NCBI GenBank assembly: GCA_016748015.1
Contig: JAAOMT010000135.1
Location: 1,073,582 to 1,137,581, forward strand
DNA from: Geosiphon pyriformis
Taxonomy: Eukaryota; Glomeromycota; Glomeromycetes; Archaeosporales; Geosiphonaceae
Reading direction: 5' to 3'
DNA: 64,000 nucleotides
Shown here: positions 1 through 64,000 of the stretch, piece by piece
How the letters are laid out: each line of letters begins with the position of its first letter
Position numbering within the stretch: position 1 is the first letter of the stretch
Made by a program: the position numbers and the translations under genes
The notes under the pieces: model-generated
What the model was told of the DNA's origin: nothing
Database searches by the model: none
What the model saw: the letters and a program-made list of their open reading frames with translations, nothing else

Positions 1-935
1 AAAAAAAAAAAAAAAAAGTATTACAACCACAATCGTTCGAAAAATAGATTTCACTAAAATAATGAAAATTAATTTTCATAAATGGAATAAATTTTTACCG
101 CGTGAGAAAAAATTGTGTGTGGGGTGGGGGAGGGATTTTTTTTTAATTATAAATATTAATCAATTTTTTTTTAATTATAAATATTTAAATTTATATTAAT
201 CAATTTATATTAATCAATTTTTTTTAATAAAGCTCGAAACTCAAAAAATTTGAAATTTGAAATTCGGGATTGAAATGTTGAAAAAAAAAAGAAAAAGAAA
301 AAAAAGGAGTAAATAAAAAGTAAATAAATTTGTTGGTAAAAAGAAATTCATTTGAATCACCACCAAATAATTCTCTAAAATAAATTTGTCTTCATAAAAA
401 TTAAAATTTTTTCCCGAAAAAATAAAAAAAAAATTCTATTTTAAATGATTAGAAATCCTAAAAGCTAAAATCTAAACTTGACTAGTCTGAAGGTTCTTCC
501 TTGCTAAATATAATTTTTTAATTTATACTCTTTTAATTTTCGACGGATAATAATTTTGAATTTATATGTTAATATTAAAAATTAGAAATTAACTAAAATA
601 AGTTAGAAAAAATTTTAATCTACAAATTAAATAAAATTTTGAGCCTGTAAAAAGGTTTTCAAATTATATTAAACATGTGATATTATCGTCTAAAGTAAAT
701 GATATTATTTCAGAAAATTTTAAATTCATGCTTTGACTTTTTTTTTAAATCATTTAATTTCGGCTCAATTTGGATTTTTTATCAAGTTTTTTCCATTTGT
801 AAAATATTTACCCTCCTTTTTCATGAAATATCAAATCTATTATATTCTTAAATTCTCGGGTTTAAAGAACTCCATTTGAATTGATTCAAAATTAGTTGCA
901 ATCGCAAAACGAATAATTAATCGATTGATTGATTG
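1..935. other. AT-rich non-coding flank
   Basis: No reading frame or RNA gene is supportable here. The stretch holds homopolymer runs, a short local duplication of a T-run followed by AATTATAAATATT near 137-190, and a small G-rich patch at about 118-134. It leads directly into the 26-bp array. Confidence 0.7.
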
Positions 936-1897
936 ATTGGATCATAAAGTAATTAATTTTAATTGGATCATAAAGTAATTAATTTTGATTGGATCATAAA
1001 GTAATTAATTTTAATTGGATCATAAAGTATTTAATTTTAATTGGATCATAAAGTATTTAATTTTGATTGGATCATAAAGTAATTAATTTTGATTGGATCA
1101 TAAAGTAATTAATTTTAATTGGATCATAAAGTAATTAATTTTGATTGGATAATAAAGTGATTAATTTTAATTGGATCATAAAGTTATTAATTTTGATTGG
1201 ATAATAAAGTGATTAATTTTGATTGGATCATAAAGTATTTAATTTTGATTGGATCATAAAGTATTTAATTTTAATTGGATTATAAAGTATTTAATTTTAA
1301 TTGGATCATAAAGTATTTAATTTTAATTGGATCATAAAGTATTTAATTTTAATTGGATCATAAAGTATTTAATTTTGATTGGATCATAAATTAATTAATT
1401 TTAATTGGATCATAAATTAATTAATTTTAATTGGATCATAAAGTAATTAATGTTAATTGGATCATAAAGTAATTAATTTTGATTGGATCATAAAGTATTT
1501 AATTTTGATTGGATCATAAATTAATTAATTTTAATTGAATCATAAAGTAATTAATTTTGATTGGATCATAAAGTATTTAATTTTAATTGGATCATAAAGT
1601 ATTTAATTTTAATTAGATTATAAAGTAATTAATTTTAATTGGATCATAAAGTAATTAATTTTAATTGGATCATAAAGTATTTAATTTTAATTGGATTATA
1701 AAGTAATTAATTTTGATTGGATCATAAAGTAATTAATTTTGATTGGATCATAAAGTAATTAATTTTAATTGGATAATAAAGTGATTAATTTTAATTGGAT
1801 CATAAATTAATTAATTTTAATTGGATCATAAAGTAATTAATGTTAATTGGATCATAAAGTAATTAATTTTGATTGGATCATAAAGTAATTAATTTTA
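936..1897. repeat. 26-bp minisatellite, 37 units
   Basis: This is a head-to-tail array whose unit begins ATTGGATCATAAAG and ends TTAATTTT(A/G). The span of 962 bp is exactly 37 x 26, so no unit carries a net insertion or deletion. Variation sits at a few positions: C/T/A in GGAT(C)ATAA, G/T after ATAAA, AATT versus ATTT, and the final A/G. A rare variant ending AATGTTA occurs at about 1451 and 1841, 390 bp (15 units) apart, which suggests segmental duplication of blocks. There are no unique spacers, so it is not a CRISPR array. Confidence 0.97.
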
Positions 1898-2035
1898 ATT
1901 TTAATTTTTTTTTCTTTTTTTAACGAGTGAAGTCTAAATGCTACCTAAAACAATACATCATTCAAATGATTTAAACTAGGCATGAATCATGCTTTTCTTA
2001 CATGTAACCAGTTACTCGGACCAGTCAGAATAACA

Positions 2036-5000
2036 CTATGCACTTATACTAACAGAAATCATGTCACTTATATCTGCAAAAAATAAACAAGGCTTGTGAA
2101 ACCCAAAACTAATGCTGAGTGCATTAACAACACCTAACAACTTAATTACACCAGCCAAAAATTGGAAAGCAAAACCAGAAATGGAGACAGAAACAGAGCC
2201 ATTATGTGGAATCAGCCTATTCTTCTTCATAATGGCCCGGTGTCTCACACAAACCAGCCAGATATTATTACAGAATGCAAAGCAAAACTTGTGAACAAAA
2301 TCCACAACATTAAAGACTGCCACCTTAGGATCCTTGTAAACAGAAACAGACTTATGATACAAATCATTAAAAACAAAGCTCTTACACAGAGTTATACCAA
2401 CTGCCACATCAAAGATGCAAGTCAACAACAACCAAGAAACACACGAAAAAAAATAAAACAAACCAGAATGTGCTGTCCAGACATCTGCATGAATGTCCAT
2501 CAATTGAGCACGACCAGCAGCATCAAAAGAACAGGAAAAAACATGGTTCAAAATCTTGATATTGTCACAAAACAAACAAACCACACTAAGGTAACACTTA
2601 TCATAAAGGTGCTTATGCACAGTAACAGAAAGACAACAGTGCAGGGTCTTTATGAAATATGTCCAAAAGCTGGCTGTTTACACACTAGTAAAACCAGCAG
2701 CCATGTGAGAATTCAGATGCCACACCAAAGAAGACTTGGACCAATCAATCTCACCCCGCAAACTATCCACCACAACCCCAGAACTAAAGCTGATCTCCCA
2801 ACGTGCTCAATGAACAGACTGGAAAACACTACAGACAAAACGTCTCAAATTACCAAATATAGGAATACTATCAGCCTTCAGAAAACGTTCACCAACTATA
2901 TGAGACAACTGCCAAGAAGAAAAGGCAGCATCCTTAACAAGTGCATCAGCCTGCACATTGCCTAGGATACCCGAATGACCTTTAACTTTAATCCAATTCA
3001 CATCCAAATTTTTTCAATGAATAACATTAGCAATGTGGCAATGTTCAATCCAACACTGATTTCTGAAATCTGGACAAACCAGCAGAGACTCAGACTTGCA
3101 AGCATCCAAAGCAGCCTGGCTGTCCAAGAACAAGTTAACTGAACAAAAAGAGAGGATACATTCAAGAACCAAGGAGATGACCTGCAACTCTGTCATCGTA
3201 GAAGAAACCATACCAAACACACTTATGCTCAAACCTGAATTAATGTCCTCAAAAAAAACAGCAGCATCAGCCTTCATATTACGAGTTCCTAAACCACTTA
3301 GAGACCTGTCCATATACACAGAAAGACAAGCCATGTCAACAATCAACAGATTGTCACAAACAACACCAAAACCATGAGATTGGCGAACATCAAATAAGGC
3401 ACAACTTTCCCCAAGTGAAGAGTTAACAGAAAAAGGCACAGCACCACTGAAAAAATGAACAAAGAGATTAAACCATAAAGGAACAGATCTACAGAGATCC
3501 AGCCTCTTCTAACACTTGAAAGCTTTCCAACTAAAAACAACACCATTTTGATCACGTAGTTGCTTCACAAACACAATATCATAATACTTGAGCAAGGAGA
3601 CACATTTGAGAAAATTCGGCTTGCTAAGAACGAAAGACATAGGAGTGCCTTCCCGATGGTGAAAGACATAGAACGGAGAATTGCCCAAAGACAAATCACA
3701 CCCAGAAAAAATATGGACTATACCAGCCAAAAAACTATTTGAAAGGGTGATGTCAATACAAGTCAGGAACACCAAAAGGTGACGAGAACACCAACTGAAA
3801 ACCTGAAGATTATGAGACCTGTGAGAAAACAACCAACCTAAGATTCCAATTAAATTAGCAAAGGAAACCACAGAAGGAGATTTGCTTTCAGCTTGAATCT
3901 GCTCAAAAGATTTTAAACCATACAAAAAAGGATGATGGATTGTATCACTTGGAAAGTTATGTGGAAGGCCAGATTTAGATTTCAGACCCTTTCAAATTAG
4001 AGCATCCCACTTATAACACACACTGAGAGGAATATAGCTGAACTGAATTCTGTAGCCAACAATTGAAAAGAAGACTGCGAACACCAAATACACAAACTGC
4101 TTATCCAAAATTGTCTTTCTTATGACAAGATTAACAAAAAATTGAACATCCAAATGAGCCTTAGCCAAACTAGGTTTCGACAAACCCTCAGATGACAAAA
4201 AAATGCCCAGATAATGGTAAGATTCCCCCTTCTTGGCGATAGAAATTGGCAAACCACTGACAGTTAGATATAGAGACTCGACCTGACAGTTGATGGGAAT
4301 GACCACAGTCTTATCATTGTTAATAGAAATGTCATTAAATTTAAAAAACTTACTAGCTACATCAAGTATGTACTGTGTAGCAGCCTGGCTACTACCAACC
4401 CATATGGTATTATTAACAAAAACATTTGCTGCAAAAAACAAAGTTAACTCAGCCTGAGATTCAGCCTGGCCAGTTTTAGAAATAAAATGAGAATTTAATC
4501 TGTATCTACAAACACTCTTTTGTTGCTTGATCTCACACAAAAGTGAATCATAGAAAATGTGCCACAGAAGAGACAAAAAAACCTCCTCTTGATTCAAACT
4601 ATCATGAACATGATATCCATTAGTTAAACCAAAGTCAGTTATTACTCTGTTGATACGACCATTGTGAATTCTACCAAAAAATCTAATGAACCTGTTACAC
4701 ATTTTGATCCTAACTAAACTCCTTCTAAGATGTACCCAATCAACAGAATCATAAGCCTTATGCATATTCTGTAAAACCAGCCACAGCTTCTGATTCTTTT
4801 CCAAAGCATCTTTAACCACAGAACCAATAGTGAAAATGAGGAACTGCATCATTATACCTTTCAAAACAGAGAAGTTATTACCATAAAGAACATCAAACTT
4901 GCTGCAAGCTGAAGAAATCCTGTCTAAGAAAATCTTGAAAAGAATCTTGTGGGCTGTTTCTATCAACACAATAGGATGGGTGTTTGTAAGAACACCCTTC

Positions 5001-6712
5001 CACTCATATGGTTTAGGAATTATCGAGACCCAGGCCTTCCTCCAAGAACCAGGAACAGACTTACAAACCAAGCAACAATTCAAGAGCACCAAAAGCATAT
5101 CCAAAACTGACTTGTTACAGTGCTTTCACAATTTGTTTGAGATGCCAAAGAGACCAGCTGCTTTCCCATCAGGCAGATTTGAAATGACAGCCAACATTTC
5201 ATCAAAACCAATTATGCACATTACATCAGAAAAAACACTATCAAACACATAATCTAAGGGCTTATATTAATGATTCCAATTATCTGAAAAGTCAGATTCT
5301 ATTCCATGCTTCCGAGTCCATCCTTCCATTATCTCATCCACTTTAGATTTAACCAACTCAGGCTCCAAGATCAGCTCATCATCCACAATCAAATGATCTA
5401 ACACCACTTTGCGAAAAGAATGCTCTAATACACTTTTGATAGTATGACTCTTATTCGACTCAAAACTTTCCATCCTACTGTCAATAGCTTGCTTGATATG
5501 TGATTCCTCAGCCTGCTGAGACTTCAGCAATTTGGATGAGTGGTAAAATTTTCTTATCTTGGCCAGAACAGAACGAACAACATCAAAACTAGAACCAGAG
5601 AGAAACAGAGATTTCATCTCCAATGCACTCATAGGATCAAGTCTGTTTCATGTTTCCAACAGCAACTCAAAATTCTCACAGGAAGCTAAACGAGAAGCCC
5701 TTACCAGCTTGGACACCAACAATTTCAACTTATGGAACTGAGAAGACACTTTAGTGAAAACACTATTATAACTCTTAAACCATTTTTTTTTGAAAGACAC
5801 ATTAGCTGAAAAACTCATAATTTTGCGAATAATGTCTCACAATCCATCCAAATCCGAAAACCTTTGAGCCACATCAAAAGCATCCAAAAGCACAGTAGCA
5901 TTGGCAGCCAAGGCAGCCTTAAACTTACACCATTTCAGATCATCGGCACCTTTGACATCAAACTTCCAACAGTCTTTGTTTGCCTGTTTGTGGAGTGAAG
6001 AGAAGTATACATCCAAAAAACTCCTCAGCCCTACAAAAACAGTAACAGCTTTGTGATCAGTATCAAAGTGCTCCAAGACATCAGTCACACTGCGATCCAC
6101 TACCGTATTAACCAAATTTGAAGATATGAAAACAAAATCAATTGTTTTTTCAACACCACAAGAATTATACCATATAAGTGTCTTTACAAAGAAACTCCCA
6201 CCCAGAGAATTCACTAAACCCAGATTAAAACATTTTTTAAAGCTGGCACATCTATGAGAACCATCCTTGTTGAAATCACCACCAAGAATAACAAAAAAAA
6301 ATTCATTTACAGACTTTATGATCAGAGAATTTATCTCAACAGCCTGGGAAAATCAGACAGTTAGGGAGGCACCAGCATAGAGCCCCAAAATCGAAACCAA
6401 AAGTTTATTTTTGAAAAGTAACCTGACACAAATAAGACAACCCGACACTTCAGAAACTTTATACACATGTTTAGCCAAAGAGTTGTTTATGACAATTGCC
6501 ACACCAGCACCCACATAACCAGAGTTCAAACCAGAAGAAAAAACTTGAACACCACCAAATTTGGTGGCCATCCACAGACAAACCTTATTCTTCAACTTAG
6601 TCTCTGTGAAAATTGAAACCAAATTGTTCATATCTCTATGCCATTAAACAATATCATCCTGTTTAGTAGGAACATTCATATCCTTAATGTTACAAGTAGC
6701 AATTTTCCAAAT
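2036..6712 (-). pseudogene. LINE A ORF2: APE endonuclease-RT-RNase H, broken
   Basis: Domain order in the reading direction: an APE-type endonuclease with FTETKL (6353-6631) and a C-terminal block with WYNSCGVEKTIDFVFIS and DTDHKAV (5837-6214); a linker (5267-5632); reverse transcriptase (3992-5104); further RT/thumb (3509-3925); RNase H (3014-3439, then WIKVKGHSG at 2807-3007); and a C-terminal CLFC...HVFSC zinc-binding segment (2036-2620). The RT active site that should read FVDD reads FVNN, with both Asp codons changed to AAT. The RNase H motif YTDGS reads YMDRS. At least seven stops or frame breaks interrupt the frame. The family normally nicks DNA and primes reverse transcription at the target site. 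Confidence 0.88.
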
Positions 6713-6720
6713 AATACCAT

Positions 6721-8560
6721 TTATTGGGAAGGAGGTTGTGAAATCATACTACCAGCCAGAACTAACCCATCAAAATAAGCAGACAAACTCAGCACCAAAG
6801 CAGTAAGGCCTTTCAACATATTTTCTAACTTGGCAACATAGGGGGATGCAAATAAGTCTTTTACTGTAGCATTAACAGTAGTAGTCTCATCACCGATGGT
6901 CTTACTTGAGCCCACTCCCATCACTATATCCTCTCCTTGATTCTGTGATGGAAGGGTCACTGACAGCTGACATCCAGGGCTAGGCTGAAAAACTGCCAGC
7001 ACAAGTAAATCCAACCTCTTAGCCAACACACCAATTTGTCTCGTAAAACTGATTAGACCACTCTCAATATTCACCAAATACTTTTCCAAATTATTCACAA
7101 CAGAAGGAAGAGGTTTACCAACATTGTCAGAACCAAAAAGTGAACCAGCACCATGAGAACTGTGCTCCAGAGAAGCACCAACAACTGATGCCCAAGTCTT
7201 ACCACTGAAAGCCAATGGACGAGAAATGGGTGTGGACTTCCAAGCATAGATAGTCACCAATCTGACCTGATCCCAAGCAAAAAGAGGTGCTTTTCTGCTC
7301 CTCAGGGTTGAACCAACCTTAACCAAAACACAATTGAGAGATGTATGACCAAGAAGACTGCAGACCGAGCACAGTGCCAAAGAGAGGTGAGACCAGTGAA
7401 GACCAATCTCTTTTATAACTGGGGTTGCAGCCATTGCACTAACCAGATCAGATTCAGACCCAAAGCAAACAGTAACATAACAAGCATGAGTGTAGCTAAC
7501 AGGATTATGATTAATGACACATGTTTTCTCACCAACCAAACCAATGAAATCCCAAAGGTCATGAGCATTTGTTCCTACAGGAAGAGTGTATAGTAGTGTC
7601 CTGAATTCATCCCTGGAATCTCATGTCTGTTTGTCAACATTGGCTCTGGTCACATGTACTGTATCCTTTCCAATGAGGATAGACTATTTGGATGCCAAGA
7701 GATCAGCCTGATTCTGATCTTCTAATTTGACGATCACTTTTTGCCACAGATCCACCAGTTGCATCTTGATCAACTTAATCAATCCAAACTCGGACATGGC
7801 AGCATGCACAGCCTCTATGGAAGTTCCCACAGGAATTTTTTTCATCACAATTGCCCGATTCGTACAGTTGTTTACAGGATGCTTGAAATTGGTGTTTATT
7901 ACAACACTATGATCATTTGCCAACTTCTCAGCAGTCATCATTGCCTTTTCCAAAGTGAAAGTTGCACGAATAATTCCACCAAATTTTGAGGGAGTAGAAG
8001 CCCTCTCAAAACCATTCATACTTAAAAAAATTTTCCTGATAAAACTCAATTTTTTCTGAGAGAACTTCCCAGCAATGGCCATAAGATCAATATCTAAGCA
8101 AAGGATTTGTGAACAGGCACTTAAATGGTCAGTTTAATAGGTAGAGGGGGTGGAAAAAGAAAGGAATCATCTAACACATCATTGTTTGTATTGACAGTAC
8201 CATAATCAATCACACCCAAAGGCTTCTCTAACACCTTTTTGGTCATTATATGCAAATTCTTTGGCATTTGATTAGGATTTCTTTCCACAAAAGCACCACT
8301 TTTATTATAGTTAACACTGGTTTTTTCAACCAAGCACTACTCTTCCATGTCAATACTCTCAGATTCAGTAGTGTTACCTGTCTCAGAACCCTATGAACAA
8401 GCACCAGGAGCTTTAGCAGCAACCCTTCTATTATCAATACCCTTTGCCAATACATCTTCCTTCCTTTTTTTCCTTGATGCAATCGTCTTAAAACCACTCT
8501 CAGAACCAGAAACTTTAATAGTCTTCTTCATAACAGCAATAACAAGACCAACAGTAGCTT
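6721..8560 (-). pseudogene. LINE A ORF1 (CCHC RNA-binding protein), broken
   Basis: ORF1 proteins of this LINE type bind the element RNA and form the retrotransposition particle. The frame survives as pieces at 8246-8497, 8121-8333, 7684-8082 and 6721-7539. The 7684-8082 piece has an RRM-like stretch: a VMKKIP start, the block EFGLIKLIKMQLVDLWQK, then a VKLED strand. The last piece holds an intact zinc knuckle, CSVCSLLGHTSLNC (C-x2-C-x4-H-x4-C), in its first quarter. Stops and frame changes separate the pieces, including one right after the PPPLPI segment. Homologous ORF1 copies lie at 17.4-19.3 and 54.7-56.1 kb. Confidence 0.8.
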
Positions 8561-8687
8561 CATAATTGAAGAACGGTTTTGATTTATTGTACTGAATGGT
8601 AAAAAACTTCTTTCGAAAAACTTTTGACTCTTTTTTGGGAATTTTAGACGAAGGAGAGAAAGAAGTTTTTTGAATTTTTTTATTTTA

Positions 8688-9103
8688 ATTGGATTATAAA
8701 GTAATTAATTTTAATTGGATCATAAAGTATTTAATTTTGATTGGATCATAAAGTAATTAATTTTGATTGGATCATAAAGTAATTAATTTTAATTAGATTA
8801 TAAAGTGATTAATTTTGATTGGATTATAAATTAATTAATTTTAATTGGATCATAAAGTATTTAATTTTGATTGGATCATAAAGTAATTAATTTTAATTGG
8901 ATTATAAAGTAATTAATTTTAATTAGATCATAAAGTATTTAATTTTGATTGGATTATAAAATATTTAATTTTGATTGGATCATAAAGTATTTAATTTTGA
9001 TTGGATTATAAAGTAATTAATTTTAATTGAATCATAAAGTATTTAATTTTAATTGGATCATAAAGTATTTAATTTTGATTGGATCATAAAGTAATTAATT
9101 TTT
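8688..9103. repeat. 26-bp minisatellite, 16 units
   Basis: This continues the array that LINE A interrupts. The 416 bp are exactly 16 x 26, in the same orientation as the first block, with the same variable positions. It is interrupted on its right by half-LINE B. Confidence 0.97.
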
Positions 9104-11421
9104 TTTTTTATTATGTTTTAACAAAGTGTGCCCAAACATTATCTAATACACTGTGCCACTATAGAATTACAAATTAAATGTGTTTCATGCTCTTTTTACA
9201 TGTGATCAACCACTCAAGTCAGTCAAAGCACCAACTAAGTTGAAACAAAAGAAACTGGAAGAAAACCCAGCTTACCAAGTCTCTTAATAATACTATTTAA
9301 ATTTCTAGAATCGAAAATAAATTCACTAAAAAACAATCTAGTTTTTTCACTGTTATCTTTAACTTCAGGACTACACATTTGCCACAAAGCAACTGTATGG
9401 TCAACTGTGTCTTCACTTAATGGAGAAGCCTTGGCAGCACTAATATCATTTTTATCAAGATTACTAAATTCCACCTTAGTCTTAAGACTGGCAAAATCTT
9501 TAGACACACCAATCAAAAGTTCGGCAAAGCCCTTGGAGGCATTATACATAGTCAAAAGATCTTTCTCAACCTTTAGAGTCTTGACAGCATTGTCATTCAA
9601 AAGAATAATAACCAAAGTAACCAAAGAACCAATTGGCTCAATGACAGACTTAACCAAAGCAGTTAGATCCAGAATCTGTTTCTCCATAGAATTTAATCTA
9701 AGCTTAATAGCAGAGTCAGCAATGGAAGCAGCAGAGGATGCAGCAAATGAAGAAGCCAGCAAATCAGAAGCCACCAAAGGAGGGAATCCAAAACTACTTA
9801 GAGTGGCAGAAGCTTTAGCATAAGAGACATTACTCACAAAATGGGAATTAAACACTTTGGAAGTCTTGGGAGGAGAAAGCAAAAACATCTTATAGTCAAC
9901 AGCCAGATAGCCAGTCTCTTGACACCTAAAACAGTGCTTACAACCAGGAGTTTCCCATCAGATACAGCACTTTTTCAGTATACCAGTTTTAACAACAGCA
10001 AAATTCAATTTAGCTTGAGAGCCAAATGTGACCAAAGCAAAGTGGAAACAATGACCAGAATCAGGAGACCAAGAAATAAAACAAGTCTGACCACCAACTT
10101 GAGAAATCATATCACTGATTTCAAAGGCAGTGCAGCCAGGAGGAAGGTTGACCAACTTGGTCTTAAACCTATTATAAGACATAATTGCTTCTTGTTGATT
10201 TACAACAGAAAGGATCTGAACACTATCTTTGTCCACCAAAACTGACCAGTGATTAAGGGCAGATGTGACAGCAACCAAATTCTCAAAATGAACCACCACA
10301 TATTGCCAAATGCCAACAGGTTTTAGCACAACACAAGTAATCATACCAAAAACACTAAGAGCTGTCTTAATGTCAGCAGCAGATACATCCAAGAGCACAT
10401 CATGCAGTGCAACAGCAGCAGAAGAGGAACCAGACTTAGAAACCACCAAAAACTTGGCAATTTTGAAAGTAGTCAAATGTACAGAACTTGTAAGCTCAAC
10501 CAAAAACACAGTTTTCAAAGAAACTTAAAAAGCAAACTCTATACAAAACAGTTTTACATTGTCTTTTAATACTGATTTTGCATCCAAGAAACCATGTACT
10601 GACTGAAAAACAGTTTTAACATGAGCCAATTTGATCTTAAAAGTAGCACCAAGCACCAGAATGGAGGCCACCCACCCAGCAAATCTTTGATAACTAGTAA
10701 TAGTTTCCCAAGCACTACCAGAAATAGCACCAGAAACTAGAAAAGGAGATGATTCAGTTTCCATTTGATCAGCCCAGTTCTCAAGAACAGATAACCCAAC
10801 AAGAAAAAATTGCTTTGATTCTAAAACTGGTGATGATCTACCAGAAGACACCATATTTGGCAATACAGTTAGTGGTTGATCTTGGCCCATCTTGGACAAT
10901 GTGTCAGATAATACTATGGAGATCTTATCTAAGATCTTATTGGGAACCACAAAGGGGTTCAGTGTAACAATAGCAGAGGCAAGCAACTGCCCCCACTTTT
11001 CTGAACTTTTGGTCTTTTTGATCATTTTTCTTGAAAAGATGGTACTAGAAGCACCAGGTGTTAAACTTATAGAGGGGAAGACCAGCTTATTTACTGGTCT
11101 ATTATTAAAAACTTTTGGGCTTTTAGTTGGGATGGAGACAACACTGAGACTAACCCAAGTGTGTCTCTTTGAAAGAACTTTGACTGGTAAAAAACCAGCT
11201 AAAGATAAGAAAGTTGCTTTAGTGGCTACCAAAAGCAGCTTATCATAATTACTGGGTAAGGAAAAGGCTTCTAAAACATTCTGCCTAGTTGCTTTTACAA
11301 CAGAAAGAGCTTCTCTGGTTGAAATTTTATTAGATATCTCAGAACAGATATTAGGTGTAGCTTTTTTATTCTTTGCTCTAATTGTGGTCATAAAATTAAG
11401 AAGACAAAGAGTTTGTTTATT
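9104..11421 (-). mobile_element. Half-LINE B: ORF1-only non-LTR element
   Basis: This is a discrete 2.3-kb element within the minisatellite, reading leftwards. It starts with AAACTCTTTGTCTTC at its right end, shared with the elements at 35.8-38.0 and 41.5-43.7 kb. It carries one ORF1-like gene and ends in the same 3' tail and poly-A as the full LINEs (about 9104-9234). It has no endonuclease or RT. Three near-complete copies with the same two ends, plus one 5'-truncated copy, argue for a real non-autonomous family rather than a random deletion. A short TTAATTTT repeat flanks it, but that motif is also in the array. Confidence 0.85.
9235..11391 (-). pseudogene. Half-LINE B ORF1-like protein, broken
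   Basis: The pieces in order are 10525-11391 (Ser/Lys-rich N-terminus), 9958-10518 (RNA-binding-like core with AVALHDV, IWQYVVVHFE and LVNLPPGC blocks) and 9235-9888 (low-complexity to coiled C-terminus). Aligned copies show the first junction stop is TAA where the 37-kb copy has CAA (Gln). The zinc knuckle just upstream of 9888, CFRCQEMGHLAVNC-like in relatives, reads with His and the last Cys both changed to Tyr. The core resembles the full-LINE ORF1 in order and spacing, so I infer an RNA-binding role. Confidence 0.78.
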
Positions 11422-11429
11422 TAATTTTA

Positions 11430-11455
11430 ATTGGATTATAAATTAATTAATTTTA
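11430..11455. repeat. Single 26-bp minisatellite unit
   Basis: One unit in the same orientation and phase follows half-LINE B. It is the right-hand remnant of the array and shows that B inserted into the array rather than beside it. Confidence 0.9.
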
Positions 11456-11552
11456 ATTAAATTTTTAATTTATAAATTTTTATTTTATATTTTACAAACA
11501 ATATGTTCTTATCTGAATTTGAAATTAATCATCATTATTTGATTTATTTTAC

Positions 11553-11648
<96 letters not shown>
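11553..11648. repeat. (TAA)n microsatellite
   Basis: About 32 uninterrupted TAA/AAT triplets, followed by a degenerate extension to about 11715. The long antisense leucine-rich frame across it is an artefact of the repeat. Confidence 0.97.
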
Positions 11649-11715
11649 GTAAAATAATAATAATAATAATTATAATAATAGTAGTATTAATAGTAGTAAT
11701 AATATTAATAATATT

Positions 11716-13832
11716 AGTAGATTTTTTAAAAAATAATATTTTTTTCACTATTATTATTACTATCTTTATTTTATTTTATTTATATTAATTATAAAAAAAT
11801 TTTAAATATTTTAAATTTTAAATTTATTTTTAAATTAACTGATTATTTTTTATTATAATTAATTTGTTTAATTTAAAAAAATATTAAATATTTACATTCA
11901 TATTTATATTACTTTATATTTTTAACTCATAAAAATTATTGTTGGAAAATAAAATCTTTCTTAAATTTTCTTTTATTTATTTATTTATGAAAAAAATACT
12001 TGGTATTTTTCTTGTTTTCAGTTTTGGTTTTTGATACTACATATATTATATTACTTGAAATAAAATTTTAGATATGTTTTTTTTATTTTATTTAAAAACA
12101 AAACAAAAAATACTTATTGTTCTCCTATATTTCGAATAATATTCTCTTATTAATTTAAATTTTGAATCAATCAATTAATATATGGTACAAATATATAAAA
12201 ATTCTGGTTTAAAACACTTTTTATTAATAATTAATAATATTAATAATAATATACATAGAATAAATAAAAATAATTTATTTATAAAATAGTTTATATAATA
12301 TAATATAAAAAATTACCATATATTTATTATTTATTTTTATTTATTTTAAAAAATTACTGCTCAATTTAATTAAAAATAATTTGCTTAATTTATTTTAATA
12401 ACAAAAATAAATAATAAAAAATATATTTTTTATATAAATATTTATTGTATTATTCTATATTTTTAAAACTTTATTTAAACTATTTAAAAATAAATAAATT
12501 TTAACTTAAATTATTTAAAATTGTTTTTGTATTAAAAATTTTATAAAATTTTAAATTATATATTTGTAAATTAAAAAATTAATTATTTTATACTAATTTA
12601 ATATAAAAATTAAAAATATTTTACAAATAATTATTTTAATAAATAAATAAATATAAAATTTATAAAATAATTAAAATTAATTTGTTTTCTAATTCATAAT
12701 TTTTAAGTTAAATTTTAATTAATATTAATATTAATATTAAAACAATTAATTTTAAAATAATTATTTATTATTTTTGTTTATATATTAATTATTATATTAT
12801 TTGCAATTTATTATTATATTATTTACAATTTATTAATTTGCAATTATATTATTTGTAATTTATTATTATTATAAATATTTATATTATTATTTTTAATTCT
12901 ATATTTTATTTTAAACTTAATAATATTTTAATTTATATTATTAATAGCTTTTTAAAAACAAAAACTTTATTTTAAATATTTTTAATTATATCTTTTAATT
13001 TTACAAAAATAATTCAATTAATTTAATAATTAACAAAATTAAAATATTAATAAATTTAATAATAAATTTAATTAATAAAATTAATATAATCAATTTAAAT
13101 TTTAATAAAGTTAACTTAAATTAATTACAAAATTAATAATAAAAGCAATAGTAATTAAAAACATTAAAATAAAAAAAATTAATAAAATAAAAATTTTAAT
13201 ATAAGATTAAATAAAAAAAATTAATAAAACAAAAATTTTAATATAAAATTTAATATTAATAAAATAAAATTTAAAAATCTTAAACTTAATTATTAATTTA
13301 AATAACAACTTAAAAAAGAGAAGTAAAAATATTTTGTAATTTGTAATTTATTAAAAATTAATTTTTTTTTAAATATAATATTTTTTTAAAAACCAAAAGT
13401 AATAATCACTTATTTTAGTTATTAAACATCAAAAAAGCCAAAAATAAAACATATATAATTACAAACTTAAAAAACTAAATTACTAATTTTAAAAACAATA
13501 TAATTAAAAAAAAATTAATAAACACACCAAGAATATTTTTAATATTAACAATAATAATATTTTTAAACATATTATACAAAACAATAGCAACAAAAAAAAG
13601 AATAAATTCAAAAACTACCAAAAATTTAACAAAATTTAATAAACTTTAATATAATAACAAATATTTTTAAATATTATTTTATTATTAATCATAAAAAACT
13701 TTTTTTAATATTAATTAATAATATAAAAAATAAGTATGTAGTATTATTAATAAATAAAGTTTTATTATTATTTATATTATTTAAATAATTTTTAATTTTT
13801 ATCTAATTTATTTTTAAATTTTTAATATATAC
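11716..13832. other. AT-rich desert
   Basis: This region is almost pure A/T with no supportable gene. Given the recognisable solo LTR immediately to the right, I infer that much of it is transposon sequence mutated past recognition. Confidence 0.6.
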
Positions 13833-14790
13833 TGTTATCAGTAGAATTTTAGTCAATAATTAACATAAAATTACCTTTATAATTCTTATTATTAATTAGC
13901 ATATATTATTATTGTTTCAATTATTACTTATTAGTTAATCAAATTATTAAATGTTATTATTCAATTAATAATCCAATTTGTATGATACATAATTGTAATA
14001 ATCAGATTATACAATATATTGAACTCTATAATATTCAAGAATTCGCTAAAATTTGTAAAGATTTGTGAAATATCTTAATAGTTTACTGAAATTATTTATA
14101 GTTTATAAAAATAACTTATAATTTGTTAAAATATATTTTTAATTTGTCAAAATTATAGCAAAAAAAAGTGCAAATTTATAAATTAATACTACAATAAATT
14201 GTATAAAAGAAAAGTTTTTTTTTTTAAAAAAATATATTTTATTAGAAAATAATAATTTTATTTTTAGATTTATTTTCAATATTACAATTCAAATAAAATA
14301 TATTTTAAAAAACCAATTCTTTTAATAATTACACTTAAAATTTTCCAAAATCTAACTAATGTTTTGAAATTAATTAACTACCAATTTCAGTAAATTATTA
14401 GTAACTTTAAGCCTAAACCAGAAACAATTCCTTTAACAAAATTCCATTTTTTTTATTTTTTTTTATTTTTTTTATTATAATTATTAGAATAGTCTACAGA
14501 CAAAATTTTTGTAAAAAAATTGACTTTTATAGTAAAGTAACTACACATTTTTAGTAAGCTTTTAAACAAGTAATTCCTGGAAAAGAATTGATATTTATTA
14601 TAACATAACTATACAAAATGACTAATATAGAATTGGCTATTTCATTTATAAGTCCAATAATTCAAATTATAAGAAATAATTTAAAGATAAATTCAGTTAT
14701 TAGAAGTTTATTAGCTTTTAATAAACATAAATTAACAGCAAACTGATATTAATAACATTTAAGAAAAAAGACCAAAAATTTATAATAACA
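13833..14790 (+). mobile_element. Solo LTR 1 of the gypsy family, decayed
   Basis: It aligns end to end with the reverse complement of the 20588-21599 LTR. It starts TGTTATCAGTAGAATTTTAG and ends GACCAAAAATTTATAATAACA, against TGTTACCAG...GTAACA in the complete element. It contains the same degenerate repeats with GTTTACTGAAA-type motifs (14041-14160). A perfect 4-bp target duplication, ATAC, flanks it (13829-13832 and 14791-14794). Nearly every difference from the younger LTR removes a G or C. No internal region is attached, so it is a recombined solo LTR. Confidence 0.88.
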
Positions 14791-14794
14791 ATAC

Positions 14795-15176
14795 TATATT
14801 ATAAATAGGGTTTTTTTCAATTCAATATTTATTATAAAAATTAAAACAAGTTATATTAAGTTTTGTTTTATAAGTATTTAATATTATTTAATTATTTAAA
14901 TAAACAATAATTATTCTAAAAATCAGAACATATTTTAATATTTATATTCAAATTAAAAAATTACATAAATAGATTATTAATAATACTAAAAAAGTTTAAA
15001 ATTTTGATTAATTTATTAATATAAACAGTAATTGTATTTAAAAAAACATTAATTAAATTTTTTTTGGTATTTAAAAAAGTTTAAAAATTATATAAAATTT
15101 TGTAAGAAAACAAAAATAACAAATACAACAAATTATTAATTAAATTATTTATATTTATAAAATTTATTATAATATT
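14795..15176. other. AT-rich intergenic
   Basis: No gene or RNA is visible. It ends at the target duplication of LINE C. Confidence 0.6.
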
Positions 15177-15184
15177 AAACCAAA

Positions 15185-16796
15185 GGTGGAAGAGACTGGA
15201 CCCTCGGGGCCCGATTCCTGATTGGTTCAATGCTGCTGTTTGCTTTTTGTCTGGTTCTGGATCATCTTCCATTTGTTCTCTTTTGCCACTGAATGTTGAT
15301 TCGTCTGACATACTTGAATCTTGCGAGTTTGATGTTGTTTGCAATCACTTGTTGGAGGTTGATTCTGATTATCTTTCTGTATTTACGGATAGTTCTTTGT
15401 GTGAGCTGGGTACTCTTGGTATGAAGACTGGCACCACTGTTTTTTTTGAGGACATTGATTTGGGTTTAGGTGTGGAAGTTTCTGGTTTGATTTCTTCTAC
15501 CATGATGGAGCTGCAGGCCATTGCTTTGGCTCTCAAGTGTGTCCCTCCTTTTCATTCAGTTAATCTGTTTTTGGACAGCCAGGCCACTTTGGATGCATAC
15601 AAGTCAGAGTTAATGTTGGGGTGTCCAGATTTCAGGAATCGGTGTTGGGTTGAACGCCACCATATTTCTAATGTCATTCGTTACAAAAATTTGGATGTTG
15701 ATTGGATTAAAGTTAGAGGTCACTCTGGAGTTTTGGGCAATGAGCGTGCTAACACTTTGGCTAAGGCTGCTGTGTCTTCTGGTGTGCATCTTCCTCACAG
15801 GATCGATGAACATTTTCTCAAGGCTGGTGGTACTGTAGTTTCTGGTAATTCTAGGCATTTTGTTCATGATGTTTTCCACTCTATTCACCGTGCATATTGG
15901 GAGATCAGTTCTGGTTCTTGGGTATTGGTGGACAGCCTACGTGCTAATGTTGATTGGTTCAGGTTATGTTTGGTGTGACATCCAGACTCTCATTTGGCTG
16001 CTGGTTTCACTAGTGCACATACTGCTGATTCTCAAACGTATTTTATGAAGGCGTTGTATCATCGTCTTCCTGTTGCTGTGCAAAAGCATCTTTACGATAA
16101 GGGGTACCCCAGTGTGATGTGTTTGTTCTGTGGCAATGTTGAAATTTCAGATCATGTGTTTTCGTGCCCATTTGATGCTGGTGATCATGTCTGGTTGATG
16201 AATGCTCATGCATCTGTTTGGGAAATGCACTCAGGTTTATCTTACTCGACTTCATGTGTTTTGCAGTTGCTTTCTGCTTGCATTTCCAATGCTGTTGTTG
16301 ATGTGGCTATATGTAAGGGCTTTGTTTTTAATAAATGGTATCATGAATCTTTTTCTGTTTTCAAAGACTCTAAAACAGTGGCTCAGAATATTATGGCATT
16401 TGTGCGTGATTTTTGTCTTGCATTCCGTAATGATATTTGGCTGGTTTATGCAAAACACAGAGCTGTTATAGAGAAGGGTGGCTTGATCCCATGTGATGGT
16501 TTTATTCCTGTCTTGGTTTCTGGTCTTCTTTCGGTACTCTTGTCCAGTGTGGTTAGATTATTGGGTATCACTGATGCAATTGGTATTGGTTTTGGGTTTT
16601 GTAAATCTAGTTTATTCTTTTCAGGTATAGGTAACTTGGTCTTGGTGCATATAGGTGCCTAGTGTTGTCCTGACTAGTCTGAGTGGCTGGTCACGTGTAG
16701 AAAGAGCATGATTCACGCCTAGTTTAGATCACTTGTATGATGTATTGTACTAGGTAGTGTTTGGACCTTATTTGTTAAATAAAAAAAAAAAAAAAC
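15185..16796 (+). mobile_element. LINE C: 5'-truncated LINE
   Basis: This is a 3' fragment of a LINE of the LINE A subfamily, starting in the RT/RNase H junction (codons for W..LDPRGP). It ends in the conserved tail (about 16663-16780) and a poly-A. It is flanked by an 8-bp target duplication, AAACCAAA, at 15177-15184 and 16793-16800, the last A's merging with the tail. 5' truncation is the usual outcome of target-primed reverse transcription. It is visibly less decayed than LINE A. Confidence 0.9.
15190..16662 (+). pseudogene. LINE C ORF2 C-terminus: RNase H and CCHC segment
   Basis: The frame runs from the RT-RNase H junction to the ORF2 stop and is broken by one clear nonsense codon: TGA at 15976-15978, where relatives have Trp before HPDSH. 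RNase H residues are visible: VFTDSSL (Asp), MMELQA (Glu), LDSQATLDA (Asp), then WIKVRGHSG followed by NERAN, where the family has NERAD. The final catalytic Asp is therefore Asn. The C-terminal CLFC-x8-HVFSC zinc-binding segment is intact (about 16115-16160). RNase H would remove the RNA template during second-strand synthesis. Confidence 0.88.
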
Positions 16797-16839
16797 CAAA
16801 ATAAAATTATGATGACATATGTATTTATATAAATATATA

Positions 16840-16975
16840 GTGTTGCTTTATTTGTCCTAAATGATTAGTTACATGTAGTAAGTATGTGAGTTGTATTTAG
16901 TTTGATCTATTTAGTTTGGGTTTATGTACTAGATAGCAGTTGGATTTTATTCATTAAATAAATATTAAAAAAAAT
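16840..16975 (+). mobile_element. LINE tail-only fragment
   Basis: About 130 bp matching only the conserved LINE/half-LINE 3' tail: AGTTACATGTAG, then TACTAGATAGCAGTTGG, TTCATTAAATAAA and an A-rich end. It is a separate, extremely 5'-truncated insertion directly downstream of LINE C. Confidence 0.75.
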
Positions 16976-17267
16976 TAAATTAAATTAAACTTCTTAAATT
17001 AAGTAATTTTTAATAATAAAAATTTTTTTAAGTAAAACTAAGACCATTACTTGTTAAAAAATTAATTTTCAAAAACAATATTAAAAAAACAGAATATATT
17101 AAAAAAACTATTAATAAAAAAATATCATAATTTTAAAAAATAATATTAATATTAATCAAAAAATTATTTAAAAAAATTATTATTAATTTAATAAAAACTA
17201 ATAGTAAGTTATAAAGCAGTTAACTTAAAATTTGTAAATTTAAAATACAATAATTAAAAAACTTATT

Positions 17268-17278
17268 AAAAATACTAT
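17268..17278. repeat. Target-site duplication of LINE D/E, left copy
   Basis: AAAAATACTAT, 11 bp, repeated exactly at 33961-33971 after the poly-A tail. It shows that the LINE halves on either side of the gypsy element come from a single insertion. Confidence 0.88.
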
Positions 17279-17415
17279 AAAAAACTTCTTTCTCTCCTTC
17301 ATCCCAAATTCTTAAAAAAGAGTCAAATTTTGAAAGAAGTTTTTTCTGTTTTTGCATACTGTCTTTCACTATTTCACAAGAATCAAACCCTTTTGTTGTT
17401 GGACCAGCTGCTACT

Positions 17416-19286
17416 ATGAGTGGTCTTAGTGTTAAGAGAAGGTCTGCCAGAGTCTTGACCACTGGTTCAGTTGGTAGTGGTTTGACTCAAAAAGTCAAAA
17501 AGCCTCTCAGTGGTGTTAAACTTTCAAGTGCAGATAAAAATCTTAAAGATAGTGGGCCTGTTAGTATGGATGGGCAATTTACTAGCATGGATATGGATGG
17601 AGAAGCCTCTGATGGTAGAGCCACTTCTGACTCCCAAATGAATACACCCAATGTGAAGCATTTCAATACTGGTGCGGCTATCAGTTTCTTTCTCAGCTCT
17701 ATTAATTATGACATAGATGATGAGGAGAAAGTTTCTTTTCCTCCCCCCCTCCCCATTTGTCTTTCTCTTTAGAAAAAGTGTGGGTGGACTCCAAAATTGT
17801 TAAAACTCAGGTGGAGGTAGCTGTGAAGAAATCTTTTGCTTTGAATATCAATTTTTTGGCTGTAGAAGAGAAATCGGCAATGGCTAAAACTCAGGTCATA
17901 AGGAAATTATTTTCAGGAATCAATGGTTTTGGGGGAGCCACTACCTCCTCAAAATTTGAAGAGATCATCAGATCAATGTTTACTTTATCAGAAAGCATGG
18001 AAAAGGCTGCATCATTGGCCAAAGAAAATAACATCATAGTAAACAGCAATCTTAAGAGACAAAGAATTCACTCAGATTGGGTTGTAGTAATCAAAAAAAT
18101 TTCCATGAATATGCCAAAGGAAATAATTGTCGCCACAGTATCCGAGTTTAAAAAAATTAAGTCGATCAAAATCCAGTTAATTGGTTTATGGCAAAAGGCT
18201 GTGGTAGAATTCGCCGAATTAGAACAGGCTGTGTTTTTGGCTGCTAGGTGGTCCTTCCTGATTGGTAAAGATTCAGTTTGTATGGCTATGGTGGTGGGCG
18301 ATTGTGAAACTTGGGCATCTAGAGATTAGTTCAGGGCACTTTTGTTTACTTTGCCAGTAAGAACTACTGCTCATAATCTTGGAAATATTCTCGAAGGAGC
18401 TGGTAAAAAAACTTGTGTCATAAATTGGTCATTAGAGACTGGTAATAGGATCTGCTGTGCTGTTGTTTGTTTTGATTCTAATAAAGTTTTGGAGTCAGCT
18501 TTTCACACAGAGCCTATCTTTGGTGGTGTGAAACTCTCATGGGCTAGGCTGAATTTGGTTTGCTGTGAATGGTGTGGGAAGTTCGGTCATTCTGCCTTGA
18601 AATGTGATGCTGAGGTTGCGTCAGCTCTTAAATTTTCAAAGTTTTTTATAAGGCCTGCCAACCTAGATACTCGTCTCCAGCTGGCCAAATTGTATATAAA
18701 GAAAAATATACCAATCTTTCGTTCTGTTGCCTTTGGTGGCAAATCTTGGGCTCAAGTGGTCTCAGTTGCTTCAGTCTCTCATGGTTTTTGTGCTGGTTCT
18801 GGTTCCAGTTCCTCATCTTCCAGTGCTTTGAGTTCAGATGGGGCACCTCCCCCTCTATCTGTAGTTAATTCTCCTTTGAGTGTTTGCTTAGCACTTCTGG
18901 AATGCTCTGTGAGGCTTCTGTCTGATCAAATTTTGAACATTCTCTTTCATCTTGACAATATTGGTTCAGCACCCTTGGCGCCCTTCTCTCAAATGGTTCC
19001 TTCTGTGGTTGTTTCTCAGTCCCCAACCTCTGTTCCTCTTGTGGTTGCAAACTCCGGCTTGGATTTTGACATGGCAGTTGATGATCTTTTTGTCCAGCTT
19101 ACTTTTCTCTCTCCAGGTATTACCGATCTGCTCTTGGGTCTGAGTAGTTCCAAAGTCTTGACTTTCAAAGTTGGTGGTCTGAAATCGAAGTTGGTTGCCT
19201 TCGACATCTCCATTGGTTTGATTTTGGCTAAGTTGGATCAGTTGTGTGCTGGCTCAGGTTCTTTGGTTATCTTTTCATTACAATAA
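17416..19286 (+). pseudogene. LINE D/E ORF1 (CCHC RNA-binding protein), broken
   Basis: The start ATG at 17416 gives a Ser/Lys-rich N-terminus ending in a PPPLPICLSL segment at 17772. A frame change there leads into 17757-18329, an RRM-like region with VVVIKKIS...EFKKIKSIKIQLIGLWQKAVVEF. One stop follows (18327-18329), then 18342-19286. That last part carries an intact zinc knuckle, CEWCGKFGHSALKC, and a Ser-rich linker. The frame ends close to the endonuclease start of ORF2 at about 19297. ORF1 presumably coats the LINE RNA. Confidence 0.85.
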
Positions 19287-19296
19287 CCAGTTTTAT

Positions 19297-20587
19297 TTGG
19301 AAAATTGTTACATGTAATGTTAAGGGAATGAACAATCCTGCAAAACAGAAGAACATTTTTTGTTGGCATAAGGAATCTGGTAGTTCGATCTTGATTGTTA
19401 CAGAAACCAAGTTGTGTTTCAGTTCACAATCTTGAATCATGAAAAGGTTTAAGGGTGTTTGGGTTTTTATGTCTGGTCTGGATGTTGGGTTTCATGGAGC
19501 TGGTGTGGCCATTTTTGTGAACAATTCTCTGACTTGTCATGTTTTCAAAGTTGAGGAGGTGAAAGGCAGAGCTCTTTCGATTTGTCTTTTGTTCAAAAAC
19601 AAGCTCTCTGTGTTTATCATTGGGCTTTATACATGTGCATCTAATGGTGACCATTTTGTTCAGACTTCTGTTATCAATTCATTTATTGCTGATACTGTTA
19701 ACAAAAGTTTTTTTGTTGTTTTGGGTAAGGATTTCAATGAAGACAATTCAATCAAGAGGGCAAGTCTTAGAAAATGCTTAAGTTTGGATCTAGTTAATGT
19801 TTTTGGTGGTCATTCTCTAACTAAAATTCTTACTTGGAGCAATTCAAGAGGTGTTAGCAAGGTTTTGAACTATATTCTAGTTAGTGACTCTTTGATTTCA
19901 GCTGTTGTGGATCATGATGTTAGTTCTGTCTTGGAATTTTTTAACATGGATCACTTGGCTGTCTTGATGTCTATTGGGTTGGGTGGTCTTCTAGATGCTC
20001 GTTTGAACAGCATCTGCAAGCACACTAATAAGGATTGCTGGAATTTTAAAATTAAGGATGCTGATAAGAAAAAGTGGGTGCATTTCAAAGAACTTTCTAA
20101 GTGTGCGCTTTTGGGTTCTCTGAATGAGTTCAAGACAGCTGAGGATGATGACAACTTGAATGGAATGTGGGGAGTGCTAGCTGAAGCCATAACTGCTTCT
20201 GCTGAAAAAAAAATTTCAAGACATTGGTATAGTGAATTTGATTATGCTAAGAATAAACTTTCTTCTAAATTTTCCAGGTTAGAGATGTTGGTTGCCAAGT
20301 TATTAAAGATGCTGAGACTGGATGATATGTTGGGCTTTAATTGTCTGGCTGACACTTGGTTTAAAGTTGACCTTTCCGAAACTTCCAAAGTTCTTGGTAT
20401 GGTCAGGGATGGTGTGAGTTCTGCTGGCTTGATAAGTCATCTTTTGAAGGTTAGAAAGCAATATAGAAAGTCCAAATATTATGAATCTGAAGTGGCTAAA
20501 AGATCTGCTATTAGAGACGCGATTGATAAGTGTATGGTGAAGTTTGATATGGACAAAAGTGGGATGATTCGAAGCATCTTGGAGTGG
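19297..20587 (+). pseudogene. LINE D/E ORF2, 5' half: endonuclease
   Basis: This is the APE endonuclease domain. CNVKGMNN opens it at about 19310, followed by VTETKL, then a stop at 19434. The frame 19439-20620 contains GKDFNED (GDFN-like), TWSNSRGVSKVLNYILVS and NMDHLAV, the last being the SDH-like active-site motif. In LINE A the matching motifs read KTIDFVFIS and DTDHKAV, so two Asp positions are Asn here. A helical linker follows, cut after SILEW at 20587 by the gypsy LTR. Confidence 0.85.
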
Positions 20588-21599
20588 TGTTACTGGAGGT
20601 TTTTGGTCTTTTTTCTGTAATGTTGTTAATACCTGTTTGTTGTGAATTCACATTTTCTGAATGTGGTTGAATCTTCAGTAACTGAATTTTTTCTTCAAAT
20701 TATCTCCTATAATTTGAACTGCTGGGCTTATAAGTAGAATGGCCAATTCTATACCAGTTACTTTGTATAGTTACATTGTAGGAAATGTCAACTCTTTCCC
20801 AGAAATTGCTTGTTTAGAAGCTCACTAAAAATGTGTAGTTACTTTGCTGTGAAAGTCAACTCTTCTACAGGAATCTCGTCTGTAAACTACCCTAATAATT
20901 GTAATAAGAAAAGAAAAAAAAATAAAAGAAATGTAAAAGAAATAAAATTCTGTCAAGGGAAACATTTTCTATCCAGGCCTGGAGTCACTAACAGTTTACT
21001 AAAATTAGTAGCTAATCAATTTCGAAATGTTAGTTGGATTTTGGGGATTTTCCAAGTACAATAATTAAAGAATTTGGTTTTTTGAATTATTTGATATTTA
21101 TTTCTTTTTGTGTGTATAGGAATGGTTTTAAGAGATAAATCTAAAGTAAGATATATTTTCTTGAAGAAAAAAGCTCTTCTTTTATACAACTTGTTGTAAT
21201 ACTAGTCTATAAACTTGCACTTTTTTTTTTTGCTCAAATTTTGGCAAACTAAAGATACATTTTGATGAACTACAAGTTATTTCACTAAGCTATTGATTAA
21301 TTTGGGTGAACTATTTATAATTTTGGTGAATTTCTGTAAATTTTGGCGAATTTTTTATAAATTTTGGTGGATTTCTGTAAATTTTGGCGAATTTTAGAAT
21401 GTTACAAAGTTCAGGATATTGTGTAATTTGATCATCCTACTTTCTGTTATACTAATTAGATTCTTTTAATTGAATCATGATATGTGATAATTGATTAAAT
21501 AATAAATAATAATTTGAAATGATATTAATATACTAATTAATTATAGGAATTATAAGGATAATTTCATGCTAATTAATAACTAAAATTCTACTGGTAACA
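20588..21599 (-). repeat. Gypsy 1 3' LTR (left copy)
   Basis: 1,012 bp with terminal inverted TGTTAC/GTAACA. It contains repeated units of the type AATTTTGGCGAATTTCTGTA at about 21215-21395. Compared with the right LTR by eye, about 60 substitutions are visible and all are transitions, with two compensating single-base indels in A/T runs. Confidence 0.95.
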
Positions 21600-22287
21600 T
21601 AATCTCCTCCTCAAAACTGAGCTCTATCAAAGTCCAAGCACTATCTGTAATATTAAGATAGTGATCCAAAATAATTGAAGTAATCTGATCCGAAAATTGT
21701 TGAAATTTCAGTTCTGTAAGTTTGTCAATGTATTGGACTTTCATTGGTTGTAATATTGGATTTTGTAAAACATTTTCATAAGTATTAAACAAATCATAGA
21801 GTCTAAAAACTGCTCTAAGTTTGTAGCAAGTGTTTGTTGGTCCAGCTGCTGTTTTGAATTCATTGTGGATTTGTTTTTGTATAGCTTCAGAAGTGAAATT
21901 TGTTGCTTCAAGTTCCAGTTTTTGTTTATAAAGTGTCTTTCCAATGTGGAAGTATTTATAGATAGGGGTGTGTTTATTGTTCTGTTCATTGAGAAGTAAT
22001 AGAAGTTTTTGTTGCATTGTAGTATTTGATAGAATGTCAATAGGGGCAATTAAAAGATTTTCTTTTAGTGCTTGCTTCAAAAGTCTTAGTAACCTATTTT
22101 CAGAGTGACTTCTCGTTTTTCTTCTATAGGGGTAATAGTTCTGTGCATGATTTGCTACTGAGGCTGTGGTTTTTTTCTGAATATAATTAATTTGACTTCC
22201 ATTAATCGTTATGGATAAGTCAGGAAGTGTTTTTAAGGCTAATATTAACTTTTGGGATATTTGTTGAATATTTTGGGGAATAATCAT
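21580..22287 (-). CDS. Gypsy 1 ORF3, env-position protein of unknown function
   Basis: This is an uninterrupted 235-residue frame downstream of pol, separated from the pol stop by about 150 bp. I do not recognise a domain. It is polar and Gln/Lys/Leu-rich, with no signal peptide or transmembrane segment, so it does not look like an envelope protein. The frame runs through the polypurine tract, which encodes an EEEI run near the C-terminus, and stops 20 bp inside the LTR. The second gypsy element has a counterpart in the same place with the same opening (M-x-IP, then Q-x-L-x2-AL, then an I-x-IN segment) and nearly the same length. It may be an accessory factor, which is inference from conservation. 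Confidence 0.7.
   Translation of the reverse strand: MIIPQNIQQISQKLILALKTLPDLSITINGSQINYIQKKTTASVANHAQNYYPYRRKTRSHSENRLLRLLKQALKENLLIAPIDILSNTTMQQKLLLLLNEQNNKHTPIYKYFHIGKTLYKQKLELEATNFTSEAIQKQIHNEFKTAAGPTNTCYKLRAVFRLYDLFNTYENVLQNPILQPMKVQYIDKLTELKFQQFSDQITSIILDHYLNITDSAWTLIELSFEEEIMLPVEF
21600..21613 (-). other. Gypsy 1 polypurine tract
   Basis: On the coding strand the bases next to the 3' LTR read GAGGAGGAGATTA. This is a purine tract in the position that primes plus-strand DNA synthesis. It lies inside ORF3. Confidence 0.8.
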
Positions 22288-22437
22288 GATAAAATTGACT
22301 AATTATGAAAAGAAAAAAAATAAGGAAAATTATTTTTGGGATATGGGGTTTTTATTTGTTTTTGGGTTTGGGTGTTTTTGTAATTTATTTACTATTTTTT
22401 TTTTCTTTGTGTTTTTATTGGGAAATTATTGTAAAAT

Positions 22438-23723
22438 TTAAGTGTTCGAATTTGGTTGTTGTTCTATTATAATTATTGGTTCTAAATTTCGGAGAATATC
22501 TTCAGGATTAATTAAAGGGGAATGTGTACCAATTTGTGGAATTAATGGTTCAGGATTGTTTCTGGAATGATAGTGTTTTAATCTGTCTCCATGTGCAACT
22601 TTTGCTAGTATTTTGTCATCAAGTCTTAACTTGTATGATCTATTGCCTAGAATTTTGTGAATATAAAATGGTCCATCCCATTTGTTTTCAAATTTCCCAC
22701 TCCATTGTTTTTCAGCCTTAGTTCTGTGTAAGAGAACTTTATNNNNNNNNNNNNNNNNNNNNNNNNNNNNNNNNNNNNNNNNNNNNNNNNNNNNNNNNNN
22801 NNNNNNNNNNNNNNNNNNNNNNNNNNNNNNNNNNNNNNNNNNNNNNNNNNNNNNNNNNNNNNNNNNNNNNNNNNNNNNNNNNNNNNNNNNNNNNNNNNNN
22901 NNNNNNNNNNNNNNNNNNNNNNNNNNNNNNNNNNNNNNNNNNNNNNNNNNNNNNNNNNNNNNNNNNNNNNNNNNNNNNNNNNNTTGGCTAGAGATTCACA
23001 CAATGTTCTGTTGAAACATTCTACAAGTCCATTTGTTTGAGGGTGATAAGGTGATAATAGAGGTCTTTTGACATTGAACTGTTTACAAATTTTTTGTATC
23101 AAGTTGTTCACAAAATGTGTTCCTTGATCAGATAAGAGTTCAATTGGGCATCTATGTTTACAGATAATGTCTTCATAGATGAAATTTGCTATTGATTTTG
23201 CATCTGCTCTTTGGATGGCTCTAGCTTTAGGCCATTTGGTAAGATAATCCACTGCAACTGCAATATAACAATTTCCTTGGGTTGTGATAGGTAATGGTCC
23301 AACTAAATCAATTCCAACTCTGTCAAAAAGTTGTCCAACTTTGATTGGATTTAAAGGTTCTATGGGATGAGTTCCTTTTCTTTTTTGACAATTATCACAA
23401 GATTCTATATATTGTTGAATGTCTTTTTGCATGTAAGGCCAAAAATAATGTTCAAGGGTTCTTTGAATTGTTCTATCTCTTTCCAAGTATGCTGAAAAAG
23501 GATCTGTGTGCATGTTATATAGAATTGTTTTTTTTTCATTTTTCTGTACTAATCTAAGTGGTTGGTTTGGGTTTTTACAATTTTTGTAATATATTTTGTT
23601 ATGGTGTATAAAATATTGTTTGAATTGATGTTGTAATCGATGTTTTTCACTTGGAGACCAATTTTCTGGTATAGTAAGAGTCTCCAAATAGTTTTTGATG
23701 TTGTTGTAATTTTCTGAATCCAT
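22438..23723 (-). pseudogene. Gypsy 1 integrase region of pol
   Basis: The N-terminal zinc-binding region ends in CDNCQ. The catalytic triad is visible: Asp in GIDLVGPL (about 23300), Asp in LSDQGTHF (about 23125) and Glu in NGLVECFNR (about 23020). A 241-base run of N (22743-22983) hides the region after the Glu. Beyond it the frame resumes with WSGKFENKWDGPF and a GDRLK segment, typical of the integrase C-terminal region, and ends at TAA 22438-22440. No chromodomain is seen. Integrase would join the DNA copy to the host chromosome. The catalytic residues look intact here, unlike the second gypsy copy. Confidence 0.88.
22743..22983. other. Assembly gap (241 N)
   Basis: A run of unknown bases inside the gypsy 1 integrase. 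The reading frame on either side fits a gap length of 1 modulo 3 as written, so the true length may differ. Confidence 1.
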
Positions 23724-25200
23724 TGTTGGTAATCTTGTTGTTTTGTCCTGCTGTTAAGTTTGTTGGTGTTGATGTTGGTATTAATATTGTTTCATTCTTG
23801 AGAGACTATCAACATTGGTGTGTAGTTTTCCTGGTTTGTGATGTACAATGTATTAGTAATCTGCTAGAAAGTCATTCCATCAAAACTGTTTGACACTTTG
23901 TTTAATTTTCTTTTTATTAAGCCATTTGAGGCCAATATTGTCAGTTATTATGTCAAATTCTTTTCCATTCTTTAGGTATTGTTGAAAGTGTTTGAGAGCC
24001 CAGATGACTGCAGCAGCTTCCAGTTCAGTTGAGCCATATTTGAGTTCTGTTGGCTTGAGTGTTTTGCTGGCATAGGCAATAACTTGTTCCTGGCTATTTT
24101 CATCCAATTGTGATAAGATGGCACCAAATGCTATGTGTGAAGCATTAGTGGCTAATTGAAATTGTTTGTTAAAGTCTGGGTAAGCAAAAACTGGAGCTGT
24201 TGTCAATTTTGTTTTGAGAGTTTCAAAAGCTTTTTGTTGTTCTTCAGTCCATTTGTATGGTACATTTTTGTTGGTAAGATAATTGAGTGGTTTAGCAATT
24301 TCTGAGAATCCTTTTATGAATTTTCAATAGTAAGAGACTAATCCTACAAATTCTCTTAGTTCTGTAGTATTTTTGGGAGTTTGAAAGTTTTTGACAGCAC
24401 TGATTGTTCCTGGATTTGGTTTGACTCCATCTTTACTAACTATGTGTTCAAGAAAGATTAAGCTTGTTTTTCCAAAGTGACATTTCTCAATGTTTAACTT
24501 TAATCCTGCTTTTCGTAATCATTGAAAAACTTCTCGCAAGTGAATGAGATGAGTCTTAAAGCTTGATAAGTATACATCAGTGTCATCAAGATAGACAATT
24601 ACTGATTGCCACAAGAGTCCTTCATATACAACATTCATAAGTCACTGGAATGTTGCTGGTGCATTGCAAAGTCCAAAAGGCATAATATTGAACTCATAGT
24701 TTCCTCTCTGGGTGGTAAATGCTGTTTTGGGTCGATCTTTTGGGTCCATTTCGACTTGCCAGTATCCACTTTCCAAGTCTAAAGTTGAGAAGAACTTGGC
24801 TTTTCCTAGAGCATCTAGCATGTCATCAATTCTTGGAAGAGGGTAGGCATCTCCAATTGTAACACTATTCAGTTGTCTATAATCAATACAGAATCTGATT
24901 TTTCTGTTTTTTTTTTTAACTAAAACTACTGGTGAGGCCCAAAAACTTCTTGATGGTTGAATTAATTCGTTATTGAGCATTCTTTGGACCTCTTCTCTGA
25001 TGAATTGGTGGCTGGCAGGTGGTACTTGATAAGCTTGTTGACATTTTGGTGGAGCATCTCCTGTATAGATCTGATGTTAAACAATATCCGTTTTTCCCAA
25101 GTCATTGTTGTCTTTTGCAAATATATCTGCAAATTCAGCTATCAATTGTTTCAATTGTCTTTGTTGTTGAGGTTCTAAGAGACCCATGTTGATTTAAGAG
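23724..25200 (-). pseudogene. Gypsy 1 reverse transcriptase and RNase H
   Basis: The RT frame enters with PPASHQFI and shows [42 protein letters not shown] and [13 protein letters not shown] (24642-24980). The active site YLDD is intact at 24582-24593. RNase H follows in 23880-24206, with LATNASHIAFGAIL where the family has TDAS, so the first catalytic Asp is Asn. The Glu (GSTELEAAAV) and second Asp (IITDNIGLKWL) are present. In-frame stops follow TFQ, VFQ and YY, and each fits TGG or CGA mutated to TGA. Confidence 0.9.
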
Positions 25201-25397
25201 AGTTTTTCTTCCAAAAAGTGGTAGTTTTCAGTAGTGGGAATGATATTTGGATTTGGGAGTAGAGTGTGCCTTACAATTTCGATGAAATTAGAGACAATTT
25301 GAGAGTTTTCATCTTGAAAAATATTGCTGTGTATGATTTCAATCTCTAGTTTGTTTAATAAGACAATAGGGTAATTATTGGGGTTGTAGAATGTAAC

Positions 25398-26232
25398 TCA
25401 AATTTTTTTTATTCCTTTGGGAATATAAACATTTGGAATTGAGATTTCATGCTTCAAACAGATTTGTTCATTGGATTCAAAGATTTGTTGTGTAGTGGTG
25501 GGTTTTGAGCAAGTGTAAATTTCGTGATGTTCTCCAAAAGGTGAAATGGTAATTGGCTGGGGAAGTTGAATAATCTGGTAAGATTTATTTTGTGTATTAA
25601 GAACTATGTTTACTGGAACTGTAAATTGTCCAGTTGAACCAAAACCTTGAGTTTCTCTTTCACTTTTTCCCAATTGTTCTCTGTTGTTTACTGATTGTAA
25701 ACCCGAAATGTTGATTAAGGGTAAGTAGATTGCTTGAGCAATTTTTTTTAGCATGTTCAATTTTGAATAGTTTATCTGTCTCATTCTGCAACATGATGGT
25801 AATGTCTCCAGTGTATTTTGCATCTATAACTCCTCCTCTAATATTGATTCTTTTGTTTGCCAATAATGATCTGGAGGCAATTTGAACCATTACTTCTAAT
25901 GGAATTTCAAAAGCAATTTTGAGATTGATTTTTGTCAAGGACTTTGGTTAAAGAACTAAAGTATCTTTTCCTGAGTATCTTAAGTCATATCCAGCATCAA
26001 TTTCGTGTGCTTTTTCTGGTCTGATTTCTTGGCCATGGTTGTCAAAATATTTAAGTTGTAGAGGTGGTTGTTTTTCAAAAAGATAGATGGGGGTGGTTGG
26101 TAGTTTTTCTCTTAGTTCAGCTACTCTAAATTCGATTTCATTTTCATTATTCTCATCTGGCAGAGGAATGCTAAGAGCATAACATTCTAAACACCATTGG
26201 TCATCACAAGGCATAATATATTCTTCACACAA
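25398..26232 (-). pseudogene. Gypsy 1 dUTPase domain within pol
   Basis: All five motifs of trimeric dUTPase are readable in order between protease and RT: DAGYDL (motif 1, about 25985), ASRSLLA (2, about 25870), GVIDAKYTGDI (3, about 25820), KKIAQAIYLPL (4, about 25730) and TQGFGSTGQ (5, about 25640). The enzyme would hydrolyse dUTP and keep uracil out of the DNA copy. One TAA (about 25950, where alignment suggests Gln) and one frameshift in an A-run near 25745 break it. Motif 2 has SL where SS is usual. A conserved 140-residue tail follows. The second gypsy element has the same domain in the same place. Confidence 0.88.
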
Positions 26233-26233
26233 T

Positions 26234-27000
26234 TAAATGTTCATTTGCTCTAATCATTGAATTTGAGCTTCTTTGGTCGGATATGTATGACTTGCAATTT
26301 GGTGGTAGGTTTCTATTTTATCTTCATAATCAAATTCAGCTAATTCCATAGTATACTTAATATATTCAGCTTTTTTCATTTGGCAGACATCTTTTTGGGT
26401 GGCTCCATTGATCAATGCCATTGCTAGGTCAAAAATCATTTCAGTATCATGAGGGTAGTGGTAAAGTTTATTGAGAGCACTGTTGTATGCTGCATCAAAT
26501 AGTGTTCCTCTTCTGACTTTTTCCGAAATTGATAGAGCATATTGACAGTTTTGATCACATACTCCTCCTCTCATTGCTACATCAATCCAATTGCATTCTT
26601 TTGGTAGCATTTCTCCACATGTAAGGCAAAAAGTTTTGTCCCATTTTTCACTTCTCTTTGGGGATCCAAATCATTCTCTATGGCATGCCTTGCAGAAGTA
26701 ACAAGTGCGAGTTTCATATTCCTCTTTTGAGGAGATATAGGCTCCCATAGATGAAAGCTTCTTTTTGCAATTTTTGCATTTTAGTGGAATATATGGTGGT
26801 TCTTTTCGTGGTTCTGGTGTAGAATATCTAACTTTCTTCCATCCCCTTGATTCTTTAAAAATCTCTTGTTCTGTTTCCTCAGCCCAATTGGATGGTGATC
26901 CAAGAGCCATGTAGGTTTCAATGAATGGCATTTCCTTCTCTTCTTCAAATTCAAATACTGGAGCTTTTTTTGATCATTTGTTAAAGGTATTACAGGTTGC
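26234..27000 (-). pseudogene. Gypsy 1 Cys-rich insert between protease and dUTPase
   Basis: This part of the same reading frame has repeated paired cysteines: CKNCKKKLS (about 26785), CYFCKAC (about 26695), CLTCGE (about 26625) and CDQNC (about 26545); just downstream is CDDQWCLEC (about 26190). The pattern suggests zinc ribbons or treble-clef-like modules. In-frame stops (TGA after HRE, others near 26250) look like TGG/CGA or CAA decay. I do not recognise the module from other gypsy elements. A homologous but more damaged segment lies at about 62.5-63.2 kb in gypsy 2. Confidence 0.7.
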
Positions 27001-27002
27001 AG

Positions 27003-27670
27003 GTACAATAGTATATTGTTCTTGGTATGAGATTTTAAGTTCTTGAGTTTCCCAATTCAGGTTTGCATTGGTCTTGAGAAGCCAATCATTTCCAACTAGA
27101 GCTTAATATTGGAGTGCATCCATGACAAGAACTTTAACTGGAATGGTAATTCCATCAATTGTAAAGGGGAAATCATCAATTTCTCCCACTGGAGTCTTCT
27201 TTATACCATCAGCTATGACAATAACTGTTTGAGCTGGTCTATCTACGTTTTGTTTGAGTTGTTGCATCAGCTGGTAAGTGATGATACTTCCAGCTGATCC
27301 ACTATCTAAGATTAAGCAAATGGGTTTTCTTTCTACTATAGCTTCTGTGTACATAGCAGTAATTGCTTTCTGTTCATTGACTGCTGCATTACTAAGCAGA
27401 AATGGTGATTCATTTGCTTCAAATTCAAATGGAAATATATCTGACAGATTGACATTTTGGGCAATTTGAGCTGGTGGAATGATGTGATTGGAAGAGTTTG
27501 ATCTTAGTGCTGCAACTTCACCTTCAGAAAGTGCAGTTTGTTGAAAATTTGATTCTTCTGGTATTGTAAGATAACTGGGTTGAGTGTGATAGTAATTGGG
27601 TCTTTGCTGACTAGGATTTCGGGAAACCAACTGGTTATTTGGATTAATTCTGTTGTGGTTACTTTGCAAT
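27003..27670 (-). pseudogene. Gypsy 1 aspartic protease (retropepsin)
   Basis: The active site LILDSGSAGSIIT lies at about 27290-27315, followed by the flap and C-terminal part (VIVIADGIKKTPVGEIDDFPF). A TAA at about 27102 interrupts before ALVGNDWL, the conserved C-terminal strand. The protease would cut the Gag-Pol polyprotein. It is in the same frame as Gag, with no frameshift site between them. Confidence 0.88.
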
Positions 27671-27933
27671 TAATTTTGGGGTGTGAATTGGTTATGTTGA
27701 ACCAATCTTTTTGCTGGTACTTGATATTGTTGAGTGAGTGGTGTCTGATATGGCTGAATTGGTAAAGATTGCTGATATTGTTGCTGCATTGGTTGTGGAG
27801 CTGGTGAATAGTAACTGTTTTGATTTTGTGGTCTTGGTGAATAATAGGTTGGTGGTGGAGATTGGTAATAGGATTGTTGTGGTGAAGAGTAATGTTGATT
27901 ACTCTTGTTTTGTTGGTCTCTTTGTAATTTCCT

Positions 27934-27975
27934 ACAATCTTGTTTCCAGTGTTCTGGAATTCCACAATAATGACA
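27934..27975 (-). pseudogene. Gypsy 1 nucleocapsid zinc knuckle
   Basis: CHYCGIPEHWKQDC fits C-x2-C-x4-H-x4-C exactly and lies in frame with Gag. It is followed by a Gln/Pro/Tyr-rich linker of over 100 residues before the protease. It would bind the element RNA. Confidence 0.92.
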
Positions 27976-28053
27976 ATTTTGAGGTTGGTTGTTGGATGGT
28001 GATTCAAAATTGTTTTGGTTGTGGCGTTGTGGGGGTTGATATCTTTGTGGTTG

Positions 28054-29406
28054 TTATTGCTGTTGTTGTTGGTTTGTGAAGTAGCTTTCAACTTTTTTTG
28101 TGAATTGGTCTATCTTCTTTTTAGCTGTTAAGCTGGTTTCTCCAATTGCAAGGTTTACAAGCTTGGTGTAATTTGCTTCTTCCATTGCCATTTCATAGCT
28201 CTTTGCATGTCTAATAGCAGTTGTTAAGTCTGCTGGAGCATGTAGACGGACTTTCTTAATCAGTTTGTCTTTTAACTCTGCTATAAACTGATCCAGAATT
28301 TGAGCATCAGAATAGTAGTTATTGGTTTCCAATTGTCGGATTCATCTGAGAAGTTTGTTAAATCTTCCAAGATAGATTATAACAGTTTCAGATGTTTCTT
28401 GTTTAATATTATGAAAGTGGTTTCTGAGAGTGATAGAGATATTGTTGTTAGTGAATTGTTGTAAAAAAGCATCTTTGAATGCTTGCCAGTTTTCAAATAG
28501 TTCTTCTAAATTTTCAAACCATTCTCCTGCTATTCCTTGGAGAAAGTAGGGAATTGCTTTGAGCATTCTTGCTACAATCCAACCATTTGCATCTTCTGCT
28601 TTTTGAACTTTGTCAAGCCATTCTTGAGAACTAATATTATTGTCTTCGCCAGTAAATTCTGGGATTTTTGCAATGTAAGCAGTTGCCATTTCTTCTTCAT
28701 TTTCTGTAATTTCTTCTGGTTCTGATTTGGTTTCTTTACTTTCCAAGCTTTCTGAATGATTACTTTTGTTTTTCTATAAGTAATCAATGATATTGGCACT
28801 TGTTGATATTGGTTCCTGCTGTTGAGTAAGGTTTCTATGTGACTGAAAATCTTCTAGTCTGGAGAAGTGGTTGAGTGGTGAATTTGGTATTTGTGGTTGA
28901 ACAAGTGAAATTGGAAATGGTGTAATAGAAAGTGGTAATTTGACACTGGTTCCTTGTTCAGGTGTTTGCAAGTGTTTGGCAGTTGTCTTTTGTAATGTTG
29001 GAGTGTTTGAAGTGGTTTTTGAGTATTGCTTCAATCTTTGTTTGCCTTTGTTGCTTGTTTCTGTCTCTGATTCAAAGTCAAAAGAGTATTTAGACTGTAT
29101 TGGGTATTTTTCTTTACAATACTCAATAATGTTAAAATTAAGTTCTTGGAAGTAGGTAGCAAGTGTTTTACTGTTCAGGTTTTCTGTTCCTAATTGTGAA
29201 TAGTGCACTAAATTATTGTAGAGGTTGCTTTTAACTTCTGAAATGTTGTAGTTTCCAAAAAGATAATTGTTGATGTGGTTTTTAATATATTGGTATACTG
29301 ATTTCTTTACAACTTCAATTCCGTCTGGAATGTTGAATTTTTGTTTGCAGTGAATGTAAATTGACTGGTAATACTCTAAAGTTGCTGTGTCTGGTGTGGT
29401 TGCCAT
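28054..29406 (-). pseudogene. Gypsy 1 Gag (matrix-like N-terminus and capsid)
   Basis: ATG at 29406 is the first after the primer-binding site. The N-terminal piece (28774-29406) is a polar domain I do not recognise. The capsid (28054-28746) shows the Retrotrans_gag pattern: IPEFTGED, WL..V, a YFLQGIAGEWFE block, WQAFKDAFLQQF and then ETVIIYLGRFNKLLR. Two stops lie inside: TAG at about 28771 and TGA at about 28340, the latter consistent with CGA to TGA. Gag, protease, insert and dUTPase share one frame, so the element probably made one Gag-Pol polyprotein. Confidence 0.88.
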
Positions 29407-29433
29407 TTTGAATTTGTTGTTGCTGTGTTATTT

Positions 29434-29449
29434 CCGTGGGAGAGCCCCA
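29434..29449 (-). other. Gypsy 1 putative primer-binding site
   Basis: Two bases after the 5' LTR the coding strand reads TGGGGCTCTCCCACGG. It starts with TGG, as expected for pairing with a tRNA CCA end. I cannot assign the tRNA. Confidence 0.65.
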
Positions 29450-29451
29450 AA

Positions 29452-30463
29452 TGTTACTGGAGGTTTTTGGTCTCTTTTCTGTAATGTTGTTGATATCTGT
29501 TTGTTGTAAATTCACGTTTCTGGATGTGGTTGAATCTTCAGTAGCTGAATTTTCTCTTCAAATTATCTCCTATAATTTGAACTGCTGGGCTTATAAGTGG
29601 AATGGCCAATTCTGTGCCAGTTACTTTGTATAGTTACATTGTAGGAAACGTCAACTCTTTCCCAGGAATTGCTCATTTGGAAGCTCACTAAAAATGTGTA
29701 GTTACTTTGCTGTGAAAGTCAACTTTTCTACAGAAATCTCATCTGTAGGCTACCCTAATGATTATAATAAGAAAAAAAAAGAAAAATAAAAGAAATGTAA
29801 AAGAAATAAAATTCTGTCAAGGGAAACGTTTTCTATCCAGGCCTGGAGTCACTAACAGTTTACTGAAATTGGTAGCTAATCAATTTCGAAATATTAGTTG
29901 AGTTTTGGGGATTTTCCAAGTACAATAATTAAAGAATTTGGTTTTTTGAATTATTTGATATTTATTTCTTTTTGTGTGTATAGGAACAGTTTTAAGAGAT
30001 AAATCTAAAGTAAGATACATTTTTTTGAAGAGAAAAGCTCTTCTTTTATACAACTTGTTGTAATACTAATCTATGAACTTGCACTTTTTCTTTTTGCTCA
30101 AATTTTGGCGAACTAAAGATACATTTTGATGAACTACAAGTTATTTTGCTGAACTATTGATTAATTTGGGTGAACTATTTATAATTTTGGCAAATTTCTG
30201 TAAATTTCGGCGAATTTCTTATAAATTTTGGCGGATTTCTGTAAATTTCGGTGAATTTTAGAATGTTACAAAGTTCAAGATATTGTGTAATTTGATCATC
30301 TTACTTTCTGTTATACTAATTAGATTCTTTTAATTGAATCGTGATATGTAATAATTGATTAAATAATAAATAATAATTTAAAATGATATTAATATACTAA
30401 TTAATTATAGAAATTATAAGGATAATTTCATGCTAATTAATAGCTAAAATTCTACTGGTAACA
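29452..30463 (-). repeat. Gypsy 1 5' LTR (right copy)
   Basis: 1,012 bp, identical in length to the left LTR. It retains more CpG than the left copy, for example CGGCGAA against TGGCGAA at about 30215. This LTR would carry the promoter of the element. I could not place a transcription start. Confidence 0.95.
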
Positions 30464-33400
30464 ATGGTCTTTTCGCAAAGTTGTTCTAGACCATTTGGTT
30501 GTTGATGATTCTCTTATTTTGGAATCTAATGAAGTAAGGCTCAAGGTGGATGACATCATAGTTAATTGGACCAGAAAGCGGAATGCTCTTCCTGTCCTAT
30601 CTGGTCTCTGGGCGCAACAATATACCCCTTTGGCTTATGTTAATGATGGTGCCTTTAGTCTGGTTATGTGTGATATTACCATGTATAAAATGTCTTCAGT
30701 TATAAGCAATCTTCCTGATGGCAAAGCTGCTGGTTTGTCTGGTATTACCAACAAATTTTGAAAACATGCTGGCTGTTTGGTTTTGGAGTGTTTGTTGTCT
30801 TTGCTGAACTCTTGTTTGCATTTTGGTGATGTTCTGGTCCATTGAAAAGAGGCCTGGATGTCCATGATTCCTAAGCCTTATGTTTGGGATGGCATTTTGT
30901 TGAATACCCGGCCTATTGCATTAATTGAGACAGCCAAAAAAATTTTGTCAAAAGTTTTCTCAAACAGGATCTTTCTTGCTTGTAGTAAGTTTGATGTTCT
31001 CTGTGGTAACAATTTTTCTGTCCTCAAAGGCACTTCCACTCAGTCACCAATTTCAGCTGTGGGTTCAATTGTGGAAGATGCTTTGGAGAAAGGCTGTGAA
31101 CTTTGGCTGGTTCTTCAAGACATGTACAAAATGTATGACTCTGTTAGTTGGTCTCATTTGAAAGCTAGTTTATGCCATATCAAAATGTGTGACAGGTTCA
31201 TCAAGTTTTTTGGCAACATTCACAACAATTGCTTCAACAGAGTCATAACAGATTTTGGCCTTTCTGATGGATACAATGTTCTTGATAGTTTGGATTAGGG
31301 TGAAGTTTTCTCATCTCTCCTATGAAGAATTTTTTACGACCCTTTATTATGTGAGGTTGTAAGACAAGGTCATTTGTGTGGTTATTGGATCAATTCAAAC
31401 TTTGTGGCAAAAACTGGAAGAATTAAGACTAGTGGAGGTATGACTTCATTTTTTGTGGCTGGCATCTTTGTTGATAACATTATTTGGGTGGAAAATAGAC
31501 AAGCCTCTACACAACACATTTTTGATGTGATCAGCAAGTTTTTCCTCATCAATGATATTAACATAAACAATGAAAAAATGGTTGCCATTTCTATCAACAA
31601 AAGAGTGGGGATTTCTGTTTTATCTATCAACGGCCAGACTATCACTGTTGCCAATCCTGGTGTGAGTTATCAATATTTGGGTATTTTTTTGTCCACCAAT
31701 GGTTTGTTTAAGCCAAGTCTTGCCAAAGCCAATGCAGATGTTAGGTTCTTCTCAAATATGGTTCTCTGAAAAGCTGTCTCTGATAAACAATTCTCTTATC
31801 TGGTTTCAGCTGTTTTGCAGCCCATAGTCAGTTATTGGATGCAGTTTAGTTTTGTTTCCAAAGCTGTTTGTCTAAAATGGGATGTTCTAATTAGAAAAAG
31901 TCTTAAGTCAAAAGCCAATTTACTGAGAGACTTTTCCAATAAGATGTTGCACCACCCTTTTCTTTATGGACTGAAATCTTTTGAACAGTTGCAGGCTGAA
32001 TACAAGATAGCTTCTATTGTGCAATTTGCAAATTCTTCTGGAATTCTTGGCCGTTTGTTCAAACATTGATTTTTGGATTTACAGATTTTGTGCTGAACTC
32101 CACTGAACCCTCTTCAATATTCTGTTAAGTTGAGAATGAACACTTCAAACAATCTTCTAGTGGGTGTGGTTCATATATTTCTTGACAACAAGCTGTCTTT
32201 AGATAACTGGCTTCTCTGTGCCTTTCGCTTTCCTGGCCATTTCCCAATGTCATTGGTATTGGGTAATTCTTTGTATTTCAATGTGATTCGCTTCTTGAAA
32301 ATTACTGGTATGGCATATAGTAACCAAGTTCTGAACAAAAAAGGTTCTGTTGTTAATTGGTGTACGTTTCACCAATGGAGAAGACTTGGTTCTAGAGGCC
32401 CCATGCCTTTATGGTTTTTAAAAGCCTCCACTTATTTGAATAGTTGTTTGCATGCTCCCCCTCCTATGAGTTTAGCTTCTGTCTATGCTAGTGTTTTAGA
32501 TTCGACGTTTTTTGCCAATATTCATGAGGAAATCCATGGATTGTAGGCTGATAAGATTGATATTTATACTGACAGTTCTCTTAGAGGCTTGAGTATGTTT
32601 CAGGTGGTGTATGGTGCTGCTGCTTATTTTCCTAGCTTGAACAAAGGTTTAGGAGTGGAGGTACATGGTGTGCTGTCTTCGACCCTGGCTAAATTACAGA
32701 CTGTTGCCCTGGCTCTGGAGTGCGTTCCTGCCTCTGTTTCAATAGCTTTGCACACAGATAGTCAAGCAGCTATCGATGCATGTGTGGCCGAATTGGGTCT
32801 CTTGCAGCCGAATTGTCACAATAGTTGCTGGATAGAAAGGCACCATGTGATTAATTTGATTAAATCCAAAGATCTGACTGTTCGTTGGATTAAAATCAAA
32901 GATCATGCTGGTATTGCTGATAATATTATGGCTGATGCTTTTGCTAAACAAGCTGCACACTCTAGGATCTCTCTCCCTATCAAGATTAATTGTAGATATG
33001 TGGTTGCTGATGGCAGACCAGTTTCTGGTAATGCCTGCCATTTTGTACATGACATTTTTTATTCCATCTGCAAGTTTCAATGGGAAGTGGGTCCTGGCCA
33101 AGAGATTTTGTCTTGTTTGTTTGGTTTGGTTGTCAATTGGAATAGTACCACTCTAGTTTGGCACCCTGACTCTCATATGCTCTCTGGGAGTACATGTCAA
33201 GCCACTGCTGTTCTTCATACATACTTCATGAAAGCTGTTCATTTCAAGTTGCCTATTGCTGTTCGAAAAAGGCTGTATAATAAGAATTACCCTGGTGTGT
33301 CATGTCTATTTTGTGGTAATATGGAACTCCCCGATCATGACTTTACTTGTGTTAAAAATGCTTCTGTGTGGTCGTGGTTTGTGGAAAACTTTGATGGGTC

Positions 33401-33828
33401 CTAATCTACTGTTGCTGTCTTTTGTGTTGCAAGATTTCTTTCTGGAGATGTCTGATGTTAGTTTGTATTCGGTTTTTTGCAAGAGATTTGTTCTCAAGAG
33501 TTGGATGAATAAGGTTATTGCTTCTCTCAGTGACAAGAAGAAAGCAGCTTTTGTGGTAATGAATTTTGTCCATTGTTTAGCTAAGAGTCATAGGATAAAC
33601 CTCTGACTTTTTAGAACTAAGTTCAGGTTTAACATGGAGAAAAGTGATTTGATTGGTGATAATGTTGTTGTGGCTGGTGCTCTTAGTATAGATGCTCTGC
33701 TTCTCTCAGCTGGCATGGTTCATCTTACTAGTGTGTTGGATTTTTTTGATGTCGGTTTCGGTTTTAGGGATAGGTTCTTGTTTTTGTCTGGTGCTGTTTA
33801 TAGGGTTAGTGTTTCTATAAGTGTGTAG
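30464..33828 (+). pseudogene. LINE D/E ORF2, 3' half: RT, RNase H, CCHC segment
   Basis: The frame resumes with SFRKVVLDHL, matching LINE A's SFRKVVLDHL exactly. RT blocks include ETAKKILSKVFSNRI, NNFSVLKG and LVLQDMYKMYDSV. The active site reads FVDN at 31470-31481, the second Asp changed to Asn by one transition. Then come RNase H with IYTDSSL, LHTDSQAAIDA and WIKIKDHAG, and the zinc segment CLFCGNMELPDHDFTC. Stops appear at many TGG, CAG or CGA positions, and beyond about 33400 the frame is heavily broken. The conserved tail follows at about 33829-33945. Confidence 0.88.
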
Positions 33829-33971
33829 TGTTGTCTTGATTGGCTCGAGTGGCCGGTCACATGTAGCAAATGTGTGAATCATGTTTAGTTGGCTACTTTT
33901 TTTTGTAACTTATTCTAGACTTTGGTTGGGCTGCACTCGTTAATAAATAAAAAAAATAAAAAAAATACTAT

Positions 33972-34342
33972 TAATATTTACAAAAGCCAATATATTAATA
34001 AATTTGTTTTTTGTTTGTAATTATGTAAATAATTTTAAAATATATAATAAAAGATAATAAACAGTTTTAATAAAATTTTTTTTTAACAAATTAATTTTAA
34101 TTTTTAATTATTTTTTAATTAAAACATTTTATTAAACATAAGTACTTTTTAATATAAAATTAAATTAAGTTTTATAATTAATAATAAAATATAAAATTAC
34201 CAAAATTAAAATTTAGTTTTTTTTAAAACTATATTAACAAAAAACTTAAACTTTAAATAATTTTAATTAAAATACACTTAAACAAACTATTTATAAAAAA
34301 CATGTTAAGATATTTAAAAGATTTTTTTGTTTATAAAAATAA
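33972..34342. other. AT-rich intergenic
   Basis: Between the LINE target duplication and solo LTR 2. No gene is visible. Confidence 0.6.
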
Positions 34343-35333
34343 TATTATCAACTAAAATTTGAGATCTTATTTAGCATGAAATTATTTTTATAGTTTTTAT
34401 TATTAATTAGCATATATTATTATTTTAATTTATTACTTATTATCTTATTAAATTATCTAAATTATCATTTAATTAATAATCTGATTTGTCCAAAACACAA
34501 ATAAAATTAAATTGTAATAATTTAATTATATAATAAATTAAACTATATAATATTTAAAATTTGCTGAAATATTTAATAATTTAACAAAATATTTAACAGT
34601 TTATTAAAATAATCTATAGTTTACAGAAATAATTTATAATTTAATAAAATATATCTTTGGTTTATCAAAATATTAAAAAAAAAATGTTAAATTATAAAAT
34701 AGTGTTATAATAAGTTATATAAAAAAAACTTTTTTTTTTAAGAAAATATATTTCAATTAAAATTTATTTTAATTAGAACTAATATCTTTCTTAATATTTT
34801 TTATACAAATTAATTTTAATAAAATTTATTTTGAAAACATAAAAATTCTCAATTATTTTTATTATAAGTTTAATTATTCCATATTAATAATTTGAAATTG
34901 ATTAGCTACCAATTTTAATAAACTATTATTAACTTTCAAACCTGAATCTAAAGCAATTTTTTAATACATTTTTTTAAATTTTTTTTTTTAGTTTTTTTTT
35001 TTTCTTTTTTATTATTATTGAATAACTTATAATTGAAATTTTTTGTAAAAAAATTGATTTTTACAGCAAAGTAACTATACATATTTTAAAATGTTTACAA
35101 ATAAAATTTTTCTATGAAAGAGTCAATTTTTATTGCAAAGTAACTATACAAATAATTAATATAAAATTGGTTATTTTTTATAAGTCCAATAGTATATACA
35201 ATTTAAAATATAGAGAGATGTTTTGAAAAAAAAATTAATTTATTAGAGATTTACTGATTTTTATCAAAAGCAAAATTAATAACAGAATAGTATTAACAAT
35301 ATTACAAAAAGAACAGAAAAATTTTTGATAACA
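34343..35333 (+). mobile_element. Solo LTR 2 of the gypsy family, decayed
   Basis: It aligns to the gypsy 1 LTR over its length: TATTATCAACTAAAATTTGAG at the start, TAGCATGAAATTATTTTTATAG, the GTTTACAGAAA repeat zone (about 34570-34660), and ATTTTTGATAACA at the end. A perfect 4-bp duplication, ATAA, flanks it (34339-34342, 35334-35337). The start TG has become TA. It is in the plus orientation, like solo LTR 1. Confidence 0.85.
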
Positions 35334-35337
35334 ATAA

Positions 35338-35741
35338 TTATTATTTTGTATTATTTATAAAATATTATTAACATAAAAAAAATTACTAATTATATTTAAT
35401 TATATAATAATCTAATTATTCTTAATTTAAATAGTATTATTAAAAAAAGTATTAACTATTAAAAAAATATTAAATTAGTAATAATTTAATTTTGCCAGTT
35501 TTAACAATAAATTTTATATTAATTTTATAGTTATATAAATAATTATATTTTTTAATTTTACATAAAAACAAATTATAAAATATTTTTTGCAATAAAAATG
35601 AAAAAAATTTATTTTAATTAAAATTATTATATAAAATATGATTATTATTTAAACTAAAATTAATTATTATTTATTAACATAGTTATTATAAATATTTTCA
35701 AAAAAATTAATAAACTATTACATATTTTTAATTTAAAATAA
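35338..35741. other. AT-rich intergenic
   Basis: No feature is visible before the half-LINE H target duplication at about 35742-35762. Confidence 0.55.
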
Positions 35742-35762
35742 ATATTTTTTTAAACAATATTT

Positions 35763-38042
35763 TTTTTTTATTATCAATTTAATGAGTATGGCCCAACCAT
35801 AATCTAAAAATTAGGACCAAACTAAGTAATTCAGAACTAAATATGGTTCATGCACTTACTACATATAACCAGCTACTTGAATCAGTTCAGACTATACTAC
35901 ATTGATGTACCAGAAGAAAACTTATTCAAAGAAAACATCCTTTGAACAATCTCAAATAATGTAGCACTATTATTAATCAATCCAACCAATTATTCAGCTG
36001 TCTTAAAGACATCAGCCTTTATAACAGCAGATTTATGTTCTCAAAAAGACATCAAATTAGAAAACATATCATTATCAAAAAATGACAAACTTACATAAGA
36101 GCCAGACATATTAATGTTCTCAAAACCACATCCAGTTTTCAGAATGACCACATCTTGTTTCAACTTACTAACAGCTCTGCTAAAGATACTTATGTGAACC
36201 AAAACTTTGTTGACTCTAAGGCCAAAAGCAGAACTTGAAACCAAATTACCATTAACAAATTGTTCAAAAACTTTGACCATAGAGCCAACAGACTTAACAA
36301 TAGATTTAACCAAAACAGAAAGCTTGGCCAAATCAGATTCCAGAGATGTCAACCAAAAAAACACCAAAGAATCTATAACAACAACAAGAAGAGCAGCAGC
36401 CACCAAAGGAGGAAACATAGAAAAAACAGAGGAAACAGATGTCTTTGCATAAGACAAAGAACCAACAAAATGTGGTTTAAACATCTTGGAAGCCTTAAAA
36501 GAGAAAGGTGGAGCAATCTTATAGTTTATGGCCAAGTGGCTTATCTTTTGACACTGAAAACAATGTCAACAACCAGGAGTTTCCTACCAGATATGGCATT
36601 TTTTTAGTGTACTAGTTTTAACAACAGCAAAATCTAAATCAGCTTGAAAGCCAAATGTAACCAGAGCAAAACAAAAACAATGACCAGAATCAAGAGACTG
36701 AGAAATAAAACAAGACCAACCACCAACTTGAGAAACCATATCACTGATTTCAAAAACAATACAGCCAGGAGAAAGGTTGACCAACTTGGTCTTAAACTTA
36801 TTACAAAACACAATTGTTTCTTGTTGATTTACAAAGAAAAGAATCTGAACATTATCCTTGTCCACCAAAACTGACCAGTAATTGAGAGCAAATGTGGCAG
36901 CAACCAAATTCTTAAAATGAACCACAACATACTGCCAAATGCCAGCAGGCTTCAGCACAACATGAGTAATCATACCAAAAACACTGAGAACTGTTTTAAT
37001 GTCAGTAGCAGACACACCCAAAGGCATATTACACAGCACAACAGCAGCAAAAAGAGAGCCAGACTCAGAAACTACCAAAGATTTGGCAATTTTGAGAGTG
37101 GTCAAATGTATAGAGCTTGTAAGCTCAACCAAAAATACAACTTCCAAAGACACTTGAGAAGCAAACTCTACACAAAACAGTTTTATATTGTCTTTTAACA
37201 CTAACTTTGCATTCAAAAAACCATGTACAGACTGAAAAACAGCCTTAACATGAGCCAATTTAATCTTAAAAATAGCATCAAGCATCAGAGCAGAGACTAT
37301 CTACTTAGCAAACTTTTGACAACTAGTAATAGTTTTCCAAGCACCATCAGAAGTAGCACCAGAAACTAGAGGAAAAAATGATTCAGTTTCCATTTAATCA
37401 GCCCAGTTTTCAAGAACAGATGACCCAACAGAAGGAGATTGCTTTGCTTCTAAAACCAGTAATAATCTGCCAGAAGACACCACATTTGGCAACACAGCCA
37501 GTGGTTAATCTTGGCCTATTTTGGACAATGTGTCAGATGATGCTATGGAGATCTCATCTAAGATTTCATTGAGAATCACAAAAAAGTTCGGTGTAACAAT
37601 AGCAAAAGCAAACAACTGCTCCCATTTTTCTGAACTTTTGGTCTTTTTAACCAATTTTTTTGAAGAGAAAGTGCTGGCAGCATCAGATGTAAAAGCCATA
37701 AAAGAGAAAACCAGCTTGTTAACCAGTCTATTATTAAACACTTTTGGGCTCTTAATAGGGATGAAGGCAACACTAAGACTAACCCAAGTGTATCTCTTTA
37801 AGAGAACTTTAACTGGTAAGAAACTAGCCAAAGATAAGAAAGTTGCTTTAGTGGCTATCAAAAACAGCTTATCACAATTACTAAATAAAGAAAAAGCTTC
37901 TAAAATGTTTTGCCTAGTTGCTTCTACAATAGAGAGAACTTTTCTGGTTAAAATTTTATTAGATATCTCAGGACAGATATCAAGTACAGCTTTTTTACTC
38001 TTTGCTTTGATCATGGTTATAAAATTAAGGAGACAAAGAGTT
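35763..38042 (-). mobile_element. Half-LINE H: ORF1-only element
   Basis: About 2.28 kb, with the same 5' start (AACTCTTTGTCTCC at the right end) and the same 3' tail plus poly-A (left end) as half-LINE B. A long target duplication of the form ATTTTTTT-AACAATATT flanks it (about 35742-35762 and 38043-38062), differing only in T-run length. This defines the element as ORF1 plus tail with nothing deleted from a longer insertion. Confidence 0.87.
36041..38014 (-). pseudogene. Half-LINE H ORF1-like protein, broken
   Basis: The pieces are 37505-38014 (N-terminal Lys/Ser-rich part), 36584-37285 (RNA-binding-like core: IWQYVVVHFKNL, LVNLSPGC) and 36041-36535 (C-terminal part). The stop after IGQD is TAA, where the 10-kb copy has CAA. 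The zinc knuckle just right of 36535 reads CFQCQKISHLAINY: the last Cys is Tyr. Other half-LINEs have lost different ligands, so the losses look independent. Confidence 0.78.
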
Positions 38043-38062
38043 ATTTTTTTTTTAACAATATT

Positions 38063-39592
38063 ATTTAATTAAATTATATATTTTATAAAACCATAAATTT
38101 AGTATTTATAAAAATATTTTTTTATTTATATAATTTAAAAATCATAAATATTTAATTTTTTGTAAAGTCAAAAACTAATTTATTAATTAAACACAAATTT
38201 AAAAGATTTAAAAATAAATATACAATAAATATATTATGATATTTTTATAATTTATTTAAAATACCAAATAAGTTAAAAGTTTTATTTAATAAATCTTTAA
38301 TTGTTTTTAAAAACTTAAAACAATCAATTTTTATTATAATTTTAATAAAAATATTATTATTTACATAATTTTAAAAAATATACTACAGTTTTTAAAAAGC
38401 AAAAATATTATTTAATAATATTTTTTTCTTGATTTAATATATTATAATTTAATTTATGTAAAATTTAATTAACTTAAATACTAAAATTAGCTTATTATTA
38501 ATAATTAAATAATTTAAACTTATTTTTTTAAAAAATGTTTAAAAAACTATAAACAATATAATTTTTGTTAATTATAAAAATTTTTATGTACTTAATAATA
38601 ATTATTTTAATATAAAATTTAATATAATTTAAAATTTATAAAGCTTGACAACATAATAGTGTTTTTTATTTTTAATAAAACAACTTTAATTGTATTTACA
38701 CCAAAATTTACTCAAAATAATAACAGTTTTATCATTATTAGTTTATAATTATATATTTATTAAATTATAAAATTTAGTATTAAAATTGAAATTAAATATT
38801 TTAGTAATTTTGAATATTAAAAATTTTAGTTTATAAAATTAAGATATTAGTTTAAAATAATTATAATCTTAATTCTTAAACTAAACCTTTTAAAAACTAT
38901 ATTAAAAAATATATATACAATTAACAAAATCATAAACTATATTATATTTAAATTTTTAGTTTGTTTATAATAAAAAATTCTTCAAAAAAATTAACTAATT
39001 TTAATAAAAAAACATACTTAAAATTTTTTATTTTGTTTTATTAATATTTATAATATTGTATTTTTATTTGTTTTGTTATTCTGCTTTTGTAAAACCAATA
39101 AAAAAATTATTTAAAAGATTAGATCTAAACAAATAAAAACAACTTAATAATTAATATTAAAAAAGTATTAATTCTTAAAATTTTTTAATTAGCTATAATA
39201 TTAATAAAATTTATAAAAATAAAAATATAATTAATAATCTGTTATATAGTAGTCTTAGTTATTAAACAATTTTTTAAAAAGTTGACCAGACTTAATTTCA
39301 AATAATTTTTAAAACTAATGTATTTTTTGGTATTATTTTTGTTAAAATTATTATTTAAAATTATAACTATAAAATTAATCTTATTAAATTAAGTTATATG
39401 TATTTCAAAAAAATATCAATATATAATTCCAAAATTAAAATAAAAAGTTTGTTTTTAAAAAATAATTTAATTAATAAAAACCAATTAGAAATTTTAAATA
39501 TTTTATATATAAATATATTTAGTTAACTAACTGTTTATAATAATTGTAATTCTAAAACTCAAATAACTTATATTTAAATTAATATTACCAGT
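38063..39592. other. AT-rich desert
   Basis: 1.5 kb of almost pure A/T. I see no gene, RNA or recognisable transposon part. Confidence 0.55.
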
Positions 39593-41321
39593 AAAAATTT
39601 GAATTATTAATTAGTATAATTATTTTTATAATTCTTATTATTAATTAACATATATTATTATTTTAATTTATTACTTATTATTTTATTAAATTATTAAATA
39701 TTGATAAATAATTTAATTTGTATAATACATAAATATAACTAATTATAATAATTAGATTATCTAATACTTTAAATTATATAATATTTAAGAATTTACTAAA
39801 ATATTTAAAATTTCAATAAAATATTTAATAGTTTATAGAAATAATTTATAGTATATTAAAATATATTTTTAGTTTATTAAAAATATTAACAAAAAAAATA
39901 TAAAATAAAATAATATTATAACAAATTATATAAAAAAAATTTTTTTTTAAGAAAATATTTTTTAATTAAAATTATTTTATTTTAACTTAACATTATTAAT
40001 TAACTATTACAAATTAATTTAATAAATTCATACTTTAAAAACCAATAAATTTTTTTTAATTATTATTGTTTAAAATTTAAAATTTTAATTAATATTCTAA
40101 AATTAGTTAATTATAAATTTCAATAATTATTCATTTAATTTTAAACTTTAATTAAAAATAATTTTTTTTATATTTATATTTATTTTATTTTTATTTTTAT
40201 TTTTATAATTAATCAAGAATTTATGTAAAATAATTATATATTATTAAGAAGTTTATAATTAAAAATTTTTAAAAAGAGTTAACTTTTATTAAAAAATAAT
40301 TATATAAAATAATTAATACAAAATTAATCATTTTTTTATTATTATTATTATTAAAGTTTAATAAACAAGATCCAACCACTACCTAATATAATATGACCAC
40401 ATAGAATCTTAAATTAAACATAGCTTACATGTTTTCTACATGTAACTAGCTACTCAAACCAGTTCAAATTATACTATGTTGATGCATTAAAAGAAAACTT
40501 ATCCAAAGACAACATCTTTTGAACAACAAGAAACAAAGTTGCACTGTAAGGAACCAATTCAACCAGTTATTTGGCTGTCTTTAAGGCATCAGTCTTAACA
40601 TTAATAGCTTTATATTTTCAAAAAGACATTAAGTTAGAAAACACTTTATTATCCAAACCAACTGGGTGTTCTGAATTACCAAATATATCAATATCCTCTA
40701 TATAGCACTCTTTTTTTAAAAAAACCACTTTTTTTCCCAACTTACCAATAATTTTACTAAAAGAATCCAAATGTATTATAATCTTATTGACCTTAAAGCC
40801 AAGTTTACTGTTTAAGACTAAATCTTTATTAATAAATTATTCGAATAATTTAACCAAAAAACCAACTGGTTTAACAATAGACTTAACCAAAACAGAAAGC
40901 TTGACCAAATCAGATTCTACAAAGCCAACTGAGAAAACACCAAAGGATTACCAACAACCATAGAAGAAGAAGTAAAAGCTGCTAGGGGAGGAAACTCAGA
41001 AGAATTCAAGGAAACAGAAGCTTTTGTGTAAGAAACACCACCCATAAAATGTGTTTTAAATACTTTGAAAGTCTTGGGAGGGGAAAGTAGAGAAACTTTG
41101 CAGTCTACAGCCAAATAGCCCACTTTTTGACACTTAAAGCAGCACCAACAACTAGGGGTTTCCCATCAATTTTATTATAAATTTAACAACAATAATTTAA
41201 AGTATAGAAAAATATTTTGAAAATAAATTAGTTTATTAAAAATTTATTAATTTTTATTAATAATAAAATTCATAAAAAAATAATATTAATAATATTTCAA
41301 AAAATAACTAAAATCTTTAAA
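39593..41321 (+). mobile_element. Solo LTR 3, interrupted by half-LINE G
   Basis: It starts TATTACCAGTAAAAATTTG, with the GTTTATAGAAA repeat zone at about 39790-39880, and runs to about 40335. After the inserted element it resumes at about 41171 (ATTATAAATTTAACAAC...) and continues to about 41321. This is the most decayed LTR in the window. The right boundary is approximate because the terminal CA is lost. Confidence 0.7.
40336..41170 (-). mobile_element. Half-LINE G: 5'-truncated ORF1-only element
   Basis: It has the shared 3' tail at the left (CTACATGTAACTAGCTACTC at about 40437-40456 on the plus strand). Moving right, it holds the C-terminal part of the half-LINE ORF1: HLAVDC-like zinc-knuckle region and the KVFKTHFMGGVSYTKASVS block, 40917-41123. 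It stops at codons for ETPG. It is inserted in solo LTR 3, with TTTTATTAT-like sequence on both sides. Confidence 0.78.
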
Positions 41322-41525
41322 TTTGTTTTTAATCTAAAATTTAAATTTATTTTTTTATTTAATCTTAATAATTATTTATATTAAATTATTTATATTTTAA
41401 TGTTAATATATAATATTATTTTGTTTTATAAATATATTTATGTCTTTAATATTATATGTTATAATTTTTTAAATAAAATTAGTTATTAAAAAAAATTAAT
41501 ATCAATACATAAATAATAATAATTT
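41322..41525. other. AT-rich spacer
   Basis: A short A/T stretch before half-LINE I, without features. Confidence 0.5.
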
Positions 41526-43753
41526 ACAAAAACTCTTTGTCTCCTTAATTTTATGACCACAATCAAAGCAAAGAGTAAAAAAGCTGCACCTGATATCTGT
41601 CCTGAAATATCTAATAAAATTTCAACCAGAAAAGCTTTCTCTGTTGTAGAAGCAACTAGGCAAAACGTTTTAGAAGTCTTCTCTTTACCCAGTAATAGTG
41701 ATAAGCTGCCTTTGGTAGCCACTGAAGCAACTTCCTCATCTTTGGCTGGTTTCTCACCAGTCAAAGTTCCCTCAAAGAGACACACTTGGATTAGTCCCAG
41801 TGTTGCCTCCACCCCAACTAAGAGCCCAAAAGTTTTTAATAATAGACCAGTAAATAAGCTGGTCTTTCCTTTTATAGATTCAACATCTGGTGCTTCTGGC
41901 ACCACTTCTTCAAAAAAAATGGTCAAAAAAACCAAAAGTTCAGAAAAATGGGGGCAGTTGCTTGCCTCTGTTATTGTTACACCGAACCTCTTTGTGGTTC
42001 CCAATGAGATCTTAGATGAGATCTCTGTAGCATCATCCAACACATTATCCAAGATGGGCCAAGATTAACTACTGGCTGTGTTGCCAAATGTGGTATTTTC
42101 TGGCAGATTTTCGCCAGTTTTAGAAACAAAACAATCTTCTCCTGTTGGGTCACCTGTTCTTGAGAACTGGGCTGATCAGATAGAAACTGATTCATCAAAG
42201 ATTTGCTGGGTGGGTGGCCTCCACTCTGGTGCCTGATGCTACTTTTAAAATCAAATTGGCTCATATTAAGACTGTTTTTCAGTTTGTGCATGGTTTTTTG
42301 GGTGCTAAATCTGTTTCAAAAGACAATGTGAAGCTTTTCTGTGTGGAGTTTGCTTCTTAACTGTCTTTGGAAGCTGCATTTCTGGTTGAGCTTACAAGCT
42401 CTGTTTGTTTGACCACTCTCAAAATTGCCAAGTCTTTGGTGGTTTCTGAATCTGGCTCCTCTCCTGCTGCTGTTGCGCTGCATAATGTACCTTTGGGTGT
42501 GTCTGCTGCTGACGTTAAGCTGGCTCTTAATGTGTTTGGTAGTGTCACTTATGTTGTGCTAAAGCCTGCTGGCATTTGGCAGTATGTGGTGGTTTATTTT
42601 GAAAAGTTGGACTCTGCTGTGTCTGCCTTGAAACATTGGTCAGTCTTGATGGGCAAGGATAGTGTTAGAATCTTCCCTCTGGTAAATTAAAATGAGACTA
42701 TTTTGTCTCATGATAAGTTTAAGGCCAAATTGGTCAACCTTCCCCCTGGCTGTACTATCTTTGAGATCAGTGATATGATTTCTCAGATTGGTGGTCAAAC
42801 ATGTTTCATCCTTTGTTCTCCTAATTCTGGTTGTCATTCCCGGTTTGCTTTGGTTACATTTGCCTCTCAAGGCAATTTGGATTCTGCTGTTGTCAAGACT
42901 GGTACTTTAAGAAAATGCTGTATCTGGTGGGAAACTCCTGGCTGCCGGCACTGCTTTAGGTATCAAGAAATGGGCCATCTGGCTGTGAATTGCAAGATTT
43001 CTCCACCTCCTACTCCTAAGGTTCCTAAGGTTTTCAAGTCTTGTTTTGTGGGTGGTGTTTTTTATGTAAAAACTTCTGCTTTCCTGGATTCTTCTGAGTT
43101 TCCTTCCTTAGTGGCTTCTACTTTCCTTTCTATGGTTGTTGGTGATTTCTTAGTGTTTTCCTAATTGGCTTTTTTAGAATCTGATTTGGTCAAGCTTTCT
43201 ATTTTAATTGAGTCTATTATTAAACCAATTGGTTCCTTGGTCAAATTGTTTGAGCAATTTGTTAATGGAGATTTGGTCTCAAGCAGTAAACTTGGCCTTA
43301 AGGTCAATGAGGTTATGGTACATATGGGTTTTTTTAGTAAGATTGTTGGTAAGTTGGGGAAAAAAGTGGTTTCTTTAAAAAAAGAATGCTGCATGGAGGA
43401 TATTGATATGTCTGGTAATTTAGAGCATCCAGTTGGTTTGGATGATGAGGTGTTTTTTAACTTGTTGTTCTTTTGGGAACATGAGTCTATTGATGTTAAA
43501 GCTGATGCCTTAAAAACAGCTGAATAGCTGGTTGGATTGGTTTTTTGTAGTGTGATTCTGTTTTTTGTTATTTAAAAGATGTCATTTTTGGGTAAGTTTT
43601 CTTCTGGTGCATCAATGTAGTATAGCCTAAACTGGCTCGAGTAGCTGGTTACATGTAGAAAATGCATGAACTACATCTAAATTAAGACCCTACATAGTCA
43701 TATTGTATTAGATAGTGGTTGGGCCTTGCTCGTTAAACTCTAAAAAAAAAAAA
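41526..43753 (+). mobile_element. Half-LINE I: ORF1-only element
   Basis: This is the third near-full copy, on the plus strand: start AAAAACTCTTTGTCTCC, ORF1, tail with GGTTACATGTAG (about 43648) and TTGTATTAGATAGTGG, then poly-A at about 43742-43753. No endonuclease or RT sequence is present. It is the least mutated member and the best one for defining the family. Confidence 0.87.
41553..43527 (+). pseudogene. Half-LINE I ORF1-like protein, broken
   Basis: The start ATG at 41553 is in the same context as the other copies (AATTTTATGACCAC). Frame pieces: 41553-42068, ending GQD-stop (TAA for CAA); 42367-42690; 42703-43164; 43165-43527. The core shows two RRM-like halves: AVALHNVPLGVSAADV...IWQYVVVYFEKL, and LVNLPPGC. 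The zinc knuckle reads CFRYQEMGHLAVNC at about 42950-42991, with the second Cys as Tyr. Total length would be about 650 residues, similar to the full-LINE ORF1. Confidence 0.8.
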
Positions 43754-45830
43754 TTATAAATAATTAAATTGTTTTTACAAAGTTTTTAAGTTCTAATATA
43801 TTGGTTTTTAAGTTATTAAGTTTAATTATAAAAATTTTTGACTATTATTATTTAAATATAAAAATTTGTTAATACTATTAAACAAAAATATTAATAAAAA
43901 CATAAAAAATTTACTTATTATTATATTTAAATTAATAATTACAATAAAAGTTTGAATAATATTAAAAAATAATAGAAAAAACAAATTAACAATAAATTTA
44001 TTTACAAAAAAACCCAGAAATCTGATTTAATAAAAGTTGTACAAAATATTTTAAAGCATTTAAATAGTTTTTTATTATAAAAACAACTAATAAAAAAAAG
44101 AATTTAGTTTTTAAAAATAAATTAAATATTAATAAAAAACCAAAAATAAATTTAAGTAAAATATTATTAACAATTTAAATTTAAGTTTTTTTATTAAAAA
44201 AACTAAATAAAAAATAAAAATCTGTTTTTTAGCATAAATATATATTAATTATTGTTTATTAAGTATAATAAAATTTTTTTTAATATAATTATTAGAATTT
44301 TTATTAATATTATATATTAAAAATATATAATTAAACTGTTTACAAACTGTATAAAACAGCAAAAACAAACTAGTTTAACACAAATTAATGTTTTTAAAAA
44401 CTGAAATTAAATAAATATTATTATTTTTAGATTTTTTAATCTTAAAAAAAATAGTAATATATTTAATATAAATATAAAAAACCAAATTATAAGCAATAAT
44501 ACAAGTTTTTTATTATATAAAGCCAAAAAACAAAAAAATTATAAACAATAATACTTATTAAAAAAAAATATAGAAAAGTTTAATATTGGTCTTTAAATAT
44601 TTATGTTTGTTTTTTAGTATCTGTTTTAATTATACAAATTAATTTTTTTTAATAAAATCTGATTATTTAAAAACCAATAATTTAATAATTATTTTATTTC
44701 TAAATTTTATTATAGTTTTTTATTATAATTTAATAAATTATATTTTAATTAACATAATTTTATTAAGTTTAGTAAAAACTAATTTTAAGAAAATTAATTA
44801 AGATTTTTTTAATTATTATTTTCTAATTTATATAAATATTTTTTTTAAATTAATATTTACTAAAAATTTTTTATTAATTATCAAATTTTGTTAATTTAAG
44901 CTTAATTTAAAAGTAAATATTAATTGAATAATATCAAAAATTTTTAAAAAAGTAAAATTTTTTTAATCTAACTACTTAATAAAAAACTTTTTAATAAATT
45001 TTAACTTATTAATTAAGTTTTTATTATTAATGACCAAAATATTAATATTTAAAACAAAAAATTAAATTAAAATTAAATTTTTTTTTAACTAATACAGTAA
45101 TTAAAAACTTTAATTTATCAAACTTAAAAAAAAAGCTTTATAATTTATAATTATTTATATTATTAAAAAATAATAAAAACAATAACTTTATTAAATTGTA
45201 AAACCAAATATAAATTATTTATAAAATTGTTTTATTTATAAGTTTAAAGTTATTTAATATATTTAAATTAAAATAATAAGTTTTTTTTACAACAGAATTT
45301 TTTAAGTTTTTAATATTTAATATATTATTAATATTATTAATTTTATTGTTTATTTTATTATTTTATAATTTAAATATTATAATATTACCAAAATTCAATA
45401 TATATATAACCAAAAAACCAATAAATAAATTGATAATTTTAGTATTAAAAATAAGTTTTTTAGTTTTTTTATTAATACTTTTATAAATATATATATATAT
45501 ATATATTTTTAATGTTAAAATAAATTTTTACTTTAATTTTATATATAATTAAACTATTAAAAAAAGTTTAAGTTTATTATTATAAATAAAGATATATTAA
45601 TAAAATATTAAAAAAAATAATACTTGGTTTTTTAAAATAATTAATATTTTGTACAATATTTTTTAATAAAAAGAAAACATTTATTAAAATGTTAATATTA
45701 AACAAAAAATTATAAATATAAATTAAATAAAATTATTTTTACTAAAAAACAAATAGTTTATTTATTTAAATAATGTTTAACAATTATTTCAGTTATTGTA
45801 AACTAAATTGTAAGAACAACAAATGTATTT
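43754..45830. other. AT-rich desert
   Basis: Two kilobases of nearly pure A/T, including a short (AT)n run at about 45487-45506. No gene is supportable. Base composition changes abruptly to normal at about 45.84 kb, where the host gene island starts. Confidence 0.6.
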
Positions 45831-45977
45831 GTAAAAAGTTGGGTATAGAACATAGTTCAAAATATCATTTTTGTTAATCAAAATGCATTAATCAATTAAA
45901 CTTTGAATGGGTCATTATCATAAATTTTTGGAATTTAATTTATTATAATAAACTGAATTCATTAAGCAATCAGTCAA

Positions 45978-46049
45978 GCGTTGGTGGTGTAGTGGTTAGC
46001 ATGCATGCCTTCCAAGCACGCGTCCCGGGTTCGATTCCCGGCCAACGCA
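45978..46049 (+). tRNA. tRNA-Gly (anticodon TCC)
   Basis: 72 nt fold as a standard tRNA: acceptor GCGTTGG/CCAACGC with A73, D arm with AGTGGTTA, anticodon loop CTTCCAA (TCC), variable CGTC, T arm CCGGG-TTCGATT-CCCGG. It has no intron and no encoded CCA. The anticodon stem has one A-C mismatch (second pair), the only irregularity. The internal A box (TGGTGTAGTGG) and B box (GGTTCGATTCC) look intact. Confidence 0.95.
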
Positions 46050-46317
46050 TTTCTTATAGTATATTCAAATCATTTTGTCGCGTTAAGAAATTTTTCATTT
46101 TTGAGACATTATACAGCAGAATATTATTCTTTAGCCAAGGGTTGGCGGCGATCATAAGATAAAAAATGTAACCTTTAAAATCTGGACGTAGTTCAAAAAG
46201 GAAGCGCGTAAGATCACGTGTAAAATATACTATTTACTATAAATATTAAACGCGTTCTTAGGTTTCTAGAATTTCCAGCATTTTGAGACTTACTTACAGT
46301 TTGACCTTCTTTTCACA

Positions 46318-49300
46318 ATGTCTGAGGAAACACCCACAGTGAAACACTTTGCTGTTTTGTATACCTCTCAGAAACATAAAAAGGTCAAAACTTGGCACGA
46401 CGGTAACTTCAATTAATCAGATAATCGTGCCTATTGAGTGGTTTTGGTGTCTTGGGAGAAAAAAAACACTCAAAATTTATCACTTTTTGCCAAAACTATG
46501 TTTCTTCTATTTCTCGTTCAAAAATAGGCTTCCTAAGATATTTCACCGCTTACACCAAAGTAAGGCTTAAGAGAAACTTTTATGTGTTCACTTTTTTGGT
46601 TCACCTTCTTTTTTTTGAAAGTTCCCAGAGATAATACTTATATGCCCATAGGCTGTTCTATATGATGAGAAGCAACGGCAGCTTGATAGGTAGGTTTTGA
46701 TTATCATTAAAAAATCAGAAATTGATGATCTGATCCTTAAATTTCATGTCTTCACACGCATAGTACCTTTCAAAAGAGCATTCCGGACGTAGGAGATGAT
46801 ATGGATTTCGGAGGGTAAATGATACTTTTTGCAAAATAACTTTTTTCCAAATTACTAATTCATATAAAAATAAACATCTCAGACATTTGGTTACTATTGA
46901 ATCCTTGATCGATCAGAATAATGAGGATGTCACTACAGACGTGAAAAAAGCTCGAGCTACTCAACAGGTAGGTAAAAACTTGCCTAGTTTTTCATTTGTC
47001 TTTTTTCGAATCTTTAAAATTTTTAAAATTTTTAGGGCCAACAAACGGCTCTAGAGATCCCATTAGAGGGAATACCAGCAGGGCCTAATGTCATAACGAA
47101 AAGAGTGAGGCAATCAATCAATGTTAAAGTTCTACCACCACCCACAATCGTAATTCGAGAACCTCCCAAAACCACGCGTAAAAGAGCCTCAAACTCGATC
47201 AAAAAAAATTCGGGTAAGAAAAAAGTGAGAAACTCAAGATTGATCTTTAGACAATCACCTTAACTCCGTATAACCATTTTAAATTTACAAGCCTCCAAGC
47301 TCTCGGAATCAACAGATGAAAACTCTTCCACTTTGGAAGAAGTACCATCAAGCACCGCAGCTACCCAGAATGGAAATACTAATGGCAAGAGGAACGAAGC
47401 CGCTGGGATCATTATGAATCATGTATGAGTTTGATTGCTTTGTTGTTTTATTGTGATTAGTGATCAAATTTTTTCTTTAATCCAAGCTTCCAGTAAAACG
47501 TCGAAGGATTGGGCTCAGCAGATCCGCACTAGCCTCGATTCCCTCCAGTTCAACAACTTTAAATAACATTGATAGTAATGTATTTACGACTGCCAGCTAT
47601 TCGATGGGTGACTCGTAATTACACTGCCACAAATTGTGCTTCTTCCATTTTAGTTTCTACACATTTACTCTATATTTGATCATAGATCCTGTGGTGCCGA
47701 TCAATTGAGCGCCGGGCCTAGTGCTCCTTTCAAGTTAGTCTGCATTAAAATTGTGAACAATCTTCCTCCATTAGTGGCTGAATTTTTATTTTCATGTATT
47801 TGAAGACTTTGCTCCCGATTCAAATCAGGACTAATTACAACGTTTAGGTTAGTAGTAAAGCATAAACGTACTGTCGGCTTATTTAATTCATATTCCTAAA
47901 ATTTCTCAAGTTCCCTTAGACATGGTGGTATTTTTCAGAAGCCGGTTGAATTTCTAAGTGAGACACAATGCGACAAAATTGTCCGAGAAAAAAAACCACT
48001 CGTTCGATCCTGTATTCTTCCTGACCGGTTTGTGAGTATTAATAGACTCTGGTCGGGAAAAAATATCACGAATTATTAACTCAGAATTTTATTTGCTTTA
48101 TTTTTCACTTTTCCTGATATGCTTGATCTTGAAGATGTCGGCAGATCATTACAGGGATAGCTTATTGGCATTGATTTATGAACACTTGAATGTAAGTCTT
48201 ACATCCATCTTTTTAATTAAATTTTATCCCGAGCTTATTAATGGGGAACTCGGTTCTATAGGTATCTTTAGCAGTGATTGCCCAGGATTTTTATCGCAAA
48301 GTTCAACTTAGAGAACTCATGTCTCGAAGCAATGAACAAGATATGGAAACAGCTCTGCGTGAAAAAGGGATAGGATTGCATGCAAAATGCAGGCTAGGGT
48401 AATTTTCTTGATACATACATACATACATACTGTTATAATGTTGAATCATCAAGGCTTGATATTTACCCCACTTTACACTCCAAGTGAACCCGAATTTGGC
48501 TTTGGCATAGCCGGATCATTCGCTAACAATAATAACAAGAACAAATATTCTGAAAACATAAAATCTGTGATGCAATCGGTCATGGTGGAAGATGAATTAC
48601 ATTTTACTCTTCGGATCCCAAATAAAGCTCATCATTCTACATATTCAAAAGATGATATATGGGTACAATAAAATTTGCTCTTTACATAACCATTCATGTA
48701 TATGATCTCATGGTTATTTTTCTGGCTTCTCCCCGCAAAGGTAATATCGTCATCCTTAAAATTTGAACAGAGTCAAACCTTTATAGCTCGTTCTACTTTT
48801 TACGGACCTTTAAGTTGTGGTGGCCTCAGCATCAAATGTCTTAATCCAAGAGACTCATCCGTGTCCAAGACTTTATTTAATTCGCAAACCGAAAATCTTT
48901 TCGCTCTTCGTGCAATTAACGCAAGTTCGGAATTGATGATGATAGGTAGGAACTTATTCGATTATTTCTTCACAATCTATCCGGTACTATTAAAGTGGCA
49001 CTTTCACTCGACAGATAATCTTAAAGGACATTTGGAGAAATTGCCGATTCTCGGGCATTTAATCGATCATAAGAAATGGAATTTAAGGGGTCCCAAAAGC
49101 TCCAATAATAAGAGATTAAAGCCACCAACCATGAATCCTATATCCCATAAGACAGGAAATATTATGTTAACAGATGAAGATTCTGATATACCTGCTCTTT
49201 TAGATGAGTGGGTGCAGCAATATCATTTAAATCAAGATCAGGAAAAAGTCTTACGAGCGCTTGCCCACTTGATCATCCGGGCCCCTGGATTTCCCCCAGA

Positions 49301-52300
49301 TAATTCTAATGAGGGACAAGAAGATCCTCCAGTCGTTTTAGTTCATGGAATATTTGGCTCTGGGAAAAGGTATGTTAGTTTCGCTTGTCCTTTAATAATT
49401 AATAAAAATTATACATCTGATGGGTACTAATCCAAAATTAGTTATCTTATCGCTGTCCTAATAATGTTCATTGATCGGGTGCTCTCGATGAAACAAGAGG
49501 TTGTTGATAGTGAAGAGGAGCAGCAGCACCAACCATACAAGATACTTATTTCATCAATTACTAACGTAGCTGTTGATCGAATTCTTTTGGTAAAACCAAT
49601 CTTAAATGAAATAAATTCTTTCAATGTAATTTAATTGTATTTTTTATTCTATAGGAATTAATAAAGATGGGATTCAAGAATTTTGTTCGCTGTGGAAGGT
49701 ATTTAATGCTCTGAGAATTTTTTCTCTGAAAAATTCCAAGACCTGCAGAATGAATTTCATGGGTAAATTTTGAACATTTTTAGCCTCAAAAGAATATCAA
49801 AGCCCATTCTGCCATGGACCGCACAAACAATGACCAATAACGATGAAAAATTGAAGGAGTTGAATAATATGCTCAAGGACGAGAGAATCGCTGATGTAGA
49901 GATTGAGTATGTCAAAGAAACCATAGAAAGATTCAAAAATTTACAAGTAAGATCGAACAGACAGCAGAACGAGTTAACACGCACGAGATTAAAAAAAGAT
50001 CTAATTCTGGTGATTTTTTTTTTGTAGAATAGAGGATTAGTTCACAGTGCTATGGTGGTTGGTGAGTATAATGATTTTAAAAGTCAGAGGCATGATGTGA
50101 CCTCATCAATCCCCAAATGATCATCATTTATTATTTTCATAAAGGCACGACATGTATGGCATCCACATTTGAAATGCTCGATGATGTTCGGTTTTCACTT
50201 GCAATACTTGATGAATCATCACAGATATCTGAACCCATGGCGTTGGTCCCTATATGTCGATTTGAATGTCAGAAACTGTTGCTGGTTGGAGATCCCCAAC
50301 AGCTTCCGCCAATGTTAACCACCAAATCCGAAAAGGCAATTGTTCGTAAAGGGTTAGACCGCACACTGTTTGACAGATCGGTGCTGATGGGAATAGAGGT
50401 TCGAGATTTTCGAGTTGGACTTGGTTATTGGCACCATTTTTGAAGTTTTTTTTTTGCGAATTCTAATTTTCAATGAGTCAGCCCATAATGTTACGGACTC
50501 AATATCGAGTAAGTTTGCAAAAAGATCTTCTTGATCAAACTTTAAACCACATCGGGAACCTTATATCTTCGATCTCATTCAGTGTCATCCTAAAATCTCG
50601 GCCATCAGTAACGAACTTTTTTATCATGATAAACTGAGGGATGGAACGATAGAAACCTTATTAGAGCCTGTTGTTTCAGGACTTCCAACTTTGTGTTGGA
50701 TTGATGTCAAAGGAGAGGTATGATTTCAGCTTTTTTTCTTGGAATATAATTTTTGAAGCTTTAAAGGACATGCTCGGAAATCAATCCGTCTTTAGGAACA
50801 TCAGCACGCTTCTAAATCATTTTATAATGACAACGAGGCTAAATTGATTGCCGACCTCGTTAAACATTTGCTCTGTATCGGTGTCAAAGGGGATGACATT
50901 GGGATCATAGCCCTATGTATGCTTTGCTACTAGTCAAAAAACTGTTGAATCTCGACCGCAAAGAATTATTTTTCTTTAATTTTAGCTTCCTTACTTCACC
51001 CTTAGACAAGGCACAGGTATCTCGTTTGGGGGAGAAGCTGGCATCCAACTCAACGAAATTGGAACAAACAGTCAAGGTAAGACAATTATCCGGTTGTGAC
51101 TTGCTTTTAAAAACGAGTGATATTTTTGAATTCAACAATTCAATTGGGACCCAGATTTCAACAGTGGATGCTTTTCAGGTAGGAGCTTGAAAATTTCTAA
51201 AGTTCTCGTTCTTCGAACTAAAAAATGAAGATGGGACTTTAGGGTGCCGAACGAAATATCATTATTCTATCTTGCGTACGAACAAAATCCATCGGTTTCA
51301 GCGACAACCATGAACGGATTAATGTGGCATTAACACGTGCCCGAAGGCATATGTTAATCTTTGGAGATGCCAATTTCCTCCAAACAAGCAGATGTTGGGA
51401 GCGAATTATTAAAAATCATTGTAAAAGTAAGTTGAATATTTGGTAATACCCATGATAAAACAGTTTATCCTCATCGTGATACGAATATATATAGAAGCGA
51501 AAGATGGATTCCTAGACAATAAAGCTTTCTCTCAACGAATACCGTCATTCCGGCTTGATAAGCAACTTTTAGGATTGGAGCCATCAACTGATCTTGGAAT
51601 GATGGGTATTGTTGAAGAGGACGCTTTTTTGGACTTTGATGAGGAGGAAATTGTTACAGGCGTAGGGGAAGACGAGTCAAAACTGACCGCTGGTCAGGAA
51701 GTATTAATCCCAAATTTTGTTGACGACACGGATTCTATAAACGCTATTATCCAAGATCTTGCGATCGAGTCTGTTGACTTCAAAATCAACGACCTAATCG
51801 AAAACCAAAATTTACATGGGTCAAAAACAAATCAGGGGATAATTTCGGCAAAATTCGGTCAAGGTACTCAAAATTCACAGGGCACTAGGAAGAATCAATT
51901 CATTAGTGCGTCACAACCTTATGATAAAATTTCTCAAGGCTCGCAGGTGGGTTTCACAGATATCTTTACTGAAAACTTTTATCAAGGTTCTCGTAAGGGA
52001 TACGATCCAATAGAACGTGAGGTCGACATGCTATTAGAAAATGGAAAAAGAGGTCCTTCGTCATTTGGAGCAGCCCAAGATAGACCCAACCCTTTAAGTG
52101 GCCCAAGTCTGTTTAATGTTGCGTTCACTAACTTACCATTGGCTTCAGAAAATATACCTAAAGGAAACTCGAAGGCAGTGCCTGAGGGTTCTGTTTTCCC
52201 AATGTTACCAGGTCATCACGAAGTCGGTAACGATTTTATCAACTGGGTGAACCTGGTTAAATTAGCAGATCAGACTGATACTAATTTTGACATCAGAAAA

Positions 52301-52318
52301 GAGCCAAGACTACATTAA
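46318..52318 (+). CDS. ZGRF1-like: ZGRF1-like DNA helicase (DUF2439 + SF1 helicase), 27 exons
   Basis: My splice model, all introns GT-AG and in phase, has exons 46318-46402, 46528-46559, 46652-46689, 46764-46814, 46883-46967, 47036-47213, 47292-47422, 47487-47614, 47686-47733, 47806-47847, 47920-48031, 48135-48191, 48262-48398, 48485-48662, 48741-49369, 49442-49589, 49655-49698, 49784-49946, 50028-50061, 50145-50398, 50482-50508, 50583-50717, 50796-50916, 51006-51076, 51155-51178, 51243-51426, 51495-52318 (1,319 residues). The N-terminus matches DUF2439 (VLYTSQK, KTWHDG, KAVLYDEK). The helicase core has the Q motif, GSGKS, TNVAVDR, LDESSQ, GDPQQLPP, QYRCHP, VDAFQGAERN and NVALTRARR. Such proteins act in crosslink repair and recombination. 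I see no GRF zinc finger. The tail is acidic, then Gly/Ser/Gln-rich. Confidence 0.9.
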
Positions 52319-52502
52319 ATCAATGGAATTTTTTATTGTTGCTTAACGTTTAGACCTTGATTTCGACTAAAAGTTGCACTTATTAAAATTCATTTATTAA
52401 TGGTATGCATGATGCATGCAACTTTGAAATATTCCGAAAATACTACTTGTAGATGTTAACGCAAACTGCTTGGTTTGAGACAATAGCCTTGTGATACACT
52501 AG

Positions 52503-52873
52503 TCAACACGATTTGCCTTTCTCTTTCAGATCCGGATCAGTACCACCATCCACAATAGCGGTATTGAAATTTTTCCATAGCGCGGCAACATTTTCAAAGT
52601 CTTTCCCGACGGCAATAACGCTCTCTAAATTTTTCGAGAGGAGGCTCATGTTTGTATTTACCTGTTCCAGGCTCTGAGTTTTTCATCAAATCAGGTCAAG
52701 GTGAAGAAAAGAAAAAGAAAGCACAAAACTAAAAGAAACCATTAATGAAAAATTACTTGTAAAACATTATTAAGCATCATATCACGTTCTTTTTGGAATG
52801 AGGTTCGGTCAACGGTGGAATTTGATGTAGTACCTGGGACGACTATGCGGGCGTTTGTGGTTGTTTGATCCAT
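52503..52873 (-). CDS. DAD1: DASH complex subunit Dad1, two exons
   Basis: Exon 1 is 52757-52873 (39 codons from ATG), exon 2 is 52503-52673 (56 codons and TGA), with an 83-bp GT-AG intron in phase 0, giving 95 residues. The Dad1 pattern is clear: FQKERDMMLNNVL, then LEQVNTNMSLLSKNLESVI, AVGKDFENVAALWKNF. Length fits the family (about 90-100). Dad1 is part of the fungal DASH/Dam1 ring that couples kinetochores to microtubules. The gene converges on the helicase gene; 184 bp separate the stops. The frame track alone misses it because both exons are short. Confidence 0.9.
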
Positions 52874-53029
52874 GTTCATTTTTCGACAATGGATATAAGA
52901 TTGTAATTTCAAATTTTCGCATAATAAATAATATAGACTTCCAAGTTAAAAACTGGAGAAAATGTCCGATTGGTTGATTATTGTGCAAGGTTGCATATTT
53001 ATAAATCAAAAACATTTAATAAATTGAAA

Positions 53030-54344
53030 TACATTTTCCTTTTTTAAAAATTTAATTTTAATAATATCACATAAAACTTAATACTTAAAATAAATACAAT
53101 TTATTAAAACAATTTTTTTTGCTCAAATTATAATTAATTAAAAACTCTTTTTTTTTTAAATTTTATGATTACAACCAAAGTAAAAAGTAAAAAAACAACC
53201 AATAATTTTTTATAGTTTTAAGATTATTATCATTTAAAAAGTTTTTTTTAGTTATAAAAACAATTAAACAAAATATTGTAAAAGTGCTTTTTCCAAATAT
53301 TTTATTTTAAACTCATTTTTTTTGTTTTTGGTTAAAAGTTAATTTTTAATTAAAGTTTTTTTAAAGCAATATACTAAAACTAGTTACAATTTTTTAAAAA
53401 AATTCAAAAGTTTTTAACAATAAATTAATAACAAAGTTAATGTTTTTTGTTATTTTTTAAATAATAATAAAAACTAAAGCAATAAAAAAACAACTTTTTA
53501 TTTTTTTTATTAATAATATTGCCAAATTTTTTTAAGATAACAGAAAATAATTTTGGTGGTTATTAAAACACTTTACTGTTGAAAACTTGTTTTTTTTTAA
53601 AAAACAAAACATTGGTTTTTTTATTAATTTTGTATTATTAATATTAATTATTAGTTTTAAACAATAATAATAATAAAAATATATTTGTCAAATTTGTTTT
53701 AAATTAATATTTAATTATGTTGTTTAATAATTAATTTTTTGGTTAATTATTATTAACTTTAAAAAAAACAAAATATATTTTAATATGTAATTTTATTTAA
53801 TTAAACTATTATATTATTTGACTTTAAAAGTTATATAATATATAATATAACTTTTTTTGTATTTTTATAATTACAACTAAAATAAAAAGTAATTTTTTTT
53901 TTGGTTTTTAATAATATTCTAAAATTTCAAGTAATATAAAATTAAAACAGTTTTTGGCTTCTAAAAAATATTTTTTGTTTTTAATTAAAATACTTTTTTT
54001 TAAATTTTTTTAAAATAGTTTATTAAAAATAATTTTAATATTATTGTTATTATGCTAAAAACCCAAAAACTTTTAATTAAAAACCAATAATTAAATTATT
54101 TTGTTTTTTGGTTTTTATTATTTTAAAACTTGTTTTTTATTTTTTAATATTTTTAATATTTTTATCAATTTTATATTATAAATACTAATTACAATTTTTA
54201 GCTTTTTTGGTTATATATAATGGTTTTTTTATTTAAACAACAATAATAATATATTTATTAAAATAATACAAAATAATACAAAATAAGATTTAATTATATT
54301 ATTTTAAACTATTTTAAAATATTAAAATTATTATAAATTATTTT
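53030..54344 (+). mobile_element. Decayed half-LINE 5' ends in AT-rich DNA
   Basis: Two traces of the half-LINE leader and ORF1 start are visible. AAACTC..TTAAATTTTATGATTACAACCAAAGTAAAAAGTAAAA is at about 53144-53192, and a weaker copy (TTTTTATAATTACAACTAAAATAAAAAGTAA) is at about 53861-53891. The intervening DNA has lost most G and C. Boundaries are unclear. Confidence 0.45.
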
Positions 54345-54349
54345 ATTTT

Positions 54350-54540
54350 ATTTTTATTTGACATATTAGTTTAATTATTATTTAATAAAATATAATTATC
54401 ATGTATTTTAAATTTAATATAATTTATGTGTTTTTTACATGTAATTAAACACAAGTTCAATTCAAATTATATTATATTAAAACTACAAAAAAAACTTATT
54501 TAAAAAAACTATTTTTTAAATTATTTTAATAATTTTAATA
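54350..54540 (-). mobile_element. Half-LINE 3' fragment, decayed
   Basis: TTTTTTACATGTAATTAAACACAAG followed by TTCAAATTATATTATATT matches the minus-strand half-LINE tail at 40.43-40.53 kb. It is directly followed by the LINE F leader. Confidence 0.55.
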
Positions 54541-54655
54541 TTACTAAAAATTAAAAAACTTCTTTCTTTCTTTTGTCTTAAATTTCCAAAAAAGAGTCAA
54601 AAAGTTTTTTAAAAAAAGTTTTTTTACTATTTAGTATGATAAATTCAAACTATTT

Positions 54656-56480
54656 TTGCTTGATTATAAGGCCACTGTTGGCTTTAATATTACTGTTATA
54701 AAAAAGATTATTAAAAATTCTGGTACAGCTAATAGTTTTAAATCTGTGCTATTAAGAAAAAAAAGAAAAAATAGTATTTTAGAAAATAATATTAAGACTA
54801 AAAAAGTTTTTGCTAAGAGATTGGATAGTTATTTTTGGGATTTGGAAGCTGATAATACTACTAAATCTGATAGTATTAACATAAAAGAGAAGTGTTTAAT
54901 TAAAAAAACCAGTTTTGACTATAGTAGTAAGGCTATTTTTAATGGCAAAAATACTGACCAGATGCCAAAAAGTTTACATGTTAAAACCAAAAAGACTTTG
55001 GAAAAACCATTGAACAAAATAAATTTTTTAAGTGATTGTGATGATAATAATATTCTGTTGAACATCTTATTAATTTTCTCTTCTTTTTTAAAAAATTTGG
55101 TTGTTGTTTCTATTAAAAAGGCATTCACTTTGGATATTAAATTAAATAAAGTAACTGAAAAGTTTTCTTAAAAAAAGCTTGTAGTGATTAGAAAGTTATT
55201 TTCAAAAGTCAATGGTTTTGAAAAGGCATTTACTTCTTCAAAATTTACTGGTATTATCAAAGCAATATTCACTTCTAAATTAAGTTTAATGCAAGCTATT
55301 GAAAAGACCAAGAATGTAAAAATCTTGGTTAATACTAATCTCAAAAAATCTACTAAACATTTAGATCAGATTGTAATGATAAAAAAATCCCAATTGGGAC
55401 ATCAATTAAGACTATTTATATTGCACTATCCAAGTTTGGGTTGATTAAATCAATTAAAATGCAATTGGTAGAACTTTGGCAAAAAGCTGTAATAAAATTT
55501 GACCAATCTAATTAGACTAATTTGGTTGCAATAAAATAGTCTATCTTAATTAGAAAAAATACTATATGTATAGCCAGAACAGATTTGAACAAAGTAATAT
55601 AAAATGTAAAGAATTGTCATAAGACGTTTTTTTATACATTGCCAATAAAAACAAATGCTTATAATATTTAGAACTTTATTAGTTTTGTGGGTAAAAAAAC
55701 ATGTATTATCAATCAACATTCAGTTATATATGCTCAGACCAGATGTGCAGTTGTTTGTTTTAACTTAACTAAGTTTTTGGATGCTATCATAAAAACCACA
55801 CTGGTTTTAAGAAGTGTCAATTTGCACTAGTCTCATTTGAATTCAGCAAAGTATATTAAGTATAAAAAATTGGGTCATATATTATTGGACTGTTCTATGG
55901 ATAAAAAAACTTCTCTTGGTAGTTTATCTCATAGAGTATTATTAAAAGAAGATAAAAGGAGATTGGCATCCATCTATGCTAAACATTTAGTACCAGTCAC
56001 TTGTTTTGTTTTTTTGGTAGTGTTTTTTAGACCAAGATTGTTAATGGATCTTTTTTCTTTCTACATGAAATAGTTCAGTTGATTCTGGTTTCTTTTCAGA
56101 GATAAAACCTACTCTGCTAGTGTCTGTAGAATTAAATAGTAGATTTACTGCTCTTAAGTGCAGTTTTAACAGTCTTACAGAGCAAGTTGTTAAGTTGACT
56201 AAGAGGTTAGATACACTTGGACCAATAGTTTCTCAGCCTAATTTTGAATGTCAGCTGTTGGTAATTTTTTTATTACAGAATTAAGGAATGAATATAATAA
56301 TAAGTAAAGGTTCAAGTGCAATTACTAATGTTAAGACTGTTGTGAGAGTAATAAGTTTTTAATTTTTTAATTGTTTTGAAATTAGAAGAAACTTTAAGCA
56401 ATTTGTTAAACACAGTTATAAGCCTGTTGACCAGAGTAGACAATATTGGTTTGGGCTCTAACACTCATTTCTTTCAATGA
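54656..56480 (+). pseudogene. LINE F ORF1, broken
   Basis: The pieces are 54656-55171 (Lys/Asn-rich N-terminus), 55184-55444 (GFEKAFTSSKF, as in LINE A's GFERASTPSKF) and 55837-56073. The last piece holds a degenerate zinc knuckle reading YIKYKKLGHILLDC: the first two Cys are Tyr, while His and the last Cys remain. Several stops lie between. The beginning is cut from any upstream ATG by decay. Confidence 0.75.
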
Positions 56481-56489
56481 CCAATCTTA

Positions 56490-57048
56490 TTTAAAAAGTA
56501 GCTACATGTAATGTTAGGAATATAAACAATTCTGCTAAGCAAGCTGATGTTATTTATTGGCATAAAGATATAAACAATTTAATTTTCATTATTATTAAGA
56601 CAAAATTGAAAAAGAAAGTTTATTCATGAATTATAAACAAGTTTAATAGTGTTTGGGTATTTACTTTTAGTATAAAGTCTGATTATTTGGGTTTTGGTGT
56701 TGTGGTTATTATAAATATTAATTTGATGAAACATATATGTAAGGTTTCAGAAGTTGCTAATAAGCTTTTGTTTATTAAGTTGTTTTTCAGGAATAAATTA
56801 TTCATTTTGATCTTAGAACTATATATTGGTATTATTCTGGCTGTGTGTTTGTTTCAGGTTAGTAAGATCAACTCTCTAATTTTAAAAACTGTAAATAATT
56901 TTTTTTTTATTATCTTAAGTAAAAATTTTAATGAGAATAGTTTTTACAGGTGTGCTAGTTTTAGGAAATGCTTTGATTTAGAGTTGGTTAATTTTTTAGT
57001 TAAAAGTCTAGTTGCAAAAGCCTTAACTTGAGAGAATTTCAGAGGTGC
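56490..57048 (+). pseudogene. LINE F ORF2 endonuclease fragment
   Basis: The frame 56687-57031 shows GFGVVVIININLMKHICKVSEVAN and NFNENSF (GDFN-like motif), aligned with LINE A at 6353-6631 and LINE D at 19439-19800. The start (ATCNVR-like) is at about 56505. It ends at a TGA, where the family has Trp, and then at the gypsy 2 LTR. Confidence 0.75.
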
Positions 57049-57937
57049 TATTACAGATAATTATTTGGGGTCTCAAAGCAAATAACAAACCTGTAATTTG
57101 GTGCTCAATTGATAATTGATAATGTTGGTTTCTGAAGATTTTCATAATCTGAAGAGTTTGGTTGAGTTCTTTGTATAATGGACAGAGATTCAATTGATAG
57201 TTTTTATCTGTAGCTTTCTAAAACTGCAGTTTTGTCAATTTTTTTCTCAGTGTAATGGCCAATAATCCTCTTGGTAAGCTATCCTTAAATCTGAGTATCT
57301 ACTCTTATTTCTGGATCTTTTACCAATGCTATATCCTGACGTCAGTATCTTTGCATGTAAATCTTTTTAATCAAGTTAACAAACAACAAAAAAAATAAAG
57401 CAAGAAAGAAAATAACAAAAATAAGAAACATAAGCCAAGACAATTTGCACGTTAGTATCTTGTCAATAGCCGTAATCAAGAGCTATTGTTCCAGTATGGT
57501 TAAATATCAATTACTATCAACACTTCATGTTGATAGTGGAGAGTAGATTAAAATAGTGAATAATTATTTATTGATATTTGTGATGTGGAATGTTGCTTAG
57601 ATCAAATCTAAACTAAGAGATCTGTCTTTTTTTCTTTTAATGCTATCACTATATATACATAATTGATGTTCTATAAAATTGCTCACATTCCTGAACAATA
57701 TGCTATGATTTTTTGAGCAATACTCATATTGCTGAACAATGTGCCCTAATTTTCTAATATCACTCTATATTGCTGAGTAATATGCCATGATTTTTGACAT
57801 TGCTCCATATTGCTAAGCAATATGCCATAATTTCTGACATTGCTCCATATTGCTGAGCAATATGTTCACATGCTAACTACTACTCTCTTATTGGTCTGAT
57901 ATTTTCTATATCTGTTTTTTCTCTTTTATGAGTAATA
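57049..57937 (-). repeat. Gypsy 2 3' LTR (boundaries inferred)
   Basis: I place the ends at TATTAC (57049) and GTAATA (57932-57937), a perfect inverted pair that could come from TGTTAC/GTAACA by one transition each. The left end coincides with where LINE F homology stops. The right end abuts a polypurine tract (AAAAGGAGAAGATAA on the coding strand) that aligns with gypsy 1's. The 4 bp left of it are GTGC; the matching duplication lies outside the window. Confidence 0.6.
57677..57872. repeat. Five 40-bp repeats with palindromic core, in the gypsy 2 LTR
   Basis: Five imperfect tandem units (40-41 bp) of the form CATTGCTCCATATTGCTGAGCAATATGCCATGATTTTTGA. The best-kept core, ATATTGCT-G-AGCAATAT (57846-57862), is a perfect 8-bp inverted repeat around one base. 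It lies in the LTR upstream of ORF3's end, where enhancer repeats are common, so these may be protein-binding sites. Confidence 0.85.
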
Positions 57938-58586
57938 TTATCTTCTCCTTTTAATATTAAGCTTCATCAAAATTCTTATTTTGAATTATGTCAAATACTT
58001 TTTTTTCAAGTAGTGTCTGTTCCACCCTACTCTTTATTTTTTCAATTTGTGAGTTGTTTATTCTTCTTTATTGGTTAATGGTTATTGTTTTTATGTCAAA
58101 ATGTAACAATACTTTTGGATAGTTTTAAAATATAGTATGTAGTTGATAAATAGTCCTGATGTATAATATTAAGTTTGTTTTCTTTTCAATAATGTTTTCA
58201 ATGTTCTGGATTATTTTTTGATTGAAAATTCTCTTGGATTTGTCAAAATATAACTTCTGAATATCTACTTTTTGTTCCAGTTGATAGTAGCAATATGGTA
58301 TTAGAAATTGGTCTATCCATTTGTTTCAATTTTTTTTCACCAGTTCTTCTGTTGGAACTATAATAGTTATCTTTCCAAAAGTGTTCTTTACTTTCTTTAT
58401 TATTTTATCTAACCAGTTTATTAACTGTTTCTGTGGTTGCTGGTATGGTGTGTTTTTCCCTTTTTGTTTGGTGTTTTGATAACAAATTGTTTGGTTGTTG
58501 ATAATAATTTCCATGTTTACTTGCTGTTGACTTAAAGCTTGAAACAATTGTTGAGCTAAAGTGTGAATATAGTCTGGTATTTCCAT
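57906..58586 (-). pseudogene. Gypsy 2 ORF3, broken
   Basis: ATG at 58586 opens MEIPDYIHTLAQQLFQAL and later INNQTICYQ, matching gypsy 1 ORF3's MIIPQNIQQISQKLILAL and INGSQINYI. Following the frame through several stops leads across the polypurine tract (KEKII against EEEIM) to a TAG at 57906: 227 codons against 236. No membrane segment is visible. Function is unknown. Confidence 0.7.
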
Positions 58587-58649
58587 TTTTTTTTTCTTTT
58601 TTGTTGCTTTTGTTGTATATACTATGTCTTTATATAATCTTTTGGTTGT

Positions 58650-61480
58650 TTAATTTGACATATTTGGTTTAATGATTATGATTGGTTCCAGATCTTGTGG
58701 AATTTCATCTGGTTAGACTAATATTCTTTGTACTCCTAATTGTGGAATATTACTGGTGGATGGTGACACTATATAGTAATATTGTTTTAGTCAATTATCA
58801 TGTGCTGTTTTGGCTAAGATTTTGTTATTCTATCTTAATTTATAAGTTTTATTTCCTAGAATTTCTTCTATGTGAAATGGTCCATCTCATTTCGAATCAA
58901 ATTTTTCACTTCATTGTTTTTTTGCTTTGGTACAATATAGAAGTATTTTGTCTCCAATCTTGAATTCAATTGGTTTGGTTATTGTGTCTTTCTTTTTGTT
59001 TTTTTTGTGACTTTTGGATGTTATTAGCTGCTCTTTGTCATTTGTTTTCTAGTGTCTCTATTAAGTCATATGTTCTTTTCAACAATGTTTTTTGAAAATT
59101 TTCTTCTGTTATTGGTTTTGTTGAATATGTTTTGATTTCTATCTCAACTGGTAATGTTGTTGTTCTACCATATACTAATTTAAATAGTGTTGCTTGTGTA
59201 GTATCTTGCTTCATTGTCCAATAAGCAAATAATACTAATAGTATGAACAAATCTCATTTATCTTGGTTTTTTTGGCTGATCTTGGCTATTGCTTTACACA
59301 GTATTCTGTTGAACTTTTCAACTAATTCATTTGTTTGTAAATGATATGGTGATAATAATGGTCTTTTTATTTCAAATCTTTGACTTAATTTTGCCAATGT
59401 TCTATTCACAAAGTAAGTTTCTTAATCTGATAGTAGTTTTTTTGGACATCTGTGTTGACAAATCAAATCTTGATGAATGAATTTGGCAACAAATTCTGCA
59501 TCTGCTCTTTGAATGACTTTTGTTTTTGGTCATTTTGTGAGATAATCTATGGCTACTGCAATATATCTGTTGTTTCTGCTGGTAATTGTTAATGGTCTGA
59601 CTAAGTCAATTCCAATACAATCAAATAGTTGTTTCACTTTGATTGGTCTCAATAGTTTACTGGGTTTTGTCCCACTTTTTTTTTGACAAATATCACAATT
59701 TTGAACATATTAAATGATGTCTGGATACATTAATGGCTAATAGTATCTTTTTCTGATTCTTTTTATAGTTGCTTTTTTATGAAAATATCCTGCTGTTGGA
59801 TCTGAGTGCATGTTAAATAATATTGTCTCTTTCTCTGGTTCTGTAATTACTCTGGTTGGTTGATCTGAATTTTTTTTGTTCTTCTAGTAAAGTATATTTT
59901 GATAGTTAATAAAATATTTTAATTGTTGTTTTATGTTGTTTTGTTCTTTCCGAAATAATTTCTCCTTGAACAATTGGGTATTTATATAATGTTGGAGTTG
60001 TTGGTATTTTTGTATATTTATCTTTTGTTATATTTTTGGGTTGAAATGTTTTTAAATTTGTTTTATTTGTAACAGACCATTGACATTTCTGTTTTTTTTT
60101 CTTTTTTTGTAATATACTGTATAATTAAATAGTGAAAGCTCTATTTTTCATCTGACATGGCAATTGTCTCCAAATTCTTGCTTCTAGATTGAAGTTAATT
60201 CTTTGTGATCAGTGTACACATCAAACTTTTGACTCAAGTATTCTTTTCATTTGATGACAGCCCAATAGATTGCTAAGTGTTCCAATGCTAGAATTCCATA
60301 GTTTTTTTCAGCTGAACTTAAGCTGTGGCTAACATATGCTACTGGGTGTTTTTGTTCATCCAGTTTTTTTTAAAATAGTACTATTCCTAATGCTTGACCC
60401 AACACATCTGTTGTAATTATGAATGGTTTACTATGATCTGGATAGATCAATACTGGGACTTGAATAAGCTTTCTTCTTAATGTATCAAAAGCTTCTTGCT
60501 GGGTTTCTGTCCATTTATATTTCGTGTTCTTTGTTTGTAGTTGATATAGTGGTTGAGCTATTTTGGAAAAGTCTTTGATAAAGTGATAGTAGTAATTAGC
60601 AAATCCCAAGAATGTTTTTAATTCTGTGAGATTATTTGGTACTGGAAAGTTTTTAACAATCTTAATCTTATTTGAATCCATTTTAATACTGTCTTTGTTT
60701 ATAATATGTCCTAGAAACTTGAGTTCTGTTTTACCAAAGAAGCATTTGTTTGCATTTAATTTTAGCTCTGCTTATTTAAGTCTTTTAAATACCTGTTAGA
60801 AATAATGCAGATGATTATCAAATGTTTTTAAAAACACATTGGTATTGTTTAGATATATGACTACTGATTTTTATAATAACCTTATATAGACAATTTTCAT
60901 GAGCCATTAAAATGTGGTTGGAGTATTCATCAAGCCAAATGGCATCACTTCAAATTCAAAATTTTCTTCTTGAGTTGTAAAAGCTGTTTTTTCCTTGTCT
61001 TCTAATTTTATAGCTACTTGCCAGTAACCACTATCTAAGTCTAAAGTTGAGAACCATTTTTTTTCTCCAAAAGTGTCAAACAGCTTTTGAATCTTTGGTA
61101 TTGGATAACTATCTCTTTTTGTCATTCCATTCAGTTTTTGGTAATCCACACAAAAGTAGATTTTTCCATTTTTTTTATGAACTAGTACTACTAGTAATGA
61201 CCATGAACTTATTAATGGCTGAATTAGCCCATTGTCAAGCATCTGATTAATTTTTTAATAAATGATCTCATGGCTGGCTGGTGATACTCTGTATGCTCTT
61301 TGTTTGATTGACATTGCATCTCCAGTCTTAATCTGATGCTGAATTATGTCAGTTCTGCCAAATTTATTTTCACTGGCAAAGATGTTGTTAAAGTTGTTAA
61401 GTAACATCTTAAGTTGCATCTGTTGAAGTGGGTTTAAGTTTTCCAAGTTTATTTGTTCTAACTGTTTTGGCTGGAGCAAA
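58650..61480 (-). pseudogene. Gypsy 2 RT, RNase H and integrase
   Basis: RT blocks are WSLLVVLVHKKNGKI, CVDYQKLN, WFSTLDLDSGYWQVAI and MPFGLMNTPTTF (60907-61242). The active site reads YLNN at about 60848 instead of YLDD. The RNase H region begins at 60370-60681. Integrase shows CDICQKKSG, GIDLV, LSD and ELVEKFNR, so the D-D-E residues remain, but stops interrupt them. The C-terminus ends LEPIIIIKPN at 58650, like gypsy 1's LEPIIIIEQQ. Confidence 0.85.
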
Positions 61481-61586
61481 TAGCATTTTTTTCATCTGTA
61501 TATGATTTGAGATGTGATATCTACATATCTGCACAGTTGTGGAAAATCTGGAATGGTGTTTGGCAATTGGTCTTCAATTTTAGTGG

Positions 61587-62276
61587 TTAAATATCAATAG
61601 TGGTTCCTTCTGGTATCTTGATAATATCTCTTGTGTTGTTATAAATGAGAATTTTAATGTGACTGTGGTTCTTGGCTGGTATGTGTAGATTGACTAATCT
61701 AATTTTTTTTAATTCACAAATTGTTGCTTCTGCTTCAAAAATTTGTACTTGATCCTTTACTTTTCTCTCTATGATTACTATGTACTGGTCATATGGTAGA
61801 ATGGAAATTGATTGATGGGTGGAGATAATTTCTCCCTTGTCAACAATTTTTTTTTCTGCCATATTAATTGGTACATCTATTCTACTTGTGAATCCAAAAC
61901 TCTGTATTTCTTTAGCTGTAATCTCTAATTTTTTTCTGTTTCTTACTGATACTAATTGAGCTATTTTAACCAGAGACAGGAATATTACCTGTGCTATCTT
62001 TTTATTTGGCTCTATAATGTAGGTCTTTTCTGAGTCATTTTGTAGCATTACAATGATATTTTTTATATATCTTGTATCAATTATTTTTTCTCTGATATTA
62101 ATTTCTCTTTTTGCCAAACTATTCTTAAATGCTAATTGAACTATTGTTGTTGCTGAGATCTCTAATGCTACTTTGAAATCAATATATGTGTGTAAATGCA
62201 GTTCCAATTTAATAGTGTCTTTTTTTGGATATTTCAGATTAAATCCAGCATTAGTATTATGTACACATTCTGACAT
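61587..62276 (-). pseudogene. Gypsy 2 dUTPase domain and tail
   Basis: An open 229-residue piece of pol: NAGFNLKYP (motif 1), AFKNSLA (2), KIIDTRYIKNI (3), KKIAQVIFLSL (4) and IQSFGFTSR (5). It aligns residue by residue with gypsy 1's DAGYDL, ASRSLLA, GVIDAKYTGDI, KKIAQAIYLPL and TQGFGSTGQ. Catalytic positions are altered (Asp to Asn in motif 1, GGVID to EKIID in motif 3, GST to FTS in motif 5), so this copy is unlikely to be active despite its open frame. Confidence 0.82.
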
Positions 62277-62300
62277 AATACTTTCATCATTATTACTGAA

Positions 62301-63430
62301 CTATTTCAGTTTCTGCTCCTTGGTAAGATCAGAGTTTAAATCTGAGTCTAAATTATTGTTATTTTTATTGCCATATTGAGTAAAGCTGGAACTGTTGTTT
62401 TTGTCATCATCATTATCAGAGTTTGAATTGGAATTGAAAATTGATTCTAATTCTGATGCACAGCTGCTAATTGGTTTTTTCTCTTCTGGAATCATATAAA
62501 TTATGTGTAGTGGTGAATTGTAAATGAGGTCACACTTATTACAATACTAAAAATTATATGGGATCAAACAGTAGTTATATAGTCTTGTGTTTATTTCTTC
62601 TAATCATTGTTCTTGTTCTTCTCTAGTGGATGTTAATTCTTGGTAATGCTCATGGAATTGTTCTGGGCCTATAGGCTCTAGGATAATATCTGGGTTCAGG
62701 CCCCCATTGAGTTTTATAAGTTCTGATGAGTTGTTTTTGATCATCTTTATTTCTTCTGATAATATTTCTTTAATTTTGGTGAGTGCTATTTGCCAGATTT
62801 TGTCATTATTGTGTAGACATCTGTTTAAATGTTTTACTGCTCTTCTCTAGACTGCTTCTATTGGTGTCTTTTTTCTTATCCAGTTACTTATTAGGATTGT
62901 GTACTGACACAATTTATCGCATGTTTTTCTTTCAGGAATGTTATTCTATATTTTTTTGTCAAAGAGAGTTTTGCCACAAGCCAAACATGGTTCATTGTCC
63001 TATTTTCTTTTTTTTTTGGTCATCTAAACCATTCAATAATACATGGGTGGCAATAGAATTTAGTTGCTATCAGCCATTCTTTGTCATTGCCACAACATAC
63101 ATCTATTGTGGACAATTTCTTGCCACAATCAATGCATATTAGTTTCAGTCAATAATAGTTAGATGGTAGTAGTATAGTATAGATGTAGGGAATATGAGTA
63201 GCGATGGTGATTGGTGCTGGCTCTTTTTTTTTTTCTTTTTCTTTTCCTTTTGTATTCTCTTTCCACTCTCAAGTTGGTATCAGTTCAGTGTTATTGTCAT
63301 CAATCCACCATGTTTGGTTGGCATTTTTGGCAGGTTCTTCTTTTTTCTTTTTCTTTTCATTGTCATTCCAGAATAATACTGGTGGCAACTCGTTGTGATT
63401 GGTGTTGGCCCAGGAAACTTGATAGGCTTC
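62301..63430 (-). pseudogene. Gypsy 2 Cys-rich insert
   Basis: Between protease and dUTPase, fragments read CGKKLSTIDVCCGNDKEW, YCHPCIIEWF and CNKCDLIYNSP. They are joined by a region with IRKKTPIEAVQRRAVKHLNR that aligns with gypsy 1's VRRGTLFDAAYNSALNKLYH. An acidic Asn/Asp/Ser-rich stretch (62301-62495) precedes the dUTPase. This supports the insert as an ancestral part of the family. Confidence 0.65.
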
Positions 63431-63850
63431 TTAGATAGGTTTTCTTTCTTCTTCTTTTAATTCAATGAGCAGCTTGTTGTTAGTAGTGATCTTAAAATGA
63501 CCACAAATAGCTGGCACAAGTGTATGGTGGCTGTTTTGGTTGATTTGCAGTTTTTGAGTGTTCCAGTCAAGCATGGTGTTGGTTTTAGACAGCCAGTTGT
63601 TTCCAATAAGAGCTTGGTACTGAGTTGTTTCTATTACCAATACCTTGATTGGTATTATGATGCCATTAACTTCAAATGGGAAGTTGTCTATTTTACCAAT
63701 TGGAGTTTTGGTCACTCCATCAGCTGTTATAATTCTGGCACTGGCAGAGTGATCAACTCGGTGACCTAATTGGTCTATAAGTTGTCATGTGATAATACTG
63801 CCAACTGATCTACTGTTTAAAACCAGTTTAATGTGCTGCCCATCAACTTT
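63431..63850 (-). pseudogene. Gypsy 2 aspartic protease
   Basis: The active site reads LVLNSRSVGSIIT at about 63790-63830, where gypsy 1 has LILDSGSAGSIIT: the catalytic Asp is Asn and Gly is Arg, both single transitions. The remainder, KTPIGKIDNFPFEVNG and ALIGNNWLSK, aligns throughout with gypsy 1. Confidence 0.82.
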
Positions 63851-64000
63851 AACATTTGTATACATTGCAGTGATGGGTTTTGATTCTAGGGTGGCTCCAC
63901 TGAATAGCGGCATTTTAGCTGGTTCTTTGAGTTTAAAAGAGAAAATAGTAGTAAGTAATTCATTCTCAGTAATGGTTGCTGGCAGTATATTGTTAATAAG
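63851..64000 (-). pseudogene. Gypsy 2 Gag-protease linker, cut by window end
   Basis: The coding strand continues upstream of the protease with AMYTNV and PLFSGATLESKPIT, matching gypsy 1's AMYTEA and FLLSNAAVNEQKAIT. Gag lies beyond the window. Confidence 0.6.

Follow-up and report, generated by a model that had tools for sequence, protein, structure and literature searches.

An inactivated Ty3/gypsy retrotransposon of Geosiphon pyriformis whose pol has a dUTPase domain after the protease and before the reverse transcriptase

The minus strand of a 64,000-nucleotide stretch of the Geosiphon pyriformis genome ('the window') carries what we take, with a probability of about four in five, to be an inactivated Ty3/gypsy LTR retrotransposon whose Gag-Pol, as judged from its sequence, includes a homotrimeric-type dUTPase domain between protease (PR) and reverse transcriptase (RT) that would keep uracil out of cDNA. 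The element occupies positions 20588-30463 of the minus strand, with a full layout and broken reading frames. It is bounded by LTRs of 1,012 bp each (TGTTA...TAACA; 5' LTR, 29452-30463; 3' LTR, 20588-21599), found by self-BLAST with ends read, that are 94.2% identical and have 57 base differences, all transitions. Between the LTRs, on the same strand, lie a first ORF (217 aa; 28774-29427), gag (28054-28773; Retrotrans_gag E 2.9e-11), interrupted by a stop, a nucleocapsid-like part with a CCHC knuckle (27670-28053; E 0.0021, under cut-off), PR (27103-27669; Asp_protease_2 E 1e-5), a Cys-rich stretch of no known family that is stop-broken in this copy (26254-26973), the dUTPase domain with its five motifs (25626-26055), which contains one stop and one frame change, a linker (25194-25625), for which the corresponding stretch of another copy, L007, has no Pfam family, RT (24504-25193, the low end estimated from match length; RVT_1 E 5.9e-19 in the open part, 24645-25076; 3 stops), RNase H (23880-24323; RT_RNaseH_2 E 1.2e-36), integrase (22990-23753; H2C2 zinc part E 2.3e-16, rve E 8.4e-11), an SH3_Tf2-1-like integrase C-terminal part (22441-22737; E 3.2e-5, under cut-off), and a third ORF (240 aa; 21580-22302). 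The 249 bases at 22739-22987, in the integrase region, are N in the window; with those upstream bases masked, the integrase C-terminus of the window copy gave no chromodomain match at E<=0.01. The order gag, PR, RT, RNase H, integrase between LTRs is that of Ty3/gypsy (Metaviridae) elements, and the nearest solved RT is that of Ty3 (4ol8, E 1.1e-43; 7q5b, E 6.4e-43; next, E 1.6e-27), so that the first-pass annotation, which placed the domain in a Ty3/gypsy pol, identified the carrier correctly. The two ORFs that flank gag-pol have no Pfam family above cut-off and recur in other copies of the same family (family A), in which their dN/dS (ratio of sums) is 0.26 for 21580-22302 and 0.35 for 28774-29427.

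The sequences at the ends of the element contain a candidate 4-bp target-site duplication, GTGG at 20584-20587 and ATGG at 30464-30467, taken from the empty-site join; it counts as a candidate only, since the repeats disagree at one base (G against A). The surrounding plus-strand sequence appears to be a LINE-like element (19436-20620 and 30462-33404) split by the gypsy insertion. To the right of the gypsy element, the plus strand has matches to RVT_1 (E 5.2e-4, under cut-off) and RNase H (E 3.5e-9); to the left, an open frame has no Pfam match at E<=0.01; and removal in silico of the element and one 4-bp repeat joins the left and right flanks in one stop-free plus-strand frame. The window contains another gypsy copy with a dUTPase, from a different family, at 59290-63988 of the minus strand (low end estimated from match length); it is strongly decayed and has PR, Cys-rich stretch, dUTPase, linker, RT, RNase H and integrase in the same order.

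All five dUTPase motifs that the first-pass annotation had reported are present, in order, in the translated minus strand: DAGYDL (motif 1; 25981-25998), ASRSLLA (motif 2; 25858-25878), GVIDAKYTGDI (motif 3; 25801-25833), KKIAQAIYLPL (motif 4; 25716-25748), and TQGFGSTGQ (motif 5; 25626-25652). The motif-3 Asp and motif-3 Tyr, which we take to be the catalytic residue and the uracil-pocket residue, respectively, are both retained. A search with the dUTPase family model, which had been proposed as a check, gives a match for the middle piece of the domain (PF00692 E 7.2e-9, 35.9 bits; cut-off, 22), and the Asp_protease_2 match upstream and the RVT_1 match downstream confirm the placement between PR and RT. 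The interval that had been assigned to the dUTPase, 25398-26232, holds the domain at about 25626-26055, and the remainder is flanking pol; the Cys-rich domain between PR and dUTPase had gone unmentioned. The statement that all motifs lie in one Gag-Pol frame does not hold: motifs 1-3 are in the gag/PR frame, motifs 4-5 are in the RT frame, and a stop falls between motifs 1 and 2. A programmed frame change inside the dUTPase was considered and ruled out, since other copies read the dUTPase in one frame; that is, in 9 of 10 other sampled bearers a single-frame tblastn match spans the domain (with an internal stop in L019 and L023), and in the tenth, L028, the match covers the second half only. 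We conclude that the window copy is dead and that dUTPase function has been lost there.

The dUTPase is abundant in this genome. The Pfam search of the 124.7-Mb assembly found at least 150 places above cut-off, a lower bound because 150 of 3,181 first-look candidates were scored and all 150 were above cut-off. At least 184 Geosiphon gene models have dUTPase-like sequence (one search contributing 120 listed of 386 matches), and the named matches among those listed in the protein searches are all Geosiphon pyriformis gene models (locus tags G9A89). The host had been described as an AM-type fungus; it is a glomeromycete, as that description implied, but one whose partner is Nostoc and which is not known as a plant AM fungus.

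To sample gypsy elements blind to the dUTPase, we ranked the 150 best RNase H places and, within rows 1-77, used one row in four with 10 kb around it, obtaining 20 loci. A dUTPase precedes RT in 10 of the 20 (L016, L018-L023, L026, L028, L029); PR, Cys-rich domain and dUTPase occur in order in nine of these, the tenth, L023, being cut upstream of the dUTPase; and PR through RT is in a single frame in L020, L022 and, additionally, L007. The other 10 loci (L010-L015, L017, L024, L025, L027) have PR and RT and, by tblastn, no dUTPase match on the same element, the judgement for L015, L017 and L024 resting on tblastn and inspection by eye. A hidden, divergent dUTPase in this lineage was sought and rejected: seven open pieces that reach into the PR-RT interval, from 7 of the 10 loci, gave no match at E<=1. 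Copies lacking a dUTPase between PR and RT had been named as evidence that would count against the domain; such copies exist in a different RT lineage, and none was found in the 20-locus sample among relatives of the window element. A short Cys motif is present between PR and RT in dUTPase-less L010-L014 and L027 and partly in L015, L017 and L024, and is possibly a relic or a relative of the Cys-rich domain.

In an RT tree of 35 rows (34 different; 25 bearers and 10 non-bearers), the dUTPase label requires one change, with support of 100/100. We conclude that, in the 20-element sample and the outside rows, the dUTPase is bound to one RT lineage. Rows shorter than 140 aa were dropped from this tree (L011 of the sampled loci; L001, L002, L004 and L008 of the short loci), and L009 and L010 are the same place. 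The tree is unrooted, and a midpoint root places the non-bearers among the bearers, which would imply a loss in place of a single gain; because dUTPase queries supplied the outside rows, outside bearers are over-sampled and outside non-bearers are missing. Among the Geosiphon bearers, the tree recovers family A, which contains the window element (96/98), and family B, which contains L007 (99/98); the second window copy stands apart on a long branch; and P0010 and the P0049/P0050 group, from outside Geosiphon, are on the bearers' side.

In a tree of the dUTPase domain itself, the host gene and yeast Dut1 group together (99/98), away from a 35-row set that contains all Geosiphon retroelement copies in the tree (100/99) and in which the second window copy, P0011 and further rows form family C (100/99). 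The deep order of this tree is unsure because the bootstrap had not settled; the tree uses 22 chosen proteins and leaves out the broken window copy, the partial L017 and L028, P0034, and P0004. Two retroelement proteins fall outside the 35-row set: the Ty3/gypsy-like P0061, which lies near E. coli on long branches, and P0209, beside the host and yeast dUTPases (99/97). P0209 (988 aa) combines a dUTPase with RVT_2, the Ty1/copia type of RT, with the dUTPase after RT. The positions of P0061 and P0209 fit several independent gains, as proposed by Novikova et al. (2010; PMC2864245).

The window LTR pair, with 57 transitions and 0 transversions, exemplifies a general pattern of decay. Across 17 direct-repeat pairs taken as LTR pairs, we find 618 transitions and 46 transversions (bearers, 264:12; non-bearers, 354:34), or 585:27 for 16 pairs if L024 is omitted, the pair used for L024 (33:19) being possibly not an LTR pair; left out of the sum were satellite pairs and repeats in L014 (three pairs), L015, L019, L024 (80:7), L025, and L027 (two pairs), judged to be nested or other copies and not the sampled element's own LTRs. 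The differences comprise both C/T and A/G in both gypsy lineages, and C sites differ by transition at 76 of 132 CpG, 177 of 1210 CpA, 89 of 445 CpC, and 155 of 1205 CpT positions. In a window satellite, used as a loose control, the transition:transversion ratio ranges from about 0.9 to 2.6, and there is little or no bias in three diverged window pairs outside the sum (67-71% identity; 84:109, 122:132, 117:49); it is the younger pairs, then, that carry the bias. Of the 82 changes found only in the window copy, 63 are C-to-T or G-to-A; the corresponding share lies at 0.61-0.85 for five further copies of family A, 0.43 for L018, and 0.18 for L021, which is more diverged and whose changes are not truly polarised. 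Family A has 89 stops at codons that are sense in some other copy; 61 of them fit the C-to-T/G-to-A class and 28 do not. This decay accounts for many of the broken frames and for part of the A/T bias. We read it as the mark, in a glomeromycete, of either a RIP-like process or slow methylcytosine deamination, with the CpG preference leaning towards the latter; RIP signatures are reported as not detected in Gigaspora margarita or Mucoromycotina (PMC8647823). No age was derived from the window LTR divergence (K2P 0.060), given that transitions make up all 57 differences. The transition-only decay may be a larger lead than the dUTPase.

Two alternative accounts concern the identity and origin of the domain. 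That the motifs are a chance string, or belong to another fold that merely resembles dUTPase, might be thought from the C-terminal piece of the window domain, which alone is below cut-off (PF00692 E 0.07, 13.3 bits; cut-off, 22), but is already refuted by the family matches: the whole domain of L007 matches PF00692 at E 1.8e-25 (89.6 bits) and the PHROG dUTPase at E 1.2e-38; at E<=0.001, the L007 domain has 77 distinct matches in the PDB, of which the 60 listed are nearly all named dUTPases; and yeast Dut1 scores 47.8 bits against the window stretch, where none of 200 base shuffles exceeds 21.9 bits. If the window element had recently captured its host's dUTPase gene, a host gene of the same family would be expected, and there is one, with five exons, at G000:C262 near 402.3-403.0 kb (L030/L031). 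It was first missed with the yeast Dut1 query because the best 150 places were all retroelement copies; it was found with a shorter query and a DNA pattern, and its presence rules out a loss of the host dUTPase, which had also been considered. Yet the host and yeast dUTPases group apart from the retroelement set in the domain tree, in which the bootstrap is unsettled and some of the rows have long branches; whole yeast Dut1 has its best genome matches in retroelement copies, with approximately 35% identity, whereas a host exon has 54% identity over 41 residues; and the domain is common to three Geosiphon families and to unnamed outside relatives. Recent capture is highly improbable. The joined host exons score only 19.6 bits against the window stretch.

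Two further accounts concern what the domain does. The domain could be a leftover without catalysis whose role is to space PR from RT, an account suggested by the loss of at least one of seven key residues in 43 of the 86 Geosiphon gene models that cover every motif site (the other 43 being intact) and by the related elements that manage without a dUTPase. We consider it unlikely. Most of the losses (D to N, G to E/R, R to K/Q, S to N/L, T to M) are outcomes of C-to-T or G-to-A change, the mark of decay in Geosiphon elements. Among gene models covering the respective site, the motif-3 Asp is present in 136 of 167, the motif-3 Tyr in 166 of 166, the motif-5 Phe in 120 of 121, and the motif-4 Gln in 173 of 173, a count in which stop-free gene models cannot reveal Gln-to-stop losses. 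Nearly all of 16 non-Geosiphon proteins retain the key residues, and all 16 have the catalytic Asp. In family A (8 copies; dUTPase from 27 pairs), dN/dS, as ratio of sums and median, is 0.24 and 0.31 for dUTPase, near the values for gag (0.26 and 0.28) and integrase (0.31 and 0.34), with RT at 0.15 and 0.23 and RNase H at 0.12 and 0.15; in family B, it is 0.33 for dUTPase vs. 0.51 for RT. Each value is a mixture of selection on active copies and post-insertion decay. With that decay mixed in, the dUTPase looks to be under selection about like that on gag and integrase and less tight than that on RT and RNase H. It had also been suggested that the dUTPase is tied to the extreme A/T bias of the genome, and an adaptation of this kind would follow the reasoning that more thymine sites offer more places for uracil. 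The link is not supported, because dUTPase-less elements are equally frequent in the sample (10 of 20) and similar in GC (mean around RNase H, 0.366 for non-bearers and 0.350 for bearers); C-to-T type decay is alike in the LTR pairs of both; and, in the available descriptions, basidiomycete, rotifer and planarian elements also bear a dUTPase. We regard such an adaptation as very unlikely, and the preferred reading remains a dUTPase that would act on element cDNA.

The domain that follows PR and precedes the dUTPase comprises, in L007, approximately 240 aa, 19 of them Cys; 17 Cys are present in the compared stretches of each of P0011 and P0010, with most Cys pairs in register with L007. No known family was found for it (Pfam best E 0.015, below cut-off; PDB best E 0.54; PHROGs none at E<=0.1). 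All three Geosiphon families, and P0010, have it in front of the dUTPase; it was not seen in P0049 or P0050, the latter having one short CxC-xxC run. The domain may bind zinc. A bolder proposal, which we put forward tentatively and consider rather unlikely, is that Cys-rich domain and dUTPase form a composite of a new kind, in which a zinc-bound dUTPase tethered to nucleic acid would act on particle cDNA and would be retained as a counter-measure where C-to-T deamination strikes the host's retroelements.

The position between PR and RT had been called unusual, a view that the literature does not sustain: the same order is published for Postia PosPlaTy3-5, for bdelloid Juno, Vesta and TelKA, and for planarian elements. 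In the available text of Novikova et al. (2010; PMC2864245), Postia elements have the dUTPase in three positions, one of them between PR and RT, earlier cases in Phanerochaete and Tuber are cited, and independent gains are suggested. PosPlaTy3-5 of Postia placenta resembles the window element as a fungal Ty3/gypsy LTR element with a dUTPase between PR and RT; it differs, on comparison by description, in being from a basidiomycete and treated with chromodomain elements, whereas the Geosiphon copy has no chromodomain match, and the part of the description available mentions no Cys-rich domain (PMC2864245). The bdelloid rotifer elements Juno, Vesta and TelKA are likewise described as retrovirus-like LTR elements with PR-dUTPase-RT order and third ORFs; they differ, again by description, in their animal host and in the extra zinc knuckle of Juno, which follows the dUTPase, whereas the Geosiphon Cys-rich domain precedes it (PMC5408684). 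Planarian Gypsy-like elements share a dUTPase-like domain between PR and RT and, as described, are unlike the window element in being giant and in having several other domains (PMC6431247). In Entomophthora muscae, the dUTPase Pfam family is reported as enriched among retroviral families (PMC11105155). Retroviral dUTPases, according to the accessible part of a review, are alike in being element-encoded and are thought to keep uracil out of cDNA, and in non-primate lentiviruses the dUTPase is critical for replication mainly in non-dividing cells (PMC4531489); they belong to an RT lineage other than that of the window element. The outside proteins P0049, P0050, P0187-P0191 and P0010 have dUTPase then RT, and PR in all but P0191, and lie on the bearers' side of the tree; P0010 shares the Cys-rich domain with Geosiphon, and P0049 and P0050, as read, do not. 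A search by title and abstract, with subscription journals mostly outside its coverage, found no earlier report of such dUTPase elements in Glomeromycota. We conclude that, on the published descriptions available, the PR-dUTPase-RT order has precedents among other fungi and among animals, and that Geosiphon extends the arrangement to Glomeromycota.

In working copies, the protease would free a Cys-rich/dUTPase piece, or leave the piece joined, inside the particle, where the dUTPase would convert dUTP to dUMP and PPi. With dUTP removed, RT would put no uracil in place of thymine into element cDNA, and the uracil-free cDNA would go uncut by host base-excision repair. An element with its own dUTPase might thereby be copied in nuclei, or at times, of low host dUTPase. 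The dUTPase is not essential to retrotransposition in Geosiphon, since half of the sampled gypsy elements lack it. For annotators, the results carry a warning: retroelement copies would inflate dUTPase counts, and the host gene sits elsewhere. For the biology of the elements, the presence of a bearer lineage and a dUTPase-less lineage in one genome provides a natural pair for asking what a dUTPase of its own gives an element.
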